Positions 1 through 64,000 of a stretch of DNA of 64,000 bases are shown here, piece after piece. Under the pieces are notes generated by a model. The model was not told the origin of the DNA. It was given only the letters and a program-made list of their open reading frames with translations, and did not search any database. The translations under genes were made by a program, and so were the position numbers. Within the stretch, counting starts at the first letter, position 1. Each line of letters opens with the position of its first letter. Origin of the DNA: Kangiella profundi (GTDB lineage: Bacteria > Pseudomonadota > Gammaproteobacteria > Enterobacterales > Kangiellaceae); the NCBI RefSeq assembly GCF_002838765.1, contig NZ_CP025120.1:1922001-1986000 (forward strand). Direction: 5' to 3'.

Positions 1-996
1 TACTATCAGTACCTAAACAAAATGTTTGATGGCGACTGGTTACTGACTGTTGCCGCCTACAACGTAGGCCCGGGTAATGTGATGAAAGCCATACGTGCCA
101 ATAAGCGCCAAGGCAAGCCAACCGACTACTGGTCTCTTAAACTACCAAAAGAAACCATGCGCCATATACCAAAGTGGTTGGCATTGTCGGATATTTTCCT
201 GAATGCACCTAAATATCAGGTAGATTTACCCTTAATCGATAATCAGCCGGCCTTTGTAGAGGTAGAAGTTGATGCTCCTGCAAACTTAATGGAGCTGGCA
301 AAAATTGCACAAATAGACAAAGATACTTTTTATCGTCTGAACCCTGCCTACAACCGTCTATTTGTTCCTGAGCACCATAAAAAGGCAACTATTCTGGTTC
401 CGGTTGAGACGGTCGATCATTTCAATCAGGGACTTTTAGAGATAGATCCCAAACAGTTGATGGCTTCTGTCAGCTACAAGGTCAAATCCGGTGATAACTT
501 GAGCGTCATTGCCAAGAGGCATAATACTTCGGTTAAAACCATCAAGCAGCTGAACGGCCTAAAGTCGGATTTTCTTAAAATCGGTCAAGAATTAAAAATG
601 CCTGGCATTATCAATGCTACTGAGTATGAGAAAAACTTCTTTGCAACATTAAGCAAAAACCAGCAGCGTCGTCGCTACCAGGTATACAACGTCCGCTCCG
701 GTGATAGTCTGTGGACTATTGCCAAAAAGTTTGGCGTTAGCACCCGGCAACTTGCTAACTGGAATGGTATTGCTCAAAACAGCACCATTCGTATCGGGCA
801 GAAGTTAAAAGTATGGCCTCGCGGTTATGCCAACTATGCATCAAACAAAAGCTCATACCAGGTCAAAAGTGGAGATTCGTTATACACCATTGCTCGACGC
901 TTCAACGTCAAGGTCAGTGATTTAACCAAGTGGAATGGCTTAAAAAATGCATCATTAATCAAACCAGGACAGACGCTGACAATTTACAGCAAATAG
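1..996 (+). CDS. mltD: Membrane-bound lytic murein transglycosylase D, C-terminal part (5' truncated by window)
   Basis: The reading frame is open from base 1, so the gene starts upstream of the window. The first visible part (NKMFDGDWLLTVAAYNVGPG) is the end of the SLT lysozyme-like domain of MltD-type transglycosylases. These cleave the MurNAc-GlcNAc bond in periplasmic peptidoglycan with formation of 1,6-anhydroMurNAc. Three LysM peptidoglycan-binding repeats follow, at about nt 469-605, 676-825 and 856-990, each with the K/R-SGD-x-L core and an N-G-L/I motif. The catalytic Glu and the lipoprotein signal must lie upstream. A strong bidirectional terminator follows the stop. Confidence 0.9.
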   Translation, partial: YYQYLNKMFDGDWLLTVAAYNVGPGNVMKAIRANKRQGKPTDYWSLKLPKETMRHIPKWLALSDIFLNAPKYQVDLPLIDNQPAFVEVEVDAPANLMELAKIAQIDKDTFYRLNPAYNRLFVPEHHKKATILVPVETVDHFNQGLLEIDPKQLMASVSYKVKSGDNLSVIAKRHNTSVKTIKQLNGLKSDFLKIGQELKMPGIINATEYEKNFFATLSKNQQRRRYQVYNVRSGDSLWTIAKKFGVSTRQLANWNGIAQNSTIRIGQKLKVWPRGYANYASNKSSYQVKSGDSLYTIARRFNVKVSDLTKWNGLKNASLIKPGQTLTIYSK

Positions 997-1042
997 TTAA
1001 GCAGTCTTATAGAAGAGTTATTACAGATTGACTGGTAGATAT

Positions 1043-1070
1043 AAAAAAGGGGCTTACTAGCCCCTTTTTT
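1043..1070. terminator. Bidirectional Rho-independent terminator between mltD and natB
   Basis: Perfect 11-bp stem AAAAAAGGGGC / GCCCCTTTTTT with a 6-nt loop (TTACTA). The A/T ends give a U-tract on either strand, and the two flanking genes converge. Confidence 0.9.
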
Positions 1071-1093
1071 ATTATCCACCGAAACAGTTTCTA

Positions 1094-2338
1094 TTAACTT
1101 CTAAATAGAACCTTTTCCTTCTTGAAGAATACCGTTGTCCAGTAAAGCAAACCACCAGCTAATACCGCAGTTGATATCAACAGAATGGTAATCAAACCGT
1201 AATCAACCGTACCCTTAATCAAGTCTTTCATTGCCAGTGCAACATTGGTTACCGGAATCATGGCAGTTTTAACATTGAGCTCCATACCCGGAACAAATGC
1301 CACAATTACTGGCATAAAGCCAATCATAAAGATAGGCGACATATAGGCCTGAGCCTCTTTCATGTTCTTGGCATAAATTGATGCGCTAAGCATGATGGAG
1401 GCAAATATGCTGGTTAACGGCACCAATAAAACTGCAACTAACAACAGATCAAGACTCGAGATATTCGAAAGGAAATCCAGACCTCCCCCGGACTGCTTTC
1501 CTGTCAAACTATCAGGATCAGCAGCTACTGATGAGTCCATGGCAAAGAAGCTAAATATCCAAACCCAGAACAGGTAACTGAGCAACGTCACCACCACCGT
1601 AAAGAAACTCGCAGTAAAGATAACGCCGAACTTGGCCATTACGATTTGTCCTTTAGACATAGGTGTCAGCAATAATGTCTCCAGCGTTCCACGTTCTTTT
1701 TCACCGACGCCTAATTCAAGTGCTGGATACATGGCTCCGGAAACTGCCAATGCAATCAATAAATAGGCAAGCAATGGACCTGCAAACTCACCCGTTTTTT
1801 CACGCTGAGAGGCGAAGTTATTTTCTTCAATCAGGATAGGCTTATTAAAGGCTTTAACGTTGTCGGTGGTTAAATTAAAGTTGCGGCCCAACTCCATTCT
1901 CTGTGTATTATTAAAAGCATCCACCACATCATCAACCCGCTTACCTAAAATATTATCCAGTCTGGTTGATTCTTTAGAATATACTTTTAAGACTTCCTGC
2001 TTTCTTGACTCTGCAGGTAAGCTAACGCCATCGGGAACTTCGAAAATATAATCGACCTTTTTATCCATGATTGCAGTTTTATAATCATCCGATTCAAGTT
2101 CGACGTTAATAAAACCTTTCTCCCGAGTAAACAAATCCTCAAAGCCAGGTAGCATCACGCTGTTAACGAATGCCACTTTAATTTCTTTATTCTCTGCTTC
2201 TTCGGTTTTGCTTGCGGTAAACTTACCAATTGCAAAAAACAAAACGGGGAAAATAAGCGTTGGTAACAAAATAGAAAATATTAGCGTTTTTTTATCGCGT
2301 AGAATTTCCAGTAATTCCTTTTTGTAAACTAACCACAT
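1094..2338 (-). CDS. natB: ABC-2 type transporter permease (NatB-like)
   Basis: 414-aa inner-membrane protein with one N-terminal membrane segment (about residues 17-36), a large extracytoplasmic loop (about 40-185) and a block of five to six membrane segments (about 187-408). This is the NatB/YhaP-type ABC-2 architecture. The motif GVGEKERGTLETLLLTP before the second membrane segment is characteristic of these exporters. It begins 1 nt after the stop of the ATPase gene, so translation is probably coupled. NatAB of Bacillus extrudes Na+, but the substrate here cannot be read from sequence. It is the last gene of the ycjX-ycjF-natA-natB run. Confidence 0.85.
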   Translation of the reverse strand: MWLVYKKELLEILRDKKTLIFSILLPTLIFPVLFFAIGKFTASKTEEAENKEIKVAFVNSVMLPGFEDLFTREKGFINVELESDDYKTAIMDKKVDYIFEVPDGVSLPAESRKQEVLKVYSKESTRLDNILGKRVDDVVDAFNNTQRMELGRNFNLTTDNVKAFNKPILIEENNFASQREKTGEFAGPLLAYLLIALAVSGAMYPALELGVGEKERGTLETLLLTPMSKGQIVMAKFGVIFTASFFTVVVTLLSYLFWVWIFSFFAMDSSVAADPDSLTGKQSGGGLDFLSNISSLDLLLVAVLLVPLTSIFASIMLSASIYAKNMKEAQAYMSPIFMIGFMPVIVAFVPGMELNVKTAMIPVTNVALAMKDLIKGTVDYGLITILLISTAVLAGGLLYWTTVFFKKEKVLFRS

Positions 2339-2339
2339 G

Positions 2340-3137
2340 TTAAGCTACCTCTTTCTTATTATTTACACTGGCAAGGAAAGCATCATACAGTGAGCCTGAT
2401 GCAGTGCTTGCTGCAAACTCATCTGTAGGCCCAAAGAATTTCGTTTCTCCCAAGTCAATCAGGCAGACTCTATCACAGAGCTTTTCAACTTCATGCAAAT
2501 GGTGAGTTGAAAAGATAACCGACATTTCACTGCCTTTGTAACTTTGGATAAAATCGAGAACCGTCTTGGCTGAAATCACATCAAGACCTGTGGTTGGCTC
2601 ATCAAAAACCAACACTTTTGGCTCGTGAATTACCGCCCGAGCAATGGATGCTCTTTGCATCATACCCGTTGAAAGGTCATCCGCACGCTTCCCTGCAAAT
2701 GAATGCATATCCAGCATCGTAAAAATCTTCTCAATACGCTCATCGATTTGTTGGCGTGAAAGCCCATGCATACGACCAAAATAGGCAACATTTTCACGAA
2801 CACTCAAACGGTGGTAGAGTCCAGTTTTACCTGATAGGAACCCAATTTGCTTTTGTGCATAGCGAGGCTCTTTGGTCACATCATGCCCGTTAATCAGAAT
2901 CTGACCTGCAGTTGGCTCCAATGCAGTTGAAAGCATACGTAATGTTGTTGTCTTTCCAGCTCCATTAGGCCCTAACAAACCAAGAACCTCTCCTGCGTTG
3001 CAGCTGAAAGACACATTTTTTACAGCGTGGAAAACACCCTCACCCTCTCGAGGGTCACTAACCGTCTTACCTTTCTTCTTTTTTGCTTCCTTTTTATCGT
3101 AGGCAAATGTTTTTGCGAGATCTTTAATCTCTATCAT
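2340..3137 (-). CDS. natA: ABC transporter ATP-binding protein (NatA-like)
   Basis: 265-aa ABC ATPase. Walker A GPNGAGKT lies at residues 56-63. The signature loop reads LSTGMMQRASIAR, with T in place of the second G of the usual LSGGQ. Walker B with the catalytic Glu reads VLVFDEPT, followed by an H-loop in STHHLHEVE. A lysine-rich insert at about residues 15-27 precedes the Walker A strand. The start has a good GGGGAG ribosome-binding site and lies 14 nt inside the end of the ycjF-like gene, which implies translational coupling. It energises the adjacent NatB-like permease. Sodium export is the family precedent, not proven here. Confidence 0.88.
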   Translation of the reverse strand: MIEIKDLAKTFAYDKKEAKKKKGKTVSDPREGEGVFHAVKNVSFSCNAGEVLGLLGPNGAGKTTTLRMLSTALEPTAGQILINGHDVTKEPRYAQKQIGFLSGKTGLYHRLSVRENVAYFGRMHGLSRQQIDERIEKIFTMLDMHSFAGKRADDLSTGMMQRASIARAVIHEPKVLVFDEPTTGLDVISAKTVLDFIQSYKGSEMSVIFSTHHLHEVEKLCDRVCLIDLGETKFFGPTDEFAASTASGSLYDAFLASVNNKKEVA

Positions 3138-4206
3138 CTTGCTCCCCTTTTACTTTAACAGCGTCCTTTGATGGTTCGCTTTTCTTTAAGATAGTCGTAA
3201 TCTTGTTATACAAAGATTTTCGAATGTAGCTAAGTTTTGGTTTGTTGTCATCTGTAAACTCTACTGGTCTACAAAGTTTCATGGTCTGAATGCCCATGCG
3301 AGCTATAAGTAGGCCTACTCCAATACCCTGCGCCACTTTTGTGGAGACAGTTGCAGTTAAACTTTTACCTAACAACTCTGCTCCAGCATCAGCAAGCATA
3401 TCACTTGCACCAGCCAACATCATGTTAGTCATTACCTGCCTGGTAAGTCCTATTCGTCCCAGTGTTGTTTGCGGGCAGCCATAAATACGGGATACCTCCT
3501 GTAGCATTTTACTGCTACGCCAGGCAACTAATGCCATATCCGCTGCTGCTAATGGGCTTAATGCAACCATAATCGCCGACTCAGTTGCATGCTTTGTAAT
3601 GGTTTCAAGTGCAATCTCATCTAAGCCTTCGAGCACAGTTTGCGAGTAGAGCTGAATGAGTTCCCGGTCATTATGAACCTGTTGTTTTTGGCCAGTATAT
3701 ATTGATATTGGACCTGATAGATCAAGGTGCTGGCCAATTTCGGTATTAACATCATCTATCAACTTCTGGCTCTCACCATAGGTATTTTCAGAAATTAGTT
3801 GTGAGAAAGCCTCCTGCTTGTTTTTTCTATTTCTGAGTTTTCTCCTGCTTAACCAGCCTTTTACTAGACCAATTGCCCCACTAACAACTGCAAGTCCAGC
3901 AACAACGGTAGCAGCGATACCCAAAACTTTGTTAAAGGAAAAAAGGTTTTGAATAAATAAATAAGATTCATAGACAGCCGCACCAGCAACAAAGGTAAAT
4001 AGTGCTGGCCAAAATAGTTTTCTAATTCCTTTATTTGATTTTTTATCCAAAAGTTTTGGTTTAATAGTGGTCGATAATGAGCGTCTACCAAGCTGACTTG
4101 AATCAGTCAAAGATTTCTCAGCAATTTCATCAAATAGTTTTTCATTAACTTTTTCAACCGATATATCTGCGTTCCTGCTTTTAATTTTTACTGGCTTATC
4201 CTTCAT
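3124..4206 (-). CDS. ycjF: YcjF-like inner-membrane protein (DUF697)
   Basis: 360-aa protein with a charged cytoplasmic N-terminus, two predicted membrane segments (about residues 64-85 and 94-117) and a C-terminal DUF697 region with several hydrophobic helices. This is the layout of E. coli YcjF (TIGR01620). Its start overlaps the stop of the ycjX gene by 4 nt (ATGA). YcjX and YcjF are paired stress-associated proteins of unknown biochemical function. Here the pair is translationally chained to an ABC exporter, an arrangement I do not recall from enterobacteria. Confidence 0.8.
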   Translation of the reverse strand: MKDKPVKIKSRNADISVEKVNEKLFDEIAEKSLTDSSQLGRRSLSTTIKPKLLDKKSNKGIRKLFWPALFTFVAGAAVYESYLFIQNLFSFNKVLGIAATVVAGLAVVSGAIGLVKGWLSRRKLRNRKNKQEAFSQLISENTYGESQKLIDDVNTEIGQHLDLSGPISIYTGQKQQVHNDRELIQLYSQTVLEGLDEIALETITKHATESAIMVALSPLAAADMALVAWRSSKMLQEVSRIYGCPQTTLGRIGLTRQVMTNMMLAGASDMLADAGAELLGKSLTATVSTKVAQGIGVGLLIARMGIQTMKLCRPVEFTDDNKPKLSYIRKSLYNKITTILKKSEPSKDAVKVKGEQDDRD

Positions 4207-5621
4207 CGAAACTTGTCTCCTATCAAAAACTGCAAGACTTTATCCATCCGGATATGCGGAAGAATACTGCTTGTTAAATTGCCTGGAATCGCAAAATCAA
4301 CAAAGTCATACTGTTGCTCCTGCCATGCATCCTTTGATAATGCTTGCGATGAAAGCTTACCGGGATAATTGATAATTTCTTCGCCTGATGAAAGCTCTAC
4401 CCCTTTTACACACATCAGTTTTTGTCCCTGATGTTCAGCCATTACTGCCTCAGTGACTTTTATTGCACTAATCGCTAAGGTTTCCAGCTCAATACCTTCG
4501 TATTGAATATCGTTTCGAGAGTCTTGCAGCATTTTCTGGAGGAATGATTCCAAATCCCTATGCTGCTCTGGCGGTACATGATCAGCTTTGGTTGCTGCAA
4601 TAAGTAGTTTGTCGATAGAAGGACTGAACATTCTTTTAAGCCAGTTTGAGTGACCATAGTGGAAACTCTTTAATAGCTCACTTAATGTAAACTGCATATT
4701 ACGGTAATTTTGATAACCGTTATTCAGAACTTCAAGACAATCAACCAATAAAATCTGACGATCAACTTTTTCAAAATACTCTTTGAAGAAAGGCTCAACA
4801 ATTTGCTTTTTGTAATAGTTAAATCGTTTCTCTAGCGTTCGAATCAAACTCTCTTCTGATAATGAACTCCAGTCAGAACTTAAGATATCAATATCAAGTA
4901 CTGGGAAAAAGTCTAATACCGGGGCTCCCGAAAGCTCGCCTGGAAGAATAAACCGCCCAGGTTGTAATAAATTATAAGTCTGTTGCTGGCTAAAATGCTG
5001 CTTGATAAAGGATTTATATGCAGACGATACTTCGGCCACCTCCTCATCGGGTAGAGGCTTTTGATAAATCATCTGAGCCGATTGCTCTCTCCAACTGCTT
5101 TCAAGGACATCACCACTTTGTTCCAGTAGCTCACGACATTGCATAGACCAGTCTTTAAAAGATAGCCTTAAAAGTGGTAAGTCTAATAGCCATTCACCGG
5201 GATAGTCGATAATGTCTATTGTTAAATGGCTGTGTTTCTGAAGTTTCTGCAACCATTCATTTTTTATGGTGTATCGAATATCAAGTTGCGCCTGTGATAC
5301 GCCTGTAGTTGAGGCCGGCCATTTTGGTTGCGCTCCGAAAATAGCGTCTAGAGACTGCTTATATTTAAACTCAGGGATATGAAGCTCATCATAGGAACTA
5401 ACTTTTGTCGCTAATATGCGCCCTTCTTTGGCAGCACGAAGGAAAGGTAGCTGATCATTGTCCACTATATGCAAGAGCTGATTCATGAAGGAAGTGATAA
5501 ATGCAGTCTTACCAGCACCGCTTAAACCGGTGACAGCTATCCTGATTCTTTTATCAACTCCGCGCTCTACAAGTTGCTCAGCTTTAGAAAGCAGCCTTTT
5601 AATGGAGCTTTTGTCACTCAT
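4203..5621 (-). CDS. ycjX: YcjX family P-loop protein (DUF463)
   Basis: 472-aa predicted nucleotide-binding protein. A P-loop, GLSGAGKT, lies at residues 32-39. A DYPGEWL segment matches the switch II/Walker B-like motif of DUF463, and ATKADHV resembles the G-protein NKxD element. Length and motifs fit E. coli YcjX (about 465 aa), a GTPase-like stress protein. It is the first gene of an overlapping four-gene run. The 150 bp upstream to the next gene show no promoter I would defend. Confidence 0.85.
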   Translation of the reverse strand: MSDKSSIKRLLSKAEQLVERGVDKRIRIAVTGLSGAGKTAFITSFMNQLLHIVDNDQLPFLRAAKEGRILATKVSSYDELHIPEFKYKQSLDAIFGAQPKWPASTTGVSQAQLDIRYTIKNEWLQKLQKHSHLTIDIIDYPGEWLLDLPLLRLSFKDWSMQCRELLEQSGDVLESSWREQSAQMIYQKPLPDEEVAEVSSAYKSFIKQHFSQQQTYNLLQPGRFILPGELSGAPVLDFFPVLDIDILSSDWSSLSEESLIRTLEKRFNYYKKQIVEPFFKEYFEKVDRQILLVDCLEVLNNGYQNYRNMQFTLSELLKSFHYGHSNWLKRMFSPSIDKLLIAATKADHVPPEQHRDLESFLQKMLQDSRNDIQYEGIELETLAISAIKVTEAVMAEHQGQKLMCVKGVELSSGEEIINYPGKLSSQALSKDAWQEQQYDFVDFAIPGNLTSSILPHIRMDKVLQFLIGDKFR

Positions 5622-5771
5622 ACATTAACCATATTTAACTTTTAGTCATTATAAAACACTAAACGATTAGGCATTATATCGAATCGTAAACAGATATTTC
5701 TGGCTACTTAGGAGAAAACAGGCAAAAACTGTAGCAGTTAGTGGCGCAGGCTTGGCACTGAAAAAGCTTAG

Positions 5772-7655
5772 CTACAAATCGTTCGCTAACTGTTCAATAA
5801 ACTGTTTATAAGACTCATTCAATTCAAAAGTTGTAGAAATTAGAATCTTATTGAATACGGCATTTTGAGCTAGATATGCCTTAAACTGCTCGTAACTAAG
5901 ATTTTCTAACCGCTGAATGAGCAAATCACTTGGATTTTCCAAGTCAAATAAGTGAGATATGTGCCGTAAAGCCTTGTTATCCGCTTCTAGCAAACTAAGA
6001 TTAGTAATAATGCTTTTCTTAAACTCTACAAAGTCGTTACGTGATAGCTTCTTTGGGAAATCACCGAGAAAATAAATTACTTCCTGTATAATCTGTTCAG
6101 TTTGCTCAGGGTCGCTATTATCAACCTCGATAAATAGCGGTGAATTATCGACCTCAAGATATACAATATCGTAAAGGTCTGTATTAACAAGAGTATTCGA
6201 TTTGTTCACAAGAAACTCATGATCTATTCCCTTGCTCCAACTAAGAAGAATGAAATACATTAGCTCTGACTCTTCCCAGTATTGCCCTCCTGGTACTGAA
6301 CTCAAATATACAGAAATACGACTTTTATTATCAGTACTGCTCTTAAATCTTAAAGCAGTTTTCTCTGAGGTTTTAATGGCATGAGATTCCATGGCAACGT
6401 TAACTAAAGGTAACTTAGACATCAGCTTGAAACTATCGTCATATGCTTCCAACAGAAAGCCTCCCTGCAATGAAACTAGAAGGTTTTCCTGGGCAACCCT
6501 GTTAGATGTCGATAAAGGAATAAACAAAACTTTATTGAGTTCATTAATAACTGTCGTTTCGTGAGCTGAAGGATATCGCATGGAGAATAAGTGGAGATTG
6601 TCAGAAACCGAATATTTTATATAAGGAAGGCCAGCAAGACTTGCACAGTTAAGCTGAACGCACGTAAAGTTATTATCAATTGCAAGAGCGAATTCAACTA
6701 CTTTGGAGTTATTGGATGCTAGTTGTGTCTTTACCTTATAACTAGCGGGCAATTGATATACTGAAGCAGGTTCAAGTCCCGCACTCGAAGAATCAGACAC
6801 TGTCGGAACATTAAGAATTTTTTTGTAATGATATTTAAGAATATTATCAATCGATATAGAAGGTAACCGGTTAAAAAATAATTGAGATAATTCTATTCTA
6901 CGTTCCGATTTGAATGAACCAATATAATTCAGAAAGCCCTCTGGAGTATCTAGACTTAACTGTATATCTGAATAAAGTTTATCTTTAAGATCTGCAACTT
7001 CCTTATCGGTTAAAGAGTGGTTTGGCGAATAATCTTTACACCAGAACTGTTGTTGGAAATAGTAAAAATTAATACGATCATTTTCTATATAAGAGCAGTT
7101 AAAAAGTCCTGCTGTTAGGCCAATTAACCAATCATTTTGTTGTGGCTTGAGTGGATCTTCTGAAAATAATGGCAAAGCAATTAAATTCTTTAACACTACT
7201 TCAGCATTATCAGTATTAATCTCAAAGTTGCTAGCATTAAACTGACGATTAATTACCCCTAGAAGCCTCTGTTGATTGATTCCACCAAAGACTATTAACT
7301 CTACTGACGATAATTTAGTAGATGACAACCTTTGCAACAGATTTTCAAGTTGTGAGTCTAATTGCTCTTTTGGAAGCTTTACAATCAAGCTTTGATGAAC
7401 ATTACTATTGATATAACTGACTTTAAGCCCACTGTTAGATAATTCATTTTTTATCGATGAAAAAGTCGCTACTAACTCATTTGAGCTGCTAGCTTGTAAT
7501 AATATATAGTGGCTTGAAATATTTGCATCAATTAACTGAATCTGAAAACCATCTGCTATTCCCTCTGATAAACTTGATTTAATAGAGGTATAAAAGTCTT
7601 CTGCTTTTAAAGGAAAGCATAGAATAAGGAAGGTAATTAGTAATAATTTACGCAT
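5772..7655 (-). CDS. Secreted protein distantly resembling M16 (insulinase-like) peptidases, no zinc motif
   Basis: 627 aa with a clear signal peptide (residues 1-18, cleavage near LKA/ED). I do not recognise the family with certainty. The pattern of paired halves, GG-I-QQRLLGVINRQF-like segments, and a C-terminal part with LSRNDFVEFKKSIITNL followed by LSYEQFKAYL resembles the non-catalytic halves of M16 metallopeptidases. No HxxEH or HxxEHx76E zinc site is present, so it is probably inactive if it belongs there. It follows the TonB operon on the same strand, separated by a terminator hairpin whose 3' arm carries the only Shine-Dalgarno-like sequence. A + T content is higher than in its neighbours. 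Confidence 0.6.
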   Translation of the reverse strand: MRKLLLITFLILCFPLKAEDFYTSIKSSLSEGIADGFQIQLIDANISSHYILLQASSSNELVATFSSIKNELSNSGLKVSYINSNVHQSLIVKLPKEQLDSQLENLLQRLSSTKLSSVELIVFGGINQQRLLGVINRQFNASNFEINTDNAEVVLKNLIALPLFSEDPLKPQQNDWLIGLTAGLFNCSYIENDRINFYYFQQQFWCKDYSPNHSLTDKEVADLKDKLYSDIQLSLDTPEGFLNYIGSFKSERRIELSQLFFNRLPSISIDNILKYHYKKILNVPTVSDSSSAGLEPASVYQLPASYKVKTQLASNNSKVVEFALAIDNNFTCVQLNCASLAGLPYIKYSVSDNLHLFSMRYPSAHETTVINELNKVLFIPLSTSNRVAQENLLVSLQGGFLLEAYDDSFKLMSKLPLVNVAMESHAIKTSEKTALRFKSSTDNKSRISVYLSSVPGGQYWEESELMYFILLSWSKGIDHEFLVNKSNTLVNTDLYDIVYLEVDNSPLFIEVDNSDPEQTEQIIQEVIYFLGDFPKKLSRNDFVEFKKSIITNLSLLEADNKALRHISHLFDLENPSDLLIQRLENLSYEQFKAYLAQNAVFNKILISTTFELNESYKQFIEQLANDL

Positions 7656-7657
7656 AG

Positions 7658-7682
7658 AAAAAAGGCCTCAGTAGAGGCCTTT
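7658..7682 (-). terminator. Terminator/attenuator hairpin after the TonB operon, overlapping the next gene's ribosome-binding site
   Basis: Perfect 9-bp stem AAAGGCCTC / GAGGCCTTT with a 4-nt loop, followed on the minus strand by six U residues. It lies 8 nt after the TPR gene stop. The next gene's ATG (7655) is only about 2 nt past the U-tract, so its sole GAGG Shine-Dalgarno candidate sits within the 3' arm of the stem. Confidence 0.85.
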
Positions 7683-7690
7683 ATAAAACA

Positions 7691-8989
7691 TTAATCGTTT
7701 AATGCCAACTCTTTCTTCATACTTTCAATTTGTTGTATGTAAGAAATGTAAGCGTTTGCATTCTTAGATACATTCTTATAGTTTTTTGCCCTTTCGAGCG
7801 CTGCTATTGCTTGATCCGGTTGACCCATTCTTTGATGTGCAACACCCATTTGTAAATAAGCGTATCCTGCATCACCATCTCTTAGGTTACCTTTTCTAAT
7901 GGCAGTCCTGAAAGATTCAATTGCCTTTGCATATTCTTCGTCATCGAAGTAAATGGTAGCGATCTCATAGTCGTATTTACCACTACTGGTGAAGCTTGAA
8001 GCTTTCTTATATGCATTGATTGCTTTTGCACTTGCCTTAGCATATTTGTAGCTATTAGCAATATTACGCCAAATATCTTCGTCTGCTTCAACAATACCTT
8101 TATTAACGCCTTCTTCAAGTCGGTCAGCAGCTAACAAAGGTACTTGATTATTTGAGTACAGTGCAGAGAGTTGCTTGTAATTTGTCTCTGAATCCCACAT
8201 GCCGTTCATATATGCAAGCTCAGCTAATGCAAGCATATCAGCTGACTTGCCTCGCTGACTTAAAACAGCAAAAAGGTTGTTGTACATAGATTTTTCAGCA
8301 GGGAACAATTCAACCATTTCGCGACCAATCACCTCAGCTCCTGCCAAATCTTTCAATTCGATGTGCGCAGCGAATAGCATGCTGTAAAGAGGCTTTGTAG
8401 ACTTACTGCCCTCTTTAATTGCTAGGTAGGCTGGACATATAGCAGATCTAAAGTCTTGGTTTTGGTAAAACAAACTCGCATAAGTTGCATAAGAAGTAGC
8501 AGGCGGGTTTATAACCTCTTCAAAATACTCTTTCATCCAGCGCAATGCAGCATCATAATTGTCTTGTGATGCATCAATCTGAGCGAGCCCCAACCTTAAA
8601 TTGACTTCGTTTTGCTTACCCAGAACGCCTGTTTCCATTGCTCGGATAAATTCTCTTTTTGCGGCTGCATATTGAGATTGCTCACGATAGTTTAAACCGA
8701 GTAAGTATATTGCTCGGCCAACTGCAGCTTTATCGCCAGAGTTTGCAATCAATTCTTGTAAAATCGCGATCGACTCAGCGTATTTCGCATCAGCATAAGC
8801 TTCGTTAGCAGCAGTAATTTTCTTGTATGCAGACTCAGAAGTTATAGTTGGAACCTTTTCCTCGTCATACTCACCTTCTTTTGGCGCAAGCAATCTACAG
8901 CTACTTGTGTATTTGGTCTCTGGCAATGCATTTGCCACAGAACCAAACGCCAAAGAAATGACTCCAACAATGTATGAAATTTTAGTCAT
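7691..8989 (-). CDS. TPR-repeat periplasmic protein of the TonB2-type system
   Basis: 432 aa with a signal peptide (residues 1-21, ending ANA-L) and tandem TPR-like helices from about residue 55 to the end. Typical TPR spacing is visible in AEEYAKAIESFRTAIRKG and in the C-terminal YLQMGVAHQRMGQPDQAIAALERA. A TPR protein closes TonB2-type operons (ttpC-exbB-exbD-tonB-TPR) in Vibrio and other marine gammaproteobacteria. It probably scaffolds or modulates energy coupling at the outer membrane. It lies 20 nt downstream of tonB and is followed by the operon terminator. Confidence 0.85.
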   Translation of the reverse strand: MTKISYIVGVISLAFGSVANALPETKYTSSCRLLAPKEGEYDEEKVPTITSESAYKKITAANEAYADAKYAESIAILQELIANSGDKAAVGRAIYLLGLNYREQSQYAAAKREFIRAMETGVLGKQNEVNLRLGLAQIDASQDNYDAALRWMKEYFEEVINPPATSYATYASLFYQNQDFRSAICPAYLAIKEGSKSTKPLYSMLFAAHIELKDLAGAEVIGREMVELFPAEKSMYNNLFAVLSQRGKSADMLALAELAYMNGMWDSETNYKQLSALYSNNQVPLLAADRLEEGVNKGIVEADEDIWRNIANSYKYAKASAKAINAYKKASSFTSSGKYDYEIATIYFDDEEYAKAIESFRTAIRKGNLRDGDAGYAYLQMGVAHQRMGQPDQAIAALERAKNYKNVSKNANAYISYIQQIESMKKELALND

Positions 8990-9009
8990 AATTCTTACTT
9001 TACTCAGAG

Positions 9010-9639
9010 TTAGTTATCCAGCTGGAAGTCTAATTTATACTTCATATCACGCTGATGGATTGGCTGGCCGTTAACAATACGCGGTTTAAACTTCCATTTG
9101 CGAATTGCTCTTAGAGCCTCTCTTCGGAACATACCTCTAGGGTTTTCGTCAATTACCCGAATGTTTGACGGTGAACCATCTGGAGCAATGTCGAATTGAA
9201 ACATTACATACCCTTCAATTCCTTCAAGAGCAGCCTTCTGCGGGTATTCTGGCGGAACAGTTACCAAAGGAATAGCTTCACCATCACCCATACCTGAGAA
9301 ATCAGTTGTACCCAATCCACCGATAAATATTCCACCGCCATCCATAGTAGCGTCAATATTATCAATTTTGATATCAACTAATGCTGTTACAACCTGCTTT
9401 TGCTCAGGAACATCTTGTTGCTGAGGTGGAGGTGGCTCTTTTGGTGGTGGCGGCTTTTTAGGAGGTGTACGCTCTTTACGTTGTACATCCTTTTCCTCTT
9501 CAATAAAGCCAATATCCACATTCACATTTTCTCGTTCTTTTTCTTGATTACCTGCAGTGTCAATCAATGCATTCATCAATAAGAAAATGCCAAGTACGAT
9601 ACCTATAGCCAGTAATGCGCTTAGTAATACTCTTGCCAT
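9010..9639 (-). CDS. tonB: TonB energy transducer (TonB2 type)
   Basis: 209 aa from the chosen ATG at 9639. An upstream in-frame start at 9693 would overlap exbD by 53 nt and place charged residues before the anchor. From 9639 the protein opens directly with the membrane anchor (residues 1-25). A proline/lysine-rich periplasmic linker (KKPPPPKEPPPP region) and a C-terminal TonB domain (YP-x-A-x-x-EGI-EGYV-x-FQFDI, then W-K-F-K-P) follow. It couples proton motive force to outer-membrane receptors. The start is 1 nt after the exbD stop. Confidence 0.93.
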   Translation of the reverse strand: MARVLLSALLAIGIVLGIFLLMNALIDTAGNQEKERENVNVDIGFIEEEKDVQRKERTPPKKPPPPKEPPPPQQQDVPEQKQVVTALVDIKIDNIDATMDGGGIFIGGLGTTDFSGMGDGEAIPLVTVPPEYPQKAALEGIEGYVMFQFDIAPDGSPSNIRVIDENPRGMFRREALRAIRKWKFKPRIVNGQPIHQRDMKYKLDFQLDN

Positions 9640-9640
9640 G

Positions 9641-10042
9641 TTATTCAACCTTTTCCGTTGCAACAGATACAGTAGCCCCGGAACTCTTTGCAATATCTAA
9701 AACCTCAAGCACCAACCCAGCTCGAGCCTTTTTATCGGCCTGGATCACTACTTCACCTTCAAGGTTCTCGGTTCTTAGCGACTGAATCTTAGCTTTGATT
9801 TCAGCAGGCTGCAGCATATCTTTGTCGATAAAAATCTGATTCTTATCGTCAATTGCTACGAAAATATAAGCATTCTTTCTTTCTTCTGCTGAATCAGCAG
9901 TAGGTTTACTTACATCAACGCCAGCCTGTTTCACAAATACAGTCGTAACGATAAAGAAGATAAGCATGATAAACACGATGTCTAGCATCGGTGTCATATC
10001 AATTTCTACATCTTCCTGTTTTCTTTGAGTCTCAATAGCCAT
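9641..10042 (-). CDS. exbD: ExbD proton-channel subunit of the TonB complex
   Basis: 133 aa with a single N-terminal membrane helix (about residues 20-40) and a periplasmic domain. The essential membrane aspartate is in the MTPMLDIVF motif (Asp21). Length matches ExbD2-type proteins. It forms the ExbB/ExbD motor that energises TonB. It lies 16 nt downstream of exbB and is immediately followed by tonB. Confidence 0.93.
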   Translation of the reverse strand: MAIETQRKQEDVEIDMTPMLDIVFIMLIFFIVTTVFVKQAGVDVSKPTADSAEERKNAYIFVAIDDKNQIFIDKDMLQPAEIKAKIQSLRTENLEGEVVIQADKKARAGLVLEVLDIAKSSGATVSVATEKVE

Positions 10043-10058
10043 TAAGGTTCACCAAATT

Positions 10059-10571
10059 CTAGTGATGTGGAAGATTATCAGCTAACTGATGCGACTTAAT
10101 ATAAGCTGTTTGCTCAAGGCGGCTGCTAAAGAAAATACCAGACAGAGCTGAAACCATACCAGCCATTGTTGGGATTGTAGCTTTAAAAATACCACCAGCC
10201 ATTTGACGAGCACTACCGGAACCTTGCCCAGACATACTCTCAAACACATCAATCATACCGGTCACGGTACCTAACAGGCCAAGTAATGGACAAATTGCAA
10301 TTAGAGTCTTTATTAGAAGCATTCTCTGGTTGAGTGCTTCTCGGGCAATGGATACCCATGCTTCTCTAATTCTGTGTGCATGCCATGACTTGGTATCTTC
10401 ACGAGCGTTCCATTGAGCAACCATCATTCTGGCTTCTTTAGGGAACTGGCTGTAAATGTACCAATACCTTTCGATAATAAATGTCCACATCAAGAAGAGA
10501 ACGAGTCCTATCCACCATAGGACCCATCCACCTTTATCAATAAAATCTAATATCGTATAGATTAATTCCAT
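10059..10571 (-). CDS. exbB: ExbB/TolQ-like proton channel (ExbB2)
   Basis: 170-aa MotA/TolQ/ExbB family protein with membrane segments at about residues 15-35, 85-105 and 125-150. The family core PLLGLLGTVTGMIDVF is present with its conserved threonine. Short ExbB proteins of this size accompany the larger TtpC in TonB2 systems. It starts 9 nt after the ttpC stop, within one operon. Confidence 0.93.
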   Translation of the reverse strand: MELIYTILDFIDKGGWVLWWIGLVLFLMWTFIIERYWYIYSQFPKEARMMVAQWNAREDTKSWHAHRIREAWVSIAREALNQRMLLIKTLIAICPLLGLLGTVTGMIDVFESMSGQGSGSARQMAGGIFKATIPTMAGMVSALSGIFFSSRLEQTAYIKSHQLADNLPHH

Positions 10572-10580
10572 AAGAATTAC

Positions 10581-11924
10581 CTATCCGTTACTTTCTTCGT
10601 GCTGAGCCATTAAGCCAGTGCTTTGCTCTTCAAGAACATGAATAATACTTTTGCTCTTGCCAGCAACTACAGCGTGTAAGAAAGTCAAAGGAATCGCAGC
10701 TAATAGACCCCAAACTGTTGTTACCAACGCCTGAGAAATACCGTCAGCCATAGTTTTCGGGTCACCTGTACCGTATAGGGTGATTGACTGGAACACTTCA
10801 ATCATACCTACAACTGTACCCAATAGACCTAGAAGAGGACCAAGTGCTGCAATAACTTTAATTAAGTTAATACCACGCTCAATTTTAGGCGTTTCTTTAA
10901 GAACAGCTTCGTCCAACTTAAGTTCCAAGTTCTCTACGTCCTCATTACGATTCGCTTGGTAAACCTTCATGATACGCCCAAGAGGGTTGTTTCCTGGTGT
11001 AGAAGACTTCTTTTGAGATTGAACTTTTGGTCCAGTAACGAAGTATAGAGTGAAGATTCTTTCAAGTGCGATCAATAGACCAATTACAAGAAGTACCATT
11101 ACTGTTTTACCAGCAAAGCCACTAAACTCCCACAAACGGTCAACAAGGCTCATTTTCTGCTTTTCTAGCTGAAGAATTGCGCCTTTACTTGGATCCAGGA
11201 ATAAGCCTGCGTAACCTGAGTTAGTAGACTGGAACTCTTCCACTTGATTAAGTACACGAGAGTCAGGTTGTACTTGCAATGTTTTGATAACACCTTTATC
11301 AAAGAACAAATACTCGCCACCAGAAATAAGATTGAATGTACCAACACGTGTAACTGTTTGCTGTTCTGAACGGCCACCTTCATTCACTACATCTGCAGTA
11401 AATGTTGTTGTTTCGCCTTGCTCTGACATCTCTTGAAGCATTAATACCCAGAATGCACGCAATTGTTCCATCTTAGGTAAAGCATCAGCTTCAGTAAGAG
11501 TATTCAACAAGCCTTGACGACCTGGATACTGAGCACTTACTAATGATGTACCGATATCGCCTGTCATGCTATTTGCTGCCTGACGAACTACACCGAATAA
11601 CTCACCCAAGTTACCTTGCTTGATTCGAAGGTCTTCAGCAATCTGAGTTAACTGTTTTTCGTTTTCATCAAACTGTGCTTTTAATCGCTCACTCTTAGCT
11701 TCTTCTGCAGCCAAACGTGCTTTTGCGTCAGCTAAAAGTTGTTGTTGACGATTACGCTGTGATCTGAACTGTTGAACACGCTGCTCGTTAACCTGTTCTT
11801 GAATGCGTTCTTTGTCACGAACTTTTTTCAAAAGATCTGCATGTGACAAACTCTCTGCCGCATTAGTAGCAACAGATGCCAGCGCGAAGACGCCAGCTAA
11901 TGTAATAGCTAGGATATTTCTCAT
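10581..11924 (-). CDS. ttpC: TtpC-like ExbB-family protein with N-terminal periplasmic coiled coil
   Basis: 447 aa. A signal peptide (residues 1-22) is followed by a long Gln/Arg/Glu-rich coiled-coil segment (about 30-105), a periplasmic domain, and a C-terminal MotA/TolQ/ExbB domain with a membrane segment near 275-295 and the core LGPLLGLLGTVVGMIEVF. This is the TtpC architecture, required for TonB2 function in Vibrio. It overlaps the upstream DUF3450 gene by 4 nt. Confidence 0.9.
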   Translation of the reverse strand: MRNILAITLAGVFALASVATNAAESLSHADLLKKVRDKERIQEQVNEQRVQQFRSQRNRQQQLLADAKARLAAEEAKSERLKAQFDENEKQLTQIAEDLRIKQGNLGELFGVVRQAANSMTGDIGTSLVSAQYPGRQGLLNTLTEADALPKMEQLRAFWVLMLQEMSEQGETTTFTADVVNEGGRSEQQTVTRVGTFNLISGGEYLFFDKGVIKTLQVQPDSRVLNQVEEFQSTNSGYAGLFLDPSKGAILQLEKQKMSLVDRLWEFSGFAGKTVMVLLVIGLLIALERIFTLYFVTGPKVQSQKKSSTPGNNPLGRIMKVYQANRNEDVENLELKLDEAVLKETPKIERGINLIKVIAALGPLLGLLGTVVGMIEVFQSITLYGTGDPKTMADGISQALVTTVWGLLAAIPLTFLHAVVAGKSKSIIHVLEEQSTGLMAQHEESNG

Positions 11925-12697
11925 TGTGCTGCCTCCGCTACAGGAACTGGGACTTTGAATAGAACTGGTGATGAAATACCACGAGAGAATTTAATCGCGT
12001 TATTAACAGAGTCTAGATACTCTTCAGGTAGTGTTTCCCACTTACGCTCTAACTTGTTCCAGTAGGCACCACGCTTACCGTCCAGCGTCAAATAAACGTA
12101 AGTCAAACGGCCGACACGTAAGAATTCAACTTCAAGCGGCTCACCGTTAGCATCAATGCTACCAGTATCCACAGATACCGCGTTACCGTATTGCATTTCA
12201 ATTTGGTAAGCTTCTAGAATTTTACGATACTTTTCTGAAACTGAAACGTTCGCATCATCCATTAAAGCATAAAGATTTTGAACACGAGTTTGACGTGCGT
12301 CCAAGTTGAAAGGGATATCCAACTCAACGAACTCATCAAGAGTTGTGATCATTTCGTCCATTAAAGGTAAAACACCCTTCTCAGTTTCATCGATACTCTC
12401 CATTTCCTGGACACTATCAACAATCTGCTTTTCCTGACTAGCAATCTGCTTTTCAAGTTGAGCATTATAGATACGAAGGCTGTCTACTCTTTGTAGAGTA
12501 TTTCGATATTCAAGAGATAAATCAGTTGCTTCTTCAGCTAACTTATTTACCGTGGTTTGCGTGCTGGCAGCAGCACGGTCAATCCGCTTCTCGATATTCA
12601 TTGATGATTCAAATTGGCCAGCTGCAAATGAACTGCCCATGACAGCAGTTGCCAGAACGGCAGCAGCTGTTTTTTTCAAAAATAGTTGTTTTTTCAT
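11921..12697 (-). CDS. DUF3450 family periplasmic coiled-coil protein of the TonB2-type operon
   Basis: 258 aa from the ATG at 12697. A longer TTG start at 12709 adds four residues before the same signal peptide and is less likely. The signal peptide spans about residues 1-26 (AVMGSSFAA). A heptad-rich coiled coil (about 40-100) and a conserved C-terminal domain follow. DUF3450 proteins typically begin TonB2-type operons next to TtpC. Their exact role is unknown, but a partner or regulator of the motor is plausible. A strong sigma-70 promoter lies 170 bp upstream. Confidence 0.85.
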   Translation of the reverse strand: MKKQLFLKKTAAAVLATAVMGSSFAAGQFESSMNIEKRIDRAAASTQTTVNKLAEEATDLSLEYRNTLQRVDSLRIYNAQLEKQIASQEKQIVDSVQEMESIDETEKGVLPLMDEMITTLDEFVELDIPFNLDARQTRVQNLYALMDDANVSVSEKYRKILEAYQIEMQYGNAVSVDTGSIDANGEPLEVEFLRVGRLTYVYLTLDGKRGAYWNKLERKWETLPEEYLDSVNNAIKFSRGISSPVLFKVPVPVAEAAQ

Positions 12698-12865
12698 AAA
12701 CTTACCCAAATTTCTGTTCAGAAATCTTTGCTTTTGATTGCCAATGCTTTTGAAAACTAGAGCTTTCAGACAAAAAAATCAAGTGATTTATCGTCCAGCA
12801 AAAAGCCTTAATTTTAAAAGCATTAACGCCAGCCTTACGGCCTAAACTTGTGGACAAAGAGGCCA

Positions 12866-12894
12866 ACTATAAAGAGAAAGGCGGTATGGGTCAA
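12866..12894 (-). promoter_or_regulatory. Sigma-70 promoter of the TonB2-type operon
   Basis: On the minus strand: TTGACC (12889-12894), a 17-bp spacer, then TATAGT (12866-12871). Ten of twelve consensus positions match. The predicted leader to the ATG at 12697 is about 160 nt. The rest of the 12698-12990 gap contains no ORF and no clear Fur box. Confidence 0.7.
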
Positions 12895-12990
12895 CAAATG
12901 TATCGGGGGAATTAACAATTCTTTATGCAATACATAACTTTATCTTATAACTCAGTAAAGCGTCCGAATTGCTTATAAAACTGTGTGTTA

Positions 12991-14199
12991 TCAGAAGTTG
13001 ATGCTACCGCTTAACTTTATATACTTTGGGCTTTGGAATGTATAAGGAACCAAGCCTCTGGCATCTAAATCCATTGACTGTGACATCGAATCATTCAAGT
13101 GCGCAGCACCCAGCAGATTCATCAAATCAATTCGTATAACTAATCCGGTTTTGTTCCATTTGGTCTGATACTGAAGACCAATATCTAGGGTTGTGTCTTC
13201 AAACTCAAGCAGTCTCGCTTCCCCCCTATCAAGGGCTAGCTTACTATCCTGCTTATTAACATTAGCAGCAAAAGTCCAGTCTTCAGCAAAACGCATTCCG
13301 CCATACAGAGAAATAGCGTTTGCCTCAAAGGGTGTTTCTTGCTCTCTAATACCTAAAAACTGTTCGTGATATAAACCTTTGGCTGTTTCAACCGAAGCCC
13401 CTATCGTTAGATCATCACTGACTTGCCGGCTAATCTTTATTTCAATACCTTCTAGATTTTGCTGAAATCCCTCAATACCAGCCAGATTTGATTTAAGGTT
13501 AATGGCCTCAGGGGAACCGTCCATATCAAAATCATAATAAAAGCGATACCCGGCTTCCTGCTTGCCCATTTCAGCTAGCGTTGACTCAGTGGTGACAAGG
13601 TCTAGATCAGACTTCATATAACTAATCGTCACATCCCACCCTTCACTTATTTCCTGATTAAACCCTAAAGCCATAGCATTTTGCCTCAGGTGTTTCTCTT
13701 CAAGTAGGTTATTTACTGAATCATCAAAGCTGACCGAAACAGGTAGGCTCTGTTTACCATAGTTTATGAAAAACTGGGAACTTTGATTAGGCATCTGGTA
13801 GCCGGCGAATAAATTAGCATTTGGTCTCTTGCTGCCAGAGTCGGACAAATCCAACGAAACCAACCACTCACCCTGATCTTCATCTTTGATGTTAAAAGAC
13901 AGGGGGTCACTTTTCAGACGTTCTCTGCCGAAGTCTTTTAGCTGATTATTAGCCAATAAGCTTACACTTATATCATTGGCAGTGACTCGCACACTCGAAT
14001 CATCGATTACAAATGGATTAAAGCCCGAGAACTGTGTTCCGGGAAGACTCTCCATTATAAACAACTCATCATTCATGAATGAACCACCCTGCTCCATGCT
14101 CTCAGCATAGCTGCTAAGCGCTATTGAGCTCATCGATGCCAATAGTAGCGCCCTGATTGCAGGCACACGGAATGGCTTTGAGATTGGTTTTATCATCAC
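12991..14199 (-). CDS. Outer-membrane beta-barrel protein, function unknown
   Basis: 402 aa with a signal peptide (residues about 1-32, ending SYA-E), alternating amphipathic strands throughout, and a C-terminal strand ending in phenylalanine (KLSGSINF) as required for BamA recognition. Strands such as GWDVTISYMKSDL and DLTIGASVETAKG alternate with turns. No TonB-box or plug domain can be seen, so it is not a complete TonB-dependent receptor. Its C-terminal half, with an LMNLLG segment and a final KYIKLSGSINF, recalls the end of receptor barrels. It lies upstream of the TonB operon but has its own transcription unit. Confidence 0.7.
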   Translation of the reverse strand: MMIKPISKPFRVPAIRALLLASMSSIALSSYAESMEQGGSFMNDELFIMESLPGTQFSGFNPFVIDDSSVRVTANDISVSLLANNQLKDFGRERLKSDPLSFNIKDEDQGEWLVSLDLSDSGSKRPNANLFAGYQMPNQSSQFFINYGKQSLPVSVSFDDSVNNLLEEKHLRQNAMALGFNQEISEGWDVTISYMKSDLDLVTTESTLAEMGKQEAGYRFYYDFDMDGSPEAINLKSNLAGIEGFQQNLEGIEIKISRQVSDDLTIGASVETAKGLYHEQFLGIREQETPFEANAISLYGGMRFAEDWTFAANVNKQDSKLALDRGEARLLEFEDTTLDIGLQYQTKWNKTGLVIRIDLMNLLGAAHLNDSMSQSMDLDARGLVPYTFQSPKYIKLSGSINF

Positions 14200-14492
14200 T
14201 GCACGACTCTTAATAAATGAACATTCACTTTGTAATTTTTTAAAAGGGTTGATTTTTCCCAGATTTTCAAGAAGTTAGAAACCAATACAGTTCCTGAACC
14301 AAACCCTTTTAGCATTCATTCAGTATAGGTAAACGCCTGATTTCTTTCAATGATAAGAGTTGTAAAATTAGGTAAAACTCACAAGTTTCCATGCTAACTG
14401 CCTGTATTTTGTGGCTTTATCCCCAGACTCGGCTATTCATGCCAAATTAACATTGGTATGATGATGACTTCTTATAAAAACAATTTTGCTGA
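14200..14492. other. Divergent intergenic region between the barrel gene and sapA
   Basis: About 290 bp holding the starts of two divergent genes. No ORF, RNA or terminator is visible. I see only weak promoter candidates and a short TGAA-N2-TTCA element near 14217 that I do not call as an operator. Confidence 0.5.
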
Positions 14493-16151
14493 ATGAGCTC
14501 ACAACCTTTGACTAGAACCTTGCTTACGGCACTTCTGAGCGGCCTTGCTTGCTGGTCTTGTCAGCCCCAAGGTGATATGGAATCAAACCAGAGAGATAGT
14601 CTGCTGGTTTACTGTTCTGAAGGAAGTCCAGATGCATTCAACCCTCAATTAGTCAGTTCAGGCACATCCTACGACGCAACGGCCCATACTATTTATAATC
14701 AGCTGGTCACCTATAATCCAGGAACCACAGACATTGCCCCAGCTTTGGCCGAATCCTGGCAAATTAGCGACGATGGCACACGTTATCGCTTCAAGCTAAA
14801 AGAAGGCGTCAATTTTCATGGCAATCAGGACTTTACCCCAACTCGTACATTAAATGCTGATGATGTTATCTTTAGCTTTAATCGCCAAAGGCTCAGCTCA
14901 CACCCATTTCATGAAGTTTCAGGCGGCCGGTATCCTTATTTTTATTCCCAGGGTCTCGATCAGCTTATTCTTGATATCAACAAAATCAGTGATAAAGAAG
15001 TAGAATTTGTCCTATCACGACCTGAGAGTCCTTTTCTGGCCATTCTTGCGACCCCATTCGCTTCAATACTCTCCGCCGAGTATGCAGAAGTGTTACAGGC
15101 GCTCAATAAATTAGAGTGGTTAGACAGCAAGCCCATTGGTACAGGCCCATTTCGGTTCAAGCGCTACGAGCCGGATTCTTATATACGCTACGAGGCATTT
15201 GCCAATTACTTCGGTGGTGCCCCCAAGATAAAGGATCTGGTTTACTCTATTACACCAGACGCAGCTATGCGCTTTGCACGTTTTAGTGCTGGTGAATGCG
15301 ACATCATGAGTAACCCTCTACCAGTCCATCTTCGGATTGCCCGCCAGAACAAATTGAACATACTGGAAGTACCCGGTTTTAACGTTGCTTACTGGGCATT
15401 CAATGTTGAAAAGCCACCATTTCACGATGTCAAAGTGCGACAGGCACTATCCATGGCGATTAACCGGGAAGCTATTTTAAAAGCGGTTTATGACAGGCAG
15501 GCACAGATAGCAACCAGCCCCATTCCACCTTCCTCCTGGGCCTATAACAAGCAAGTTTCTCGTGTTCGGTATAATACTCAGCAGGCAAAACAGTTATTAA
15601 CGGAAGCAGGCTATGAAAATGGCTTTACCATTGATATCTGGGCCATGCCAATCCAGAGAACCTATAATCCAAACGCGCGCAAGATGGCTGAAATGATGCA
15701 GCAGGATTTGGAAAAAATTGGGGTCAAAGCCAGAATCATCAGCTATGAATGGGGAACGTTTCTATCGCGCGTTGCACAGGGGTTGCACCATAGCGTACTT
15801 CTTGGGTGGAATGCCGATAACGGGGACCCTAGCAACTTCCTGAATCCTTTGCTCAGTTGCGCTTCAGCACGAAGCGGAAATAATTATGCAAAATGGTGTC
15901 ACCCAACGTTTGACCAGCTAATTCTAAATGCTAGCCAATCTTCCGATATTGAGAAGCGAAAAGAGTATTATCTTCAAGCTCAGGCTCTCTTTAAAGATCA
16001 GGCTCCATGGCTCACAATTGCGCACGCTAACAAAAGCCTGTTAACGCAACCAGATGTGACTGGCCTTGTCATTTCTCCGGTTGGTAATGTGGAATTTGAT
16101 AAGGTCTCGTTCGACAAAGGAAAAGCAACCCCTGATGAGGACACAAACTGA
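14493..16151 (+). CDS. sapA: Peptide ABC transporter substrate-binding protein SapA
   Basis: 552 aa, a family 5 solute-binding protein. The N-terminus has a signal sequence. A cysteine pair follows the hydrophobic core, but the lipobox is poor, so lipidation is uncertain. Family features include YDATAHTIYNQLV, the YRFKLKEGVNFHGN segment, GTGPFRFKRY and VRQALSMAINREAI. Length agrees with E. coli SapA (547 aa). It binds peptides (or haem/antimicrobial peptides in Haemophilus) in the periplasm. It is the first gene of sapABCDF. The stop overlaps the sapB start by 1 nt. Confidence 0.88.
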   Translation: MSSQPLTRTLLTALLSGLACWSCQPQGDMESNQRDSLLVYCSEGSPDAFNPQLVSSGTSYDATAHTIYNQLVTYNPGTTDIAPALAESWQISDDGTRYRFKLKEGVNFHGNQDFTPTRTLNADDVIFSFNRQRLSSHPFHEVSGGRYPYFYSQGLDQLILDINKISDKEVEFVLSRPESPFLAILATPFASILSAEYAEVLQALNKLEWLDSKPIGTGPFRFKRYEPDSYIRYEAFANYFGGAPKIKDLVYSITPDAAMRFARFSAGECDIMSNPLPVHLRIARQNKLNILEVPGFNVAYWAFNVEKPPFHDVKVRQALSMAINREAILKAVYDRQAQIATSPIPPSSWAYNKQVSRVRYNTQQAKQLLTEAGYENGFTIDIWAMPIQRTYNPNARKMAEMMQQDLEKIGVKARIISYEWGTFLSRVAQGLHHSVLLGWNADNGDPSNFLNPLLSCASARSGNNYAKWCHPTFDQLILNASQSSDIEKRKEYYLQAQALFKDQAPWLTIAHANKSLLTQPDVTGLVISPVGNVEFDKVSFDKGKATPDEDTN

Positions 16152-17110
16152 TGTTAAAGTTACTTATCAGACATGGCACCACTTTGCTGATCAGCCTGTT
16201 TGGTTTGACCTTACTGACCTTTGTGCTTAGTCAACGAGGCGACAGTGCACTTCATATTTATCAGAGCCAGCACTTTATGGGGCAATACCTCGAGTACCTG
16301 GAGTATCTGTTAGCGGGTGACTGGGGTTATTCCAGCATTCATAATCGGCCTGTACTCTATGACTTTCTACAGCACTTCCCGGCCACCATTGAACTGGTGA
16401 TGCTGGCCCTGTTGTTCGCCATTATTTTTGGCCTCACGCTAGGCATTATGGCTGCCAACCGTCGGGGTAAATGGCTCGACAATACCCTGATGGGAGTTAC
16501 CCTTGCGGGTTACTCCATGCCAATCTATTGGTGGGGAATGTTGTTAGTCCTTCTCTTCTCTCTGACGCTTGGCTGGACGCCAGTTGCCGGGAGGATTGAC
16601 TACATATATGACGTCCCGCCAGTCACTCGATTTATGCTGATTGACTCTTTACTGAGTCAGGACCAGTATGGCTTTGATGCATTTTTTAATGCCTTGCTCC
16701 ATTTAATACTGCCAGCAATAACTCTTAGCACCATTCCGATGGCTATCATAGCCAGGATGACTCGCTCGTCGTTATTGGGCGTTCTCAAGGCCGAATATAT
16801 TAGAACAGCTCGCTCTAAAGGTCTTAGTCAGCAGAGGATCATCTGGGTTCACGCGCTTCGTAATGCTTTGATTCCTATTTTGACTATCAGTGGCGTTCAG
16901 GTCAGCATTATCATGTCAGGGGTGATTATCACAGAATACATTTTCGCGTGGCCCGGAGTGGGTAAATGGCTGCTAGAGGCGGTTTCTAGACGTGATTTTG
17001 CCAGTATCCAAGCTGGTATTCTTGCCCTTTCGTTGCTGGTGATAGCATTCAACTTGGCGCTGGATTTACTGGCAAGTTACATGAACCCTCGACTTAGGAG
17101 GCCGTCATGA
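16151..17110 (+). CDS. sapB: Peptide ABC transporter permease SapB
   Basis: 319 aa, a DppB/OppB-type permease with six predicted membrane helices and the inner-membrane ABC-permease EAA-type loop (EYIRTARSKGLSQQRI). The segment TLGWTPVAGRIDYIYDV-PPVT closely follows E. coli SapB, which distinguishes it from DppB. It forms the channel with SapC. Its end overlaps sapC by 4 nt (ATGA). Confidence 0.9.
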   Translation: MLKLLIRHGTTLLISLFGLTLLTFVLSQRGDSALHIYQSQHFMGQYLEYLEYLLAGDWGYSSIHNRPVLYDFLQHFPATIELVMLALLFAIIFGLTLGIMAANRRGKWLDNTLMGVTLAGYSMPIYWWGMLLVLLFSLTLGWTPVAGRIDYIYDVPPVTRFMLIDSLLSQDQYGFDAFFNALLHLILPAITLSTIPMAIIARMTRSSLLGVLKAEYIRTARSKGLSQQRIIWVHALRNALIPILTISGVQVSIIMSGVIITEYIFAWPGVGKWLLEAVSRRDFASIQAGILALSLLVIAFNLALDLLASYMNPRLRRPS

Positions 17111-17970
17111 CACTGTCTAACACCAAGTTAGCTTGGCAGGTGTTCAGCCATAATAAAAGTGCCATGACGGGCAGTCTGATTCTGTTAGTAATTTTGCTAA
17201 TGAGTCTGGTTGGTCCATGGTTTGCACCTCATGACCCGGCGCAACAATTCAGCGATAAAATATTGACCCCCCCACTCTGGTACGACAACGGTGACTTTGT
17301 GACACCCTTTGGAACCGATGACTTGGGAAGGGATATGTTGTCCCGTCTTCTGCATGGCGCACGATTATCATTGAAATTAACTTTGATGGTTGTTTTTGCA
17401 GCGGCATTTATTGGCATTCTTCTTGGTGCAGCAGCCGCTTTTCTGAATGCAGGCCTTCGCTCATTGCTCATGCGATTCATGGACTTATTGCTCTCTCTGC
17501 CATCATTATTACTAGCCATAGCGATCGTTGCCATTATTGGGCCGGGACTGCCGAATGCGGTCTATGCGGTGGTGATTGTCCTTATCCCTCAATTCGTCAA
17601 AGTGACGCAAAGCGCCATTTCTGAAGAATTAGGCAAAGATTATGTCATGGCTGCAAGGCTTGATGGAGCTGGCCATATAAGATTACTGCTGCATCATGTC
17701 TGGCCCAACATCATTCCAGCACTGATTGTCCAGCTGACCTTCAGTTTTTCTACCGCACTATTGGATATCGCAGCGCTAGGGTTCCTGGGGCTTGGTGCTC
17801 AGCCGCCAATGGCAGAATGGGGAACCATGCTTTCTGAAGCGCGCGCTTTTATCCAATTTGCGCCATGGACTATGACTTTGCCGGGATTGGCTATATTCTT
17901 AACTGTGCTGTCTATTAATCTGGTCGGTGATGGGCTGCGAGATGCCTTTGACCCGCGCTTGAACAGGTAA
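17107..17970 (+). CDS. sapC: Peptide ABC transporter permease SapC
   Basis: 287 aa, a DppC/OppC-type permease. An N-terminal membrane helix (about 19-40), a periplasmic segment with the family motif FGTDDLGRDMLSRLLHGAR, and five further helices are visible. The EAA-like loop reads YVMAARLDGAGHIRLLLHHV. A conserved LGLGAQPPMAEWG motif is near the C-terminus. Four nucleotides separate it from sapD. Confidence 0.9.
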   Translation: MTLSNTKLAWQVFSHNKSAMTGSLILLVILLMSLVGPWFAPHDPAQQFSDKILTPPLWYDNGDFVTPFGTDDLGRDMLSRLLHGARLSLKLTLMVVFAAAFIGILLGAAAAFLNAGLRSLLMRFMDLLLSLPSLLLAIAIVAIIGPGLPNAVYAVVIVLIPQFVKVTQSAISEELGKDYVMAARLDGAGHIRLLLHHVWPNIIPALIVQLTFSFSTALLDIAALGFLGLGAQPPMAEWGTMLSEARAFIQFAPWTMTLPGLAIFLTVLSINLVGDGLRDAFDPRLNR

Positions 17971-17974
17971 TGGT

Positions 17975-18955
17975 ATGAGTTTGCTGCAAATTGAAAACCT
18001 GAATGTGGACTTTATGACAGACGATGGTCTGGTTAGAGCTGTCGACAAGGTTAAACTCAACATAGAAAGCGGCCAGGTGATTGGAGTCATTGGCGAATCC
18101 GGGTCAGGTAAGAGCGTAATGGCGCTGGCAATTGCAGGACTACTCTCTCCTGCGGCAAGAATGCAGGCGGATCTGTTTAATCTGGATGGTCATGACCTCA
18201 CTCGAATGAGTCCTGCAGAAAGACAGAATCACATCACCAGCAATATCTCAATCATATTTCAAGAGCCAACATCGAGCTTAAATCCAGCTCTAACCATAGG
18301 CTATCAGCTGGATGAAACCATAAGATTTCATGAGGGTGGTACCCCAAAACAGCGCAAAGAGCGTGCACTGGAGCTTTTGTCACAGGTAGGCATCATGGAC
18401 GCCAAAAGACGCTATAAAGAATATCCACACCAACTTTCTGGTGGGCTGAATCAAAGGGTTATGATTGCTATAGCACTGGCTTGCCAACCCAAGCTGTTGA
18501 TTGCAGACGAACCTACAACAGCACTTGATGTTACAGTCCAGTCCCAAATTCTTGATCTGCTCTTAAAAGTGAAAGAAGAGCATGACATGGCTCTGATGCT
18601 TATCACTCATGACTTTTCGATTCTGGCCGAAACAACTTCCAAAGTACATGTCATGTATTGCGGACAAATTGTTGAATCAGGCAGAACCTATAATTTATTA
18701 AGCCAGCCATATCATCCCTATACAAAAGCTTTGCTGGATAGCGTTCCGCACTTTGGTATGCGCTATAAAAAGGGGCGCCGCTTATTTAATCTGCCCGGCA
18801 CAACACCACCGATCAGTCACTTACCTGTCGGCTGTTATCTTGGACCTCGTTGTCCCTATGCAGCCAAAAAGTGTGTTCAGTCACCGGAACTTTTCAATAT
18901 TAAAGGCCGTAGAGTTCGCTGCCACTTCCCTCTGATTGAAGAGGAGGATTCCTGA
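17975..18955 (+). CDS. sapD: Peptide ABC transporter ATPase SapD
   Basis: 326-aa ABC ATPase of the Dpp/Opp D type. Walker A is GESGSGKS, the signature is LSGGLNQRV, and Walker B is LLIADEPTTALD. The C-terminal oligopeptide/dipeptide domain holds the cysteine cluster CYLGPRCPYAAKKC-xn-C, which in DppD-type ATPases can bind an iron-sulphur cluster. It pairs with SapF. The stop overlaps the sapF start by 1 nt. Confidence 0.9.
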   Translation: MSLLQIENLNVDFMTDDGLVRAVDKVKLNIESGQVIGVIGESGSGKSVMALAIAGLLSPAARMQADLFNLDGHDLTRMSPAERQNHITSNISIIFQEPTSSLNPALTIGYQLDETIRFHEGGTPKQRKERALELLSQVGIMDAKRRYKEYPHQLSGGLNQRVMIAIALACQPKLLIADEPTTALDVTVQSQILDLLLKVKEEHDMALMLITHDFSILAETTSKVHVMYCGQIVESGRTYNLLSQPYHPYTKALLDSVPHFGMRYKKGRRLFNLPGTTPPISHLPVGCYLGPRCPYAAKKCVQSPELFNIKGRRVRCHFPLIEEEDS

Positions 18956-19743
18956 TGCCAAGTCTCTTATCAGCCAAGCTGATCCGTAAGTCATACAAGG
19001 TTTCCAACAACCCTTTCAAGCAACGCTATCTTGAAGTGGTTAAAGGCATAAGCTTTAGCTTAAATGCAGGACAAACCTTGGCGGTTGTTGGTGAGTCTGG
19101 CTCAGGTAAGTCTACACTTGCCAGAATTCTGGTTGGTGCAGAACAGCCTGACAGTGGAGAGCTTTTATTTGAAGGCAGCAATATTATCAAAAGCAGCTCA
19201 TTTAGCTGGTATCGTAATATCCGCATGATATTTCAGAATCCCTCGGCCTCACTAAACCCTAGAGCAACCATTAGACAGAGCCTGGAAGAACCCCTGATCA
19301 ATGCCAAAGCAGGCAATAGTCAAAGTCGCAAAGATAGAATCGCTGAGGTGCTTGATCTAGTAGGATTAAGGCCGGAATATGCTGATCGCTATCCACATAC
19401 ATTCTCTGGAGGCCAGCGTCAGCGTATTGCGATTGCAAGAGCACTTATGCTTAATCCCAAGGTCATTGTCGCAGATGAGCCAGTTTCCGCACTGGATGTT
19501 TCAGTTCAGGCACAAATTATTAATCTATTACTCGATTTACAGGACAGGCTAGACTTAGCCTATGTCTTCATTTCACATGATCTGGGATTAGTACAGCACT
19601 TCAGTGACAAGGTACTAGTCATGCATAACGGCGAACAGAAAGAATATGGCCGTGTTGGCGAGGTCTTTAGCCAACCCCAGTCAAGATATACTCTGGAACT
19701 GTTAAACGCTTCAGCAAGCTACCGTAAAGCAATCGAGAAATAA
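18955..19743 (+). CDS. sapF: Peptide ABC transporter ATPase SapF
   Basis: 262-aa ABC ATPase. Walker A is GESGSGKS, the signature is FSGGQRQRIAIARAL, and Walker B is VIVADEPVSALD. It lacks the cysteine-rich C-terminal extension of SapD, as expected for the F-type partner (268 aa in E. coli). It is the last gene of the operon and is followed at once by a terminator. Confidence 0.9.
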   Translation: MPSLLSAKLIRKSYKVSNNPFKQRYLEVVKGISFSLNAGQTLAVVGESGSGKSTLARILVGAEQPDSGELLFEGSNIIKSSSFSWYRNIRMIFQNPSASLNPRATIRQSLEEPLINAKAGNSQSRKDRIAEVLDLVGLRPEYADRYPHTFSGGQRQRIAIARALMLNPKVIVADEPVSALDVSVQAQIINLLLDLQDRLDLAYVFISHDLGLVQHFSDKVLVMHNGEQKEYGRVGEVFSQPQSRYTLELLNASASYRKAIEK

Positions 19744-19773
19744 AAAAGCCACCCAATGAATGAGTGGCTTTTT
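19743..19773. terminator. Bidirectional terminator between sapF and ppiD
   Basis: 10-bp stem AAAAAGCCAC / GTGGCTTTTT with an 11-nt loop. The left arm overlaps the last base of the sapF stop codon. It can serve both convergent genes. Confidence 0.85.
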
Positions 19774-19817
19774 AAATAACTTCAATCACCTGATGCGATT
19801 CAGGTTCTAATCAGAGA

Positions 19818-21734
19818 TTATTGCGCAACCTCTGACTTCTCCCTAAAGTTCTGCATCAGACTTTGCATTTCTGCCTGAGCATTAGCATTAGCTAACCTCT
19901 GCTCAATTTGCTGACGCGTCGCATCATCCATAGTGTCAGGATCAGGGTAGTTGACAGCATTAACTTCAACTACAACATAGTCACCATTGAACAGCTGTTC
20001 TACTGAACGACTTGCCTGACCTTCAGCCGGAGCCTTAACTTTAAATATTGCATTAGTCAGATCAAAACCAATAGCTGTATCACGTCGCTTCAGGTCTGTG
20101 GTTTCGCTCCAGCTTAAACCTTCTAAACTCAATAAAGATTCAGCATCTTCGCCTTCTCCAAGACGGGCCAATACCTGTTCAGCAAAGTCTTTAGCAGCTG
20201 TGCGAACTTTCTCTTCTTTCAAAGTTGCAACAACTGTTTCTTTAACTTCATCCAGAGGCTGTACTTGAGCAGGCAGATACTCTTTAACCGTTACATAAAC
20301 GATGTCATTGTTGGTCAGCTCGATCATGTCACTAACTTCTGTAGACTCAAGAACGGATGCTGAGAAAGCTTTCTCAAGGAATACAGGATTTGCTGTAAGG
20401 CCGGTAGCAGAATTTTTGCTAAACAAACCGGTTTCCTGAACTTCGAGGTCTACCTCTTCAGCAAATTTATCAAGGTCATCACCAAACTCAAATAAGTTTT
20501 CATTCAACTTTGATTGTTTGGCGAAAAATTCTTCCTGGGCTTTTTCGTTAGCAAGAGTATCTCGAATATCACTCTCAACCTCAGCCAAAGGTGTCGTTTG
20601 GCTTTCTTTTTTATCAACCAGTTTGATTATGTGATAACCATATTGAGTTTCGACAACATCAGTCATATCACCCACATTATTCAAAGCCAATGCTGCAGCT
20701 TCAAACTCAGGCACCCAGCCGGTACCTGAAGGGTTCTCATCAGACGCCGGAATTGCATCTACCCAGTCAAGCTGCCCACCATTTTCACCACTAAAAGTGT
20801 CGCTTGAGTGCTCCTTTGCTAATTCAGCAAAATCAGCACCGTCTTTAAGCTGATTTAATAGGTCACTAGCCTTTGACTCAGCATCCTCAATGGAATTATC
20901 AATTAAGATATGTGCTACTAATATTTCTGCAGGGTCCTGGTAGTTTGCTTTATTCGCTTCATAGAGCTCTTGGATTTGAGCAGCGTCAATTTGATCTTTG
21001 AACTTCTCTGCCAATTGCTCAGTTGATAAGCGAACATAACGCAAATTCACTTTTTCAGGTTGCTCGAATTGAGCTTGGTTCTGCTGATAATAATCTTCAA
21101 TTTCGGCTTCAGTCACATCAATCGAGTCAGCGAAGTCCTCCTGTGTAATGCGAACATATCGAACATCACGGGATTGCTCCTGTAAACGATAATAAGACTC
21201 AACTTCGTAACCTAACGCAAAATTTGTTGCGCCAATGCCTTGATTAAGTTGCTCTTCGGCAATTTGTTGGCGAGCGTACTGACGAAGCTGCTCTTCTGAC
21301 CAACCCATCTGAGCTAGAATCATCTTGGCCTGTTCTGGTGAATAGACACCGCCAATCTGGAATTGGGGAAATTCTCTGATCCAGGTTTTGATTTGCTCTT
21401 CAGAAGCAGTTAGGCCCGCTTTGTTAAGGTTAGCCTTAATTACCTGCTCATTGATAAGTTGTTGCTTAATTTGTTCACGCAACAACTTTTGACTGGCTTC
21501 AGTTGCATACTGCTGGTCAAACTGTTGACCCATCTGTTGACGTACACGGTCAAGCCTCTGTTGAATCTGCGCATTTGTAATCTCTGCGCCTTCAACCTCT
21601 GCAACTTTATCTGGGTTACCACTAAACAGGGTACCCGTGAAATAGCCTGCAAAGATAAAGAAGATAATGATGACAAACAAAATCACCTTCATTATTGGTC
21701 CTTGCATGCTTTGCTGTATTCTTTCCAACATCAT
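19818..21734 (-). CDS. ppiD: Periplasmic folding chaperone PpiD (SurA/parvulin type)
   Basis: 638 aa (E. coli 623). One membrane anchor (about residues 15-37) follows the start MMLERIQQSM. A SurA_N-like chaperone region and a parvulin domain (about residues 265-370) with VAHILI, DFAELAKEHSSD, GGQLDWV and YGYHIIKL follow, and then a long C-terminal region. PpiD sits at the SecYEG exit and assists secreted proteins. It lies at the end of the clp-lon-hupB block as in other gammaproteobacteria. Confidence 0.93.
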   Translation of the reverse strand: MMLERIQQSMQGPIMKVILFVIIIFFIFAGYFTGTLFSGNPDKVAEVEGAEITNAQIQQRLDRVRQQMGQQFDQQYATEASQKLLREQIKQQLINEQVIKANLNKAGLTASEEQIKTWIREFPQFQIGGVYSPEQAKMILAQMGWSEEQLRQYARQQIAEEQLNQGIGATNFALGYEVESYYRLQEQSRDVRYVRITQEDFADSIDVTEAEIEDYYQQNQAQFEQPEKVNLRYVRLSTEQLAEKFKDQIDAAQIQELYEANKANYQDPAEILVAHILIDNSIEDAESKASDLLNQLKDGADFAELAKEHSSDTFSGENGGQLDWVDAIPASDENPSGTGWVPEFEAAALALNNVGDMTDVVETQYGYHIIKLVDKKESQTTPLAEVESDIRDTLANEKAQEEFFAKQSKLNENLFEFGDDLDKFAEEVDLEVQETGLFSKNSATGLTANPVFLEKAFSASVLESTEVSDMIELTNNDIVYVTVKEYLPAQVQPLDEVKETVVATLKEEKVRTAAKDFAEQVLARLGEGEDAESLLSLEGLSWSETTDLKRRDTAIGFDLTNAIFKVKAPAEGQASRSVEQLFNGDYVVVEVNAVNYPDPDTMDDATRQQIEQRLANANAQAEMQSLMQNFREKSEVAQ

Positions 21735-21889
21735 GGCTGAAACTACCTATTTGTTAATTATTCAGTCCGAACATTAAACTTTAAATTATAATTCAATCTA
21801 CCCAGTTACTCAGCATTAATTCACTATTAATCACTTAGTCGATATAAAGGATAACCTGAAAGCTCAGGACGCAGACTTGGTTACTGGAT

Positions 21890-21918
21890 AAAAAAAACGC
21901 GCCTTGGTAGGCGCGTTT
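21890..21918 (-). terminator. Terminator of the hupB-tRNA unit
   Basis: 9-bp GC-rich stem AAACGCGCC / GGCGCGTTT with a 6-nt loop. A run of A on the plus strand (21890-21897) gives a U-tract for minus-strand transcripts, just after tRNA-Asp. Confidence 0.88.
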
Positions 21919-21924
21919 AGTTTC

Positions 21925-22001
21925 TGGCGGAGCGGACGGGACTCGAACCCGCGACCCCCGGCGTGACAGGCCGGTATTCTAACCAGCTGAACTACCGCTC
22001 C
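21925..22001 (-). tRNA. tRNA-Asp (GTC)
   Basis: 77-nt cloverleaf on the minus strand starting GGAGCGGUAG, with anticodon loop CUGUCAC (GUC), T-loop GGTTCGA and an encoded 3' CCA. The acceptor stem GGAGCGG/CCGCUCC pairs fully. Confidence 0.97.
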
Positions 22002-22040
22002 TAAATTGTCGTTTTACGGACGCCATGCAATTAAGAAGCA

Positions 22041-22116
22041 TGGTGGGTGGTACTGGGCTCGAACCAGTGACCCTCGCCTTGTAAGGGCGATGCTCTCCCA
22101 ACTGAGCTAACCACCC
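22041..22116 (-). tRNA. tRNA-Val (TAC)
   Basis: 76-nt cloverleaf on the minus strand starting GGGUGGUUAG, with anticodon loop CUUACAA (UAC), T-loop GGTTCGA and an encoded CCA. It starts only 13 nt after the hupB stop, so it is probably processed from the hupB transcript. Confidence 0.97.
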
Positions 22117-22129
22117 GTAAAAACGGCGG

Positions 22130-22402
22130 CTAGTTTACCGCGTCTTTAAGAGCTTTACCAGCTTTAAAACCAGGAACTTTTGCAGCCTTGATCTGAATAG
22201 TTTCACCAGTTTTTGGGTTACGACCTGTACGAGCAGCACGCTCTTTAACTGCGAAAGTACCGAAACCAACTAGAGATACTTGTTCGCCTTTTTGTAATGA
22301 ATCTGTAATTGCGCCTAACATAGAGTCTAGTGCACGACCTGCAGCTGCTTTAGAGATATCCGCGCCAGCTGCGATAGCGTCGATTAGTTCTGATTTATTC
22401 AC
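22130..22402 (-). CDS. hupB: DNA-binding protein HU-beta
   Basis: 90 aa, the standard HU length. [11 protein letters not shown], a conserved GFGTF and the DNA-binding arm motif GRNPKTGE are present. HU bends and compacts DNA as a dimer. The ribosome-binding site is GGGGA. It lies between lon and ppiD, which is its conserved position. A strong sigma-70 promoter lies about 90 bp upstream. Confidence 0.97.
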
Positions 22403-22489
22403 TCACTTTCCCCTTTTATTTAGAGTAATCTGAAGTACAAAAAATAAGCAGTAATTATTAGCGTTCTACTGCACAACTCAAGGTCTGCT

Positions 22490-22519
22490 GTTATATCAAC
22501 TGAGCCTTTTATGTGTCAA
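22490..22519 (-). promoter_or_regulatory. Sigma-70 promoter of hupB
   Basis: Minus strand: consensus TTGACA (22514-22519), an 18-bp spacer, then TATAAC (22490-22495). Eleven of twelve positions match consensus. The leader to the hupB ATG is about 80 nt. Confidence 0.75.
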
Positions 22520-22540
22520 GAAAATTTCCGATAAACAGAC

Positions 22541-22567
22541 AAAAAGCCTGCTAATTGCAGGCTTTTT
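22541..22567 (-). terminator. Terminator of lon
   Basis: Perfect 11-bp stem AAAAAGCCTGC / GCAGGCTTTTT with a 5-nt loop, 6 nt after the lon stop codon. It separates lon from the hupB promoter. Confidence 0.9.
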
Positions 22568-22572
22568 GTGCA

Positions 22573-24981
22573 TTAATGAGCATGTATCTTATCTTGCTCG
22601 TCCACTTTTCCTGTTTCACTCTCGGGCGCTTCAGCGACTGGTTTAGTGATTGGCTCAGGAGGTCTCTCCAGTGCGATATCAATCACTTCATCAATCCATT
22701 TTACGCAAACTATCTTTAAATCCTTTTTAATGTTATCCGGTATATCAGCTAAATTCCTTTCGTTTTCCTTCGGAATAATGACTGTTTTAATGCCGCCACG
22801 GTGTGCCGCCAGAAGCTTCTCTTTTAAGCCTCCGATGGGTAATACTTCACCTCTAAGTGTAATTTCACCGGTCATGGCAACATCCTTTCTGACAGGTATA
22901 TCGGTCAAACTGGAAATGAGTGCGGTACACATACCAATACCCGCACTTGGACCATCTTTTGGAGTTGCTCCTTCAGGGACATGAATATGAATATCCTTCT
23001 TCTCGTAGAAGTCTGCTTCAATCCCAAGGGCAAGACTACGGCTTCTAACCACTGTCATTGCTGCTTGAATGGACTCTTTCATCACATCGCCCAGCTGGCC
23101 GGTATAGGTAGTTTTCCCTTTACCATCTACAACTACTGACTCGATCGTAAGCAATTCACCACCAACTGATGTCCAGGCAAGGCCTGTGACCTGGCCAACT
23201 TTGTTAGACTCACCAGCGCGTCCATAATCGAAAACCTTGACTCCTAGATAATTATCCAAGTTTTGATCATCAACTTTTACCGTTTTTTCTGGTTTATCAG
23301 CTAACAGCTGTTGCTTAACTGTTTTACGACAAATCTTCGAGATTTCCCTCTCTAGATTCCGCACTCCAGCTTCACGAGTATAGTAGCGAATAATTCCTAA
23401 TATAGCGGAGTCCTCAAGTGCTAACTCACCTTTTTTCAGGCCAGCATTTTTCATCTGTTTAGGCACCAGGTAGCGCTTTGCAATCTCTAGTTTTTCAGCT
23501 TCGGTGTAGCCAGGAATTCTAATTACTTCCATCCGGTCTAACAGTGGAGCTGGAATATTCATAGAGTTTGAGGTTGCCACAAACATAACCTCTGACAAAT
23601 CATAATCGACTTCAAGATAGTGATCATTGAAGGTATGATTCTGTTCAGGATCAAGGACTTCTAATAAGGCTGAAGACGGATCACCGCGCATGTCCATCGA
23701 CATTTTATCGATCTCATCAAGCAGGAATAGCGGATTTTTAACACCAACCTTACTCATCTTCTGCATTAGCTTACCGGGCATTGCACCAATATAAGTCCGA
23801 CGATGGCCTCTAATTTCAGCCTCATCACGTACCCCACCCAAAGCCATACGGACATACTTACGACCGGTTGCCTTAGCGATAGATTGTCCCAGAGAGGTTT
23901 TACCAACACCAGGAGGGCCTACCAAACATAATACAGGCCCTTTGAGTTTCTTCACTCGCTGTTGTACTGCCAGATATTCAAGAATACGATCTTTAATTTT
24001 TTCTAGTCCGTAATGGTCAGCATCCAAAGTCTCTTCAGCGTTCTTCAGATTATGCTTGACGCGGCTTCGCTTGCTCCAGGGCATGCCCAACAGCCAATCG
24101 ATATAGCCTCGCACAACCGTAGCTTCTGCAGACATTGGAGACATCATCTTAAGCTTTTTCAATTCAGCTTCAGCTTTCTCCTTAGCTTCTTTAGTCATGC
24201 CTGACTCTTCAATTTTGCGAGCCAGCTCTTCGTGCTCGGATACAGTCTCTTCACCTTCACCAAGCTCTTTTTGAATCGCCTTAATCTGCTCATTCAGGTA
24301 GTATTCGCGCTGGTTCTTTTCCATCTGGTTTTTGACACGACCACGAATACGCTTCTCGACTTCAAGCAAATCCATCTCGCTTTCCATCTTTGCCATCAGC
24401 TGCTCAAGACGCTCAGCAACACTTTCCATTTCCAGAATTTGCTGTTTGTCTTCAATTTTTAAAGACATGTGAGCAGCAATGCTATCAGCCAGACGGCTTG
24501 GGTTCTCAATACCAGATAAGGTTGTCAGAATCTCACCCGGAACTTTCTTGTTTAATTTCACATATTTGTCAAAGCTGCTTAAAGCCGCACGAGCTAATGA
24601 GTCAGCCTCATCGTTGTGCTCACTTTCTGATGGAATAAGCTCAACTTCAGCAACAAACATAGGATCGGTATCGACATACTTTTTAACTTTAGCTCGTTGT
24701 ACACCTTCCACTAACACTTTCACATTACCATCGGGCAATTTAAGCATCTGCAGAATAGTTGCAACACAGCCATAATCATAGATCTGCTCTATATCTGGCA
24801 TATCTTCAGTGGCTTCACGTTGCGCAACCAACATGACCTGTTTGTCGCCATTGGTAGCCTCTTCAAGCGCCAGGATTGACTTCTCGCGACCAACAAACAG
24901 TGGAATCACCATATGTGGGAACACTACGACATCTCGCAGTGGTAGCAGAGGAAGTTGTTTGGTAGTAGTTTCTGTTTGCAT
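22573..24981 (-). CDS. lon: ATP-dependent protease La (Lon)
   Basis: 802 aa (E. coli 784). The N-terminal substrate-recognition domain ([23 protein letters not shown]) is followed by an AAA+ module with Walker A GPPGVGKT and Walker [10 protein letters not shown]. The C-terminal S16 protease domain has the catalytic Ser in [10 protein letters not shown] and the Lys in [11 protein letters not shown] short charged tail extends past the usual end. It degrades misfolded and regulatory proteins in the cytoplasm. It lies between clpX and hupB as in other gammaproteobacteria. Confidence 0.97.
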
Positions 24982-25009
24982 GAATCATTAATCCTGAATA
25001 AGTAATAAA

Positions 25010-25038
25010 AAAGGGGCGAAGTTAACCTCCTCCCCTTT
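25010..25038 (-). terminator. Terminator between clpX and lon
   Basis: Minus-strand stem AAAGGGG / CCCCTTT with a 15-nt loop, followed by more U. A second inverted repeat, ATCAAGCT / AGCTTGAT, lies at about 25059-25081 just upstream. Lon therefore appears to have its own promoter, which I could not identify with confidence. Confidence 0.65.
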
Positions 25039-25089
25039 ACTTAAGTCTATGTTCACCATCAAGCTCATTATTAAGCTTGATAACGAAGG

Positions 25090-26358
25090 CTACTCAGCAG
25101 CAGCTTGTTGTTGGTTGTCATAAATCAGTAGAGGCTCAGCCTCACCCTTTACCACAGCCGCATCAATGCATACTTTGCTGACGCCTTCGAGGGAAGGTAA
25201 GTTATACATGGTGTCTAATAAAATTTCTTCAAGGATAGAGCGTAAACCACGAGCCCCCGTACGACGCTGCATAGCTTTATGAGCAATTGCAGACAACGCA
25301 TCTTTGCGGAACTCAAGATCCACATTTTCCAATGAAAACAATTTACTATACTGCTTAGTTAGTGCGTTCTTGGGCTCTGTCAGGATTCTGATTAAGGCAT
25401 CTTCATCAAGCTCCTGCAAAGTTGTAACAATTGGTAAACGGCCAATAAACTCAGGGATTAGTCCAAACTTCACTAAGTCATCAGGCTCGACAGCTTTGAG
25501 CATTTCGCCAATAGCCTTGCCTTCTTTGACCTGCTTAACGTCAGCGCCGAAACCAATACCGCCTTTTTCGGTGCGTTCCTGAATGATCTTCTCAAGACCG
25601 GCAAAAGCACCACCACAAACAAATAGGATATTTCCAGTATCAACCTGCAGGAACTCCTGCTGCGGGTGCTTGCGACCGCCTTGCGGTGGTACGGATGCAA
25701 CAGTACCTTCAATCAATTTAAGCAAAGCCTGCTGAACACCTTCACCTGAAACGTCACGTGTAATAGATGGGTTATCGGACTTACGAGAAATCTTATCAAT
25801 CTCGTCAATGTAAACGATTCCGCGCTGAGCTTTCTCAACATCATAATCACACTTCTGCAACAACTTCTGAATGATATTCTCGACGTCTTCACCCACATAA
25901 CCGGCTTCGGTCAAGGTTGTCGCATCTGCCATAGTAAAAGGCACATCGAGCATGCGAGCCAAAGTCTCAGCAAGCAGGGTTTTACCACTACCGGTTGGAC
26001 CAATTAAAAGGATGTTACTTTTACCCAGTTCAACATCTTTATGTTCGCTGGAAGCAGGCTCACTCTCTAATCGTTTGTAGTGATTGTAAACAGCTACAGA
26101 CAATACCTTTTTGGCACGTTCCTGGCCAATAACATACTGCTCTAAAAAATCGGCTATTTCTTTTGGCTTAGGCAGGTGGCTACGCGATTCTTTTGCGGCA
26201 ACCTCCTGAATCTCTTCAATAATTATATCGTTACATAAATCTACGCATTCATTGCATATAAAAACTCTTGGACCGGCAATGAGCTTCTTTACTTCATGCT
26301 GGCTTTTGCCGCAGAAAGAGCAATATAACGTTTTGTTGTCTGAGTTATCGCTACTCAT
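25090..26358 (-). CDS. clpX: ClpX, ATP-dependent unfoldase subunit of ClpXP
   Basis: 422 aa (E. coli 424). The N-terminal zinc-binding domain has a CxxC-x18-CxxC pattern (CSFC ... CNEC). AAA+ motifs are Walker A GPTGSGKT, Walker B VYIDEIDK, the pore loop GYVGED, and the sensor 2 region GARGLR. It unfolds tagged substrates and feeds them to ClpP. In this genome it is not adjacent to clpP: two unrelated genes and about 3.8 kb separate them. A possible heat-shock promoter lies upstream. Confidence 0.97.
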
Positions 26359-26660
26359 CGTTACCTCATAAGACTGTCATTACAGTCCGTTAGACATTTC
26401 CACCGCCAAAAGGCGTTTCTATCACGCTTTATTGAGGCTAAACCTCCGAAACTCAAGGTCTGGCACTCATTTTATTTGTCGCTACTAATTACAGTATCAA
26501 AATAATTACTCTAACAAAAGCACAAATCCCTTCACTTACTGTCTAATCTACAGTAACCAGAACAGCTGTAGCCAGGTTAGTACCAACATTTACTTATGTT
26601 AATATGCTTAACATTATAGAGCTCAGTACCAGAACCAAGGAACTTCATAGAGACAGACTT
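26359..26660. other. Divergent intergenic region between clpX and the phosphatase-kinase gene
   Basis: About 300 bp. It holds the clpX upstream region with a sigma-32-like element at 26431-26458. An upstream in-frame ATG for the plus-strand gene lies at 26604, but the segment it would add does not look like coding start sequence. No RNA gene or repeat is seen. Confidence 0.5.
26431..26458 (-). promoter_or_regulatory. Possible sigma-32 (heat shock) promoter of clpX
   Basis: Minus strand: CCTTGAG (26452-26458), a 14-bp spacer, then CCTCAAT (26431-26437). It resembles the RpoH consensus CTTGAA / CCCCAT. The leader would be about 65 nt. Matching is partial and no start site is known. Confidence 0.35.
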
Positions 26661-28556
26661 ATGGACCGTATCAAATCATCACTATTTAAGGTATTCCTGA
26701 TATTCACTTTGATAACCAGTGGATTGCTCAATGCAAACCCGGTTCAAAATAAAACCGTAGTATTAACAGATGTGCATGGCGACTATACCTCGTTGGTCAG
26801 TCTGCTTAAGACTACAGATATAGTAAACGACGAACTGGAATGGAGTGGTGGTACGGCTACCTTGATAAGCCTGGGGGATAATCTGGACCGAGGAGCAGAA
26901 TCACGCAAAGTCATCGACTTGTTTATGAGACTTGAAGATAAGGCCGCTAATAGTGGTGGCAATGTCATAGTTCTTCTTGGCAATCATGAAATTATGAACA
27001 TCATTGCTGATCTTCGTTATGTCTCTGATCAGGAGTTTCTTGCTTTCAAACCAGAAGAATCGGCCAGCTACAGAGAATCAGTCTACGAGGACTATCTCAA
27101 TTATTCTAAGCTTGAACATTCTGATGAAAGTCTGAAAAGCTTTAATCAGCTATATCCACCCGGTTATTTTGGTCTGGTCAAGGCCTATTCCCCTTCAGGC
27201 AAATATGGCAAATGGTTACTTGAGAAGGATACGGTCAAAGTTTATCGGGATCGACTTTATCTACACGCTGGTATCTCTGAAGAGCTGCTCGACCTTGGTT
27301 TAACTGAGCAGCAGATGAATAGTCAAATTCGCCAGACTGTTAAGTCCTATGCTGAGCTCTATCACGAATTTATAGAGCTGGGATTGTTTAAACATTATTT
27401 CAATAAACGTGAAAGAATCGAAGTTCTGGAGGCACTATTAGCTGGTCAGATTAAACAGGATAGATTTACAAAGCGGAGCGTACTCAAGAAAGCTGAAGAG
27501 TTTATAGAACTCTCCCAGTCCCTGTTAATTACCACACAGGGACCAGTTTGGTATCGCGGTAATATTTATTGTCATGAATATATGGAAAGCCACACCATAG
27601 AAAAAGCATTAAAACACTTTGGAGTTAAGCAAATTCTTGTTGGCCATACCCCGGATGATAGCCGGGTTGCACGATCTCGTTTTGATGGAAAACTGGTTCT
27701 TCTAGATACAGGCATGCTGCAGGCATATTATAAAGGCCAGCCCACTGCTGCAGTAATAGAAAATAACCAACTCCGTTTAATCAACCTGAAGGATCCAAGC
27801 AACACTGAGCCACAACCTGATCCAGTGAGAAAGCCTTTGTACCCAAATCAATTGAGTGATGAGTACTTATCACAATTTTTCGCAAAGGCAGAAGTAATCT
27901 CTGAAAAACCGTTGTCAGACTTTTACAGTAAACCCTTAAAGCTAACTTTTGAGCATCAGGGGCAACAGCATAATGCAATATTCAAATATATGGATAGTGA
28001 TCCAAAACTAGAAAGCAAAAAAAGGCATGCTCGTCAGGATAATTTTGCCGATCGTTTTTTATATGATTTAGTAGCCTACAAACTGGATAGGCTCTTAAAT
28101 TTATACATGGTTCCGTATACAGCAGCCTATTCCTACAAAGATCAAGATGGCATCATTCAATATTGGATTGAAGTCTCCATCAGTAAAACTGAACTTATAC
28201 AAAGTAAGCAAAAGCTTGAGGGTTACTGCTCTGCTGATGATGAAGAAGAGTTAATGCAAATATTCGATTTGCTAATTCATAATGACGACAGAAATACAGG
28301 TAATAAACTTTATAGCATAGATACCGGTTATTTATGGCTCATCGACCATACCAGAAGCTTCCGTAATCTATACACATTACCAGAATACGATCTCCCTCCG
28401 GTAAGAAAACTATCTGTTCAGTTAGAGCAACAGTTAAAGTCCCTATCTAAGGATAAGCTCAAAGCTGAATTAGGAATCCTGTTGAATGATAAACAGATAG
28501 TGGCACTGCTCAAAAGAAGAGATAAAATATTGCAGCTTTATGGCCATAATTATTAA
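26661..28556 (+). CDS. Secreted PPP-type metallophosphatase fused to an atypical kinase-like domain
   Basis: 631 aa from the ATG at 26661, where a signal peptide (residues 1-25) begins. The ATG at 26604 would put 19 polar residues before it. Residues about 30-380 form a PPP-family serine/threonine phosphatase domain: D37-x-H39-G40-D41, G72-D73-xx-D76-R77-G78, G107-N-H-E110, then LHAGI and GHTP. Residues about 420-600 resemble the bacterial PI3/4-kinase-like or HipA-like fold. A putative ATP-binding Lys442 (AIFK), a VAYKLDRLL-xx-YMVP helix, a catalytic loop HNDDRNTGN (540-548) and a metal-binding D562-H-T-R-S-F are visible. Opposing activities in one extracytoplasmic protein are inferred from motifs only. 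Codon use looks like its neighbours. Confidence 0.75.
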   Translation: MDRIKSSLFKVFLIFTLITSGLLNANPVQNKTVVLTDVHGDYTSLVSLLKTTDIVNDELEWSGGTATLISLGDNLDRGAESRKVIDLFMRLEDKAANSGGNVIVLLGNHEIMNIIADLRYVSDQEFLAFKPEESASYRESVYEDYLNYSKLEHSDESLKSFNQLYPPGYFGLVKAYSPSGKYGKWLLEKDTVKVYRDRLYLHAGISEELLDLGLTEQQMNSQIRQTVKSYAELYHEFIELGLFKHYFNKRERIEVLEALLAGQIKQDRFTKRSVLKKAEEFIELSQSLLITTQGPVWYRGNIYCHEYMESHTIEKALKHFGVKQILVGHTPDDSRVARSRFDGKLVLLDTGMLQAYYKGQPTAAVIENNQLRLINLKDPSNTEPQPDPVRKPLYPNQLSDEYLSQFFAKAEVISEKPLSDFYSKPLKLTFEHQGQQHNAIFKYMDSDPKLESKKRHARQDNFADRFLYDLVAYKLDRLLNLYMVPYTAAYSYKDQDGIIQYWIEVSISKTELIQSKQKLEGYCSADDEEELMQIFDLLIHNDDRNTGNKLYSIDTGYLWLIDHTRSFRNLYTLPEYDLPPVRKLSVQLEQQLKSLSKDKLKAELGILLNDKQIVALLKRRDKILQLYGHNY

Positions 28557-28585
28557 TAGTTATGCAAAAGTACGATCACTAGCTG

Positions 28586-29929
28586 TTACTGTTTTTTTGC
28601 CGACCATGCGATCTCGTCTTCCATGTCTCTATAACGGTTACGAATCCTGAAAGCGATGAGGAAACAGCAAAATGCTAGTAAAGCATTAAGCATAATAAAA
28701 CCAATTTTATTTACATCATAAAATGTGACGCCGATGGCAACCACTGCACCATACAATAAGTCACCAAAACGATAGAAGAATCCTTCAATGACGTTCTTTC
28801 CAATATATTTATCTTCTCTCGATATGGGCAGAAAAAGGGCATGACGGGTGGTATTCTGGATTGAATAATTGGCGCTGTTTTCTACGATTAGAGTCCATTT
28901 AATCAAAGCAAATATCGGTAGGTATAACACCAAAGTGTAATTAAACATCATCAAGGTGGGTAAGATTAATATAGATGCGCCTACGCCAATCCACTTGAAA
29001 ATCTTCGCAACGAGAAAAATCTGCAGCAGAAGTCCAAAAAGTGTAATCCATGCAATATATCCAGCATAAAATTCTGTCATATATAACTGCCTGTCATCAC
29101 CTACCAGCTCAAGGCCTGAGGCAAATTCGACAACAAACTTGGCTAAAATGTATTCCCCCATAGAGTTTATAAAATTAATCAGCACAATAAAGGCTGCGAT
29201 AAGAGCCAGGTATGGTTTTTTTAAAAGTTTTACAATTGCAAGATACCACTTCTGGGACTGTATCGGCTCTGCCGATGACATAGACCTGGAATCTGAAGGT
29301 ACTGCTTTAAAACAATAAGTGGTTAGAAGAGCTGCAATAACCAACAATAATGCTGAAAGCACCATCAAACCAGTGACCCCAATCAATTGATAGCTCCAAC
29401 CTGCACACCGGGATCCTACCCATGCTCCGATAGCCCCACCGACTGCAATCAAAATAAATAAACGACTACCCGCTTCAGTGCTGTAGCAATCAGCGCAAAA
29501 TGCCCAATAAAGAGCGATCACAACCACGCTGAATACACCTAACCAGATATAAAAAATAACGCCTATCGCAGCTCCTATATAACTCAATGAAGCGAAGATA
29601 ATGATGTTCATACTAAAAAAAAGCATCACGGCTTTAATAAATCGTGAATGGTCATTATTTCTCGAATAGGCAAAATAAAATTTACTGAAGAGAGGCGCCA
29701 GTAAAAGCAAAAGTCCAGCTTGTATTGAAGTTGAATAGCTTTTTACTTCCGCAGTACTTTCGGAAAGGATCAGCGGATCCCTTATGACTTTAAGCAGATA
29801 ATAGGAAAACATGAGTATGAAAAGAGTCAGAAAATGCAGTGCTGTGCTTTTGCCTTCTCCTGCACGGATTGTGACAATTTTAGAGAGTTGAGACTCTAAC
29901 CAGCTGAATTCCTGTTGTTTGTTATCCAT
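28586..29929 (-). CDS. NTP/NDP exchange (ATP/ADP translocase, Tlc-like) family membrane carrier
   Basis: 447 aa with about twelve hydrophobic helices. The family-specific stretch near residue 355 (ENSANYSIQNTTRHALFLPI, then SREDKYIGKNVIEGFFYRFGD) and the N-terminal YYLLKVIRDPLIL match the Tlc-type nucleotide carrier superfamily. That family includes parasite ATP/ADP exchangers, but free-living bacteria carry divergent members of unknown substrate. The key exchanger residues were not verified. It is convergent with the phosphatase-kinase gene (29 bp between stops). It lies upstream of neither clp gene's promoter, so it is an independent unit. Confidence 0.75.
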   Translation of the reverse strand: MDNKQQEFSWLESQLSKIVTIRAGEGKSTALHFLTLFILMFSYYLLKVIRDPLILSESTAEVKSYSTSIQAGLLLLLAPLFSKFYFAYSRNNDHSRFIKAVMLFFSMNIIIFASLSYIGAAIGVIFYIWLGVFSVVVIALYWAFCADCYSTEAGSRLFILIAVGGAIGAWVGSRCAGWSYQLIGVTGLMVLSALLLVIAALLTTYCFKAVPSDSRSMSSAEPIQSQKWYLAIVKLLKKPYLALIAAFIVLINFINSMGEYILAKFVVEFASGLELVGDDRQLYMTEFYAGYIAWITLFGLLLQIFLVAKIFKWIGVGASILILPTLMMFNYTLVLYLPIFALIKWTLIVENSANYSIQNTTRHALFLPISREDKYIGKNVIEGFFYRFGDLLYGAVVAIGVTFYDVNKIGFIMLNALLAFCCFLIAFRIRNRYRDMEDEIAWSAKKQ

Positions 29930-30089
29930 AAAAGCCCCAGTTTATGGGATTCCCTAATGACTGAGTCAAGCTTGACGCCAGACTGACAACCTACTTTTCC
30001 CAACCTATCAGGGTTAGACAATAAAAACGACTAAAAGCTGCAATGAATTAAATGAAATTTGGATTATTATGCGGAGTATTAAAAGATAT

Positions 30090-30122
30090 AAAAAAGCTCT
30101 TACCAAAGGAAAGAGCTTTTTT
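30090..30122. terminator. Terminator of clpP
   Basis: Perfect 12-bp stem AAAAAAGCTCTT / AAGAGCTTTTTT with a 9-nt loop, about 22 nt after the clpP stop. U-tracts arise on both strands. Confidence 0.9.
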
Positions 30123-30143
30123 GCATAAGCGAACTTAGAAACA

Positions 30144-30761
30144 TTAACTTTGTTTTCTTGAACTGATAATGGAGTCTACCAGACCGTATTTCACGGCTTC
30201 ATCAGCGGTCAGGAAATTATCACGATCAGTATCCTTCTCAACCTCTTCAACTGTTTTACCGCAGTGATCTGCCATGATGGAGTTAAGTCTATGTTTCAAC
30301 TCAGTAATTTCCTGGGCATGAATTGCAATATCTGAGGCCTGGCCTTGGAAGCCGCCTAATGGTTGATGAATCATCATACGTGAATTTGGCAAGGTATGAC
30401 GCTTACCCTTTGCACCACCAGCCAACAATAAAGCACCCATACTTGCCGCTTGCCCTACACAAACCGTTGAAACATCAGGACGTATAAACTGCATAGTGTC
30501 ATAGATAGCCAAACCAGCAGTTACGACACCACCTGGCGAATTGATATATAAATGAATATCTTTGTCTGGATTATCAGACTCCAGGAATAACATTTGAGCG
30601 ACAATTGAATTGGCCATGTAATCTTCTACCTGACCGACACAGAAAATAACGCGTTCTTTTAATAGTCTGGAATATATGTCATATGAGCGCTCACCGCGTG
30701 AGGTCTGCTCAACTACCATTGGGATAAGGCCAGATGCCTGAGTTTCTATAATTTTACTCAT
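30144..30761 (-). CDS. clpP: ClpP, proteolytic subunit of ClpXP/ClpAP
   Basis: 205 aa (E. coli 207). The catalytic Ser lies in [14 protein letters not shown], the His in [10 protein letters not shown], and the Asp in the [11 protein letters not shown] region. The oxyanion segment YINSPGG is present. It forms the tetradecameric serine protease chamber fed by ClpX or ClpA. It is 84 nt downstream of tig, with a terminator between, and is followed by its own terminator rather than clpX. Confidence 0.97.
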
Positions 30762-30785
30762 GTTGTATTTTCCTTGCCTGAAAAT

Positions 30786-30814
30786 AAAAGAAGCGGAACA
30801 AGTCCGCTTCTTTT
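30786..30814 (-). terminator. Terminator between tig and clpP
   Basis: Perfect 12-bp stem AAAAGAAGCGGA / TCCGCTTCTTTT with a 5-nt loop. It can end the tig transcript or attenuate readthrough into clpP. Confidence 0.85.
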
Positions 30815-30845
30815 CTAGAATAAACGATAGTTTATCGTGCTACTT

Positions 30846-32144
30846 TTAATCCTGATTCTTGTTAGGATTTAAAAGCTCATCGAAGCTTACTGATTTCTCA
30901 GTTACTTTAGCTTTTTCCAGCACCAAGTCAACTACTGTATCTTCCAATACCAATGACTCAACTTCGCGTAAGCGATTTGGGTCACCATAGTACCAATCAA
31001 TAACTTCTTGTGGTTCTTCATAAACACCAGCTAAATCTTCAACCTGTGCACGAACCTTCTCTTCGTCAGCTTTTAGGCCTTCAGCTTTGATAATTTCTGA
31101 AACTACCAAACCAAGCTTAACACGACGAGTGGCCTGTTCTTCAAACAACGAAGCAGGAAGATCTGGAGTTTGATCTTTTGGAGCACGCATCTGCTGTGCC
31201 ATTTCCTGACGCATACGCTCGATTTCTTGATCCAGCATTGCTTTAGGAACTTCAACCTCATGTTTCTCAACCAACTGATTCATCACCTGGCCTTTAACAC
31301 GAGACTTAATGGCATTACGTAGTTCACGTTCCATATTCTTCTTAACATCAGCTTTCAAGCTGTTGATGTCATCAGCACCTAACTGTTCAGCTAATTCGGT
31401 TACTGTTGGAAGTTCTTTCTTATTCACTACATGAACATGTGTCTCGAAAGTTGCTTCTTTACCTTTCAAGTCATCAACATGATAGTCTTCTGGGAAAGTA
31501 ACTTTGACTTCAACATCATCACCAGCAGAAACACCAACTAGTTGCTCTTCAAAGCCTGGAATCATGTTGCCAGCGCCAAGCTCCAATGGGAATTCTTTCG
31601 CTTCGCCGCCTTTAAATGCTTCACCATCGATGAAACCTTTAAAATCAATAACTACCTGGTCGCCATCTTTAGATTTACGCTTAACTTCAACCCAGCTAGC
31701 ACGCTGACCGCGCAGGGTGTCCATCATTTTGGTCAAATCTTCATCAGATACTTCAGAAGTGGCTTTTTCGATTTCAATCGAATCTAGATCAGCTAATTTA
31801 ACTTCAGGATAAACTTCAAAAGTTGCAGAGAACTTAAGGTTTGCCCCATCGTTATTTTCGATAAGCTCTAATTGAGGATAACCAGCAGGCATCAACTTCT
31901 CTTGTTGTACTGCCTCAAAGTAGTGACGTTGCATAACGTCACCAAGTACTTCTTGACGTACCGAAGCGCCATAGCGTTTCTTGACTACGCTGAATGGAAC
32001 TTTACCTGGACGAAAGCCGTTCATTTTAACGTTACGTGCCAAGTCTTGTAGGCGCTTTTCTACCGCGCCATCAATGTTCTCAGCAGGAACATCAATAATT
32101 AGCTTTCTTTCTAAACCGTTGGTGGTTTCAACTGAAACTTGCAT
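30846..32144 (-). CDS. tig: Trigger factor, ribosome-associated chaperone
   Basis: 432 aa, identical in length to E. coli Tig. The ribosome-binding signature GFRPGKVP is in the N-terminal domain (about residues 44-51). A central FKBP-type PPIase domain (about 155-240, with VVIDFKGFIDGEAF and MIPGFEEQL) and a helical C-terminal chaperone domain follow. It binds nascent chains near L23. The gene precedes clpP on the same strand and has a GGAG ribosome-binding site. Confidence 0.97.
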   Translation of the reverse strand: MQVSVETTNGLERKLIIDVPAENIDGAVEKRLQDLARNVKMNGFRPGKVPFSVVKKRYGASVRQEVLGDVMQRHYFEAVQQEKLMPAGYPQLELIENNDGANLKFSATFEVYPEVKLADLDSIEIEKATSEVSDEDLTKMMDTLRGQRASWVEVKRKSKDGDQVVIDFKGFIDGEAFKGGEAKEFPLELGAGNMIPGFEEQLVGVSAGDDVEVKVTFPEDYHVDDLKGKEATFETHVHVVNKKELPTVTELAEQLGADDINSLKADVKKNMERELRNAIKSRVKGQVMNQLVEKHEVEVPKAMLDQEIERMRQEMAQQMRAPKDQTPDLPASLFEEQATRRVKLGLVVSEIIKAEGLKADEEKVRAQVEDLAGVYEEPQEVIDWYYGDPNRLREVESLVLEDTVVDLVLEKAKVTEKSVSFDELLNPNKNQD

Positions 32145-32300
32145 TCGCTGATCTCCAATAGGCTATCGTTAGCAATAGCTATTCTTTACATAAAATGAAT
32201 ATGATAAGGCTTTTGGATGAAGACTTGAAGGGAATACCATTTAATCTCTATATCGATATATGCTTACTATGTAACGTTTTACTAAGCACCGAGATTAAAA

Positions 32301-32385
32301 TGGTGCGAAAGGAGAGACTCGAACTCTCACGCCTCGCGGCACTGGAACCTAAATCCAGCGTGTCTACCAATTCCACCACTTTCGC
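32301..32385 (-). tRNA. tRNA-Leu (TAG)
   Basis: 85-nt class II tRNA on the minus strand starting GCGAAAGUGG. The anticodon loop UUUAGGU gives UAG. It has a long variable arm, T-loop GTTCGAG and an encoded CCA. It is the last tRNA of the Pro-Arg-His-Leu operon. Confidence 0.96.
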
Positions 32386-32478
32386 ATTTTTGAATGCGGG
32401 CCCTGAGCCCTCATCGTACCATATTGTTTCTTCTAACTGCTTGATTCTTAGAATCATAATACTTATGCAGTTAGAATC

Positions 32479-32555
32479 TGGGGTGGACGATGGGACTTGA
32501 ACCCACGACAACCGGAATCACAATCCGGGGCTCTACCAACTGAGCTACGCCCACC
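32479..32555 (-). tRNA. tRNA-His (GTG)
   Basis: 77-nt cloverleaf on the minus strand starting GGUGGGCG, including the G-1 residue typical of tRNA-His. Anticodon loop UUGUGAU (GUG), T-loop GTTCAAG, encoded CCA. Confidence 0.96.
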
Positions 32556-32596
32556 ATCAACCGCTACTCTCTCCTCATGTCGCCCATTCGTTAAAA

Positions 32597-32673
<77 letters not shown>

Positions 32674-32706
32674 ATGTGAATCCAGACGTACGAGGCGAGA
32701 AAAAAT

Positions 32707-32783
32707 TGGTCGGAGATGAGGGATTTGAACCCCCGACATCCTGCACCCAAAGCAGGCGCGCTACCAGACTGCGCTAATCTCCG
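32707..32783 (-). tRNA. tRNA-Pro (TGG)
   Basis: 77-nt cloverleaf on the minus strand starting CGGAGAUUAG. Anticodon loop UUUGGGU (UGG), T-loop GTTCAAA, encoded CCA. It is the first gene of the tRNA operon and lies about 35 nt after the promoter. Confidence 0.96.
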
Positions 32784-32816
32784 AACTTCACAAGGGCTTG
32801 CCCCTGCGAGACGCGC

Positions 32817-32845
32817 ATATTACTGATTTCCCCCATTACCGTCAA
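32817..32845 (-). promoter_or_regulatory. Promoter of the tRNA-Pro-Arg-His-Leu operon
   Basis: Minus strand: TTGACG (32840-32845), a 17-bp spacer, then TAATAT (32817-32822), followed by a GCGCGTC discriminator. GC-rich discriminators of this type are characteristic of stringently controlled stable-RNA promoters. Confidence 0.75.
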
Positions 32846-32959
32846 CACTTTTTCTTTTGTTTTTTTACAAAAAGTTGCTTCTGATAAAACCATTGAGCCA
32901 ATAGCCAAATATTGCGACAATAGCGCCTTTCAAACGCTCATTTGAATTTATTGAATCTT

Positions 32960-33814
32960 ATGTCTGCTCAAATTCTTGATGGCAAAGCCATTTCCGAAAA
33001 AGTTAAGTTACAACTGGCCGAAAAAGTCAAAGCACGCCTCGATAAAGGCCTACGTGCGCCTGGTCTAGCGGTTATATTGGTTGGTGTTGATCCAGCATCA
33101 CAGATCTACGTTAACAAAAAGGTAGAAGCCTGTGAAAAGGTTGGCTTTATTTCCAGAAAAATAGTACTTGATGCAACCACCACTCAAGAAGAGCTATTAA
33201 AGCATATCGACCTATTAAATGCTGACCCTGAAATTGATGGTATTCTGGTACAACTTCCTTTACCGGAGCATTTGGACTCAAACGTCATCCTCGAGCGAAT
33301 TAAGGCCGATAAAGATGTGGATGGCTTCCATCCCTATAATATGGGCCGTCTAGCACAGAAAATGCCCACTATGCGCCCATGTACACCTTATGGGGTTATG
33401 GTTATGCTAAAGGAAACCGGTATCGACCTGATCGGCAAAGATGCGGTAGTCATCGGTGTTTCGAATATCGTCGGTCGTCCAATGGGGTTAGAGCTATTGA
33501 TGGAACGCTGCACCGTGACCTTTTGCCACAGCAAAACCAAAGACTTACCGAAAAAAGTCTCAGAGGCTGATATTGTCGTTGCCGGCGTTGGTATCCCCGA
33601 AATGGTCAAAGGTGACTGGATTAAGCCAGGAGCCATAGTCATCGATGTAGGTATTAACCGTTTAGAAAGCGGCAAGCTGGTCGGTGACGTAGAATTTGAC
33701 GTGGCAAAAGAAAAGGCCTCATGGATTACTCCAGTTCCAGGTGGCGTTGGCCCTATGACCGTTGCCATGCTGATGAGCAACACCTTATTTGCCTGCGAGC
33801 ATCTGCACGACTAG
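32960..33814 (+). CDS. folD: Bifunctional methylene-THF dehydrogenase / methenyl-THF cyclohydrolase FolD
   Basis: 284 aa from the ATG at 32960 (an in-frame TTG at 32942 is less likely). The family signatures are present: the active-site Lys in YVNKKVEAC, the [10 protein letters not shown] strand, PCTPYGVM, the NADP-binding GVSNIVGRP and the C-terminal [12 protein letters not shown]. It interconverts methylene-, methenyl- and formyl-tetrahydrofolate in one-carbon metabolism. No clear ribosome-binding site precedes it. It lies divergent to the tRNA operon, the order known from Pseudomonas. A terminator follows. Confidence 0.95.
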
Positions 33815-33838
33815 ATCTTAATAGTAGTGTCCTACTTT

Positions 33839-33866
33839 AAAAGCCATGCCATAACGCATGGCTTTT
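33839..33866. terminator. Bidirectional terminator after folD
   Basis: Perfect 11-bp stem AAAAGCCATGC / GCATGGCTTTT with a 6-nt loop. It lies between the convergent folD and the phospholipid operon. Confidence 0.85.
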
Positions 33867-33887
33867 GTTTACTGGCACCGAAGATAT

Positions 33888-34426
33888 CTATGAAGGGAAG
33901 TGATAGAAATACAACCCATAGACCAGAATCCAAACCCCACACCACACCGCAATTAATGACTTCCTCTGTAGATTGTTCAATAAACCTCTAACAATCCAAC
34001 GCGCCATATAGGCAATCACCAGAAACCGTAACAATCGCGCAGGAATACTTATTAACAAGAAGGCTTCTATGGATATACCGGCAGCATAAGCCTGGGTAGC
34101 AAAGGTTTTATAGGGTAAGCCTTGTAGTGGGCCAGTCATAATTGACCATATACCAGACGACTGCATCTTATCTTTCACCTTTGCCATCAGCTCGTCATTT
34201 ATCGCTGGGACTGATTCCACCCACTCATAGGCCACTGCATAATTATACTGTCCCCAGTAATACATCAGCGTTCCACCCAAAAAGCGCCAATCAGAGTAAT
34301 GCTACAAAGCCGAATCAACTGCCCCTTCTTGTCGAGCGCGTAGTAACTCAATAACACATCGGGCAGAATAAAAAACAATGTCGCTTCAGCAAAACCCCAA
34401 GCTCCTGCCAATATTGAACGTCTCAT
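33888..34426 (-). pseudogene. DedA/YqaA-like (VTT domain) membrane protein gene with a -1 frameshift
   Basis: Two overlapping frames together encode one membrane protein. The 5' part starts at the ATG at 34426 behind a GGGG ribosome-binding site and encodes 49 sensible residues (MRRSILAGAWGFAEAT, later LFFILPDVLLSYYAL). It then runs out of frame at a run of five A on the plus strand (about 34279-34283). The 3' part continues in the other frame (GGTLMYYWG to the stop at 33888) with the family feature GPLQGLPYKTF. One extra T in the coding strand would restore an about 179-aa product. The whole resembles the SNARE-associated/DedA family of lipid transporters. It could be a real mutation or a homopolymer sequencing error. 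It is the last gene of the phospholipid operon. Confidence 0.7.
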
Positions 34427-34462
34427 AGTTTTCTACCCCAATGAATGACTATTACAGCTAAC

Positions 34463-35104
34463 CTAATCCCACTTAGGCAGCTTGACCGATGACTGCATCT
34501 GCTCGAATCGTGCTTTTACCTGCTCAAATAAGTTCGGTTGGAAGTGCATAGGCTCTGAGAAAACAACGTCACAGAAGAAAGGCACCAATAGCGCATCGCC
34601 TTTGGGTAGGCTTTTTCCGAGACCATGCATATAGATCGGATAAATGGGTACCTGGGGGCATTGTTCAGCCAGCTTTACTACACCATATTTCAACTCAGAC
34701 ATGGTTTCAGGATGGCCACGTGATCCTTCGGGGAAAAAGATTAAGATTTTTCCCTTTTTCAAAGCTTCGGCACACTGCTCAACCGGGCTGCGAGTTTGTC
34801 GCTCAGACTGACGCTCAATCGGTAAAATACCGATGATATTTAGTGCAAACCAGGCGATGAATTTATTCTTCAGGAAGTAGTCTGCAGCTGCGACCGGTTG
34901 TACTTTATGTAATACCTTCAGAGGCAACAGCGATATCAGCACCATGGTATCCAGATGGCTGTTATGGTTTGCGATGATCAGAGCTGGCCCATCCTCAGGA
35001 AGAATGGGCTTATTCTGATAGCGAAGACCTATGACCAACTTCACTATTGGTTTGATGATGATGGCGAAAAAAAACCAGCGTAACGCTCTATTAATCATGT
35101 TCAT
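34463..35104 (-). CDS. 1-acylglycerol-3-phosphate acyltransferase-like (PlsC family) protein
   Basis: 213 aa. The acyltransferase box NHNSHLD (H-x4-D) lies at about residues 46-52, and the FPEGSRG acceptor-binding block is near residue 125. An N-terminal hydrophobic segment suggests membrane attachment. It transfers an acyl group to a lysophospholipid or related acceptor. It lies 19 nt after the CDP-DAG synthase gene. In E. coli ynbC, the next gene of the ynbAB cluster, also carries an acyltransferase-like role, but with a different domain layout, so I do not assign the symbol. Confidence 0.85.
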   Translation of the reverse strand: MNMINRALRWFFFAIIIKPIVKLVIGLRYQNKPILPEDGPALIIANHNSHLDTMVLISLLPLKVLHKVQPVAAADYFLKNKFIAWFALNIIGILPIERQSERQTRSPVEQCAEALKKGKILIFFPEGSRGHPETMSELKYGVVKLAEQCPQVPIYPIYMHGLGKSLPKGDALLVPFFCDVVFSEPMHFQPNLFEQVKARFEQMQSSVKLPKWD

Positions 35105-35123
35105 GGTTTGGCTCCCGTTCGGC

Positions 35124-36089
35124 TTAGTAATAGCAGTAACGGATGACGTGGAAAAATAGTGGTGCGGTAAAGGTCAGGCTATCGAGGCGATCGAGAATGC
35201 CGCCATGTCCGGGGATCAGCTGACCACAATCTTTAATACCGATATCACGCTTGATTGCTGATAGTGAGACATCACCAATAAAGCCTGCCATACCAATACC
35301 AAGTCCAACCAACAGACCATGCCACCACAGCATTGGTGTCAGGGTTTCAGCCAGTGCCATTGCCAATAAGCCGGTTGTTAACACACCACCGATCAATCCT
35401 TCGCGTGTCTTGTTCGGGCTAATCGCTGGGGCAATTTTATTTTTGCCAAACAGTTTACCCCAGACGTATTGACTGACGTCATTCAACTGGGTCAGTAAGA
35501 CCAGATATAACAGGAGTGCTGCGCCCGAGCCTGATACCATCAGGTTTTTCACTTCGGCTTCGTTCGGCAACACCACCAGATAAGCAAGATGACTCAAGGT
35601 AAAGACCGTCAGCATCAAGCCCCAATGAATGTTCCCCACCGCGCGCAGATAATTTTTTGTTTCACCGGCCAGTACCATGCGAAAAGGGATAAACAGGAAG
35701 GCATAGACCGGGATAAAAATAATGAACATGCCGTACCAACCAATGGAGATAAAGTAATACTGCAACGGAATGGTGAGATAAGCCCAGAACAATACCCTAC
35801 GATCAACCAGTCGAGTTGGCGTCATAGAGAAGTATTCTTTGAGCGCGATAAAACTCAACATGGCGAACATCAGAATAGTCACCATAGGCCCCATGTAGAG
35901 TGATAGTGCAAACACACCCATCATGATCCACCAGGAATTGATGCGCTGGGTTAGTTCACTGTAATCCGTTTGTGGCTTTGAGCGACTGAGCATAAATGAC
36001 ACTAAAGTCGCCACTAATAGCAGCACAAACAAACTACCAAACACTTGCGTAACCGGTTGTAAACTACTTAAATCGAAAAACATATCCAT
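35124..36089 (-). CDS. ynbB: Phosphatidate cytidylyltransferase (CdsA/YnbB-like)
   Basis: 321 aa with about eight membrane helices. The CDP-DAG synthase signature near the C-terminus is complete: S-x-I-KRDIGIKDCGQLIPGHGG-x-LDRLDSL, with the metal-binding Asp residues. It makes CDP-diacylglycerol from phosphatidate and CTP. Gene order (after a ynbA-like CDP-alcohol transferase) suggests it is the YnbB-type accessory enzyme rather than the housekeeping CdsA, which is usually near uppS and dxr. The start has an AGGA site 21 nt after the upstream stop. Confidence 0.85.
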   Translation of the reverse strand: MDMFFDLSSLQPVTQVFGSLFVLLLVATLVSFMLSRSKPQTDYSELTQRINSWWIMMGVFALSLYMGPMVTILMFAMLSFIALKEYFSMTPTRLVDRRVLFWAYLTIPLQYYFISIGWYGMFIIFIPVYAFLFIPFRMVLAGETKNYLRAVGNIHWGLMLTVFTLSHLAYLVVLPNEAEVKNLMVSGSGAALLLYLVLLTQLNDVSQYVWGKLFGKNKIAPAISPNKTREGLIGGVLTTGLLAMALAETLTPMLWWHGLLVGLGIGMAGFIGDVSLSAIKRDIGIKDCGQLIPGHGGILDRLDSLTFTAPLFFHVIRYCYY

Positions 36090-36110
36090 ATCCTCTTGTT
36101 ATTAGGCCGC

Positions 36111-36701
36111 TTACAGCGCGGCGCGAATTCGGTTAATCACAGTCCATACTGACAGAGCAATAAACACACTCAGTGCAGCGTTTAAATAAGTCGACGACAC
36201 AGCAAACAACGGCACCAATAGACCAATCAGTCCCAAAACTAAGGCCCGATCACTTTTTCCCATCGGCCCCTGATACTGACGTTCAGCCCCCGCCATGACG
36301 CCTAGAATGCCCGCGAACTCGGTTAGCAGAGCTGTAAAAGCAAATGCAGCCAAGAGCCACTGACTGATGTCAGGAATAATGATTAAAGGGATGATTAGGA
36401 AAAGGTCGGAAATCACATCACCGATTTCGTTGAGAAAGGCACCCAGCTTGGACTGCTGCTTGTGCTCTCTGGCTAACATTCCGTCAATGGCGTTAAGAGC
36501 CATTCGGATGAATAAAACAATCGGTAAGGCCAGTAGCGCAATCAAACTGTTACTGATAACAACCGCAGTACCCGTGATAACACTTAGAAGCATAGCTAGT
36601 ACCGTTATTTCGTTAGCAGTAATACCTTTTTTTGCAAGACCGTTAACCAAGGGTCTGAGCAGCTGTTGAAACTTTGGTTTAAGTTGATAGACCGAAATCA
36701 T
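36111..36701 (-). CDS. ynbA: CDP-alcohol phosphatidyltransferase family protein (YnbA-like)
   Basis: 196-aa membrane protein with about six helices. The motif region reads NAIDGMLAR-x8-GAFLNEIGDVISD. It follows the canonical D-x2-DG-x2-AR-x8-G-x3-D-x3-D spacing, but Asn replaces the first and third Asp. The family makes phospholipids such as PG, PS or PI from CDP-DAG and an alcohol. The changed residues could alter metal binding or be a subgroup trait. It is the first gene of the operon and divergent from an HTH regulator. Confidence 0.8.
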   Translation of the reverse strand: MISVYQLKPKFQQLLRPLVNGLAKKGITANEITVLAMLLSVITGTAVVISNSLIALLALPIVLFIRMALNAIDGMLAREHKQQSKLGAFLNEIGDVISDLFLIIPLIIIPDISQWLLAAFAFTALLTEFAGILGVMAGAERQYQGPMGKSDRALVLGLIGLLVPLFAVSSTYLNAALSVFIALSVWTVINRIRAAL

Positions 36702-36819
36702 GATGTTTCCTTGTGAATCGTTGTTTTGATGGTGCTAAGTTGTCATAGGCGCTACCTTTAATCTACTTTTAATGCTAAAGTCGTGCATGCATGGCTTTTT
36801 GGTATATAAATAATAGACT

Positions 36820-37563
36820 ATGAGCAATCAGACACTGGAAATTCTTGAGGCTCTGAAGCAGGAGCTTAGAAAACAGGGAATCACCTATAAGGCGCTCAGC
36901 AAGGCTCTCGACATGAGTGAAGCGAATATCAAGCGCATGTTTTCCCAAAATAAAATCAGCCTTGACCGGCTGGAAAAGATCTGTGATTTACTGCATCTGG
37001 ATATTTTGCAGCTAGCTCAATCAGCTCATCAGCAACGTAAGCAAATTTCCCAACTCACTCTTGAGCAGGAAAATCAACTGATTAGCGATCAGCGGCTGTT
37101 ACTTGTCGCTCAATTATGTTTATCAGATTGGAAGTTTGATGAAATGCTGGAGCGCTATAGTTTTACCGAACCACAGCTGATCAAATATCTGGTGCAGCTG
37201 GACCGAATAGATTTTATTGAGTTACTGCCCGGTAATCGAATTCGCAAACGCGTCAGTCCGCACTTCAAATGGCATCCCAAAGGCCCTGTACAAAGCTTTT
37301 TTGCAGAACATATTCAAAGCGAATTTTTCCGCTCCAGCTTTACCGAAAAGAATGAAAAGGTGTTGTTTATTTCCGGCATGTTAAGCGATAAATCCAATCA
37401 GAAGATTCAGGAACTGATTGATGAGCTGGGCATAGCCTATCGTCAGCAATTGCGGGAAGACAAGAATCTTGAGCTGGCGGAGAAAAAAGGCACCAGCCTG
37501 GTGGTCGGTTTAAGGAATTGGGAACTTTCGGTGTTTAATGAATTAAGAAGAAAGCCGCTTTAA
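36820..37563 (+). CDS. HTH (XRE-like) transcriptional regulator
   Basis: 247 aa. An N-terminal Cro/CI-type helix-turn-helix at about residues 20-60 (YKALSKALDMSEANIKRMF, then KISLDRLEKICDLL) is followed by an unrecognised C-terminal region of about 180 residues. No Shine-Dalgarno sequence precedes the ATG. A TATA-rich -10-like stretch lies only 10-20 nt upstream, so a leaderless or very short-leader mRNA is possible. It is divergent from the ynbA-like operon and may control it. That is inference from position. Confidence 0.8.
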   Translation: MSNQTLEILEALKQELRKQGITYKALSKALDMSEANIKRMFSQNKISLDRLEKICDLLHLDILQLAQSAHQQRKQISQLTLEQENQLISDQRLLLVAQLCLSDWKFDEMLERYSFTEPQLIKYLVQLDRIDFIELLPGNRIRKRVSPHFKWHPKGPVQSFFAEHIQSEFFRSSFTEKNEKVLFISGMLSDKSNQKIQELIDELGIAYRQQLREDKNLELAEKKGTSLVVGLRNWELSVFNELRRKPL

Positions 37564-37585
37564 GCGGTCGGTAGCAAGTAGTAAT

Positions 37586-37906
37586 CTATTGCTTGGGCTC
37601 AAAGATTTCAAGCCTACATATTAAACCACCCGAAATTATCCTTTTTGTACAAGAAACTATAACTTCTTCCCCTTTTCTTAAAACTGGTCCGGTCACATTG
37701 GTATAAAAAGCTTTACCCTTAGTGTTTATAATACGCAGGTATAAATTGCTACGCTTATAACTCATCCCAACAATGTCACTTCTTTCTACTTTAGCTTTAA
37801 AATACTGTCTTTCGCCAAACTCAAATCCGTTAATCATCAATAACATTACAAGTACCATTACAACGGTAGTAATAATTAATGATGTTTTACGGTAAAACAT
37901 TTCCAT
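37586..37906 (-). CDS. Small single-pass membrane protein, hypothetical
   Basis: 106 aa. One N-terminal membrane helix (about residues 8-27) is followed by a basic extracytoplasmic domain containing two cysteines (SCTKR and LICRLE) that could form a disulphide. It has no family that I recognise. It starts 18 nt after the cysS stop, probably co-transcribed. It is A/T-rich relative to cysS. Confidence 0.6.
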   Translation of the reverse strand: MEMFYRKTSLIITTVVMVLVMLLMINGFEFGERQYFKAKVERSDIVGMSYKRSNLYLRIINTKGKAFYTNVTGPVLRKGEEVIVSCTKRIISGGLICRLEIFEPKQ

Positions 37907-37924
37907 GTTGATACGACTTCTTTA

Positions 37925-39322
37925 CTACTTCCTACGCCAGCTGGTACCACCCGCTGCATCTTCCAGCTCAATATTCATGGCATGAAGCTTATCGCGGATC
38001 TCATCGGCTAGTGCCCAGTTTTTATCGGCACGCGCTTGCAGACGTTGCTGAATCAAAGAGTCGATTTCTTCATCTGAAACATCGCTGTCGGCAGCTCCTG
38101 ATTTCAAGAAAGCCTCAGGATCCTGTTGCAACAAGCTTAAAACGCCTGCTAGTTCTTTTAGCTTTACAGCAATGGTGGCTGCAGCCGCCATGTCAGTAGC
38201 TTTCAAACGATTTACTTCTTTTGCCAGATCAAACAACACTGGCATGGCTTCTGGCACATTGAAGTCATCATCCATGGCTTCCGTAAAGCGTGATTGGGCC
38301 TTCTCCAGAATATCCATTCTTTCTTCAGTTGCCTGATTTAAGTCTACCCATCTGAGCGCATTATATAAGCGCTCAAGACTGGCATCAGCGGATTCAAGGT
38401 TAGCCTGAGAGTAACTGAGCTGACTGCGGTAATGACCACTCATCAGGAAGTAACGCACTGATTCAGGACGGTACTGCTTTAGCACGTCGCGAATGGTAAA
38501 GAAGTTGCCCAGGGATTTAGACATTTTTTCTTTATCCACCTGCACCATTCCGGTATGAATCCAGGTATTGGCAAAAGTGCAGCCATTAGCGCACTCTGAT
38601 TGTGCGATTTCATTTTCATGATGAGGGAACTGCAAATCTGAACCACCACCATGAATATCGAAAGTATCACCCAGACACTTTTTACTCATGGCCGAACATT
38701 CAATATGCCAACCAGGACGTCCTTTGCCCCACGGTGAGTCCCAGGCAGGCTCGCCCGGCTTTGACGATTTCCACAAGGCAAAATCCATCGGGTCTTTTTT
38801 GATATCGTTAACATCGACTCGCTCACCGGCATTAAGCTGAGTTAAATCCTGCTTGCTGAGTTTGCCGTAGTCCTTGAAGGCCGGTACGTGAAAATAAACG
38901 TCACCATTATCGGCTGCATAGGCTGCGCCCTTCTCAATCAGGGTATGAGTCATTTCAATAATCTCATCCATGGTTCGCGTAGCGCGTGGCTCGATATCGG
39001 GACGTTGCAAACCGATAGCATCAAAGTCATGATACATTTCCTGAATGAAACGCTCAGTCAACTCACTGAATTCTTCGCCGTTTTCATTAGCACGATTAAT
39101 GATCTTGTCATCAATATCCGTAATATTGCGTACATAAGTCACGTCATAGCCACGAAACTTCAAATAACGATTAATCACATCAAAAGCAGCATAGGTTCGA
39201 GCATGGCCAATATGGCACAGATCATAAGTCGTCACACCACACACATACATGGAAACCTTGCCTTCTACCATGGGCTTAAAAGGTTCTTTTTGACGGGTCA
39301 AATTGTTGTAGATCTGTAACAT
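37925..39322 (-). CDS. cysS: Cysteinyl-tRNA synthetase
   Basis: 465 aa (E. coli 461), class I synthetase. The HIGH motif appears as CHIGHARTY (about residues 34-40) and the KMSKS loop as KMSKSLGNF (about 266-270). Zinc-site residues are in [16 protein letters not shown] and FPHHENE. It charges tRNA-Cys. It is divergent from ppiB, the neighbour seen in Pseudomonas, but without glnS between them. Confidence 0.97.
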
Positions 39323-39490
39323 AGGTATCTTTTCTCGGTTTTGGATTTAGCTTTTAGCAATAAAAAACATTATCATATGCGCAAACTTAGAAGCCCGATA
39401 TTGTAACCATCATCAGGCCTACAGGCTAGGGTCTTGAACTATCACAGTACGGGATTTGATCAGCGATAAGCAAAAATCAGGAAATAAATC

Positions 39491-40006
39491 ATGAGCAACG
39501 CACATCCAAAAGTCACTTTAACCACTAATCACGGTGATATCGTAATTGAACTTAACGCGAGAAAAGCACCGAATACTGTTCAAAATTTCATTAATTATGC
39601 AGAAAAAGGCCAATATGACGGCACTATTTTCCATCGCGTAATTTCGAATTTCATGATTCAGGGCGGTGGTTTTACCGCTGACATGGAACAGCTTCCAACC
39701 GATAGTCCAATCGAGAACGAAGCTAATAATGGCCTGGCAAACGCACGCGGAACCATTGCCATGGCTCGTACCATGGACCCTCATTCGGCGACCTGCCAGT
39801 TCTTCATCAATGTTAAAGACAATGACTTTTTGAACTTCTCTCAGGAATCCATGCAAGGCTGGGGCTACTGTGTATTTGGTAAAGTGTTTGAAGGTATGGA
39901 CGTGGTTGACGCCATTAAAGAAGTGGAAACTGGCAGCTACAGTGTTCACCAAGATGTTCCAGTTGAACCTGTGATTATTGAAAAAGCAGTAGTTCATCAG
40001 GACTAA
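39491..40006 (+). CDS. ppiB: Peptidyl-prolyl cis-trans isomerase B (cyclophilin)
   Basis: 171 aa. Cyclophilin core motifs are [15 protein letters not shown] with the catalytic Arg, [17 protein letters not shown], and the substrate-side residues around WGYCVFGKV. No signal peptide is present, so it is the cytoplasmic PpiB type. The ribosome-binding site is AGGAAA. lpxH follows in the same direction. Confidence 0.95.
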
Positions 40007-40096
40007 TATCTATAACCAACCAATTAGCTGTATTGGCATCACGCTGATACAGCTATTGAATTCAATTACACTCATCATCCAACAAAAGATAATTCT

Positions 40097-40813
40097 ATGA
40101 TTCATATCATTTCCGATTTACACCTTTGCGAAGAACGCCCTGATCTGACCGCCCTTTTCAATCAGTACATGGAAGAGATTGCTCCAGAATCAGATGCTCT
40201 GTATGTGCTGGGGGATTTATTTGAAAGTTGGATTGGTGACGATGATGACTCGGAATTTGTTAAAAGTATAATAGCCAAGTTCAAAACCTATTCTGATTCA
40301 GGCAAGCCACTGTATTTTCAGCATGGCAATCGCGACTTTTTATTAGGTGAAGAATTTGCCAAGGCAACGGGCGGTGTCATTGTTGGCGAAGTTCATCCCA
40401 TCACCATTGATGATAAAGAAGCCATCCTGATGCACGGTGATAGTCTGTGCTGGGACGATAAGGAATATATGCAGTTCCGTCAGATGGTCCGCTCCGATGA
40501 GTGGCAACAACAGCTGCTATCTCAACCCTTAGCCGTGCGCCGAGGAATTGCAGCCGACCTTCGTCAAAAAAGCCGCGAAGCTCAGGCTAACAAAGCCAGC
40601 GCCATTACCGACGTACACCCTGATGCCGTCAAAGAAGTTCTGCAAAAACATCAGGCCGATATCCTGATTCATGGCCACACTCATCGACCCGACTTTCATG
40701 ACATTGAAGTTGATGGCAAACACTGTCAGCGCATCGTATTAAGTGACTGGGGCGACAAAGGCCATTACCTGACTATCAATGGTTATGAGATCGATAGTCA
40801 TTATTTCGAGTAA
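40097..40813 (+). CDS. lpxH: UDP-2,3-diacylglucosamine pyrophosphohydrolase LpxH
   Basis: 238 aa, a calcineurin-like metallophosphoesterase. The metal-binding motifs are in order: D7-L-H9, GDLFESWIGDD, HGNRDFLLG, MHGDSLC and HGHTHRP. It hydrolyses UDP-2,3-diacylglucosamine to lipid X in lipid A synthesis. Its position after ppiB is conserved in pseudomonads. Confidence 0.95.
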   Translation: MIHIISDLHLCEERPDLTALFNQYMEEIAPESDALYVLGDLFESWIGDDDDSEFVKSIIAKFKTYSDSGKPLYFQHGNRDFLLGEEFAKATGGVIVGEVHPITIDDKEAILMHGDSLCWDDKEYMQFRQMVRSDEWQQQLLSQPLAVRRGIAADLRQKSREAQANKASAITDVHPDAVKEVLQKHQADILIHGHTHRPDFHDIEVDGKHCQRIVLSDWGDKGHYLTINGYEIDSHYFE

Positions 40814-40838
40814 TTAACTATTTTTATAGGGATATACA

Positions 40839-41564
40839 ATGAAAAAGCTATTGAGCCTAATACTACTCATTGCACTATTAATTTCGGGCTGTGCAACCCT
40901 AGACACAGACTCGGCAGATGCAAAACCAAATACCAAGGTCTTTATCGATCAAGACAATACTTTAAATTATGTTGGCAGCATCAATGAGGATGCAAATTTA
41001 CACTTATTCAATTTTTACAATCAATCAAAAGTAAAACCCACTAAGCTCAAAATTTCGAGTCCAGGTGGAAATGTCATGGAGGGGCTTCGACTAGGCAACT
41101 GGGTTTTCGATAACAAGTTAGACGTCATAGTTGATAAAGTGTGCGCCTCATCCTGTGCTAACTATGTATTTCCCGCTGGGAAGATAAAATATCTTAATAA
41201 GCACTCTGCACTCATATGGCATGGAAATTCTCACCAGGAAGATATTGACCAAATGGTTCAGGATGGCGATGAGTCCGCACTAAAGTACAGACATGCAGAA
41301 AATGCATTCTATAAAAAAATTACAACTGACCCGATGTTAGCTGAGTACGGCCATAAAGAATTCACCTTCTGGAATTTTTTGTACCATTACTTCAAAGGCA
41401 CAATAGGGTACGACTACTCCATCGATGACATGCAAAAGTTTGGACTTAAAAATATTGTGCTTTTAGATGAGACGTGGGAATGGCGCAAGCACCATCCACA
41501 GCATCACGTTATAAGAGTTAAAGTAGATGCTAGTGACTTAGTTTCACGCTTTCCCGCCAATTAA
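40839..41564 (+). CDS. Lipoprotein with ClpP/SppA-like serine-protease fold
   Basis: 241 aa with a lipoprotein signal; the lipobox I-S-G-C places lipid on Cys18. The ClpP-like block S74-PGG is followed by a Ser in C102-A-S104-S-C106, aligning with the nucleophile of ClpP (AASMG), and His128 in IWHGNS, aligning with ClpP MIHQP. Ser and His of the catalytic triad therefore appear retained. The cysteine pair C102/C106 is typical of the periplasmic members. No experimental function is known to me. It lies 26 nt after lpxH and its end overlaps the next convergent gene by 4 nt. Confidence 0.75.
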   Translation: MKKLLSLILLIALLISGCATLDTDSADAKPNTKVFIDQDNTLNYVGSINEDANLHLFNFYNQSKVKPTKLKISSPGGNVMEGLRLGNWVFDNKLDVIVDKVCASSCANYVFPAGKIKYLNKHSALIWHGNSHQEDIDQMVQDGDESALKYRHAENAFYKKITTDPMLAEYGHKEFTFWNFLYHYFKGTIGYDYSIDDMQKFGLKNIVLLDETWEWRKHHPQHHVIRVKVDASDLVSRFPAN

Positions 41565-42127
41565 CAGAAAGGATTCTTTAAAAAAGCTTCTTCTGCTGGC
41601 GTGCTTTTCCTACCCAAGGCTTCATTGCGACCGGGAAATCTGCCAAAGCGCACAACCTGGTCGCGATGACACAATGCAAATTTTAGCGTGTTGGGATCGC
41701 CGAGATTAATAAACAGTTCGATACTTTTTTCTTGAAGTTCCAAATCTTCTGCATGCATGAAGGGCATATAGAAGAACTTTCTCTCGACCGTCAACAAGCC
41801 TTGATTAAATCCATTATTTAGCGCAGTTAAAGCATACTGTTGAGCTTGCTTATCTGTGGCAAAAGCTTGTCCCTGATTTCGATAGATATTACGAGAAAAC
41901 TGATCGAGGATAATGATTAAGGCCAAAGCACCTTTTTGACTCTGCATTAAATCATCCAATTGACCTTCGGCAGCAAGCTGATGGGCTTCACCAAAGCGAT
42001 CGCGAACTTCCTGGTCAAATTCTGAATCAGATTGAAACCAGATGGCGCGGTCAGCGCCCAACTCAGCTGAGTCAGGCGCGCCGAACCAGAAGTCCAACAC
42101 GTCGCGTGTTAAATCATCTAAGTTCAT
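41561..42127 (-). CDS. DUF924 family protein
   Basis: 188 aa, all-helical TPR-like family. The characteristic ILDQFSRNIYR stretch and the N-terminal VLDFWFG motif are present, as is the FYMPFMHAEDLELQ block. Function is unknown in this family. It is convergent with the ClpP-fold lipoprotein and lies just after the monohaem gene on the same strand. Confidence 0.85.
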   Translation of the reverse strand: MNLDDLTRDVLDFWFGAPDSAELGADRAIWFQSDSEFDQEVRDRFGEAHQLAAEGQLDDLMQSQKGALALIIILDQFSRNIYRNQGQAFATDKQAQQYALTALNNGFNQGLLTVERKFFYMPFMHAEDLELQEKSIELFINLGDPNTLKFALCHRDQVVRFGRFPGRNEALGRKSTPAEEAFLKNPFC

Positions 42128-42146
42128 AGTAACATTACATCCTTTA

Positions 42147-43679
42147 CTACTTTCGTTTTAATGACGGTTTAGCAGCATTCTCTTTTTGAATTGCCTCAAG
42201 GGCTGCTTGCCACATCGGAATGGCTTTAAATGCTGTGACCATATCATAATCTAAACCTACGCGACCATCGCCCGGATCCATCGGTTCAGTGCCAGAGCGG
42301 CTTTGGAACCACTTCATCCAACCTGTTGAACCCGGTTCATGTAGGACAAGAGCCTGTTTAGTACTTGAGCCTGGGGCATTAGTAACTTGCGGAGGATAGG
42401 TAGTGCTTGGCAATAGGAATGACTTTTGTGGGTACTGGGCATTACTGTGACAACCCAGACAACCCGCTGAAGCCAGACCTTTCGGATAGTAATGACTACC
42501 AGCCCAAGCAGGAGTAACTACCGCACCATCGTTTGGTCCTGATAAGCGACCATCCCAGCCCAGCGTAGCCGTTGCATAAGCAGGTGCTTGAGGATTAATC
42601 CAGTTCTGTTTCAGGTTGGTATTGACCGTTACCGGTGGCGTTAAAGCGGTACTTGCGGTGTTAATGATATCTGGATCACCACCCCATGTAGCACCCAATG
42701 GAATCATCTTATCCCAGGCGTCATTACCCGGTGCATTTTTATCATAGATCAGTGTTGAGAATACCCAGCCAGTTTGCGGTGCTGCCTGACTATCCTTAAC
42801 AATAATGTCGAACTGCATCAGATAGACATTGGTTAAGGTAGGATCCGCAGTTGTGCCATTGGAGCCATTGTTAGGACATTTTGAAATACTGGGATTATTA
42901 CCTGAGCCATTACTTTCGTTTAAGGTCGAGTAAATCGGCCAAGCTACCGTTCCCTCCATTGGTGCCCAGTCTGCGCCACAGGGTGTGACAAATGCAAACT
43001 TGACGATAACGCTGCCTTCAGCATATTGTGCCCCCGGGTTGGTCAGGTTCGGTTTATAAGCCTGCTCTTCGGTTGTTCCCCAGATATTGCCCAGGGTTAC
43101 CGCAGCGGTTTCATCATAAAGGGTCAAAACGTATGTCGTTAAGTCAAGCGTTTGCTCAGGCATAGTACCTGCGGGAAAGCCCGAGCCGACATAAAAGCCA
43201 TGAATGGGCTCTCGCTCAGTGCCCAACCAGATTGACTGCCACCAAGGTTCGCTTTGCGGATCCCATTGGTCATAACTGTAAAGCAGTTTACGCATGTCAT
43301 CCGAAACATAGGCTTTCAATGCTTCAACATAAGCCATGGAATTCTGCGGCGTTATCAGACCATTATTGGTCACCTGCTTCCACGGATAAGTTTGTCCGGA
43401 AGGAACTTGACCGGGGTAGTCATGACGCAATTGGAATAATGGTCCTGAATAAACTTCTTCTGGAGGATTGGGTAGTGCTGAATTGATAAAGGGGTGAATG
43501 GGTGAGTCAGCCAAATCGAGATTTTGTGCCGTGGAGGTTAAAAAGGGAACTTTGCCCTGTAACTCATCAGCGTGGGACTGCTTCTTTGAAGCTTGCGTGG
43601 CAGGGGAAGCTTGCACGGCCATGGAACTGGCCAGAACAACTCCTCCTAACCAGGAACACAACTTTAAACAGTTGTTCAT
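42147..43679 (-). CDS. Secreted protein with a single c-type haem motif, function unknown
   Basis: 510 aa. A signal peptide (residues 1-24, ending VQA-S) is followed by a long Trp/Tyr/Pro-rich domain and one haem-binding motif, C407-L-G-C410-H411 (nt 42447-42461). An axial Met ligand is not assigned. The large N-terminal domain does not match a redox enzyme that I recognise, though such single-haem proteins are often periplasmic oxidoreductases or electron carriers. A strong AAGGAG ribosome-binding site precedes the start. Its neighbours do not suggest a pathway. Confidence 0.7.
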   Translation of the reverse strand: MNNCLKLCSWLGGVVLASSMAVQASPATQASKKQSHADELQGKVPFLTSTAQNLDLADSPIHPFINSALPNPPEEVYSGPLFQLRHDYPGQVPSGQTYPWKQVTNNGLITPQNSMAYVEALKAYVSDDMRKLLYSYDQWDPQSEPWWQSIWLGTEREPIHGFYVGSGFPAGTMPEQTLDLTTYVLTLYDETAAVTLGNIWGTTEEQAYKPNLTNPGAQYAEGSVIVKFAFVTPCGADWAPMEGTVAWPIYSTLNESNGSGNNPSISKCPNNGSNGTTADPTLTNVYLMQFDIIVKDSQAAPQTGWVFSTLIYDKNAPGNDAWDKMIPLGATWGGDPDIINTASTALTPPVTVNTNLKQNWINPQAPAYATATLGWDGRLSGPNDGAVVTPAWAGSHYYPKGLASAGCLGCHSNAQYPQKSFLLPSTTYPPQVTNAPGSSTKQALVLHEPGSTGWMKWFQSRSGTEPMDPGDGRVGLDYDMVTAFKAIPMWQAALEAIQKENAAKPSLKRK

Positions 43680-43813
43680 AGTTAGATCTCCTTAATGCTA
43701 TATGGTTAACACCAAGGAGGATTCTTTAATTTATGATTATCTAAAAAGTTACCCTTCCTTGGCTAACTTCAATCCTATAGCATTCAATAACCAATTGATA
43801 TGAAAAGATTATT

Positions 43814-43840
43814 TGGTCTTACCAGACCATCATTTCTGGT
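43814..43840. repeat. Nested inverted repeats (alternative hairpins) upstream of the monohaem gene
   Basis: TGGTCT (43814-43819) pairs with AGACCA (43824-43829). ACCAGA (43821-43826) can instead pair with TCTGGT (43835-43840). The pairings are mutually exclusive. The segment lies after pepE and about 135-160 bp upstream of the monohaem gene. It could be a pepE 3' hairpin or a regulatory site. Confidence 0.4.
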
Positions 43841-43847
43841 CAATCTT

Positions 43848-43874
43848 GCATTAAAAGTGCATTAAAAGTGCATT
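43848..43874. repeat. Short tandem repeat, 11-bp unit
   Basis: The unit GCATTAAAAGT occurs twice in tandem plus a partial third copy (GCATT), in the pepE 3' flank. No function can be assigned. Confidence 0.6.
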
Positions 43875-43887
43875 GTGGATTGCTTAC

Positions 43888-44610
43888 TTATAACAACCAG
43901 CTAATGTTGCTATCAGCTTTGATGGATTTAATGCCTTCACCATCACGGAAAATCAAACCGTCTTTTGCTCCACGCAGGAATAACTGATTGCCTTGTCGTT
44001 CGAGTGCCGTTCCTTCTGGAATGCCAACCACGTAGCGATGAGGGTTTGCGCGAGTGTATTCATAAATGCGCTCAGCACGCGTCTCACCATTGTGATTCGG
44101 CGGCTGATAATCGGTGTAATGCGGGTTAATTTGAAATGGCACTAAAGCCAGAGCATTGAAGCTTCTTGGCTGAACAATTGGCATGTCATTCGTCGTACAA
44201 ATGGTTAAGCCTGCCATATTGGAACCAGCGCTCCAGCCCATGTAAGGTGTTCCTGCATTCACTTTCTTACGAATCGCATCGATTAGCTCATTGTCATAGA
44301 GCTGTTTCAAAAGATAAAAGGTGTTGCCACCACCGATAGCGATTGCCTGCGCATTCTCTACTGCTTTTACCGGATCGTCGAACTGATGAATCGATACCAC
44401 TTTTCGCTTAATCGGCTGCAAGGCCTGACTGACTTTTGCTTCATAGGCATCATAACCCATGGCAAATCCTGCGTACGGAATAAATAAAATTTCTTTAACT
44501 TCTGATGGTAAAAAAACATCCATCATTGGCAGTACATGCTCAAGATAGTCTGTCTGCCCTTCTCGAGAAGCACTCAATAGTAATAGTTTCTGTTGTGATG
44601 TCTGTGACAT
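43888..44610 (-). CDS. pepE: Peptidase E (alpha-aspartyl dipeptidase, S51)
   Basis: 240 aa (E. coli 229). The S51 nucleophile elbow is GWSAGSNMAG, and the GGGNTFYLLKQL segment precedes it. It hydrolyses Asp-X dipeptides in the cytoplasm. It lies 29 nt downstream of miaE on the same strand, so co-transcription is likely. Confidence 0.93.
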   Translation of the reverse strand: MSQTSQQKLLLLSASREGQTDYLEHVLPMMDVFLPSEVKEILFIPYAGFAMGYDAYEAKVSQALQPIKRKVVSIHQFDDPVKAVENAQAIAIGGGNTFYLLKQLYDNELIDAIRKKVNAGTPYMGWSAGSNMAGLTICTTNDMPIVQPRSFNALALVPFQINPHYTDYQPPNHNGETRAERIYEYTRANPHRYVVGIPEGTALERQGNQLFLRGAKDGLIFRDGEGIKSIKADSNISWLL

Positions 44611-44639
44611 TTAGGTCTCTCCATCAATTTGGAATTAGA

Positions 44640-45251
44640 TTATACGGGCACCCCAGAGTGAAAACGGAACTGCTTATCGGGGCTTTCTATCAGCTCTTTT
44701 TCTTTCTTAAGAAAAAACTGCACGCGCTCATCAATGGCCTCTTTGGCGTAACTCTCAGCCAGCTCCAGGTAATCCGCAAAGTGACGTGATTCTGATTTTA
44801 ATAAGAAGCGGTAATACTTTGACAGATCTGGCTCACTATCCTTGAAATAAGGTGCCAAAGCATGAAAGCGCTCACAGGAGCGAGCTTCAATAATGGCTCC
44901 AATGATCAATCCATCGATCAAGCGCTGTGGCTCATCCTTGCTAGCATACTTATGCAAACCAGCAGCATACCGTGATGGTTTGATGGCTCGATAACGAATA
45001 TCGCGTTGCTCCATAAACTCCAGTACCTGCTCGAAGTGCAACACTTCTTCACGAGTCAGTTGCGAAAGCTTCTTCAAGAGGTCAATGCGATCAGGATAGC
45101 GAAACATTAGCTTAACCGCAGTTGCAGCAGCTTTTTTTTCACAGTGTGCATGATCAATCAGCAAGATTTCGATTTCCTGAGTGGCTCTCTCAAGCCAGGC
45201 AACAGGGGTTTTGCAATGTAAGAAATTATGGATTGGCGTGATGTCAGCCAT
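44640..45251 (-). CDS. miaE: tRNA-(ms2io6A)-hydroxylase MiaE
   Basis: 203 aa from the ATG at 45251. An upstream ATG (45284) lies inside the -10 hexamer of the promoter at 45283-45311, so it cannot be the start of transcripts from that promoter. MiaE is a ferritin-like diiron enzyme that hydroxylates ms2i6A37 in tRNA. Diiron ligands are visible in LIDHAHCEKKAA, EEVLHFEQV, IEARSCERF and SESRHFADY. The gene pairs with pepE. Confidence 0.92.
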   Translation of the reverse strand: MADITPIHNFLHCKTPVAWLERATQEIEILLIDHAHCEKKAAATAVKLMFRYPDRIDLLKKLSQLTREEVLHFEQVLEFMEQRDIRYRAIKPSRYAAGLHKYASKDEPQRLIDGLIIGAIIEARSCERFHALAPYFKDSEPDLSKYYRFLLKSESRHFADYLELAESYAKEAIDERVQFFLKKEKELIESPDKQFRFHSGVPV

Positions 45252-45282
45252 GGGATCATTGTTGGTAGCCAAATGTGAGCGC

Positions 45283-45311
45283 ATTATACCCGCTTGCCCT
45301 CACATTGTCAG
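45283..45311 (-). promoter_or_regulatory. Sigma-70 promoter of miaE-pepE
   Basis: Minus strand: CTGACA (45306-45311), an exact 17-bp spacer, then consensus TATAAT (45283-45288). Eleven of twelve positions match. It fixes the miaE start at 45251 and sits just past the stop of the transglutaminase gene. Confidence 0.8.
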
Positions 45312-45353
45312 TGTTACCGCCATGTGCTTAATGTTGTAAGAAAGCAAACTATA

Positions 45354-47330
45354 CTAATGGTAGCTTCTGGCTGTTTTAATAAAACTTTGCTGATTGGCTT
45401 CGGAAATTCTACTCTTCTGATATCGAATAGAGATATATCGCTTAATAACTCGCTCTGCTTTTGGGTAAAGCTCGGGATGTTGTTGCTTAATCCTGTGTAG
45501 TAAATCTTTAGGACCTTCATTAAGCCTGATATCCACTCCCTGCTTTTCTAATACTCGCTGGAACCGCCTGAAAGCACGTTCAATCTTATCCTTACTTTTA
45601 GCCTGACTTAAAATCCACAGACCAAAGCCTGCGCCAGCCAGCAATATGGTAGCCAGCAAAGCGTAACCGAGATAGCGCCATTGGTTATTGTTAATACCCA
45701 CTTTTGACAACCAGTTGAACTGCATATCCTTGTCATAACCCATCAGGCTCTCATTCCAGAAGCTTTGCATCGCATCCCAGCGCAGGCTAATCTGCTGCCA
45801 GAGGCTTCTGGCCAATTCACTATCAGTGGTTGTTAAACTGTCAAAGTCAGTAAACCAGTCATCTCTTGAGCTTGTTTGATTTAACAATGAATCATCAACT
45901 CGTGACGGATGGATCGCTGCAGTGGGATCGACTCGACGCCAGCCCTCACCTTCCAACCAGACTTCTGTCCAGGCATGAGCATCTTTTTGGCGAATGATAT
46001 AGTAATCACCGTAGGGGTTATACTCGCCCCCCTGATAGCCTGTAACCACTCTTGCAGGGATTCCAGCAGCACGCATAATAAACACAAAAGCACTGGAGTA
46101 ATGTTCACAATAACCCTCGCGGCTACCAAGCCAGAATCCATCAATGACATTCTGCTCGATGACCTCGGGTATTAGTGTGTAATGATAATTTTGCTGGCGA
46201 ATATAACTTAATACATACCTGACAAATTCTTCAGGGTCATTGACTTTCTGAAACTCCTCAATTGCCCACTCTCTTGTTTGCTCATTACCATCGTCAGGCA
46301 ACTGAGTATTTAGCTGTCTTTGCCATTGCGACAGCTCAATATCTGAGTAATCAATCTGATAAGCCTGGGCAGAATAAAGTAATCTTTGAGTAACTCGCTG
46401 AGACTGTCGCCAAGTATAATTGTTAAATAGATAGACTTTTTCTTTAGGTGGATCAATCAGATCTTCCAGACCAAAGATCCAGCGACGATTATGCGGTTCA
46501 AGCTGAACTCTATATTGATAAGTTGGTGAGCCCTTTGGATAACTATCTCTACGAAGTGGAGACTCAACGCCTATCTTCCAAGCTATCCCATCAAACTCGG
46601 ATAGCGCGAGACCGCGCCAATACATTTGGTTGATAGGGGGAGCTTCTCCTTCAAAATCTACTCGAAATGCAATTTCATCAAAACCATATAATGAACTTAT
46701 AACCCCGGGGCTCATTTCATCGTCAATCCCCATACCTGCCTCACTATTAGAGGGCATGGCCCATAATGGTCCTGATAATCTTGGAAACAGGAAAAAAAGG
46801 ATAAGCATGATAGGAAGCGCCTGCAGTAAAGTCACTCCAGAAATTTTGCCGAGATTTTTAATTCCAGCAACGCCCTGTGTACTGTTCAGTGCGATTAGCC
46901 CCATCAATATTGACATCATTGCAATCAGCAAATATACGCCCATTAAAATCGATTCGTCGTATAAAAATGCGGTTACCAGGATGAAAAAAGAAATAAATAA
47001 AATTAACGCGCCATCGCGATAATTTTTGGCTTCAAGTAGTTTGAAGGTATACATCAAACTAATAAGTCCTACGCCCGCTTCGCGACCACTTATAGTTCTG
47101 AAGTAAAGAAATACACCGACGAGTGCGCAAATGGCCAGAATCAAAATCATCCAGGAAGGAATTTTAAAGGCCTTTCTATAAACTACAAAACGGGTTAATA
47201 GTAGTGCAATTGTCGACGCTGAGATCCATGCAGGGAGATGAAACCATAAGGGGGAAAGAACAATCGCCTGCACGATAATTAAAATAGGAATAATGCCCGG
47301 ACGGGTTAATGGTAGCGATTGAGTGTTCAT
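45354..47330 (-). CDS. tgpA: TgpA-like transmembrane transglutaminase (DUF3488-transglutaminase-DUF4129)
   Basis: 658 aa. Five to seven N-terminal membrane helices (about residues 12-195) are followed by a periplasmic transglutaminase-like domain with the catalytic Cys in REGYCEHY, His in DAHAWTEVW and Asp in RRVDPTAA. A further membrane helix (near 550) and a C-terminal DUF4129-like cytoplasmic segment follow. The architecture equals Pseudomonas TgpA, an essential protein of unknown substrate. It lies 12 nt after the DUF58 gene in a moxR-DUF58-tgpA operon. Confidence 0.9.
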   Translation of the reverse strand: MNTQSLPLTRPGIIPILIIVQAIVLSPLWFHLPAWISASTIALLLTRFVVYRKAFKIPSWMILILAICALVGVFLYFRTISGREAGVGLISLMYTFKLLEAKNYRDGALILFISFFILVTAFLYDESILMGVYLLIAMMSILMGLIALNSTQGVAGIKNLGKISGVTLLQALPIMLILFFLFPRLSGPLWAMPSNSEAGMGIDDEMSPGVISSLYGFDEIAFRVDFEGEAPPINQMYWRGLALSEFDGIAWKIGVESPLRRDSYPKGSPTYQYRVQLEPHNRRWIFGLEDLIDPPKEKVYLFNNYTWRQSQRVTQRLLYSAQAYQIDYSDIELSQWQRQLNTQLPDDGNEQTREWAIEEFQKVNDPEEFVRYVLSYIRQQNYHYTLIPEVIEQNVIDGFWLGSREGYCEHYSSAFVFIMRAAGIPARVVTGYQGGEYNPYGDYYIIRQKDAHAWTEVWLEGEGWRRVDPTAAIHPSRVDDSLLNQTSSRDDWFTDFDSLTTTDSELARSLWQQISLRWDAMQSFWNESLMGYDKDMQFNWLSKVGINNNQWRYLGYALLATILLAGAGFGLWILSQAKSKDKIERAFRRFQRVLEKQGVDIRLNEGPKDLLHRIKQQHPELYPKAERVIKRYISIRYQKSRISEANQQSFIKTARSYH

Positions 47331-47342
47331 TAATTTTTGCCC

Positions 47343-48296
47343 CTACTCCATCAAAGCCAGAGCACTTAGACATTGATGCAAATGTTCAGCACCTTGTCCT
47401 TTTTCAATTCTAACTTTGGGTAATTCCAGGCCATACAAATTCCCTGCCTGCTCGGCTTTAATAACCGCATCGGTCAAATATGATATTGCTAACTCTTTAT
47501 CGTATTGACTGACACTTTCCCAGGTCAGAAGGTGCTGCTCACCGACAAGCTCTTCGAATTCCTTCGTTAATAAACCACGCTCACGGGCGAACGCCTTCCA
47601 CATTACCTGCTTGATTGGATCGCCTGATTGATAATCCCGTAGACTATGAAAGTCCTCTGATCCTTTTTGGGCAAAGGCACCCTCTTCCTGTCCATGTGAC
47701 TGTGGTGCCAGGATCTGCGGACATTCGATGGGTTTAGGATAAATTAATGCAACATGATTCGGTTTAAACCAGGACCAGACCTGAAAGATTCCAAATGGAA
47801 AAATACTGGTACAGACGAATCGCTGTGGTTTTAACAGCCCACGTTTATTGGCCTTGATTTTGATGTGAAAGACAGCCTTGGCACGAGACTCAACGTCAAA
47901 GTACTCAACCTGTTTCTTGCTTAGGCCAATACCTATTGAAGAGCGGTAACTCTCAGATGGATTATTAAACTCAAAAGGAAATGAGCACTCCTGTCCAACA
48001 TATACCGACTGCGGTTTTAAGGCTCTAATCTTGAGGCCTCGTACATTCCTATAGGTATAGAAAACCGACAGCATACCGATCGCCAACAGAATAAAGCCTG
48101 CCATAAACCCCATGTTGTTCTGATAATTTGTTGAGGCGACCAATATCAGAATCAGAATCATCAACATCAGCCAACCGTAACGGGTAGGTAAAATATAGAT
48201 GTTTCTTTGGCGAAGATGAACTTCCTGCTGCTCAGGGCTTCTCTTATCCACCCAGCTAAAGAATTTCTGTTCTATGGCACTGACAATTTTCATCAA
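47343..48296 (-). CDS. DUF58 domain protein
   Basis: 317 aa. Two N-terminal membrane helices (about residues 35-80) are followed by a DUF58 region with the conserved FHSLRDYQSGDPIKQVMWKAFAR block. DUF58 proteins are VWA-related partners of MoxR AAA ATPases. It lies 7 nt after the moxR stop. Confidence 0.88.
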   Translation of the reverse strand: MMKIVSAIEQKFFSWVDKRSPEQQEVHLRQRNIYILPTRYGWLMLMILILILVASTNYQNNMGFMAGFILLAIGMLSVFYTYRNVRGLKIRALKPQSVYVGQECSFPFEFNNPSESYRSSIGIGLSKKQVEYFDVESRAKAVFHIKIKANKRGLLKPQRFVCTSIFPFGIFQVWSWFKPNHVALIYPKPIECPQILAPQSHGQEEGAFAQKGSEDFHSLRDYQSGDPIKQVMWKAFARERGLLTKEFEELVGEQHLLTWESVSQYDKELAISYLTDAVIKAEQAGNLYGLELPKVRIEKGQGAEHLHQCLSALALME

Positions 48297-48303
48297 GTTT
48301 CGA

Positions 48304-49221
48304 TTATGCTGGTACTGGTGTATCTTGAATTATTTGCTCAACCAGTACTTCAATTTTCTCGCTGGAAGTTTTCACTGACTGCAGGCGATGAGCAACGGTA
48401 GGCACAAAAACTTTCTGTATATCTTCAGGTAGAACATAATCCCTTTCATCAAGAAAAGCCCAGGCCTTTGCAGCTCCAATCAGCGCAAGCCCTCCACGAG
48501 GCGAAAGACCGTGCGCAAAGTCAGGACTTTGCCGAGTAGCATTTATCAGCTCCATCACATAACTTAATAAGTGATCACTGATTGTTATGGTTTGAACAGA
48601 TTTCTGAATCTCCATCAGCTCATTAAGTTCAAGCAGAGTCTCAATCTTATTCATTTGTACTCGCCCTGATTCTCCACGAAGCAAGACTTTTTCAAAGCCC
48701 GCTTCTGGATAACCCAGTTGAATACGAAACAGGAAACGATCCAGCTGCGACTCAGGTAAAGAGTAAGTGCCAATCTGATAGGAAGGATTCTGAGTAGCAA
48801 TCACAAAGAAAGGCTGTGGTAATGGGTAAGTTTTTCCTTCAATCGTAACCTGCTGTTCTTCCATGGCCTCCAGTAAAGCACTCTGAGCTTTAGGAGTTGC
48901 CCGGTTAATTTCATCTGCCAGAACCAGCTGCGAGAAAACTGGTCCAGGATGAAACTCAAAGCTACCTTTCTCACGATCATAAATATTGGCACCTACGATA
49001 TCTCCGGGCAAAATATCACTGGTGAACTGAACCCGTTGAAACTCCAGACCAAAAACTCTAGCTATCGCCTGCCCCAGTGTTGTCTTACCCATGCCGGGCA
49101 AATCTTCAATCAGCAGGTGCCCCTTGGCTAATAAGCAGGCAACGGCCAGTTTGACTTGATGAGGCTTGCCTAAAACGACTTTGTTAAGCTGGTCAAGGAC
49201 AGGATTCAACTTTTTATGCAT
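48304..49221 (-). CDS. MoxR family AAA+ ATPase (transglutaminase cluster)
   Basis: 305 aa. Walker A is LPGMGKT, Walker B is LVLADEINRATPKAQSALLEAM, and sensor 1 is FFVIATQNP. MoxR ATPases act as chaperones in assembling VWA-containing complexes. It is the first gene of the moxR-DUF58-tgpA operon. A second MoxR gene at 54846 belongs to another subgroup. Confidence 0.92.
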   Translation of the reverse strand: MHKKLNPVLDQLNKVVLGKPHQVKLAVACLLAKGHLLIEDLPGMGKTTLGQAIARVFGLEFQRVQFTSDILPGDIVGANIYDREKGSFEFHPGPVFSQLVLADEINRATPKAQSALLEAMEEQQVTIEGKTYPLPQPFFVIATQNPSYQIGTYSLPESQLDRFLFRIQLGYPEAGFEKVLLRGESGRVQMNKIETLLELNELMEIQKSVQTITISDHLLSYVMELINATRQSPDFAHGLSPRGGLALIGAAKAWAFLDERDYVLPEDIQKVFVPTVAHRLQSVKTSSEKIEVLVEQIIQDTPVPA

Positions 49222-49272
49222 AAATATACCGGATATAAGTTCTGTGAACCTATTAATGTTTCATTAATCAGG

Positions 49273-49306
49273 GTTCAGTTATCGTTCAGATACTGACGAG
49301 GATAAT
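49273..49306 (+). promoter_or_regulatory. GTTCAG direct repeat and -10 element upstream of the first small barrel gene
   Basis: GTTCAG at 49273-49278 and again at 49284-49289 (11-bp period), followed by a GATAAT -10 candidate at 49301-49306. Direct repeats with 11-bp period beside a poor -35 are typical of OmpR/PhoB-family response-regulator sites. The regulator is unknown. Confidence 0.45.
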
Positions 49307-49347
49307 TGACCTCGCATTATTTAACAAGAATACATGAGGAGATAATA

Positions 49348-49878
49348 ATGTCATTAAAGAAATTGTTCGTTGCAACTACGATCGCTCTTACATCAGGTCT
49401 AGCCATGGCGAACAACGTCAGTTATGACTATGTTCAAGGTGGTCTTATTGATTATGATGAAGTTGACGGTGTTAACTTTAAATTCTCAAAAAGCTTTACC
49501 GATAACTTCTACGGTAAAGTGGACTACAGTGACTTAGAAAATGGTGGTTTCGATATTAGCATCCTTCGTATAAACGCAGGTTTCAATATGGAAATCACAA
49601 ACAATACTGACTTCGTCGCCGAGTTGGGATACGAAGATTTTGATGCTGACTTTGGTTTTGATGATAACGGTTATAACGTCATGGCCGGCTTCAGAAGCAT
49701 GTTTACTAACGATCTGGAAGTAGGCGCCTATGCTACCCACTCAGACGTTCTTGACTCAACGGACATTACTGTAGAAGGTCGTTATCACTTTGATCGCAAC
49801 ATGTCGGTTGCGCTAGAGTTTGGTAACGATGATGAGCTTGACGAACATATCGGCGTAAACTTCCGTTACAGCTTCTAA
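49348..49878 (+). CDS. Small outer-membrane beta-barrel protein
   Basis: 176 aa from the ATG at 49348, which has a clear AGGAG site. The longer start at 49306 has none. A signal peptide (residues 1-21, AMA-N) is followed by about eight amphipathic strands ending in phenylalanine (GVNFRYSF), consistent with an OmpA/OmpW-like 8-stranded barrel. The mature protein is very acidic (many Asp/Glu), typical of marine outer-membrane proteins. A paralogue lies 114 bp downstream. Function unknown. Confidence 0.8.
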   Translation: MSLKKLFVATTIALTSGLAMANNVSYDYVQGGLIDYDEVDGVNFKFSKSFTDNFYGKVDYSDLENGGFDISILRINAGFNMEITNNTDFVAELGYEDFDADFGFDDNGYNVMAGFRSMFTNDLEVGAYATHSDVLDSTDITVEGRYHFDRNMSVALEFGNDDELDEHIGVNFRYSF

Positions 49879-49895
49879 CCCCATCAGATAGACCT

Positions 49896-49925
49896 AAAAA
49901 GCCACTTACTTTTAAGTGGCTTTTT
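49896..49925 (+). terminator. Terminator after the first small barrel gene
   Basis: Perfect 13-bp stem AAAAAGCCACTTA / TAAGTGGCTTTTT with a 4-nt loop. It separates the two small barrel genes into distinct units. Confidence 0.88.
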
Positions 49926-49991
49926 ATTTCCTCATCCGGAATTGGTTATAGTATGATGGCCGGTGAATTTTTTGAATATGGAATGATAACG

Positions 49992-50615
49992 ATGAAAAAA
50001 GCATTATTCTTAGCACTTATGAGCACTATTGGCTTATCTGCGCAAGCCAACGACAAACTTAGCTATGATTACTGGCAGTTTGGCTATATTCACAGTGAAG
50101 GTGAACTTACTAGCGATAAAACCGGGTTTAAGATTGATCTGGTTGGTAGTTTCAATGAGTCTACATACCTGCGATATATAGCCCAAGAACAAACGGCTGA
50201 TATCTGGACAGACAATGTCGCAGGAGAAGTCACAGCCAAAGAATATTCCGTTGCTTTAGGTTGGCATACACCAATGGGGAGAAGTACAGACTTCTTTGCT
50301 GAAGTTGGCTATCTCAAGCAAGACGCTGAAGGAATAATACCAGGCGATACCTACGGTAATGATGAAGATGGCTACTTAGCCAACATTGGTATTCGTAGTA
50401 GATTTGCTGCCAATTGGGAGTATACAGTTTTTGCCGGATATCGTGATATTGATTTTTCTCCTTATGTTGACGAAGTTAACCATGAAGATGATAACGATTC
50501 AGTCTATGGTTTAGAAACTCGCTATTACTTCTCTAAGTTGTGGTCCGTAGGTATTGCAGTTTCTGAAGAGGCAACAGGCCTTACATCTGGACTAAACTTA
50601 AGGTTTACGCCTTAA
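49992..50615 (+). CDS. Small outer-membrane beta-barrel protein (paralogue)
   Basis: 207 aa from the ATG at 49992, where the signal peptide begins (MKKALFLALMSTIG, cleavage near AQA-N); the ATG at 49953 is unlikely. The mature protein opens with LSYDYWQFGYI, matching VSYDYVQGGLI of the gene upstream. About eight strands follow. The final residues LNLRFTP place Phe third from the end rather than last. Acidic. Function unknown. Confidence 0.75.
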   Translation: MKKALFLALMSTIGLSAQANDKLSYDYWQFGYIHSEGELTSDKTGFKIDLVGSFNESTYLRYIAQEQTADIWTDNVAGEVTAKEYSVALGWHTPMGRSTDFFAEVGYLKQDAEGIIPGDTYGNDEDGYLANIGIRSRFAANWEYTVFAGYRDIDFSPYVDEVNHEDDNDSVYGLETRYYFSKLWSVGIAVSEEATGLTSGLNLRFTP

Positions 50616-50631
50616 GCACCAAACTTTGACT

Positions 50632-50664
50632 AGAGCCATTGGTCCACTGGGCCTTTGGCTCTTT
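50632..50664 (+). terminator. Terminator after the second small barrel gene
   Basis: Long interrupted hairpin: outer stem AGAGCCA / TGGCTCT, inner stem GGTCC / GGGCC with a 3-nt loop, followed by TTT. It lies 17 nt after the stop. Confidence 0.75.
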
Positions 50665-50837
50665 TCTAGCCCTTGATATTCCTAATAATTATAAGCCTGT
50701 AAAGATTTCTGACATTTTTTGCAAACTGTTTCACACTAGCTCACGACTCAGTGAGAATCAGCACACAGATCATTTTTGAAAACTCCCTAAAATACACACC
50801 ATACGATGTAAACAAACCATATGTGTAGGAAATTAAG

Positions 50838-50996
50838 ATGAAATATATACTTGTTATTGTAGCTGCTTTAGCAGGTATCAAGTTTTTGGCAGACACTCCG
50901 TACTTTGCTCAGCTATTTGCTGAAAACAAAGAACTGTTTGTTGCATTGGCCCTGACTATAGCTTCTAAACCCTTGTTAAAGAAAATCTTTGAGTAA
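50838..50996 (+). CDS. 52-aa small hydrophobic protein, hypothetical
   Basis: A short ORF starting ATG AAA TAT ATA behind an AGGA site 7 nt upstream. The product begins MKYILVIVAALAGIKFLAD and has a second hydrophobic stretch (about residues 33-45) and a basic end. A terminator hairpin follows about 20 nt after the stop. Start signals, size and terminator together suggest a real membrane peptide. I do not recognise the family. Confidence 0.55.
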   Translation: MKYILVIVAALAGIKFLADTPYFAQLFAENKELFVALALTIASKPLLKKIFE

Positions 50997-51015
50997 CTCC
51001 TCCCTGTAGTTTTTC

Positions 51016-51040
51016 AAGGCGGCCTCGGTCGCCTTTTATT
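51016..51040 (+). terminator. Terminator after the 52-aa gene
   Basis: Stem AAGGCG / CGCCTT (51016-51021 and 51030-51035) followed by a T-rich stretch. Confidence 0.65.
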
Positions 51041-51087
51041 TTTCCCGTATATTCTTTACATCTCTTCATGAATAAAAAACAGGCATA

Positions 51088-51117
51088 AAAAAACCGAGCT
51101 TGGTTGCCCGGCTTTTT
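51088..51117 (-). terminator. Terminator of fadIJ
   Basis: On the minus strand the arms AAAAAGCCGGGC and GCTCGGTTTTT pair with two G-U wobbles, then a U-tract follows. It lies 13 nt after the fadJ stop. Confidence 0.75.
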
Positions 51118-51130
51118 CATACAGTATTCC

Positions 51131-53278
51131 TTAATAAAAAGATTCCTGATTTTCCTTCATCTTGACCAGTACGTCTGCCGGCTTGAAGCGCTCACCATAT
51201 AAGTTCTGATAATGCTTCAAACGGTCAACGATGGTTGCTACGCCACGCTTATCCATGTAACGGAATGGTCCACCATGGAAGGGAGGGAAACCAATACCAA
51301 AAATAGCTCCAACATCGCCATCTCTTGCACTGCGAATGATACCCTCATTCAGACAGCGGGCAGCCTCATTGGCCATTAGCAAGATTCCTCGTTCGGCTAT
51401 TTCAGCTGAACTAACTTCTTTACCTGGCTCCACACCAAGTACATGATAAACGGATTCGTCGACCTGTTTCTTTTTGCCTTTGGCTGGATATTGATAAAAG
51501 CCACGATTGTTCTTACGGCCTTTTCGATCATCATCAAGCAATTTGCTGAAGGCTTTTGGAGGCTCCATGCGGTCACCAAATGCATCCTGCAGAATCGGAG
51601 CTACTTTAGTCGCCACATCAATTCCAACTTCATCCAGCAAGGTTATTGGGCCAACTGGGAAGCCAGCTTTAACCATCGCTTTATCAAGCGTTTCAATAGC
51701 TACGCCTTCACTCAGAAGAATACCTGCTTCATTAACATAAGGCGCCAAAATACGATTAACATAAAAACCAGCACCATCATTAACCACTATTGGCGTCTTG
51801 CCCTGTTCTTTACCTAAGGCAACACAGGTTGCTATCACCCAGTCCGCGGTCTTTTCTGTCTTAATGATTTCAAGCAACGGCATTTTTTCTACAGGTGAAA
51901 AATAATGTAATCCCACTACCTGCTCAGGACGCTTGGCACCCTCAGCGATTTTACTGATTGGAATTGAAGAAGTATTGGTGGCAAAGATCGTTTTCTCAGA
52001 GCAGTTCTCCTCAACATCTTTTACCATCTGATGTTTCAGTTCTAAATCTTCAAATACCGCCTCGATCACCATGTCGCAATCTTTAAATCCTTTGTAATCC
52101 GTTGAACCGGTCAGGTACGACATAGTATTTCGTGCATCGCTGGGTGAAATAATACGACGCTTCATTTTCTTGCTGATGATTTTCCAGCTGTAGTTGAGGG
52201 CACCATTAATGCCTTTTGAACTAACATCCTTAACGCGTACTTGCTTGCCTGCTTTGTCTACGGAAACATAGGCGATCCCTGAACCCATTAAGCCACCGCC
52301 TAAGACACCAACTTTATCAACCTGTACTGCCTCAACATCAGCGTCAACGCCCTTGTCTTTCTTGAGCTCAGTGGTTGCAAAGAAAATGCTGATTAGCGCT
52401 TTGGCTTCAGGTGTCACCACCAGCTGGCCAAAGTTCTTGGCTTCAATAGCAAGCCCTGCATCAAAGCCTTGGCTATAACCCTTTTCAACGCACTCTATAA
52501 TTTTATGAGGGGCTGGATAATTACCTTTAGTTTTACTATCCACGGTTTTACGTGCCTGATTGAACACCAGGTTTCGACCTAGAGGATTAGCTTCCAGTAA
52601 TAACTCTTTAATACCGGCCAAAGAAAGATAATAAGTCCATGGTTTTTTCTTGGAGCGGTCTTTGCGTAAATCATGAAGTCGCTTGGTGGCTGCCTTCATT
52701 AAATTTGCAGCGGGCACAATCTCATCAACCAGACCTAACTTCTTAGCCTGTTTAGGGAAAAGCTGCTTACCTGTTAGCATCATGTCCAAAGCTGATGGAA
52801 TACCCACAAGTCTTGGTAAACGCTGAGTGCCGCCGCTTCCTGGCAGTAAGCCTAACTGAACTTCCGGCAGCCCCAGTTTCGTTTTGGGACTGTCACTTGC
52901 CACACGGCCGTGACAAGCAAGAGCAAGCTCAAGACCACCGCCCAGACAGGCACCATCAATCGCTGCAACAATCGGCACCTTGAACTTTTCCAGTTGGGTA
53001 AATAGTCTCTGGCCTGTTTTAGCGATCTCTTCAGCCTCTTCAGCTGTATTAACACTATTGAGTACTGTGATATCAGCTCCGGCAATAAAACTACCCGCTT
53101 TTCCGCTGCGAATGATGACACCTTTAACACTGATATCATCAGATAGCTTCTCAAGAATCTCTCCAACCTGCTCGCCGAACTCAGGTTTCAAAACATTCTG
53201 AGCTTCGCCTGGCAGATCGATTGTAATGACGGCAATGCCATCATCTTGCATGTTCAGTTCAAAAATTGACTCAGACAT
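51131..53278 (-). CDS. fadJ: Fatty-acid oxidation complex alpha subunit FadJ
   Basis: 715 aa (E. coli FadJ 714). The N-terminal crotonase domain has the oxyanion motif IDGACLGGGLELALACH and LGLPEVQLGLLPGSGG. The NAD-binding motif of the 3-hydroxyacyl-CoA dehydrogenase, GVLGGGLMGSGIAYV, is near residue 325, and the HYFSPVEKMPLLEI block follows. It performs enoyl-CoA hydration and 3-hydroxyacyl-CoA oxidation. It overlaps the fadI stop by 1 nt (TAATG). Length and order identify FadIJ rather than FadBA. Confidence 0.92.
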   Translation of the reverse strand: MSESIFELNMQDDGIAVITIDLPGEAQNVLKPEFGEQVGEILEKLSDDISVKGVIIRSGKAGSFIAGADITVLNSVNTAEEAEEIAKTGQRLFTQLEKFKVPIVAAIDGACLGGGLELALACHGRVASDSPKTKLGLPEVQLGLLPGSGGTQRLPRLVGIPSALDMMLTGKQLFPKQAKKLGLVDEIVPAANLMKAATKRLHDLRKDRSKKKPWTYYLSLAGIKELLLEANPLGRNLVFNQARKTVDSKTKGNYPAPHKIIECVEKGYSQGFDAGLAIEAKNFGQLVVTPEAKALISIFFATTELKKDKGVDADVEAVQVDKVGVLGGGLMGSGIAYVSVDKAGKQVRVKDVSSKGINGALNYSWKIISKKMKRRIISPSDARNTMSYLTGSTDYKGFKDCDMVIEAVFEDLELKHQMVKDVEENCSEKTIFATNTSSIPISKIAEGAKRPEQVVGLHYFSPVEKMPLLEIIKTEKTADWVIATCVALGKEQGKTPIVVNDGAGFYVNRILAPYVNEAGILLSEGVAIETLDKAMVKAGFPVGPITLLDEVGIDVATKVAPILQDAFGDRMEPPKAFSKLLDDDRKGRKNNRGFYQYPAKGKKKQVDESVYHVLGVEPGKEVSSAEIAERGILLMANEAARCLNEGIIRSARDGDVGAIFGIGFPPFHGGPFRYMDKRGVATIVDRLKHYQNLYGERFKPADVLVKMKENQESFY

Positions 53279-54597
53279 TATTCAACCTCCAGGATCATTG
53301 CTGCACCAAGACCACCAGCGGCACAAGCAGTCGTCAAACCAACCCCTCCGCCACGGCGTTTCAGTTCTCTCAATGTTTGCGTAATCATACGTGTACCTGT
53401 TGCGGCAAACGGATGGCCATAAGCCAGCGAGCCGCCCAGCACATTGAACTTATCCATATCAATATCACCAATCTTGGTGCGCTGACCGAGCTTTTCTTTT
53501 GCGAATTCAGTGGAGCCAAAAGCCTGAATGTTTGAAATAGTCTGCGCGGCAAAGGCTTCATGCATGTCAATTAAGTCTAAATCCTTAAGTTGCATTTTGG
53601 CTTTTTTCAGTGCCATTGGAGTTGCATAGGAGGGCCCCATCAGCATGTCATGGGTCGCCTCAATCGCTGCGAATGCATAACTTTTGATATAGCCCAGCGG
53701 CTCATAGCCTAGTGCTTTGGCTTGCGATTCTCTCATCATTAATACTGCTGAAGCACCATCACTCAATGGCGTGGAATTCGCTGCAGTTAATGTGCCATAT
53801 TTTCGATCAAAGGCAGGGCGTAACTTGGCATAGCCCTCAAGGCTAGAATCAAACCGTACAATGTTATCGCGATGCAGCGGCTCTTTTGTGTAAGGCTCAG
53901 CGTAAGCAGTCATCACTTCATCATCCAGTTTGCCCTCTTCCCAGGCCAGTGCGGCAAGGGTATGCGAACGATGCGCCAATGCATCCTGTTCTTCGCGGGT
54001 AATGCCTCGGTCCCGTGCCATTTGCTCTGCATTCTCGCCCATCGTCATACCGGTAGAGTATTCTTTAATGGCCGGCGGAACTGGCAGTAAGTCTTTAAAT
54101 CGTAAGCTTTTGATGATGGACAGTTTTTGCCCCACGGTTTTGGCTTTTTGCAAATCGACCAACGCCAGCTGTAATTTGCGGCTTACGCCAATTGGAACAA
54201 CTGATGATGAGTCGGCGCCACCGGCGATACCGATCGAAACATCGCCTAAGCTGATTGAGTCGGCAAGGCTGGCAACGGTCTGAAAACTGGTAGCACAGGC
54301 TCGCGAAACTGAATAGGCATCAGTGTGCACATTCATAGGTGTCCCCAGTACGATCTCACGCGCAATATTGGGCGCCTCGGGCAGAATGACTACCTGTCCA
54401 AAAATAACGCGTTCTATCAATTTAGGGTCAAGCTCGCTGCGAACCATCAGCTCATTAACCACCATTTTACCCAGTTCAATAGCATTGATGCCTCGGAAAT
54501 GGGTCGCCTGTTTAGCAAACGGGGTTCTCAAGCCAGAAATAATAGCTACGCGGTCCTGCTTTGCCCGCGCCCGTTTTCCTGCTGCTGTTTCACTCAT
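53278..54597 (-). CDS. fadI: 3-ketoacyl-CoA thiolase FadI
   Basis: 439 aa (E. coli 436). The active-site Cys is in VSRACATSF. The C-terminal thiolase motifs are [14 protein letters not shown] with the catalytic His and [13 protein letters not shown] with the second Cys. It cleaves 3-ketoacyl-CoA with CoA in beta-oxidation and forms the complex with FadJ. The ribosome-binding site is AGGAG. It is the first gene of the operon, behind a promoter covered by a PsrA-like operator. Confidence 0.93.
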
Positions 54598-54640
54598 GCC
54601 GGTCTCCTGATCAAGAGTCTTTTATATGATTATTCCTTCG

Positions 54641-54668
54641 ATTGTACCTGAACGACTCAAGTTTTCAA
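54641..54668 (-). promoter_or_regulatory. Sigma-70 promoter of fadIJ
   Basis: Minus strand: TTGAAA (54663-54668), a 16-bp spacer, then TACAAT (54641-54646). The -35 hexamer overlaps the operator-like palindrome at 54664-54681. Confidence 0.65.
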
Positions 54669-54681
54669 ACAAACGTTTGAA
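54664..54681. promoter_or_regulatory. PsrA-like operator palindrome at fadIJ
   Basis: TTCAAAC-AAAC-GTTTGAA, a perfect 7-bp inverted repeat with a 4-bp spacer. PsrA, the TetR-type fatty-acid regulator of pseudomonads and relatives, binds sites of the form CAAAC-N2-4-GTTTG. Overlap with the -35 box predicts repression relieved by long-chain fatty acids or acyl-CoA. Confidence 0.65.
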
Positions 54682-54845
54682 TGGCTTGGGTTACTCGTAC
54701 TTTTCATAGCAGGAGTTTGTCCCTAAGAAACAATTAGTTGCATTTTTAAAGTGATTTTTGATACAACTCAGGGAGCTTTTTTAATACATTGAACTATTCA
54801 TCAGTTCGGCTTACAAAGCATTACCACAATTGGATACCCCATTAT

Positions 54846-55805
54846 ATGAGTATCAAACAACAATTTATTGAATTAGAACAATTCCTTAAGTCACGAATAA
54901 TTGGTCAGCATGATTTAGTACACAAAATGCTAATTGCCCTGCTGGCAGATGGTCATTTGCTAGTCGAAGGAGCGCCAGGTCTTGCAAAAACTCGCGCCAT
55001 CAAAGAACTGTCTACTGCCGTTGAAGGTAATTTTCACCGTATCCAGTTTACCCCGGACTTACTACCGGCGGATCTAACGGGAACTGAAATCTATCGACCG
55101 CAAGATGGCAGCTTCCACTTTCAGAAAGGCCCACTATTCCATAATATGATTCTGGCGGATGAGATTAACCGTGCTCCTGCAAAGGTCCAGTCAGCTTTAT
55201 TAGAAGCCATGGCAGAGCGACAAATTACCGTGGGCAGTCATAGTTTTCCATTGCCTCAGCTATTCCTGGTAATGGCGACTCAAAACCCGATTGAACAGGA
55301 AGGAACCTATCCTCTTCCAGAAGCACAGCTGGATCGTTTCCTGATGCAGGTCATCGTTGACTACCCTGAAGCTGAAGCAGAAGCAGAGATTCTGGCACTG
55401 AATCGTCAGGAAGCATTAACTGGTGAGTCAACTCCAGCAAATCCATTAAGCCAGCAGGATTTGTTCGATGCTCGCAAAGAAGTGCTCTCAACTTATATGG
55501 CACCTGAAATTGAGCAATATCTTGTACAGTTGATAATCAGTACCCGTCAGCCAGAAAAACTTGGTGGTTCGATATCCAGTTATATAGAGTATGGCGCAAG
55601 CCCTCGTGCCACCATAGCTTTGGATCGTTGTGCTCGCGCGAACGCGTGGCTGAACAATCGTGATTACGTTACGCCTGGGGATGTGCAAACGGTATTATTT
55701 GACATCTTGCGTCACCGCATCATCCTAAGCTACCAGGCGGAAGCTGAAGGCGTTACTGCGGATGCCATTATTGATGAGTTAATCAAGCAAGTTCCAACAC
55801 CATAA
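54846..55805 (+). CDS. MoxR family AAA+ ATPase (Bat-type operon)
   Basis: 319 aa from the ATG at 54846 (an in-frame TTG at 54789 is weaker). Walker A is APGLAKT, with an Ala-Lys-Thr variation of the usual GKT; Walker B is MILADEINRAPAKVQSALLEAM; sensor 1 is FLVMATQNP. The lost glycine before the Lys is a recognised MoxR subgroup feature. It heads a six-gene operon with VWA proteins, as in aerotolerance (Bat) clusters. Confidence 0.92.
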   Translation: MSIKQQFIELEQFLKSRIIGQHDLVHKMLIALLADGHLLVEGAPGLAKTRAIKELSTAVEGNFHRIQFTPDLLPADLTGTEIYRPQDGSFHFQKGPLFHNMILADEINRAPAKVQSALLEAMAERQITVGSHSFPLPQLFLVMATQNPIEQEGTYPLPEAQLDRFLMQVIVDYPEAEAEAEILALNRQEALTGESTPANPLSQQDLFDARKEVLSTYMAPEIEQYLVQLIISTRQPEKLGGSISSYIEYGASPRATIALDRCARANAWLNNRDYVTPGDVQTVLFDILRHRIILSYQAEAEGVTADAIIDELIKQVPTP

Positions 55806-55819
55806 TTGCTGAATCATTA

Positions 55820-56812
55820 ATGACACAAAAAACCATTACCTCACAGCACGCAGGCTCAAACTCTATCGAGTTAAGTCTAGAGCAGCTAATTGCCTGTCAA
55901 TATTGGGCGCGTGACAGCATTCCATTGCCCAACAAAAAATCAAAAGCACATCTGGTTGGCGGACATCTGTCGCCCTACAAAGGACGTGGCATGGAGTTTT
56001 CAGAGGTAAGGCAATATCAGCCCGGTGATGATATTCGAACAATTGACTGGAAAGTGACAGCTCGTACTGGTGAAGTTCATACCAAAATTTTTCAGGAAGA
56101 AAGAGAAAGACCTGTCTTCTTATTGCTGGATTTGCAGGACTCCATGTTTTTTGGTTCAACCAAGCGATTTAAATCCACTCTCGCCTGTTTGCAAGCTGCC
56201 AGAGTTTTCTGGACGGCTCATAACTCGGGTAACCGAGTTGGCGCTCTGTTGAGCACTGCAACCGAACACGTAGAGTTAAAACCATCAAATCGTCGGCAAA
56301 ATGGCTTACGTCTTTTACAGCACATGCTGGAACTGCATAACAATCGATTAAACTCTGTCTACAGAGAGCAGGAAGCTTTTACCATCAATAGTAATTCACT
56401 CCGTGATGCTTTATCCCGTTTACGTCATTTAGTAAAAGGCGGAAGCTTGATCTATATATTCAGTGACTTCAGCAATTTATCTGATGCCTGTAAGCAGGAC
56501 TTGATACACCTCGCTCAACATAACGATATTCATGCGGTCATGATGACAGATCCACTTGAACAGTCGATTCCAGTAGCTGGCGAGTTTATGATTACAGATG
56601 GTGATAAAACAATTGCTTTGAATTCAGCAAGGCCCGGTTTTAAAAATCGGTATCAGGAGATGTTCCATGAAAAGCTGGTTAAAACCCAGCAGTTATTCCA
56701 GGAGGCACAGTGTAGTTTTGTTGAATACAGCACCGCACAGGAACTGAGCGATTTTGCTATCAATCCTTATCGCAACCGTTCAACCTCAGTGAAGAAAACA
56801 CTGTCGAGATAG
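55820..56812 (+). CDS. DUF58 domain protein (Bat-type operon)
   Basis: 330 aa without obvious membrane helices. The conserved block RGMEFSEVRQYQPGDDIR, followed by TIDWKVTAR, and a VWA-like LLLDLQDSM strand are present. It lies 14 nt after moxR. DUF58 proteins connect MoxR ATPases to VWA membrane proteins. Confidence 0.9.
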   Translation: MTQKTITSQHAGSNSIELSLEQLIACQYWARDSIPLPNKKSKAHLVGGHLSPYKGRGMEFSEVRQYQPGDDIRTIDWKVTARTGEVHTKIFQEERERPVFLLLDLQDSMFFGSTKRFKSTLACLQAARVFWTAHNSGNRVGALLSTATEHVELKPSNRRQNGLRLLQHMLELHNNRLNSVYREQEAFTINSNSLRDALSRLRHLVKGGSLIYIFSDFSNLSDACKQDLIHLAQHNDIHAVMMTDPLEQSIPVAGEFMITDGDKTIALNSARPGFKNRYQEMFHEKLVKTQQLFQEAQCSFVEYSTAQELSDFAINPYRNRSTSVKKTLSR

Positions 56813-56814
56813 TT

Positions 56815-57357
56815 ATGGCGAATCCACAACAAGCTCAATTACTCGAACAGTTACGGGATATTCATCTTCCAGAAGGTGTTAGCTGGTGGCCACTGGCAAT
56901 TGGCTGGTGGATCGTCATTGCAATTATCCTTACTGTTATTGTGCTGCTAATCGCAAAAGCAATTGTCAGCAAAAGACGTCAACGCTTTGCGCGCTATGCC
57001 TTAATAGAGCTCGATCAAGTAAAGCGCAATACCGATAACGACTGGCTGATGCAAACGCATCACATTATGCGTCGCGCCAGTCTATGTTATTTCCCCAAAT
57101 CGCAGGTCGCGGTTATGGATAACCGGCACTGGGTTACTTTGCTATACCAGACCGGTAGTGACATCTGGAGCCAACAGAGTTTGAAGTTACTCGAAGAAGG
57201 AATCTACCGTAACCCTGATACCATTGACTCGTCTCACCAGCATCAATTTCTACACGAAGCCAGTTTATGGCTAGCACAACTGCCGGACATTAAACAGCTA
57301 CCAGCACTTGAACCTTCTGCAACAAATCCAGCTCAAGGAGGTCCAGAAGATGTTTGA
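56815..57357 (+). CDS. DUF4381 domain membrane protein
   Basis: 180 aa with a single membrane helix at about residues 25-50 (WWPLAIGWWIVIAIILTVIV). The N-terminal LRDIHLPEGVSWWPLA signature is typical of DUF4381 in MoxR-VWA operons. Its 3' end overlaps the next gene by 8 nt and contains that gene's ribosome-binding site. Confidence 0.88.
   Translation: MANPQQAQLLEQLRDIHLPEGVSWWPLAIGWWIVIAIILTVIVLLIAKAIVSKRRQRFARYALIELDQVKRNTDNDWLMQTHHIMRRASLCYFPKSQVAVMDNRHWVTLLYQTGSDIWSQQSLKLLEEGIYRNPDTIDSSHQHQFLHEASLWLAQLPDIKQLPALEPSATNPAQGGPEDV
57335..57342 (+). promoter_or_regulatory. Full-consensus ribosome-binding site deciding the VWA gene start
   Basis: AAGGAGGT eight nucleotides before the ATG at 57350. 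It lies within the end of the DUF4381 gene and favours 57350 over the earlier in-frame start at 57308. Confidence 0.85.
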
Positions 57358-58390
57358 ATTTGTCTGGCCCTGGGTCTGGCTGCTACTACCCTTACCTTTA
57401 ATTGTCTGGTGGCTGAGTGAACGCAAGCGTAAACAGCAAGCATTAAGAGCACCACTCTTTTTGTATTGGCGCAGTATTCAAGAACAGGAAGGAAAATCAA
57501 GTAAGCGATTCCCTTGGCTTACCTTTCTGCTCTGGACCTTAATAATCGGAGCGCTGTCACGTCCCCAGTGGGTTGGCGAAGCTATGGAATTACCAGCGAC
57601 AGGACGCGACTTGATGCTCAGCATTGACATCTCTGGCTCAATGGAAATGCCAGATATGGTGATAGACAATAAAGAAGTTGATCGGCTGGTTGCCGTTAAA
57701 GCATTATTGACGGACTTTATTGCTCGTCGCAAAGGTGACCGAATTGGCCTGATCCTTTTCGGTGAGCAGGCCTATCTGCAAACACCACTGACATTTGATC
57801 TGGAAACAGTACAGATCATGCTGGATGAAACCACCATCGGTCTTGCCGGTTCTTCTCGAACCGCAATAGGCGATGGGATAGGCCTTGCAGTAAAGCGGCT
57901 TCGTGAACGTGATGCTAATAATCGTGTTCTTATCTTATTAACCGATGGGCAAAACAACACGGGCGTATTGAACCCTCTCCAGGCAGCAGAGCTTGCTGAA
58001 CACGCCGGAATTACTATCTATACCATTGGTGTCGGTGCTGACGAAATGATCGTTAAAAATCGATTCTTCGGTAATAGACGCATCAACCCATCACTGGAAC
58101 TTGATGAAGAAACCTTAATAGCCGTAGCGGAGAAAACCGGTGGCCGTTATTTCCGAGCGCGTGACACTCAAGAGATGGAACAGATTTATAAAATTATTGA
58201 TGAGCTTGAGCCTGTGGAAGATGACTATCAAAGCTATCGCCCGATTAAGGCACTATTTTATATTCCACTGGCGCTAGCATTATTGGTTTCATTGTTATCC
58301 ATAATCATCCGTACCATGGTGAGTTGGCGCGTCAATAGAACAGCTGTAGTTCGCCAAGCACCAGCAAAACCGGAGGAAACTCATGTTTGA
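57350..58390 (+). CDS. batA: VWA-domain membrane protein (BatA-like)
   Basis: 346 aa. The start was set by the ribosome-binding site at 57335. Membrane helices lie at about residues 7-22, 55-72 and 300-320. The VWA domain has the MIDAS motif D-I-S-G-S (SIDISGSME) and the TDGQNN block, with conserved Thr in GSSRTAIGDG. The layout equals BatA of aerotolerance operons. It overlaps the next gene by 8 nt. Confidence 0.88.
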   Translation: MFEFVWPWVWLLLPLPLIVWWLSERKRKQQALRAPLFLYWRSIQEQEGKSSKRFPWLTFLLWTLIIGALSRPQWVGEAMELPATGRDLMLSIDISGSMEMPDMVIDNKEVDRLVAVKALLTDFIARRKGDRIGLILFGEQAYLQTPLTFDLETVQIMLDETTIGLAGSSRTAIGDGIGLAVKRLRERDANNRVLILLTDGQNNTGVLNPLQAAELAEHAGITIYTIGVGADEMIVKNRFFGNRRINPSLELDEETLIAVAEKTGGRYFRARDTQEMEQIYKIIDELEPVEDDYQSYRPIKALFYIPLALALLVSLLSIIIRTMVSWRVNRTAVVRQAPAKPEETHV

Positions 58391-60113
58391 TTTTCTTCCT
58401 GAAATTACGCAACTCCATTTTATCCGCCCCTGGGCGTGGTTGTTGCTGATTCCAGTCATCCTATTGTGGTGGCTATACAGAACCAAAGGTCAGCAAGCCA
58501 GCGGCTGGGCCAAACTAATTGATCAGCACCTGCTAGGCTGGATGATGCCAAACTCGCAATTAGGTAAAAGTATTAAGTGGCAAAAAAACTTATTGCTCAC
58601 AATGTGGATTCTTTTGGTCATTGCCCTATCGGGGCCCAGCTGGAAGAAGCTGCCACAACCTGTTTTTTCTAATTTGGCATCACGAGTGATAGTCCTGGAT
58701 TTGTCTTCTTCAATGGATGCACAAGATGTCAAACCCAGTCGCCTGGCTCGAGCCAAGTTCAAATTAACCGACATTTTAAAAGCTATTAAAGACGGCCTAA
58801 CAGGCTTTGTCGTTTATGCTGGTGACGGATTCATACTCAGCCCTTTAACCAGCGACACCGATACAATTGATAACATGGTTGAGGTTCTCTCTACCAACCT
58901 TATGCCATTAGTTGGCAGTAAGCCTGACAAAGGCATCGAAAAAGCGATAGAGCTGCTAGACAATGGTGCCGCTGGTGAAGGTGATATCATCTGGATTACA
59001 GATGGCGGAGATGAGGAAGAGTTGTCAAGAATAAAAGAACTAATTAGCAAAACCTCCTACGACCTCAATATTCTTGCTATCGGTACCGCGGAAGGAGCAC
59101 CCATTCCGATGTCGAATGGATCTGGCTTCGTCAAAGACAACAAAGGCAACATTGTCATTCCTAAATTGAATTACAATGAATTGGCAAATTTTGCAGATGA
59201 TATCGGAGCAACTCTCACTCCTATGACAGCCGGTAATGAGGACATAGAACTTTTACTGCAACGCCCGCAGTTAACGGTGGATGAAAGGTTGGAAAAACAG
59301 GACATTATGGCAGACCGCTGGGAAGATGCAGGCTTCTGGTTATTATTTTTAGTACTGCCAATTTTATTACTAGGTTTCAAACACCGCTCAATGTTCGCGA
59401 TAGTGCTTGTAATTAGCGTTGGCAGTTTTGCGAGCCCTCAGGCTCAAGCCAACCCGCTAGAAAGTCTTTTCCTCAATAAGGATCAGCAGGCTAAAAAGCT
59501 TCTGAATGAGGAGCAGTATCAAGAGGCTTATAAGACATTCGAAGATCCTGAGTGGAAGGCTGTAGCTGCTTATCGCAATGGCGACTATCAAATAGCAGAA
59601 AATAATTTTGAGAATGGTCAGCAACTCTCCCCTGCTGACAAGTTATATAATAAAGCCAATGCACAGGCTCTGGCCGGTGAACTTGAGGCAGCGGTATCGA
59701 GCTATAAAGAAGCGTTACAACTCAATCCGGATCACCAGGATGCCCTGTACAATAAGAAAATAGTTGAAGACCTGTTAAAGCAACAACAGCAAGAAAATCA
59801 ACAAAGCCAACAACAGGATGAGTCCCAATCCGAACGAGAACAAAATGATCAGCAGCAGGAGCAACAACAGGATCAGAACTCTCAAAGTGATGAATCCAGC
59901 GAGCAGCAGCAACAGCCTAGTGATCAACAACAACAAAAGCCTGAGTTGACTGAAGAAGAGTTGCAGCAACAATTTAAAGAAGAGGAAAAGGATCAGGAAC
60001 TGGATCAGTGGTTGAAACGCTTACCAGATGATCCAGGCGGTTTACTACGTCGAAAAATGTATCAGGAATATCGCGAACGTGGTCATAAACAACATGTTGA
60101 TGAGACATGGTAA
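58383..60113 (+). CDS. batB: VWA-domain protein fused to TPR and Gln-rich tail (BatB/BatC-like)
   Basis: 576 aa. N-terminal membrane helices (about residues 12-30 and 60-80) are followed by a VWA domain with MIDAS D-L-S-S-S (VLDLSSSMD), a third membrane helix (about 318-350), a TPR segment (about 390-460) and a low-complexity Gln/Glu/Ser tail (about 465-540). BatB and BatC are separate genes in Bacteroides; in proteobacteria a fused form is common. The 3' end is followed 26 nt later by batD. Confidence 0.88.
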   Translation: MFDFLPEITQLHFIRPWAWLLLIPVILLWWLYRTKGQQASGWAKLIDQHLLGWMMPNSQLGKSIKWQKNLLLTMWILLVIALSGPSWKKLPQPVFSNLASRVIVLDLSSSMDAQDVKPSRLARAKFKLTDILKAIKDGLTGFVVYAGDGFILSPLTSDTDTIDNMVEVLSTNLMPLVGSKPDKGIEKAIELLDNGAAGEGDIIWITDGGDEEELSRIKELISKTSYDLNILAIGTAEGAPIPMSNGSGFVKDNKGNIVIPKLNYNELANFADDIGATLTPMTAGNEDIELLLQRPQLTVDERLEKQDIMADRWEDAGFWLLFLVLPILLLGFKHRSMFAIVLVISVGSFASPQAQANPLESLFLNKDQQAKKLLNEEQYQEAYKTFEDPEWKAVAAYRNGDYQIAENNFENGQQLSPADKLYNKANAQALAGELEAAVSSYKEALQLNPDHQDALYNKKIVEDLLKQQQQENQQSQQQDESQSEREQNDQQQEQQQDQNSQSDESSEQQQQPSDQQQQKPELTEEELQQQFKEEEKDQELDQWLKRLPDDPGGLLRRKMYQEYRERGHKQHVDETW

Positions 60114-60139
60114 TCACAATCTGAACGGGTTTATGTACG

Positions 60140-61870
60140 ATGCAAATACTTAGACAAATATCCATGTACGGCTTGTTAATCATTGGGCTGTTTTTCACTC
60201 AAGTCCTGGAAGCCAAGGTTCAGTATTTTCTGGACCGTGGAGAGATTCGCGAGAATGAAACTTTTCGACTCAAGATAGTTGTACAAAGTCCATCAACCCT
60301 GGCCAATGCTCTGACGCTTGATTTTTTACCAGAAGAACTGGAGCGACTGAGCCTGCAACAGTTTAACAATAGCACCATGATTGATGGTAAGTTTCATAGT
60401 GAAATGGGCTGGGAAGTTAAACTTCTGGCAAGACAGGCTGGAACCTATACTGTACCTGCTACAAAGTTTGGCAGTGAAACTGCTGATTCTTTTACCATTC
60501 GAATTTTACCCGCAATAGATGAGCTCAAGGAGGACAACAGCCCAGCTAAAGTTAAACTTCGCGCGGCTCTTAATCTTGAAGAAGTTTATGTCCAGCAACA
60601 ACTTATCCTGACCGTACGAATTTATCGCTCGGTGGTTACCCGCCACGAAAGTTTGACGCTCCCAAAAGCAACCGGAGCAGTGCTTGAGCAACTGGGTGAT
60701 GATAGAACCTTTGAAATGGTTCAGGGCAATACCAGTTATCGAGTAGTTGAACGTCAATTTGCCATATTCCCTCAGCAAAGTGGCGAGCTACTGATTGAAC
60801 CAATGACATACACGGCAACCATTCTGGATGAAAATCAGTCGTCGAACCCATGGGGACTTAGCCGCACCAAGCCTATTTCGCTAAGCACGCCACAATACAA
60901 GGTTACTGTAAAACCCAAGCCTGTCTCAGCCGAAGAGCCATGGCTACCAGCGACCAACTTGAAGCTGGAAGCTAACTGGCTTCCAGCCAATCAAACTTTT
61001 GAAGTTGGCACCCCTGCCACCTTAGAGTTCAAAATTAAAGGCACAGGCCTGCTGCAAACTCAACTACCTAACATTACTTTTCCTGAGGTTGATGGCGTCA
61101 AAATCTATCGGGATACTCCCGAATTCCAACAGCTGATTAACCGTCTTGGCGTTACCAGTCATCATATAGAAAAATTAGCAATAGTGCCCAGTCAGTCTGG
61201 CGAAGTAAGCATACCTGAAGTTCGTATACCCTGGTGGAACACAGTGACAGACAAACAGGACTATGCGGTACTCCCACCTATGACAATCGAGGTAAAACCT
61301 CAAGCTCAAACCAGTCAAGAGGCATCTACTCAACCGGTAATATCCAATAAAACTAACAATGAACAGAAAATCAACGAAACTGGAGCTGCTCAGGCAGACA
61401 ATGTGAAAACCACTGAGGAAACTTTAAATATCTGGCAAATTATCAGCATCATTCTGGCCGCACTTTGGTTGCTCACACTTATACTCTGGCGGTTTACTAA
61501 ACCCAAACAATATGGCTCTGATAACAATGTCATGACATCCTCTTCGAACCAACTTGACCAGAACTTCAAAGCCAGCCTAAGCGACATTGAACGTGCCTGT
61601 AAAAATAATGATGCCAAAACCGCACATCAACTCCTGCTTCAGTGGTGTCGCAGTCAACCACATTTAAACCATATTCAGAACCTTGGCCAACTTAAACAAA
61701 TGGCTAAGAATACAGAACTGGCAAATCAACTGGAGCACTTGCAGGCATCGCTTTATTCACCAGGTCGTGAGCGCCCATGGCAAGGCCAAGAGCTGGCCAA
61801 TGCACTTCAACATTTGCCAAAACCCTCCTCGGATAAGGATGAACAGGGATTACCTAAACTGTATTCATAA
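60140..61870 (+). CDS. batD: BatD-like protein (oxygen tolerance family)
   Basis: 576 aa. A signal peptide (residues 1-25, LEA-K) is followed by repeated Ig-like beta domains in the periplasm and one C-terminal membrane helix (about residues 431-449), with a cytoplasmic helical tail. The domain order, length and operon position fit BatD. It probably presents the extracytoplasmic face of the MoxR-VWA complex. Confidence 0.87.
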   Translation: MQILRQISMYGLLIIGLFFTQVLEAKVQYFLDRGEIRENETFRLKIVVQSPSTLANALTLDFLPEELERLSLQQFNNSTMIDGKFHSEMGWEVKLLARQAGTYTVPATKFGSETADSFTIRILPAIDELKEDNSPAKVKLRAALNLEEVYVQQQLILTVRIYRSVVTRHESLTLPKATGAVLEQLGDDRTFEMVQGNTSYRVVERQFAIFPQQSGELLIEPMTYTATILDENQSSNPWGLSRTKPISLSTPQYKVTVKPKPVSAEEPWLPATNLKLEANWLPANQTFEVGTPATLEFKIKGTGLLQTQLPNITFPEVDGVKIYRDTPEFQQLINRLGVTSHHIEKLAIVPSQSGEVSIPEVRIPWWNTVTDKQDYAVLPPMTIEVKPQAQTSQEASTQPVISNKTNNEQKINETGAAQADNVKTTEETLNIWQIISIILAALWLLTLILWRFTKPKQYGSDNNVMTSSSNQLDQNFKASLSDIERACKNNDAKTAHQLLLQWCRSQPHLNHIQNLGQLKQMAKNTELANQLEHLQASLYSPGRERPWQGQELANALQHLPKPSSDKDEQGLPKLYS

Positions 61871-61974
61871 CAGTTACTCCATTCTCCTCTAATTAACTGA
61901 CCGGCTCAGTGCCATCATTGGCACTCCGGTCGACTGTTGCTACAATGCCTTCTTTTGGTCATGAGATAACATTT

Positions 61975-62733
61975 ATGCAACTCAATCAATCGAAAGCCAT
62001 TATCAGTGGCGGAGCTTCTGGTTTAGGATTTGCCACTGCAAAAAATATTATTGAACAGGGTGGCAAAGCCGTATTGTTAGATATCAATGAAGAACAAGGT
62101 CAAAAAGCAGCAAGCGAGCTTGGTCAAAACGCTCTATTCATCAAGACAGACATCAGCAATGAAAGTGATGTTGAGTCAGCAGCCGACAAAGCTGCTGAAT
62201 TTATGGGTGGTATCAATCTTGCGGTAGGTTGTGCAGGTGTTTTAGGCGCAGGTCTTATTCACAGTAAAAAAGGGCCAATGCCAGCCGAATACTTCCAGAA
62301 CGTCGTCAATATCAATCTAGTCGGTACTTTCCTTCTGACCCGTGCTGCATCACGCCATATGCAGAACAATGAGCCAGTAGATGGCGAACGTGGTGTCATT
62401 ATTCATACAGCTTCAATCGCAGCTTATGAAGGTCAGATTGGTCAAACAGCTTATTCAGCGACTAAATCAGCAATCGTGGGCATGGTTTTACCATTAGCTC
62501 GAGAGTTTGCCCGCATCAATGTTCGTGTCATGGCAATCGCACCTGGTGTATTTGAAACTCCTATGATGGAAAAAATCACTCCAGAAATCTGCGAACAGAT
62601 CGCTGCCGGCATCCCTAACCCTTCTCGCTTTGGCAAGCCTTCAGAGTTTGCTTTGACCGTGCAGCAAGTTGTTGAGAATCAATACCTTAACGGCTCAACT
62701 ATTCGTCTGGACGCAGCGGCGCGACTACAGTAA
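61975..62733 (+). CDS. Short-chain dehydrogenase, HSD10-like (3-hydroxyacyl/2-methyl-3-hydroxybutyryl-CoA dehydrogenase)
   Basis: 252 aa from the ATG at 61975; the longer start at 61909 adds 22 atypical residues. Classical SDR features are seen: the cofactor motif G12-GASGLG18, and the catalytic S147, Y160 and K164 in S-x12-Y-x3-K spacing. The stretches RGVIIHTASIAAYEGQIGQ and VRVMAIAPGVFETPMM resemble human HSD17B10. It probably oxidises short 3-hydroxyacyl-CoA in isoleucine or fatty-acid breakdown with NAD+. No PsrA-like site precedes it. Confidence 0.85.
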   Translation: MQLNQSKAIISGGASGLGFATAKNIIEQGGKAVLLDINEEQGQKAASELGQNALFIKTDISNESDVESAADKAAEFMGGINLAVGCAGVLGAGLIHSKKGPMPAEYFQNVVNINLVGTFLLTRAASRHMQNNEPVDGERGVIIHTASIAAYEGQIGQTAYSATKSAIVGMVLPLAREFARINVRVMAIAPGVFETPMMEKITPEICEQIAAGIPNPSRFGKPSEFALTVQQVVENQYLNGSTIRLDAAARLQ

Positions 62734-62762
62734 TGCTAGAATCAGCACCAGCAAAGCAACCA

Positions 62763-63005
62763 TCATGGCTGGTGCTGATACTTCACCATATCCAGAAAAC
62801 TTCTGTCCTGACGTCTTTCAGCAATTACTAAGCTATCGTCAAGCTGAGCTTTCTCTTTCAGCACATCATTGATTTCCTGCTGATCAATAGGTTCCTGCTT
62901 AATATATGTCTCTTTGTCTTTTGACTGATAATTCCAAAAGGCCTCAAATTCCTTGGCAAAACGGGCTGGTTCTTTAAGCTCTTCTGATAATACTAATGTA
63001 CACAT
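62763..63005 (-). CDS. 80-aa hypothetical protein
   Basis: A short gene with a good GAGG site 8 nt before the ATG. The product is acidic and soluble with no signal peptide (MCTLVLSEELKEPARF at the start). I do not recognise it. It is convergent with the SDR gene, 29 bp apart, and stands alone. Confidence 0.55.
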   Translation of the reverse strand: MCTLVLSEELKEPARFAKEFEAFWNYQSKDKETYIKQEPIDQQEINDVLKEKAQLDDSLVIAERRQDRSFLDMVKYQHQP

Positions 63006-63141
63006 GGCTTTTTCCTCTTTGTTTATTTGACGATTCCATTACAGCACCCAATTCTGAAAGCCATATGATCCAATTATGGCGAATTATGGCAATGACTCTC
63101 TTAACTTATTGAAATACGATATTACTCCTAATCAGAGTAAA

Positions 63142-63168
63142 AAAATACCCAGCCGAGCTGGGTATTTT
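63142..63168 (-). terminator. Terminator of the glutamate dehydrogenase gene
   Basis: Perfect 12-bp stem AAAATACCCAGC / GCTGGGTATTTT with a 3-nt loop, followed on the minus strand by a U-tract (A run at 63139-63145 on plus). It lies 19 nt after the stop at 63188. Confidence 0.88.
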
Positions 63169-63187
63169 AAGGTTTATATTATAATTA

Positions 63188-64000
63188 TCACTTTATCAGA
63201 CGATGACTGCGTTGCACCAGAATCTGCAACTCTCGTAGCGCCACTGAGAACTTGGAGAACTCATGGGTACTGGTTTGTCTGAAGTCAGTAACCATTTCAC
63301 GCCAACGTGATAGCAAATCATCATGATCGGCCAGGAAGTGCTTGATCCGTGTATCTGCTGACTTGTACTTATTGGTCAAAGGCAATACCGCTTCAATCAA
63401 GTTTCGTTGCTGGTAATCCAGCTCTTCGCGGAATGCGGCACGAGCAAATGCCTGCCAATGATTGAGAACAGGTTGTGCGATGATTTGAGTCAGGAACCAA
63501 TGGAGGTTAATTTCCGCACCCAGTTTGTAGTAAACCTCTGCTACCAACAGAATTGGCAGATCATACTGTTTGGCCAGCTCAATGATATCCATTGCTGAGA
63601 ACATAGTGCTCAGCAATGAAACCTGGCGAGCTAGCTTCTCTGGTACACCCTGCGCAATCAATTGCTGTGCATCTTTCTCAATGCCCTGAGCTTCTTTTGC
63701 TTCCAATGTTTTATGAACATTGCGTTGCAATTCAACCACGCCATCACGGAAATAACTGACGACTTCAGCAATGGACTGATCCTTGCGACGATTACGCACG
63801 AACCAGCGAGTAGCACGGCGTACAATACGACGCGCCTGGAACATCATCTGAATCTGTACATTAGCCGGGACTTTATTATCCAGCTCTTCGATACTATCCC
63901 AGAGTCCTTGCATACCAAAAGTTTCTTTGGCCATGGCATAACATTGCGCCACTTCGCCAATATTAGCACCAACCTCATCAATCACTCGGAATGCAAAGTT
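63188..64000 (-). CDS. NAD-specific glutamate dehydrogenase (GDH2 type), C-terminal part (truncated by window)
   Basis: The frame is open through the window end, so the gene starts beyond base 64000. The visible 271 residues match the C-terminal helical domain of the large (about 1600 aa) NAD-GDH of proteobacteria: V-IDEVGANIGEVAQCYAMAKETFG, RRIVRRATRWFVRNRR and VAEVYYKLGAEINLHWF. The catalytic domain is not visible. The enzyme deaminates glutamate to 2-oxoglutarate. The GTG at 63985 is internal, not a start. Confidence 0.9.
   Translation of the reverse strand, partial: NFAFRVIDEVGANIGEVAQCYAMAKETFGMQGLWDSIEELDNKVPANVQIQMMFQARRIVRRATRWFVRNRRKDQSIAEVVSYFRDGVVELQRNVHKTLEAKEAQGIEKDAQQLIAQGVPEKLARQVSLLSTMFSAMDIIELAKQYDLPILLVAEVYYKLGAEINLHWFLTQIIAQPVLNHWQAFARAAFREELDYQQRNLIEAVLPLTNKYKSADTRIKHFLADHDDLLSRWREMVTDFRQTSTHEFSKFSVALRELQILVQRSHRLIK

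Follow-up and report, generated by a model that had tools for sequence, protein, structure and literature searches.

A putatively exported kinase–phosphatase fusion beside an ATP/ADP-type carrier gene in Kangiella profundi

No source of ATP is known for the periplasm, and for this reason the inner membrane is usually regarded as the limit of ATP-driven phosphorylation in bacteria. A locus of Kangiella profundi raises the question of whether this limit is general. In the window analysed here, a stretch of 64,000 nucleotides from a single-contig genome of 2.65 Mb, one frame had been read in a first-pass annotation as a secreted phosphatase joined to a kinase-like domain, with a carrier gene as its neighbour. 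A conserved, putatively exported fusion next to an ATP/ADP-type carrier makes the inner-membrane limit directly testable. The genes are ordered clpX, fusion gene, carrier gene and clpP, and the features of the locus are as follows.

25090-26358, minus strand: clpX, named by eye from its sequence, flanking the fusion gene
26661..28556, plus strand: fused phosphatase-kinase gene, product putatively exported (open frame, full-length homologues, AlphaFold model)
26661..26735, plus strand: predicted signal peptide, residues 1-25, cleavage after Ala25 placed by eye
26748..27797, plus strand: PPP metallophosphatase domain, residues 30-379
27570..27572, plus strand: Cys304 in the phosphatase part, found together with Cys523 or not at all
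27843..28553, plus strand: Fam20/PI4K/HipA-like kinase domain, residues 395-631
27984..27986, plus strand: Lys442, predicted ATP-site lysine (Lys in 72/98 homologues), profile-aligned with the lysine of Fam20 AMFKPM/ALFKPM
28227..28229, plus strand: Cys523 in the kinase part, predicted from co-occurrence as disulfide partner of Cys304
28287..28304, plus strand: Asp543-Arg544-xxx-Asn548, predicted catalytic loop, profile-aligned with Fam20 DRHHYE
28344..28346, plus strand: Asp562, predicted metal-binding Asp equivalent to that of DFG (Asp in 74/98), aligned with the Asp of Fam20A LDNARGF
28586..29929, minus strand: relative of NTT/TLC-type ATP/ADP carriers, 447 aa, convergent with the fusion gene and 29 bp from it
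30144-30761, minus strand: clpP, named by eye from its sequence, next after the carrier gene

The fusion gene runs uninterrupted from the ATG at 26661 to the stop at 28556 and encodes 631 residues; an alternative ATG lies upstream at 26604, and close Kangiella homologues are likewise 631 aa long. A protein search gave 207 homologues at E<=0.001. Among the 120 listed (87 lie beyond these), query coverage is 85-100%, the nearest being 98% identical and from Kangiella sp., and annotations read metallophosphoesterase, calcineurin-like phosphoesterase or hypothetical protein. A wrong frame or gene-calling artefact is ruled out by these full-length homologues. The AlphaFold model of the whole protein has a mean pLDDT of 94.2 and a pTM of 0.90. 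The open frame, the signal-like N-terminus, the homologues and the confident models thus bear out the earlier reading of signal peptide, phosphatase and kinase-like part in one frame, and the survey of homologues suggested at that time recovers the same fusion. Promoter and terminator scans gave results at chance level only. Conservation was scored on 98 rows, made up of 97 listed homologues and the window protein itself; 23 of the 120 listed were omitted, including P0002 and P0036. The latter, of 901 aa, appears by eye in the alignment to carry the phosphatase followed by two consecutive kinase-like domains.

The phosphatase part carries the DxH, GDxxDRG, GNHE and GH motifs with their metal ligands, which we take to be the PPP phosphatase signature. 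Seven motif positions (D37, H39, D73, D76, H109, H202 and H329) are invariant in 98/98 aligned homologues, so the full motif set first noticed in the window holds throughout the family. The part shares the fold of solved Shewanella-like PPP phosphatases, its closest solved relative being a protein-tyrosine phosphatase (1v73/2z72), and the dinucleotide hydrolase ApaH is among its Foldseek matches. The VIA search with the whole fusion model gave phosphatases only among the matches listed, and the kinase part was therefore folded alone.

Modelled in this way (mean pLDDT 89.9), the C-terminal part takes a kinase-like fold, that of the Fam20 kinases, and it also has a significant profile match to them. 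The fold had been set beforehand as one of two points on which the kinase reading would stand or fall. In the profile alignment Lys442, Asp543 and Asp562 face the Fam20 Lys, Asp and Asp, presumably the ATP-site lysine, the catalytic Asp and the metal Asp, so that the expected alignment in an ATP site is found for these three, whereas Asn548 stands opposite Glu in Fam20A and Fam20C. Residues 442, 543, 548 and 562 were correctly picked from the window alone; position 542, named with them as an alternative to 543, is variable, and Asp543 is the likely catalytic residue. Within the loop, Asp543 is conserved in 71/98 homologues, Arg544 in 98/98 and Asn548 in 78/98. The score against Pfam Fam20C (PF06702) is 15.1 bits against a curated cut-off of 26.8, and the part is therefore counted as a relative and not a member of Fam20. 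The proposed likeness to HipA and to PI3/4-kinases survives as sub-threshold resemblance: HipA_2 (PF20613) scores 14.2 bits with the whole protein and 16 with the kinase part (cut-off 27) and matches 32/41 kinase parts at E<=0.05, and PI3/PI4 kinase (PF00454) scores 14.4 bits (cut-off 27.1). Membership in HipA_2, Fam20C or PI3/PI4K is rejected, all three curated cut-offs being missed.

The first-pass annotation had named homologues lacking the kinase residues as evidence against its reading, and such homologues exist: 27/98 are without the full set, each missing two to four of the four. Lys442, Asp543, Asn548 and Asp562 are all retained in 71 rows, three of them in 0, two in 1, one in 9 and none in 17, while independent variation would predict about 31 rows with all four and 0.4 with none (relatedness left in). 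Loss of the tetrad as one block is as expected for a working site that disappears as a whole. Random resemblance of the motifs is ruled out by the fold, the profile match and this block-wise loss. Asp536, Arg544 and Phe567 are invariant in all 98, including the 27 without the full site, which suggests that the dead domains still fold; kept in many lineages, the dead domain may have some other role. In the dead fused copies of L019 and L020, which lie outside the 98, Arg544 is gone too. Estimates of dN/dS, available for one intact and one dead pair since dS was saturated in the other five, are 0.096 (kinase) and 0.071 (phosphatase) in the intact pair and 0.186 and 0.080 in the dead pair, values which fit selection on the intact kinase part.

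The N-terminus is hydrophobic from residue 11, with a modelled helix at 2-23. A charge-free hydrophobic 13-mer occurs within the first 60 residues in 90/98 homologues; of the eight others, several start inside the domain or have weaker signals. This 13-mer rule is our own and crude, and it flags one (Lon) of 6 presumed-cytosolic window genes chosen by eye. Lipobox-like N-termini are seen in 4/98 homologues. These features point to an exported protein, either periplasmic or envelope-anchored. Cys304 and Cys523 are the sole cysteines of the window protein, and one never occurs alone: among the 98 rows both are present in 96 and neither in 2, and among 78 fusions from genome loci both in 68 and neither in 10. 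Cys304 is found in 1/21 phosphatase-only frames (L057, cut by a contig end) and Cys523 in 1/19 separate kinase-profile matches (L087, from a fragmented genome). DsbB is encoded in the source genome. Such pairing suggests an interdomain disulfide Cys304-Cys523.

The neighbouring carrier diverges from the NTT/TLC family. It scores 18.8 bits against Pfam TLC (PF03219; cut-off 21), the Pfam TLC scan of the source genome missed it, and as a single sequence it had no PDB match. A profile of 22 carriers, with that of the window first, matches solved ADP,ATP carriers (9j3n at E 8.9e-42; also 2.5e-33), and the window gene is the sole match of this family profile in its genome. Among four relatives from kinase loci scanned with Pfam TLC, three pass (29.7, 52.1 and 70.5 bits) and that of L019 has no TLC match. 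Carriers of a further lineage, forming a separate clade, occur in L005 (9875-11197), L006, L008 and L115, directly downstream of the fusion in the first three. A putative Ig domain (He_PIG) is present at the carrier end in L013 and L019, and HEAT repeats in L056.

A genome scan found at least 80 loci, mostly titled as Gammaproteobacteria and Acidobacteriota, with one Gemmatimonadetes and one Acidimicrobiia record. In loci L001-L081, 63 frames hold both domains and 21 the phosphatase alone. NTT/TLC is the commonest neighbour family (27/81 listed loci by clustering, 32/81 by profile), and across phyla the carrier lies upstream or downstream of the fusion on either strand, so that no single inherited arrangement accounts for the link. 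That the carrier is a mere inherited neighbour of clpP is unlikely for the same reason.

Whether the carrier follows the kinase was examined in 75 fusion loci, where, as in the tree below, an intact kinase means Asp543, Asn548 and Asp562 (the tetrad counts above add Lys442). Counting any intact kinase in the locus, the carrier is present in 36 of 46 intact loci (10 lack it) and in none of 29 dead ones (one-sided Fisher p 1.2e-12, ancestry ignored). With at least 1.8 kb required on each side where no carrier was seen, the counts for intact with and without carrier and dead with and without carrier become 36, 9, 0 and 25. Scoring the fused kinase alone gives 30, 10, 6 and 29 (p 4.5e-7, ancestry ignored); the 6 loci with a dead fused kinase and a carrier are L041, L043, L046, L049, L053 and L071, the last with separate intact kinases. 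The earlier suspicion about the carrier is thus upheld in fused loci, whereas split loci show no clear carrier link: where the phosphatase is accompanied by a separate kinase, the carrier is present in 4/10 (L056, L059, L063, L064) and not in the locus in L065, L068, L069, L073, L074 and L076.

Ancestry was considered with a tree of 95 phosphatase parts, which omits L001 (its protein is that of the window), L057, L061 and, from L019 and L020, the copies with a broken phosphatase; L085, taken as a duplicate of L003, is left out here as well as from the co-occurrence, cysteine and signal counts. A locus counted as lacking the carrier only if at least 1.8 kb of sequence lay on each side. The minimum numbers of state changes are 7 for any intact kinase, 11 for the fused kinase and 17 for the carrier, and only 3 independent pairs lie on supported branches. 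For any intact kinase 2.7 pairs go the same way and 0 the opposite way (median p 0.25); with only the fused kinase scored, the figures are 2.4 and 0.2 (median p 0.5). The association is tied to ancestry, and 3 pairs are too few for significance.

At a finer scale, 18/197 genomes of the order have a strong kinase match (>=90 bits), and the carrier directly adjoins the kinase in 13 of the 18, nine of them Kangiella and four from elsewhere in the order; the site reads KDRND in every one of these 13. In three further Kangiella genomes the site is broken (KNRDN, RDRDN, I-RDQ) and the carrier is missing from that place; G371 has an intact kinase without an adjoining carrier, and in the fragmented G395 kinase and carrier are on separate contigs. 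In a class-wide sample, 10/369 genomes match, and just 3 exceed 90 bits. The carrier sits between fusion and clpP in the window and eight intact Kangiella relatives, fewer than 100 bases separate the fusion end from clpP in dead L083, dead L084 and L002, a Kangiellaceae MAG, and in the dead L003 clpP is about 6.5 kb off. Since the tree nests L003, L083 and L084 next to L094, a locus with intact kinase and carrier (support 85 inside a support-99 group), loss is the simpler reading there. One genome of this survey also holds a second kinase-like frame of 243 aa (L101:1628-2356; profile match at genome 356259-356528), reading -DRND, with no obvious signal peptide and a weak kinase-profile match of 27.5 bits.

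Carriers elsewhere in the genome were sought in 34 genomes for 37 loci, without L044 and with completeness mostly unstated. Of the ten intact loci that lack a nearby carrier, seven have a carrier of at least 325 bits elsewhere (L004, L007, L010, L011, L015, L016, L051); the genomes of the other three, L009, L018 and L086, have carriers of only 229-277 bits, L009 with an additional 46-bit piece. In genomes with dead kinases the carriers are mostly <300 bits, except in L038, L062 and L072 (337-431 bits, elsewhere), and none was found in the L024 genome. In a quick tree of 70 carriers, 22 of them loci chosen by us from elsewhere in the genomes, 12 low-scoring ones fall in a clade (support 100) without any kinase-locus carrier, and the remaining unlinked carriers scatter among linked lineages. 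The link is therefore to particular carrier lineages, with exceptions.

Fusion is one of several arrangements of the two domains. A separate kinase gene of the family occurs in 10/21 phosphatase-only loci, each with Asp543, Asn548 and Asp562, and 10/12 separate kinases have a signal-like start by our 13-mer rule. At the position of Lys442 these kinases have Gln in L056, L059, L063, L064, L069 and L076, Ala in L074 and Arg in L068. L081 has phosphatase and carrier with no kinase seen in the locus. In L019 (Aliikangiella sp. G2MR2-5) and L020 (Kangiellaceae MAG) the carrier gene lies between two fused genes (L019:7899-13221; L020:707-6084). In the first the phosphatase is intact and the kinase site broken (ISLDD; FIGEG); in the second the kinase is intact (KDRND) and the phosphatase broken. 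A search with the second copy (17 matches, itself included) found this latter state in P0123, P0124, P0125 and P0134; P0126, another match, lacks its first part. Reciprocal breakage argues for a division of labour in which both functions would matter.

Other kinase-like genes tend to stand beside dead fusions. A CotH-type gene is present in 17/29 fusion loci without an intact family kinase (L026, L029-L032, L036-L040, L042, L044, L047, L048, L052, L062, L075) against 0/46 others; one member scored against Pfam CotH gave E 5.5e-4 and 20 bits, below the cut-off of 23.8. Five loci whose fused kinase is dead (L041, L043, L046, L049, L053) contain a PI3/PI4K-like gene with its own Asp-Asn-Asp set, which adjoins the fusion except in L046, where it lies about 6.7 kb off; of two scanned, one matched PI3_PI4_kinase with 23.6 of the required 27.1 bits and the other did not match. 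All five have the carrier, in L046 only as a 54-bit piece at a contig end. Genes for a membrane protein with DUF4956 and for a hydrolase with weak likeness to LCAT are frequent in the CotH-type loci; one may speculate that, should CotH work outside the cytoplasm, DUF4956 could supply its nucleotide or phosphate. L042 is titled Klebsiella pneumoniae MAG, and its fusion groups with that of a Rhodospirillaceae-titled MAG beside Woeseiaceae rows; it is probably a mislabelled bin.

On this evidence we think it probable that the locus encodes an exported kinase-phosphatase fed by ATP/ADP exchange. The fusion product would be a two-headed enzyme, periplasmic or anchored in the envelope, whose C-terminal Fam20-like kinase would phosphorylate an envelope substrate, most likely a protein, and whose PPP phosphatase would strip off the phosphate so added, the halves being joined by the disulfide. 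The NTT-type carrier would swap cytoplasmic ATP for periplasmic ADP and in this way feed the kinase. What was computed here is the folds, the conserved active sites, the occurrence of fused as well as split forms, the pairing of the cysteines and the company of carrier and intact kinase in fusion loci; from these we infer export, the disulfide, the two enzymatic activities, what the carrier moves and in which direction, and a phosphorylated target. An unlikely variant, still deserving some weight, is that the substrate is not a protein: the kinase, like PI4KII and Fam20B, would phosphorylate an envelope lipid or sugar, and the phosphatase would act on that same group; the kinship of the phosphatase part with a protein-tyrosine phosphatase speaks against it, as does the slightly better sequence score of Fam20A and Fam20C over the xylosylkinase, a small difference.

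The kinase part might instead sense nucleotides and regulate the phosphatase without phosphotransfer, the carrier setting the level sensed. Fam20A, its top sequence match, is itself a pseudokinase, and the 27 homologues without a full site retain the domain with D536, R544 and F567 unchanged; yet intact lineages keep Lys, both Asp and Asn jointly, beyond the needs of nucleotide binding, and where the domain is dead the locus often contains a further kinase-like gene, so we regard a sensor as quite improbable. Least probable is salvage of external nucleotides, with the carrier as importer and the exported enzymes processing extracellular nucleotides. Import by characterised parasite NTTs, as described in PMC5381601, and the ApaH match would suit it, but it leaves the absence of the carrier at broken kinase sites unexplained. 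An exported kinase and phosphatase supplied by ATP/ADP exchange accordingly remains the preferred reading.

More broadly, and only tentatively, free-living bacteria may purposely export ATP into the periplasm via NTTs, where Fam20-like kinases and PPP phosphatases, either tethered by a disulfide or working as pairs, would use it for reversible phosphorylation. If true, there would be reversible phosphorylation in the bacterial envelope, orphan bacterial NTTs would gain a function, and the secreted kinases of animals would be connected with bacterial relatives, perhaps forerunners, of these secretory-pathway enzymes. Among open-licence papers, no description of this kinase-phosphatase and carrier system was found. 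FAM20 is cited in a Legionella kinome paper to exemplify eukaryote- or Metazoa-specific clusters (PMC9758233); the stem 'bacteri' was found once by word search in a Fam20 review, in its reference list (PMC7948968), and not in a Fam20 structure paper (PMC5865150).

Several known systems resemble parts of the one proposed. The Fam20 proteins of animals are secretory-pathway kinases, whereas the Kangiella kinase is bacterial, fused to a phosphatase and below the Fam20C cut-off. The Shewanella cold-active PPP phosphatase (1v73, 2z72) was solved as a 342 aa chain without a kinase part, while the Kangiella protein is fused. AceK and HPr kinase/phosphorylase unite opposing activities in one protein, as proposed here, and are cytoplasmic and of other folds. 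The carrier profile matches solved ADP,ATP carriers, and a HEAT-fused form occurs among the kinase-locus carriers in Acidobacteriota. The pages of Major, Embley and Williams 2017 used here describe NTTs in free-living bacteria, including HEAT fusions, with roles unassigned, the characterised ones coming from parasites, endosymbionts and plastids (PMC5381601); for the carriers of free-living bacteria a role is now proposed. Alike in the logic proposed here is SLC35B1/AXER, the ATP/ADP exchanger of the endoplasmic reticulum, which is reported to bring ATP to a compartment unable to make it, but is eukaryotic and belongs to a different carrier family, the nucleotide sugar transporters (PMC6113206, PMC12267056).
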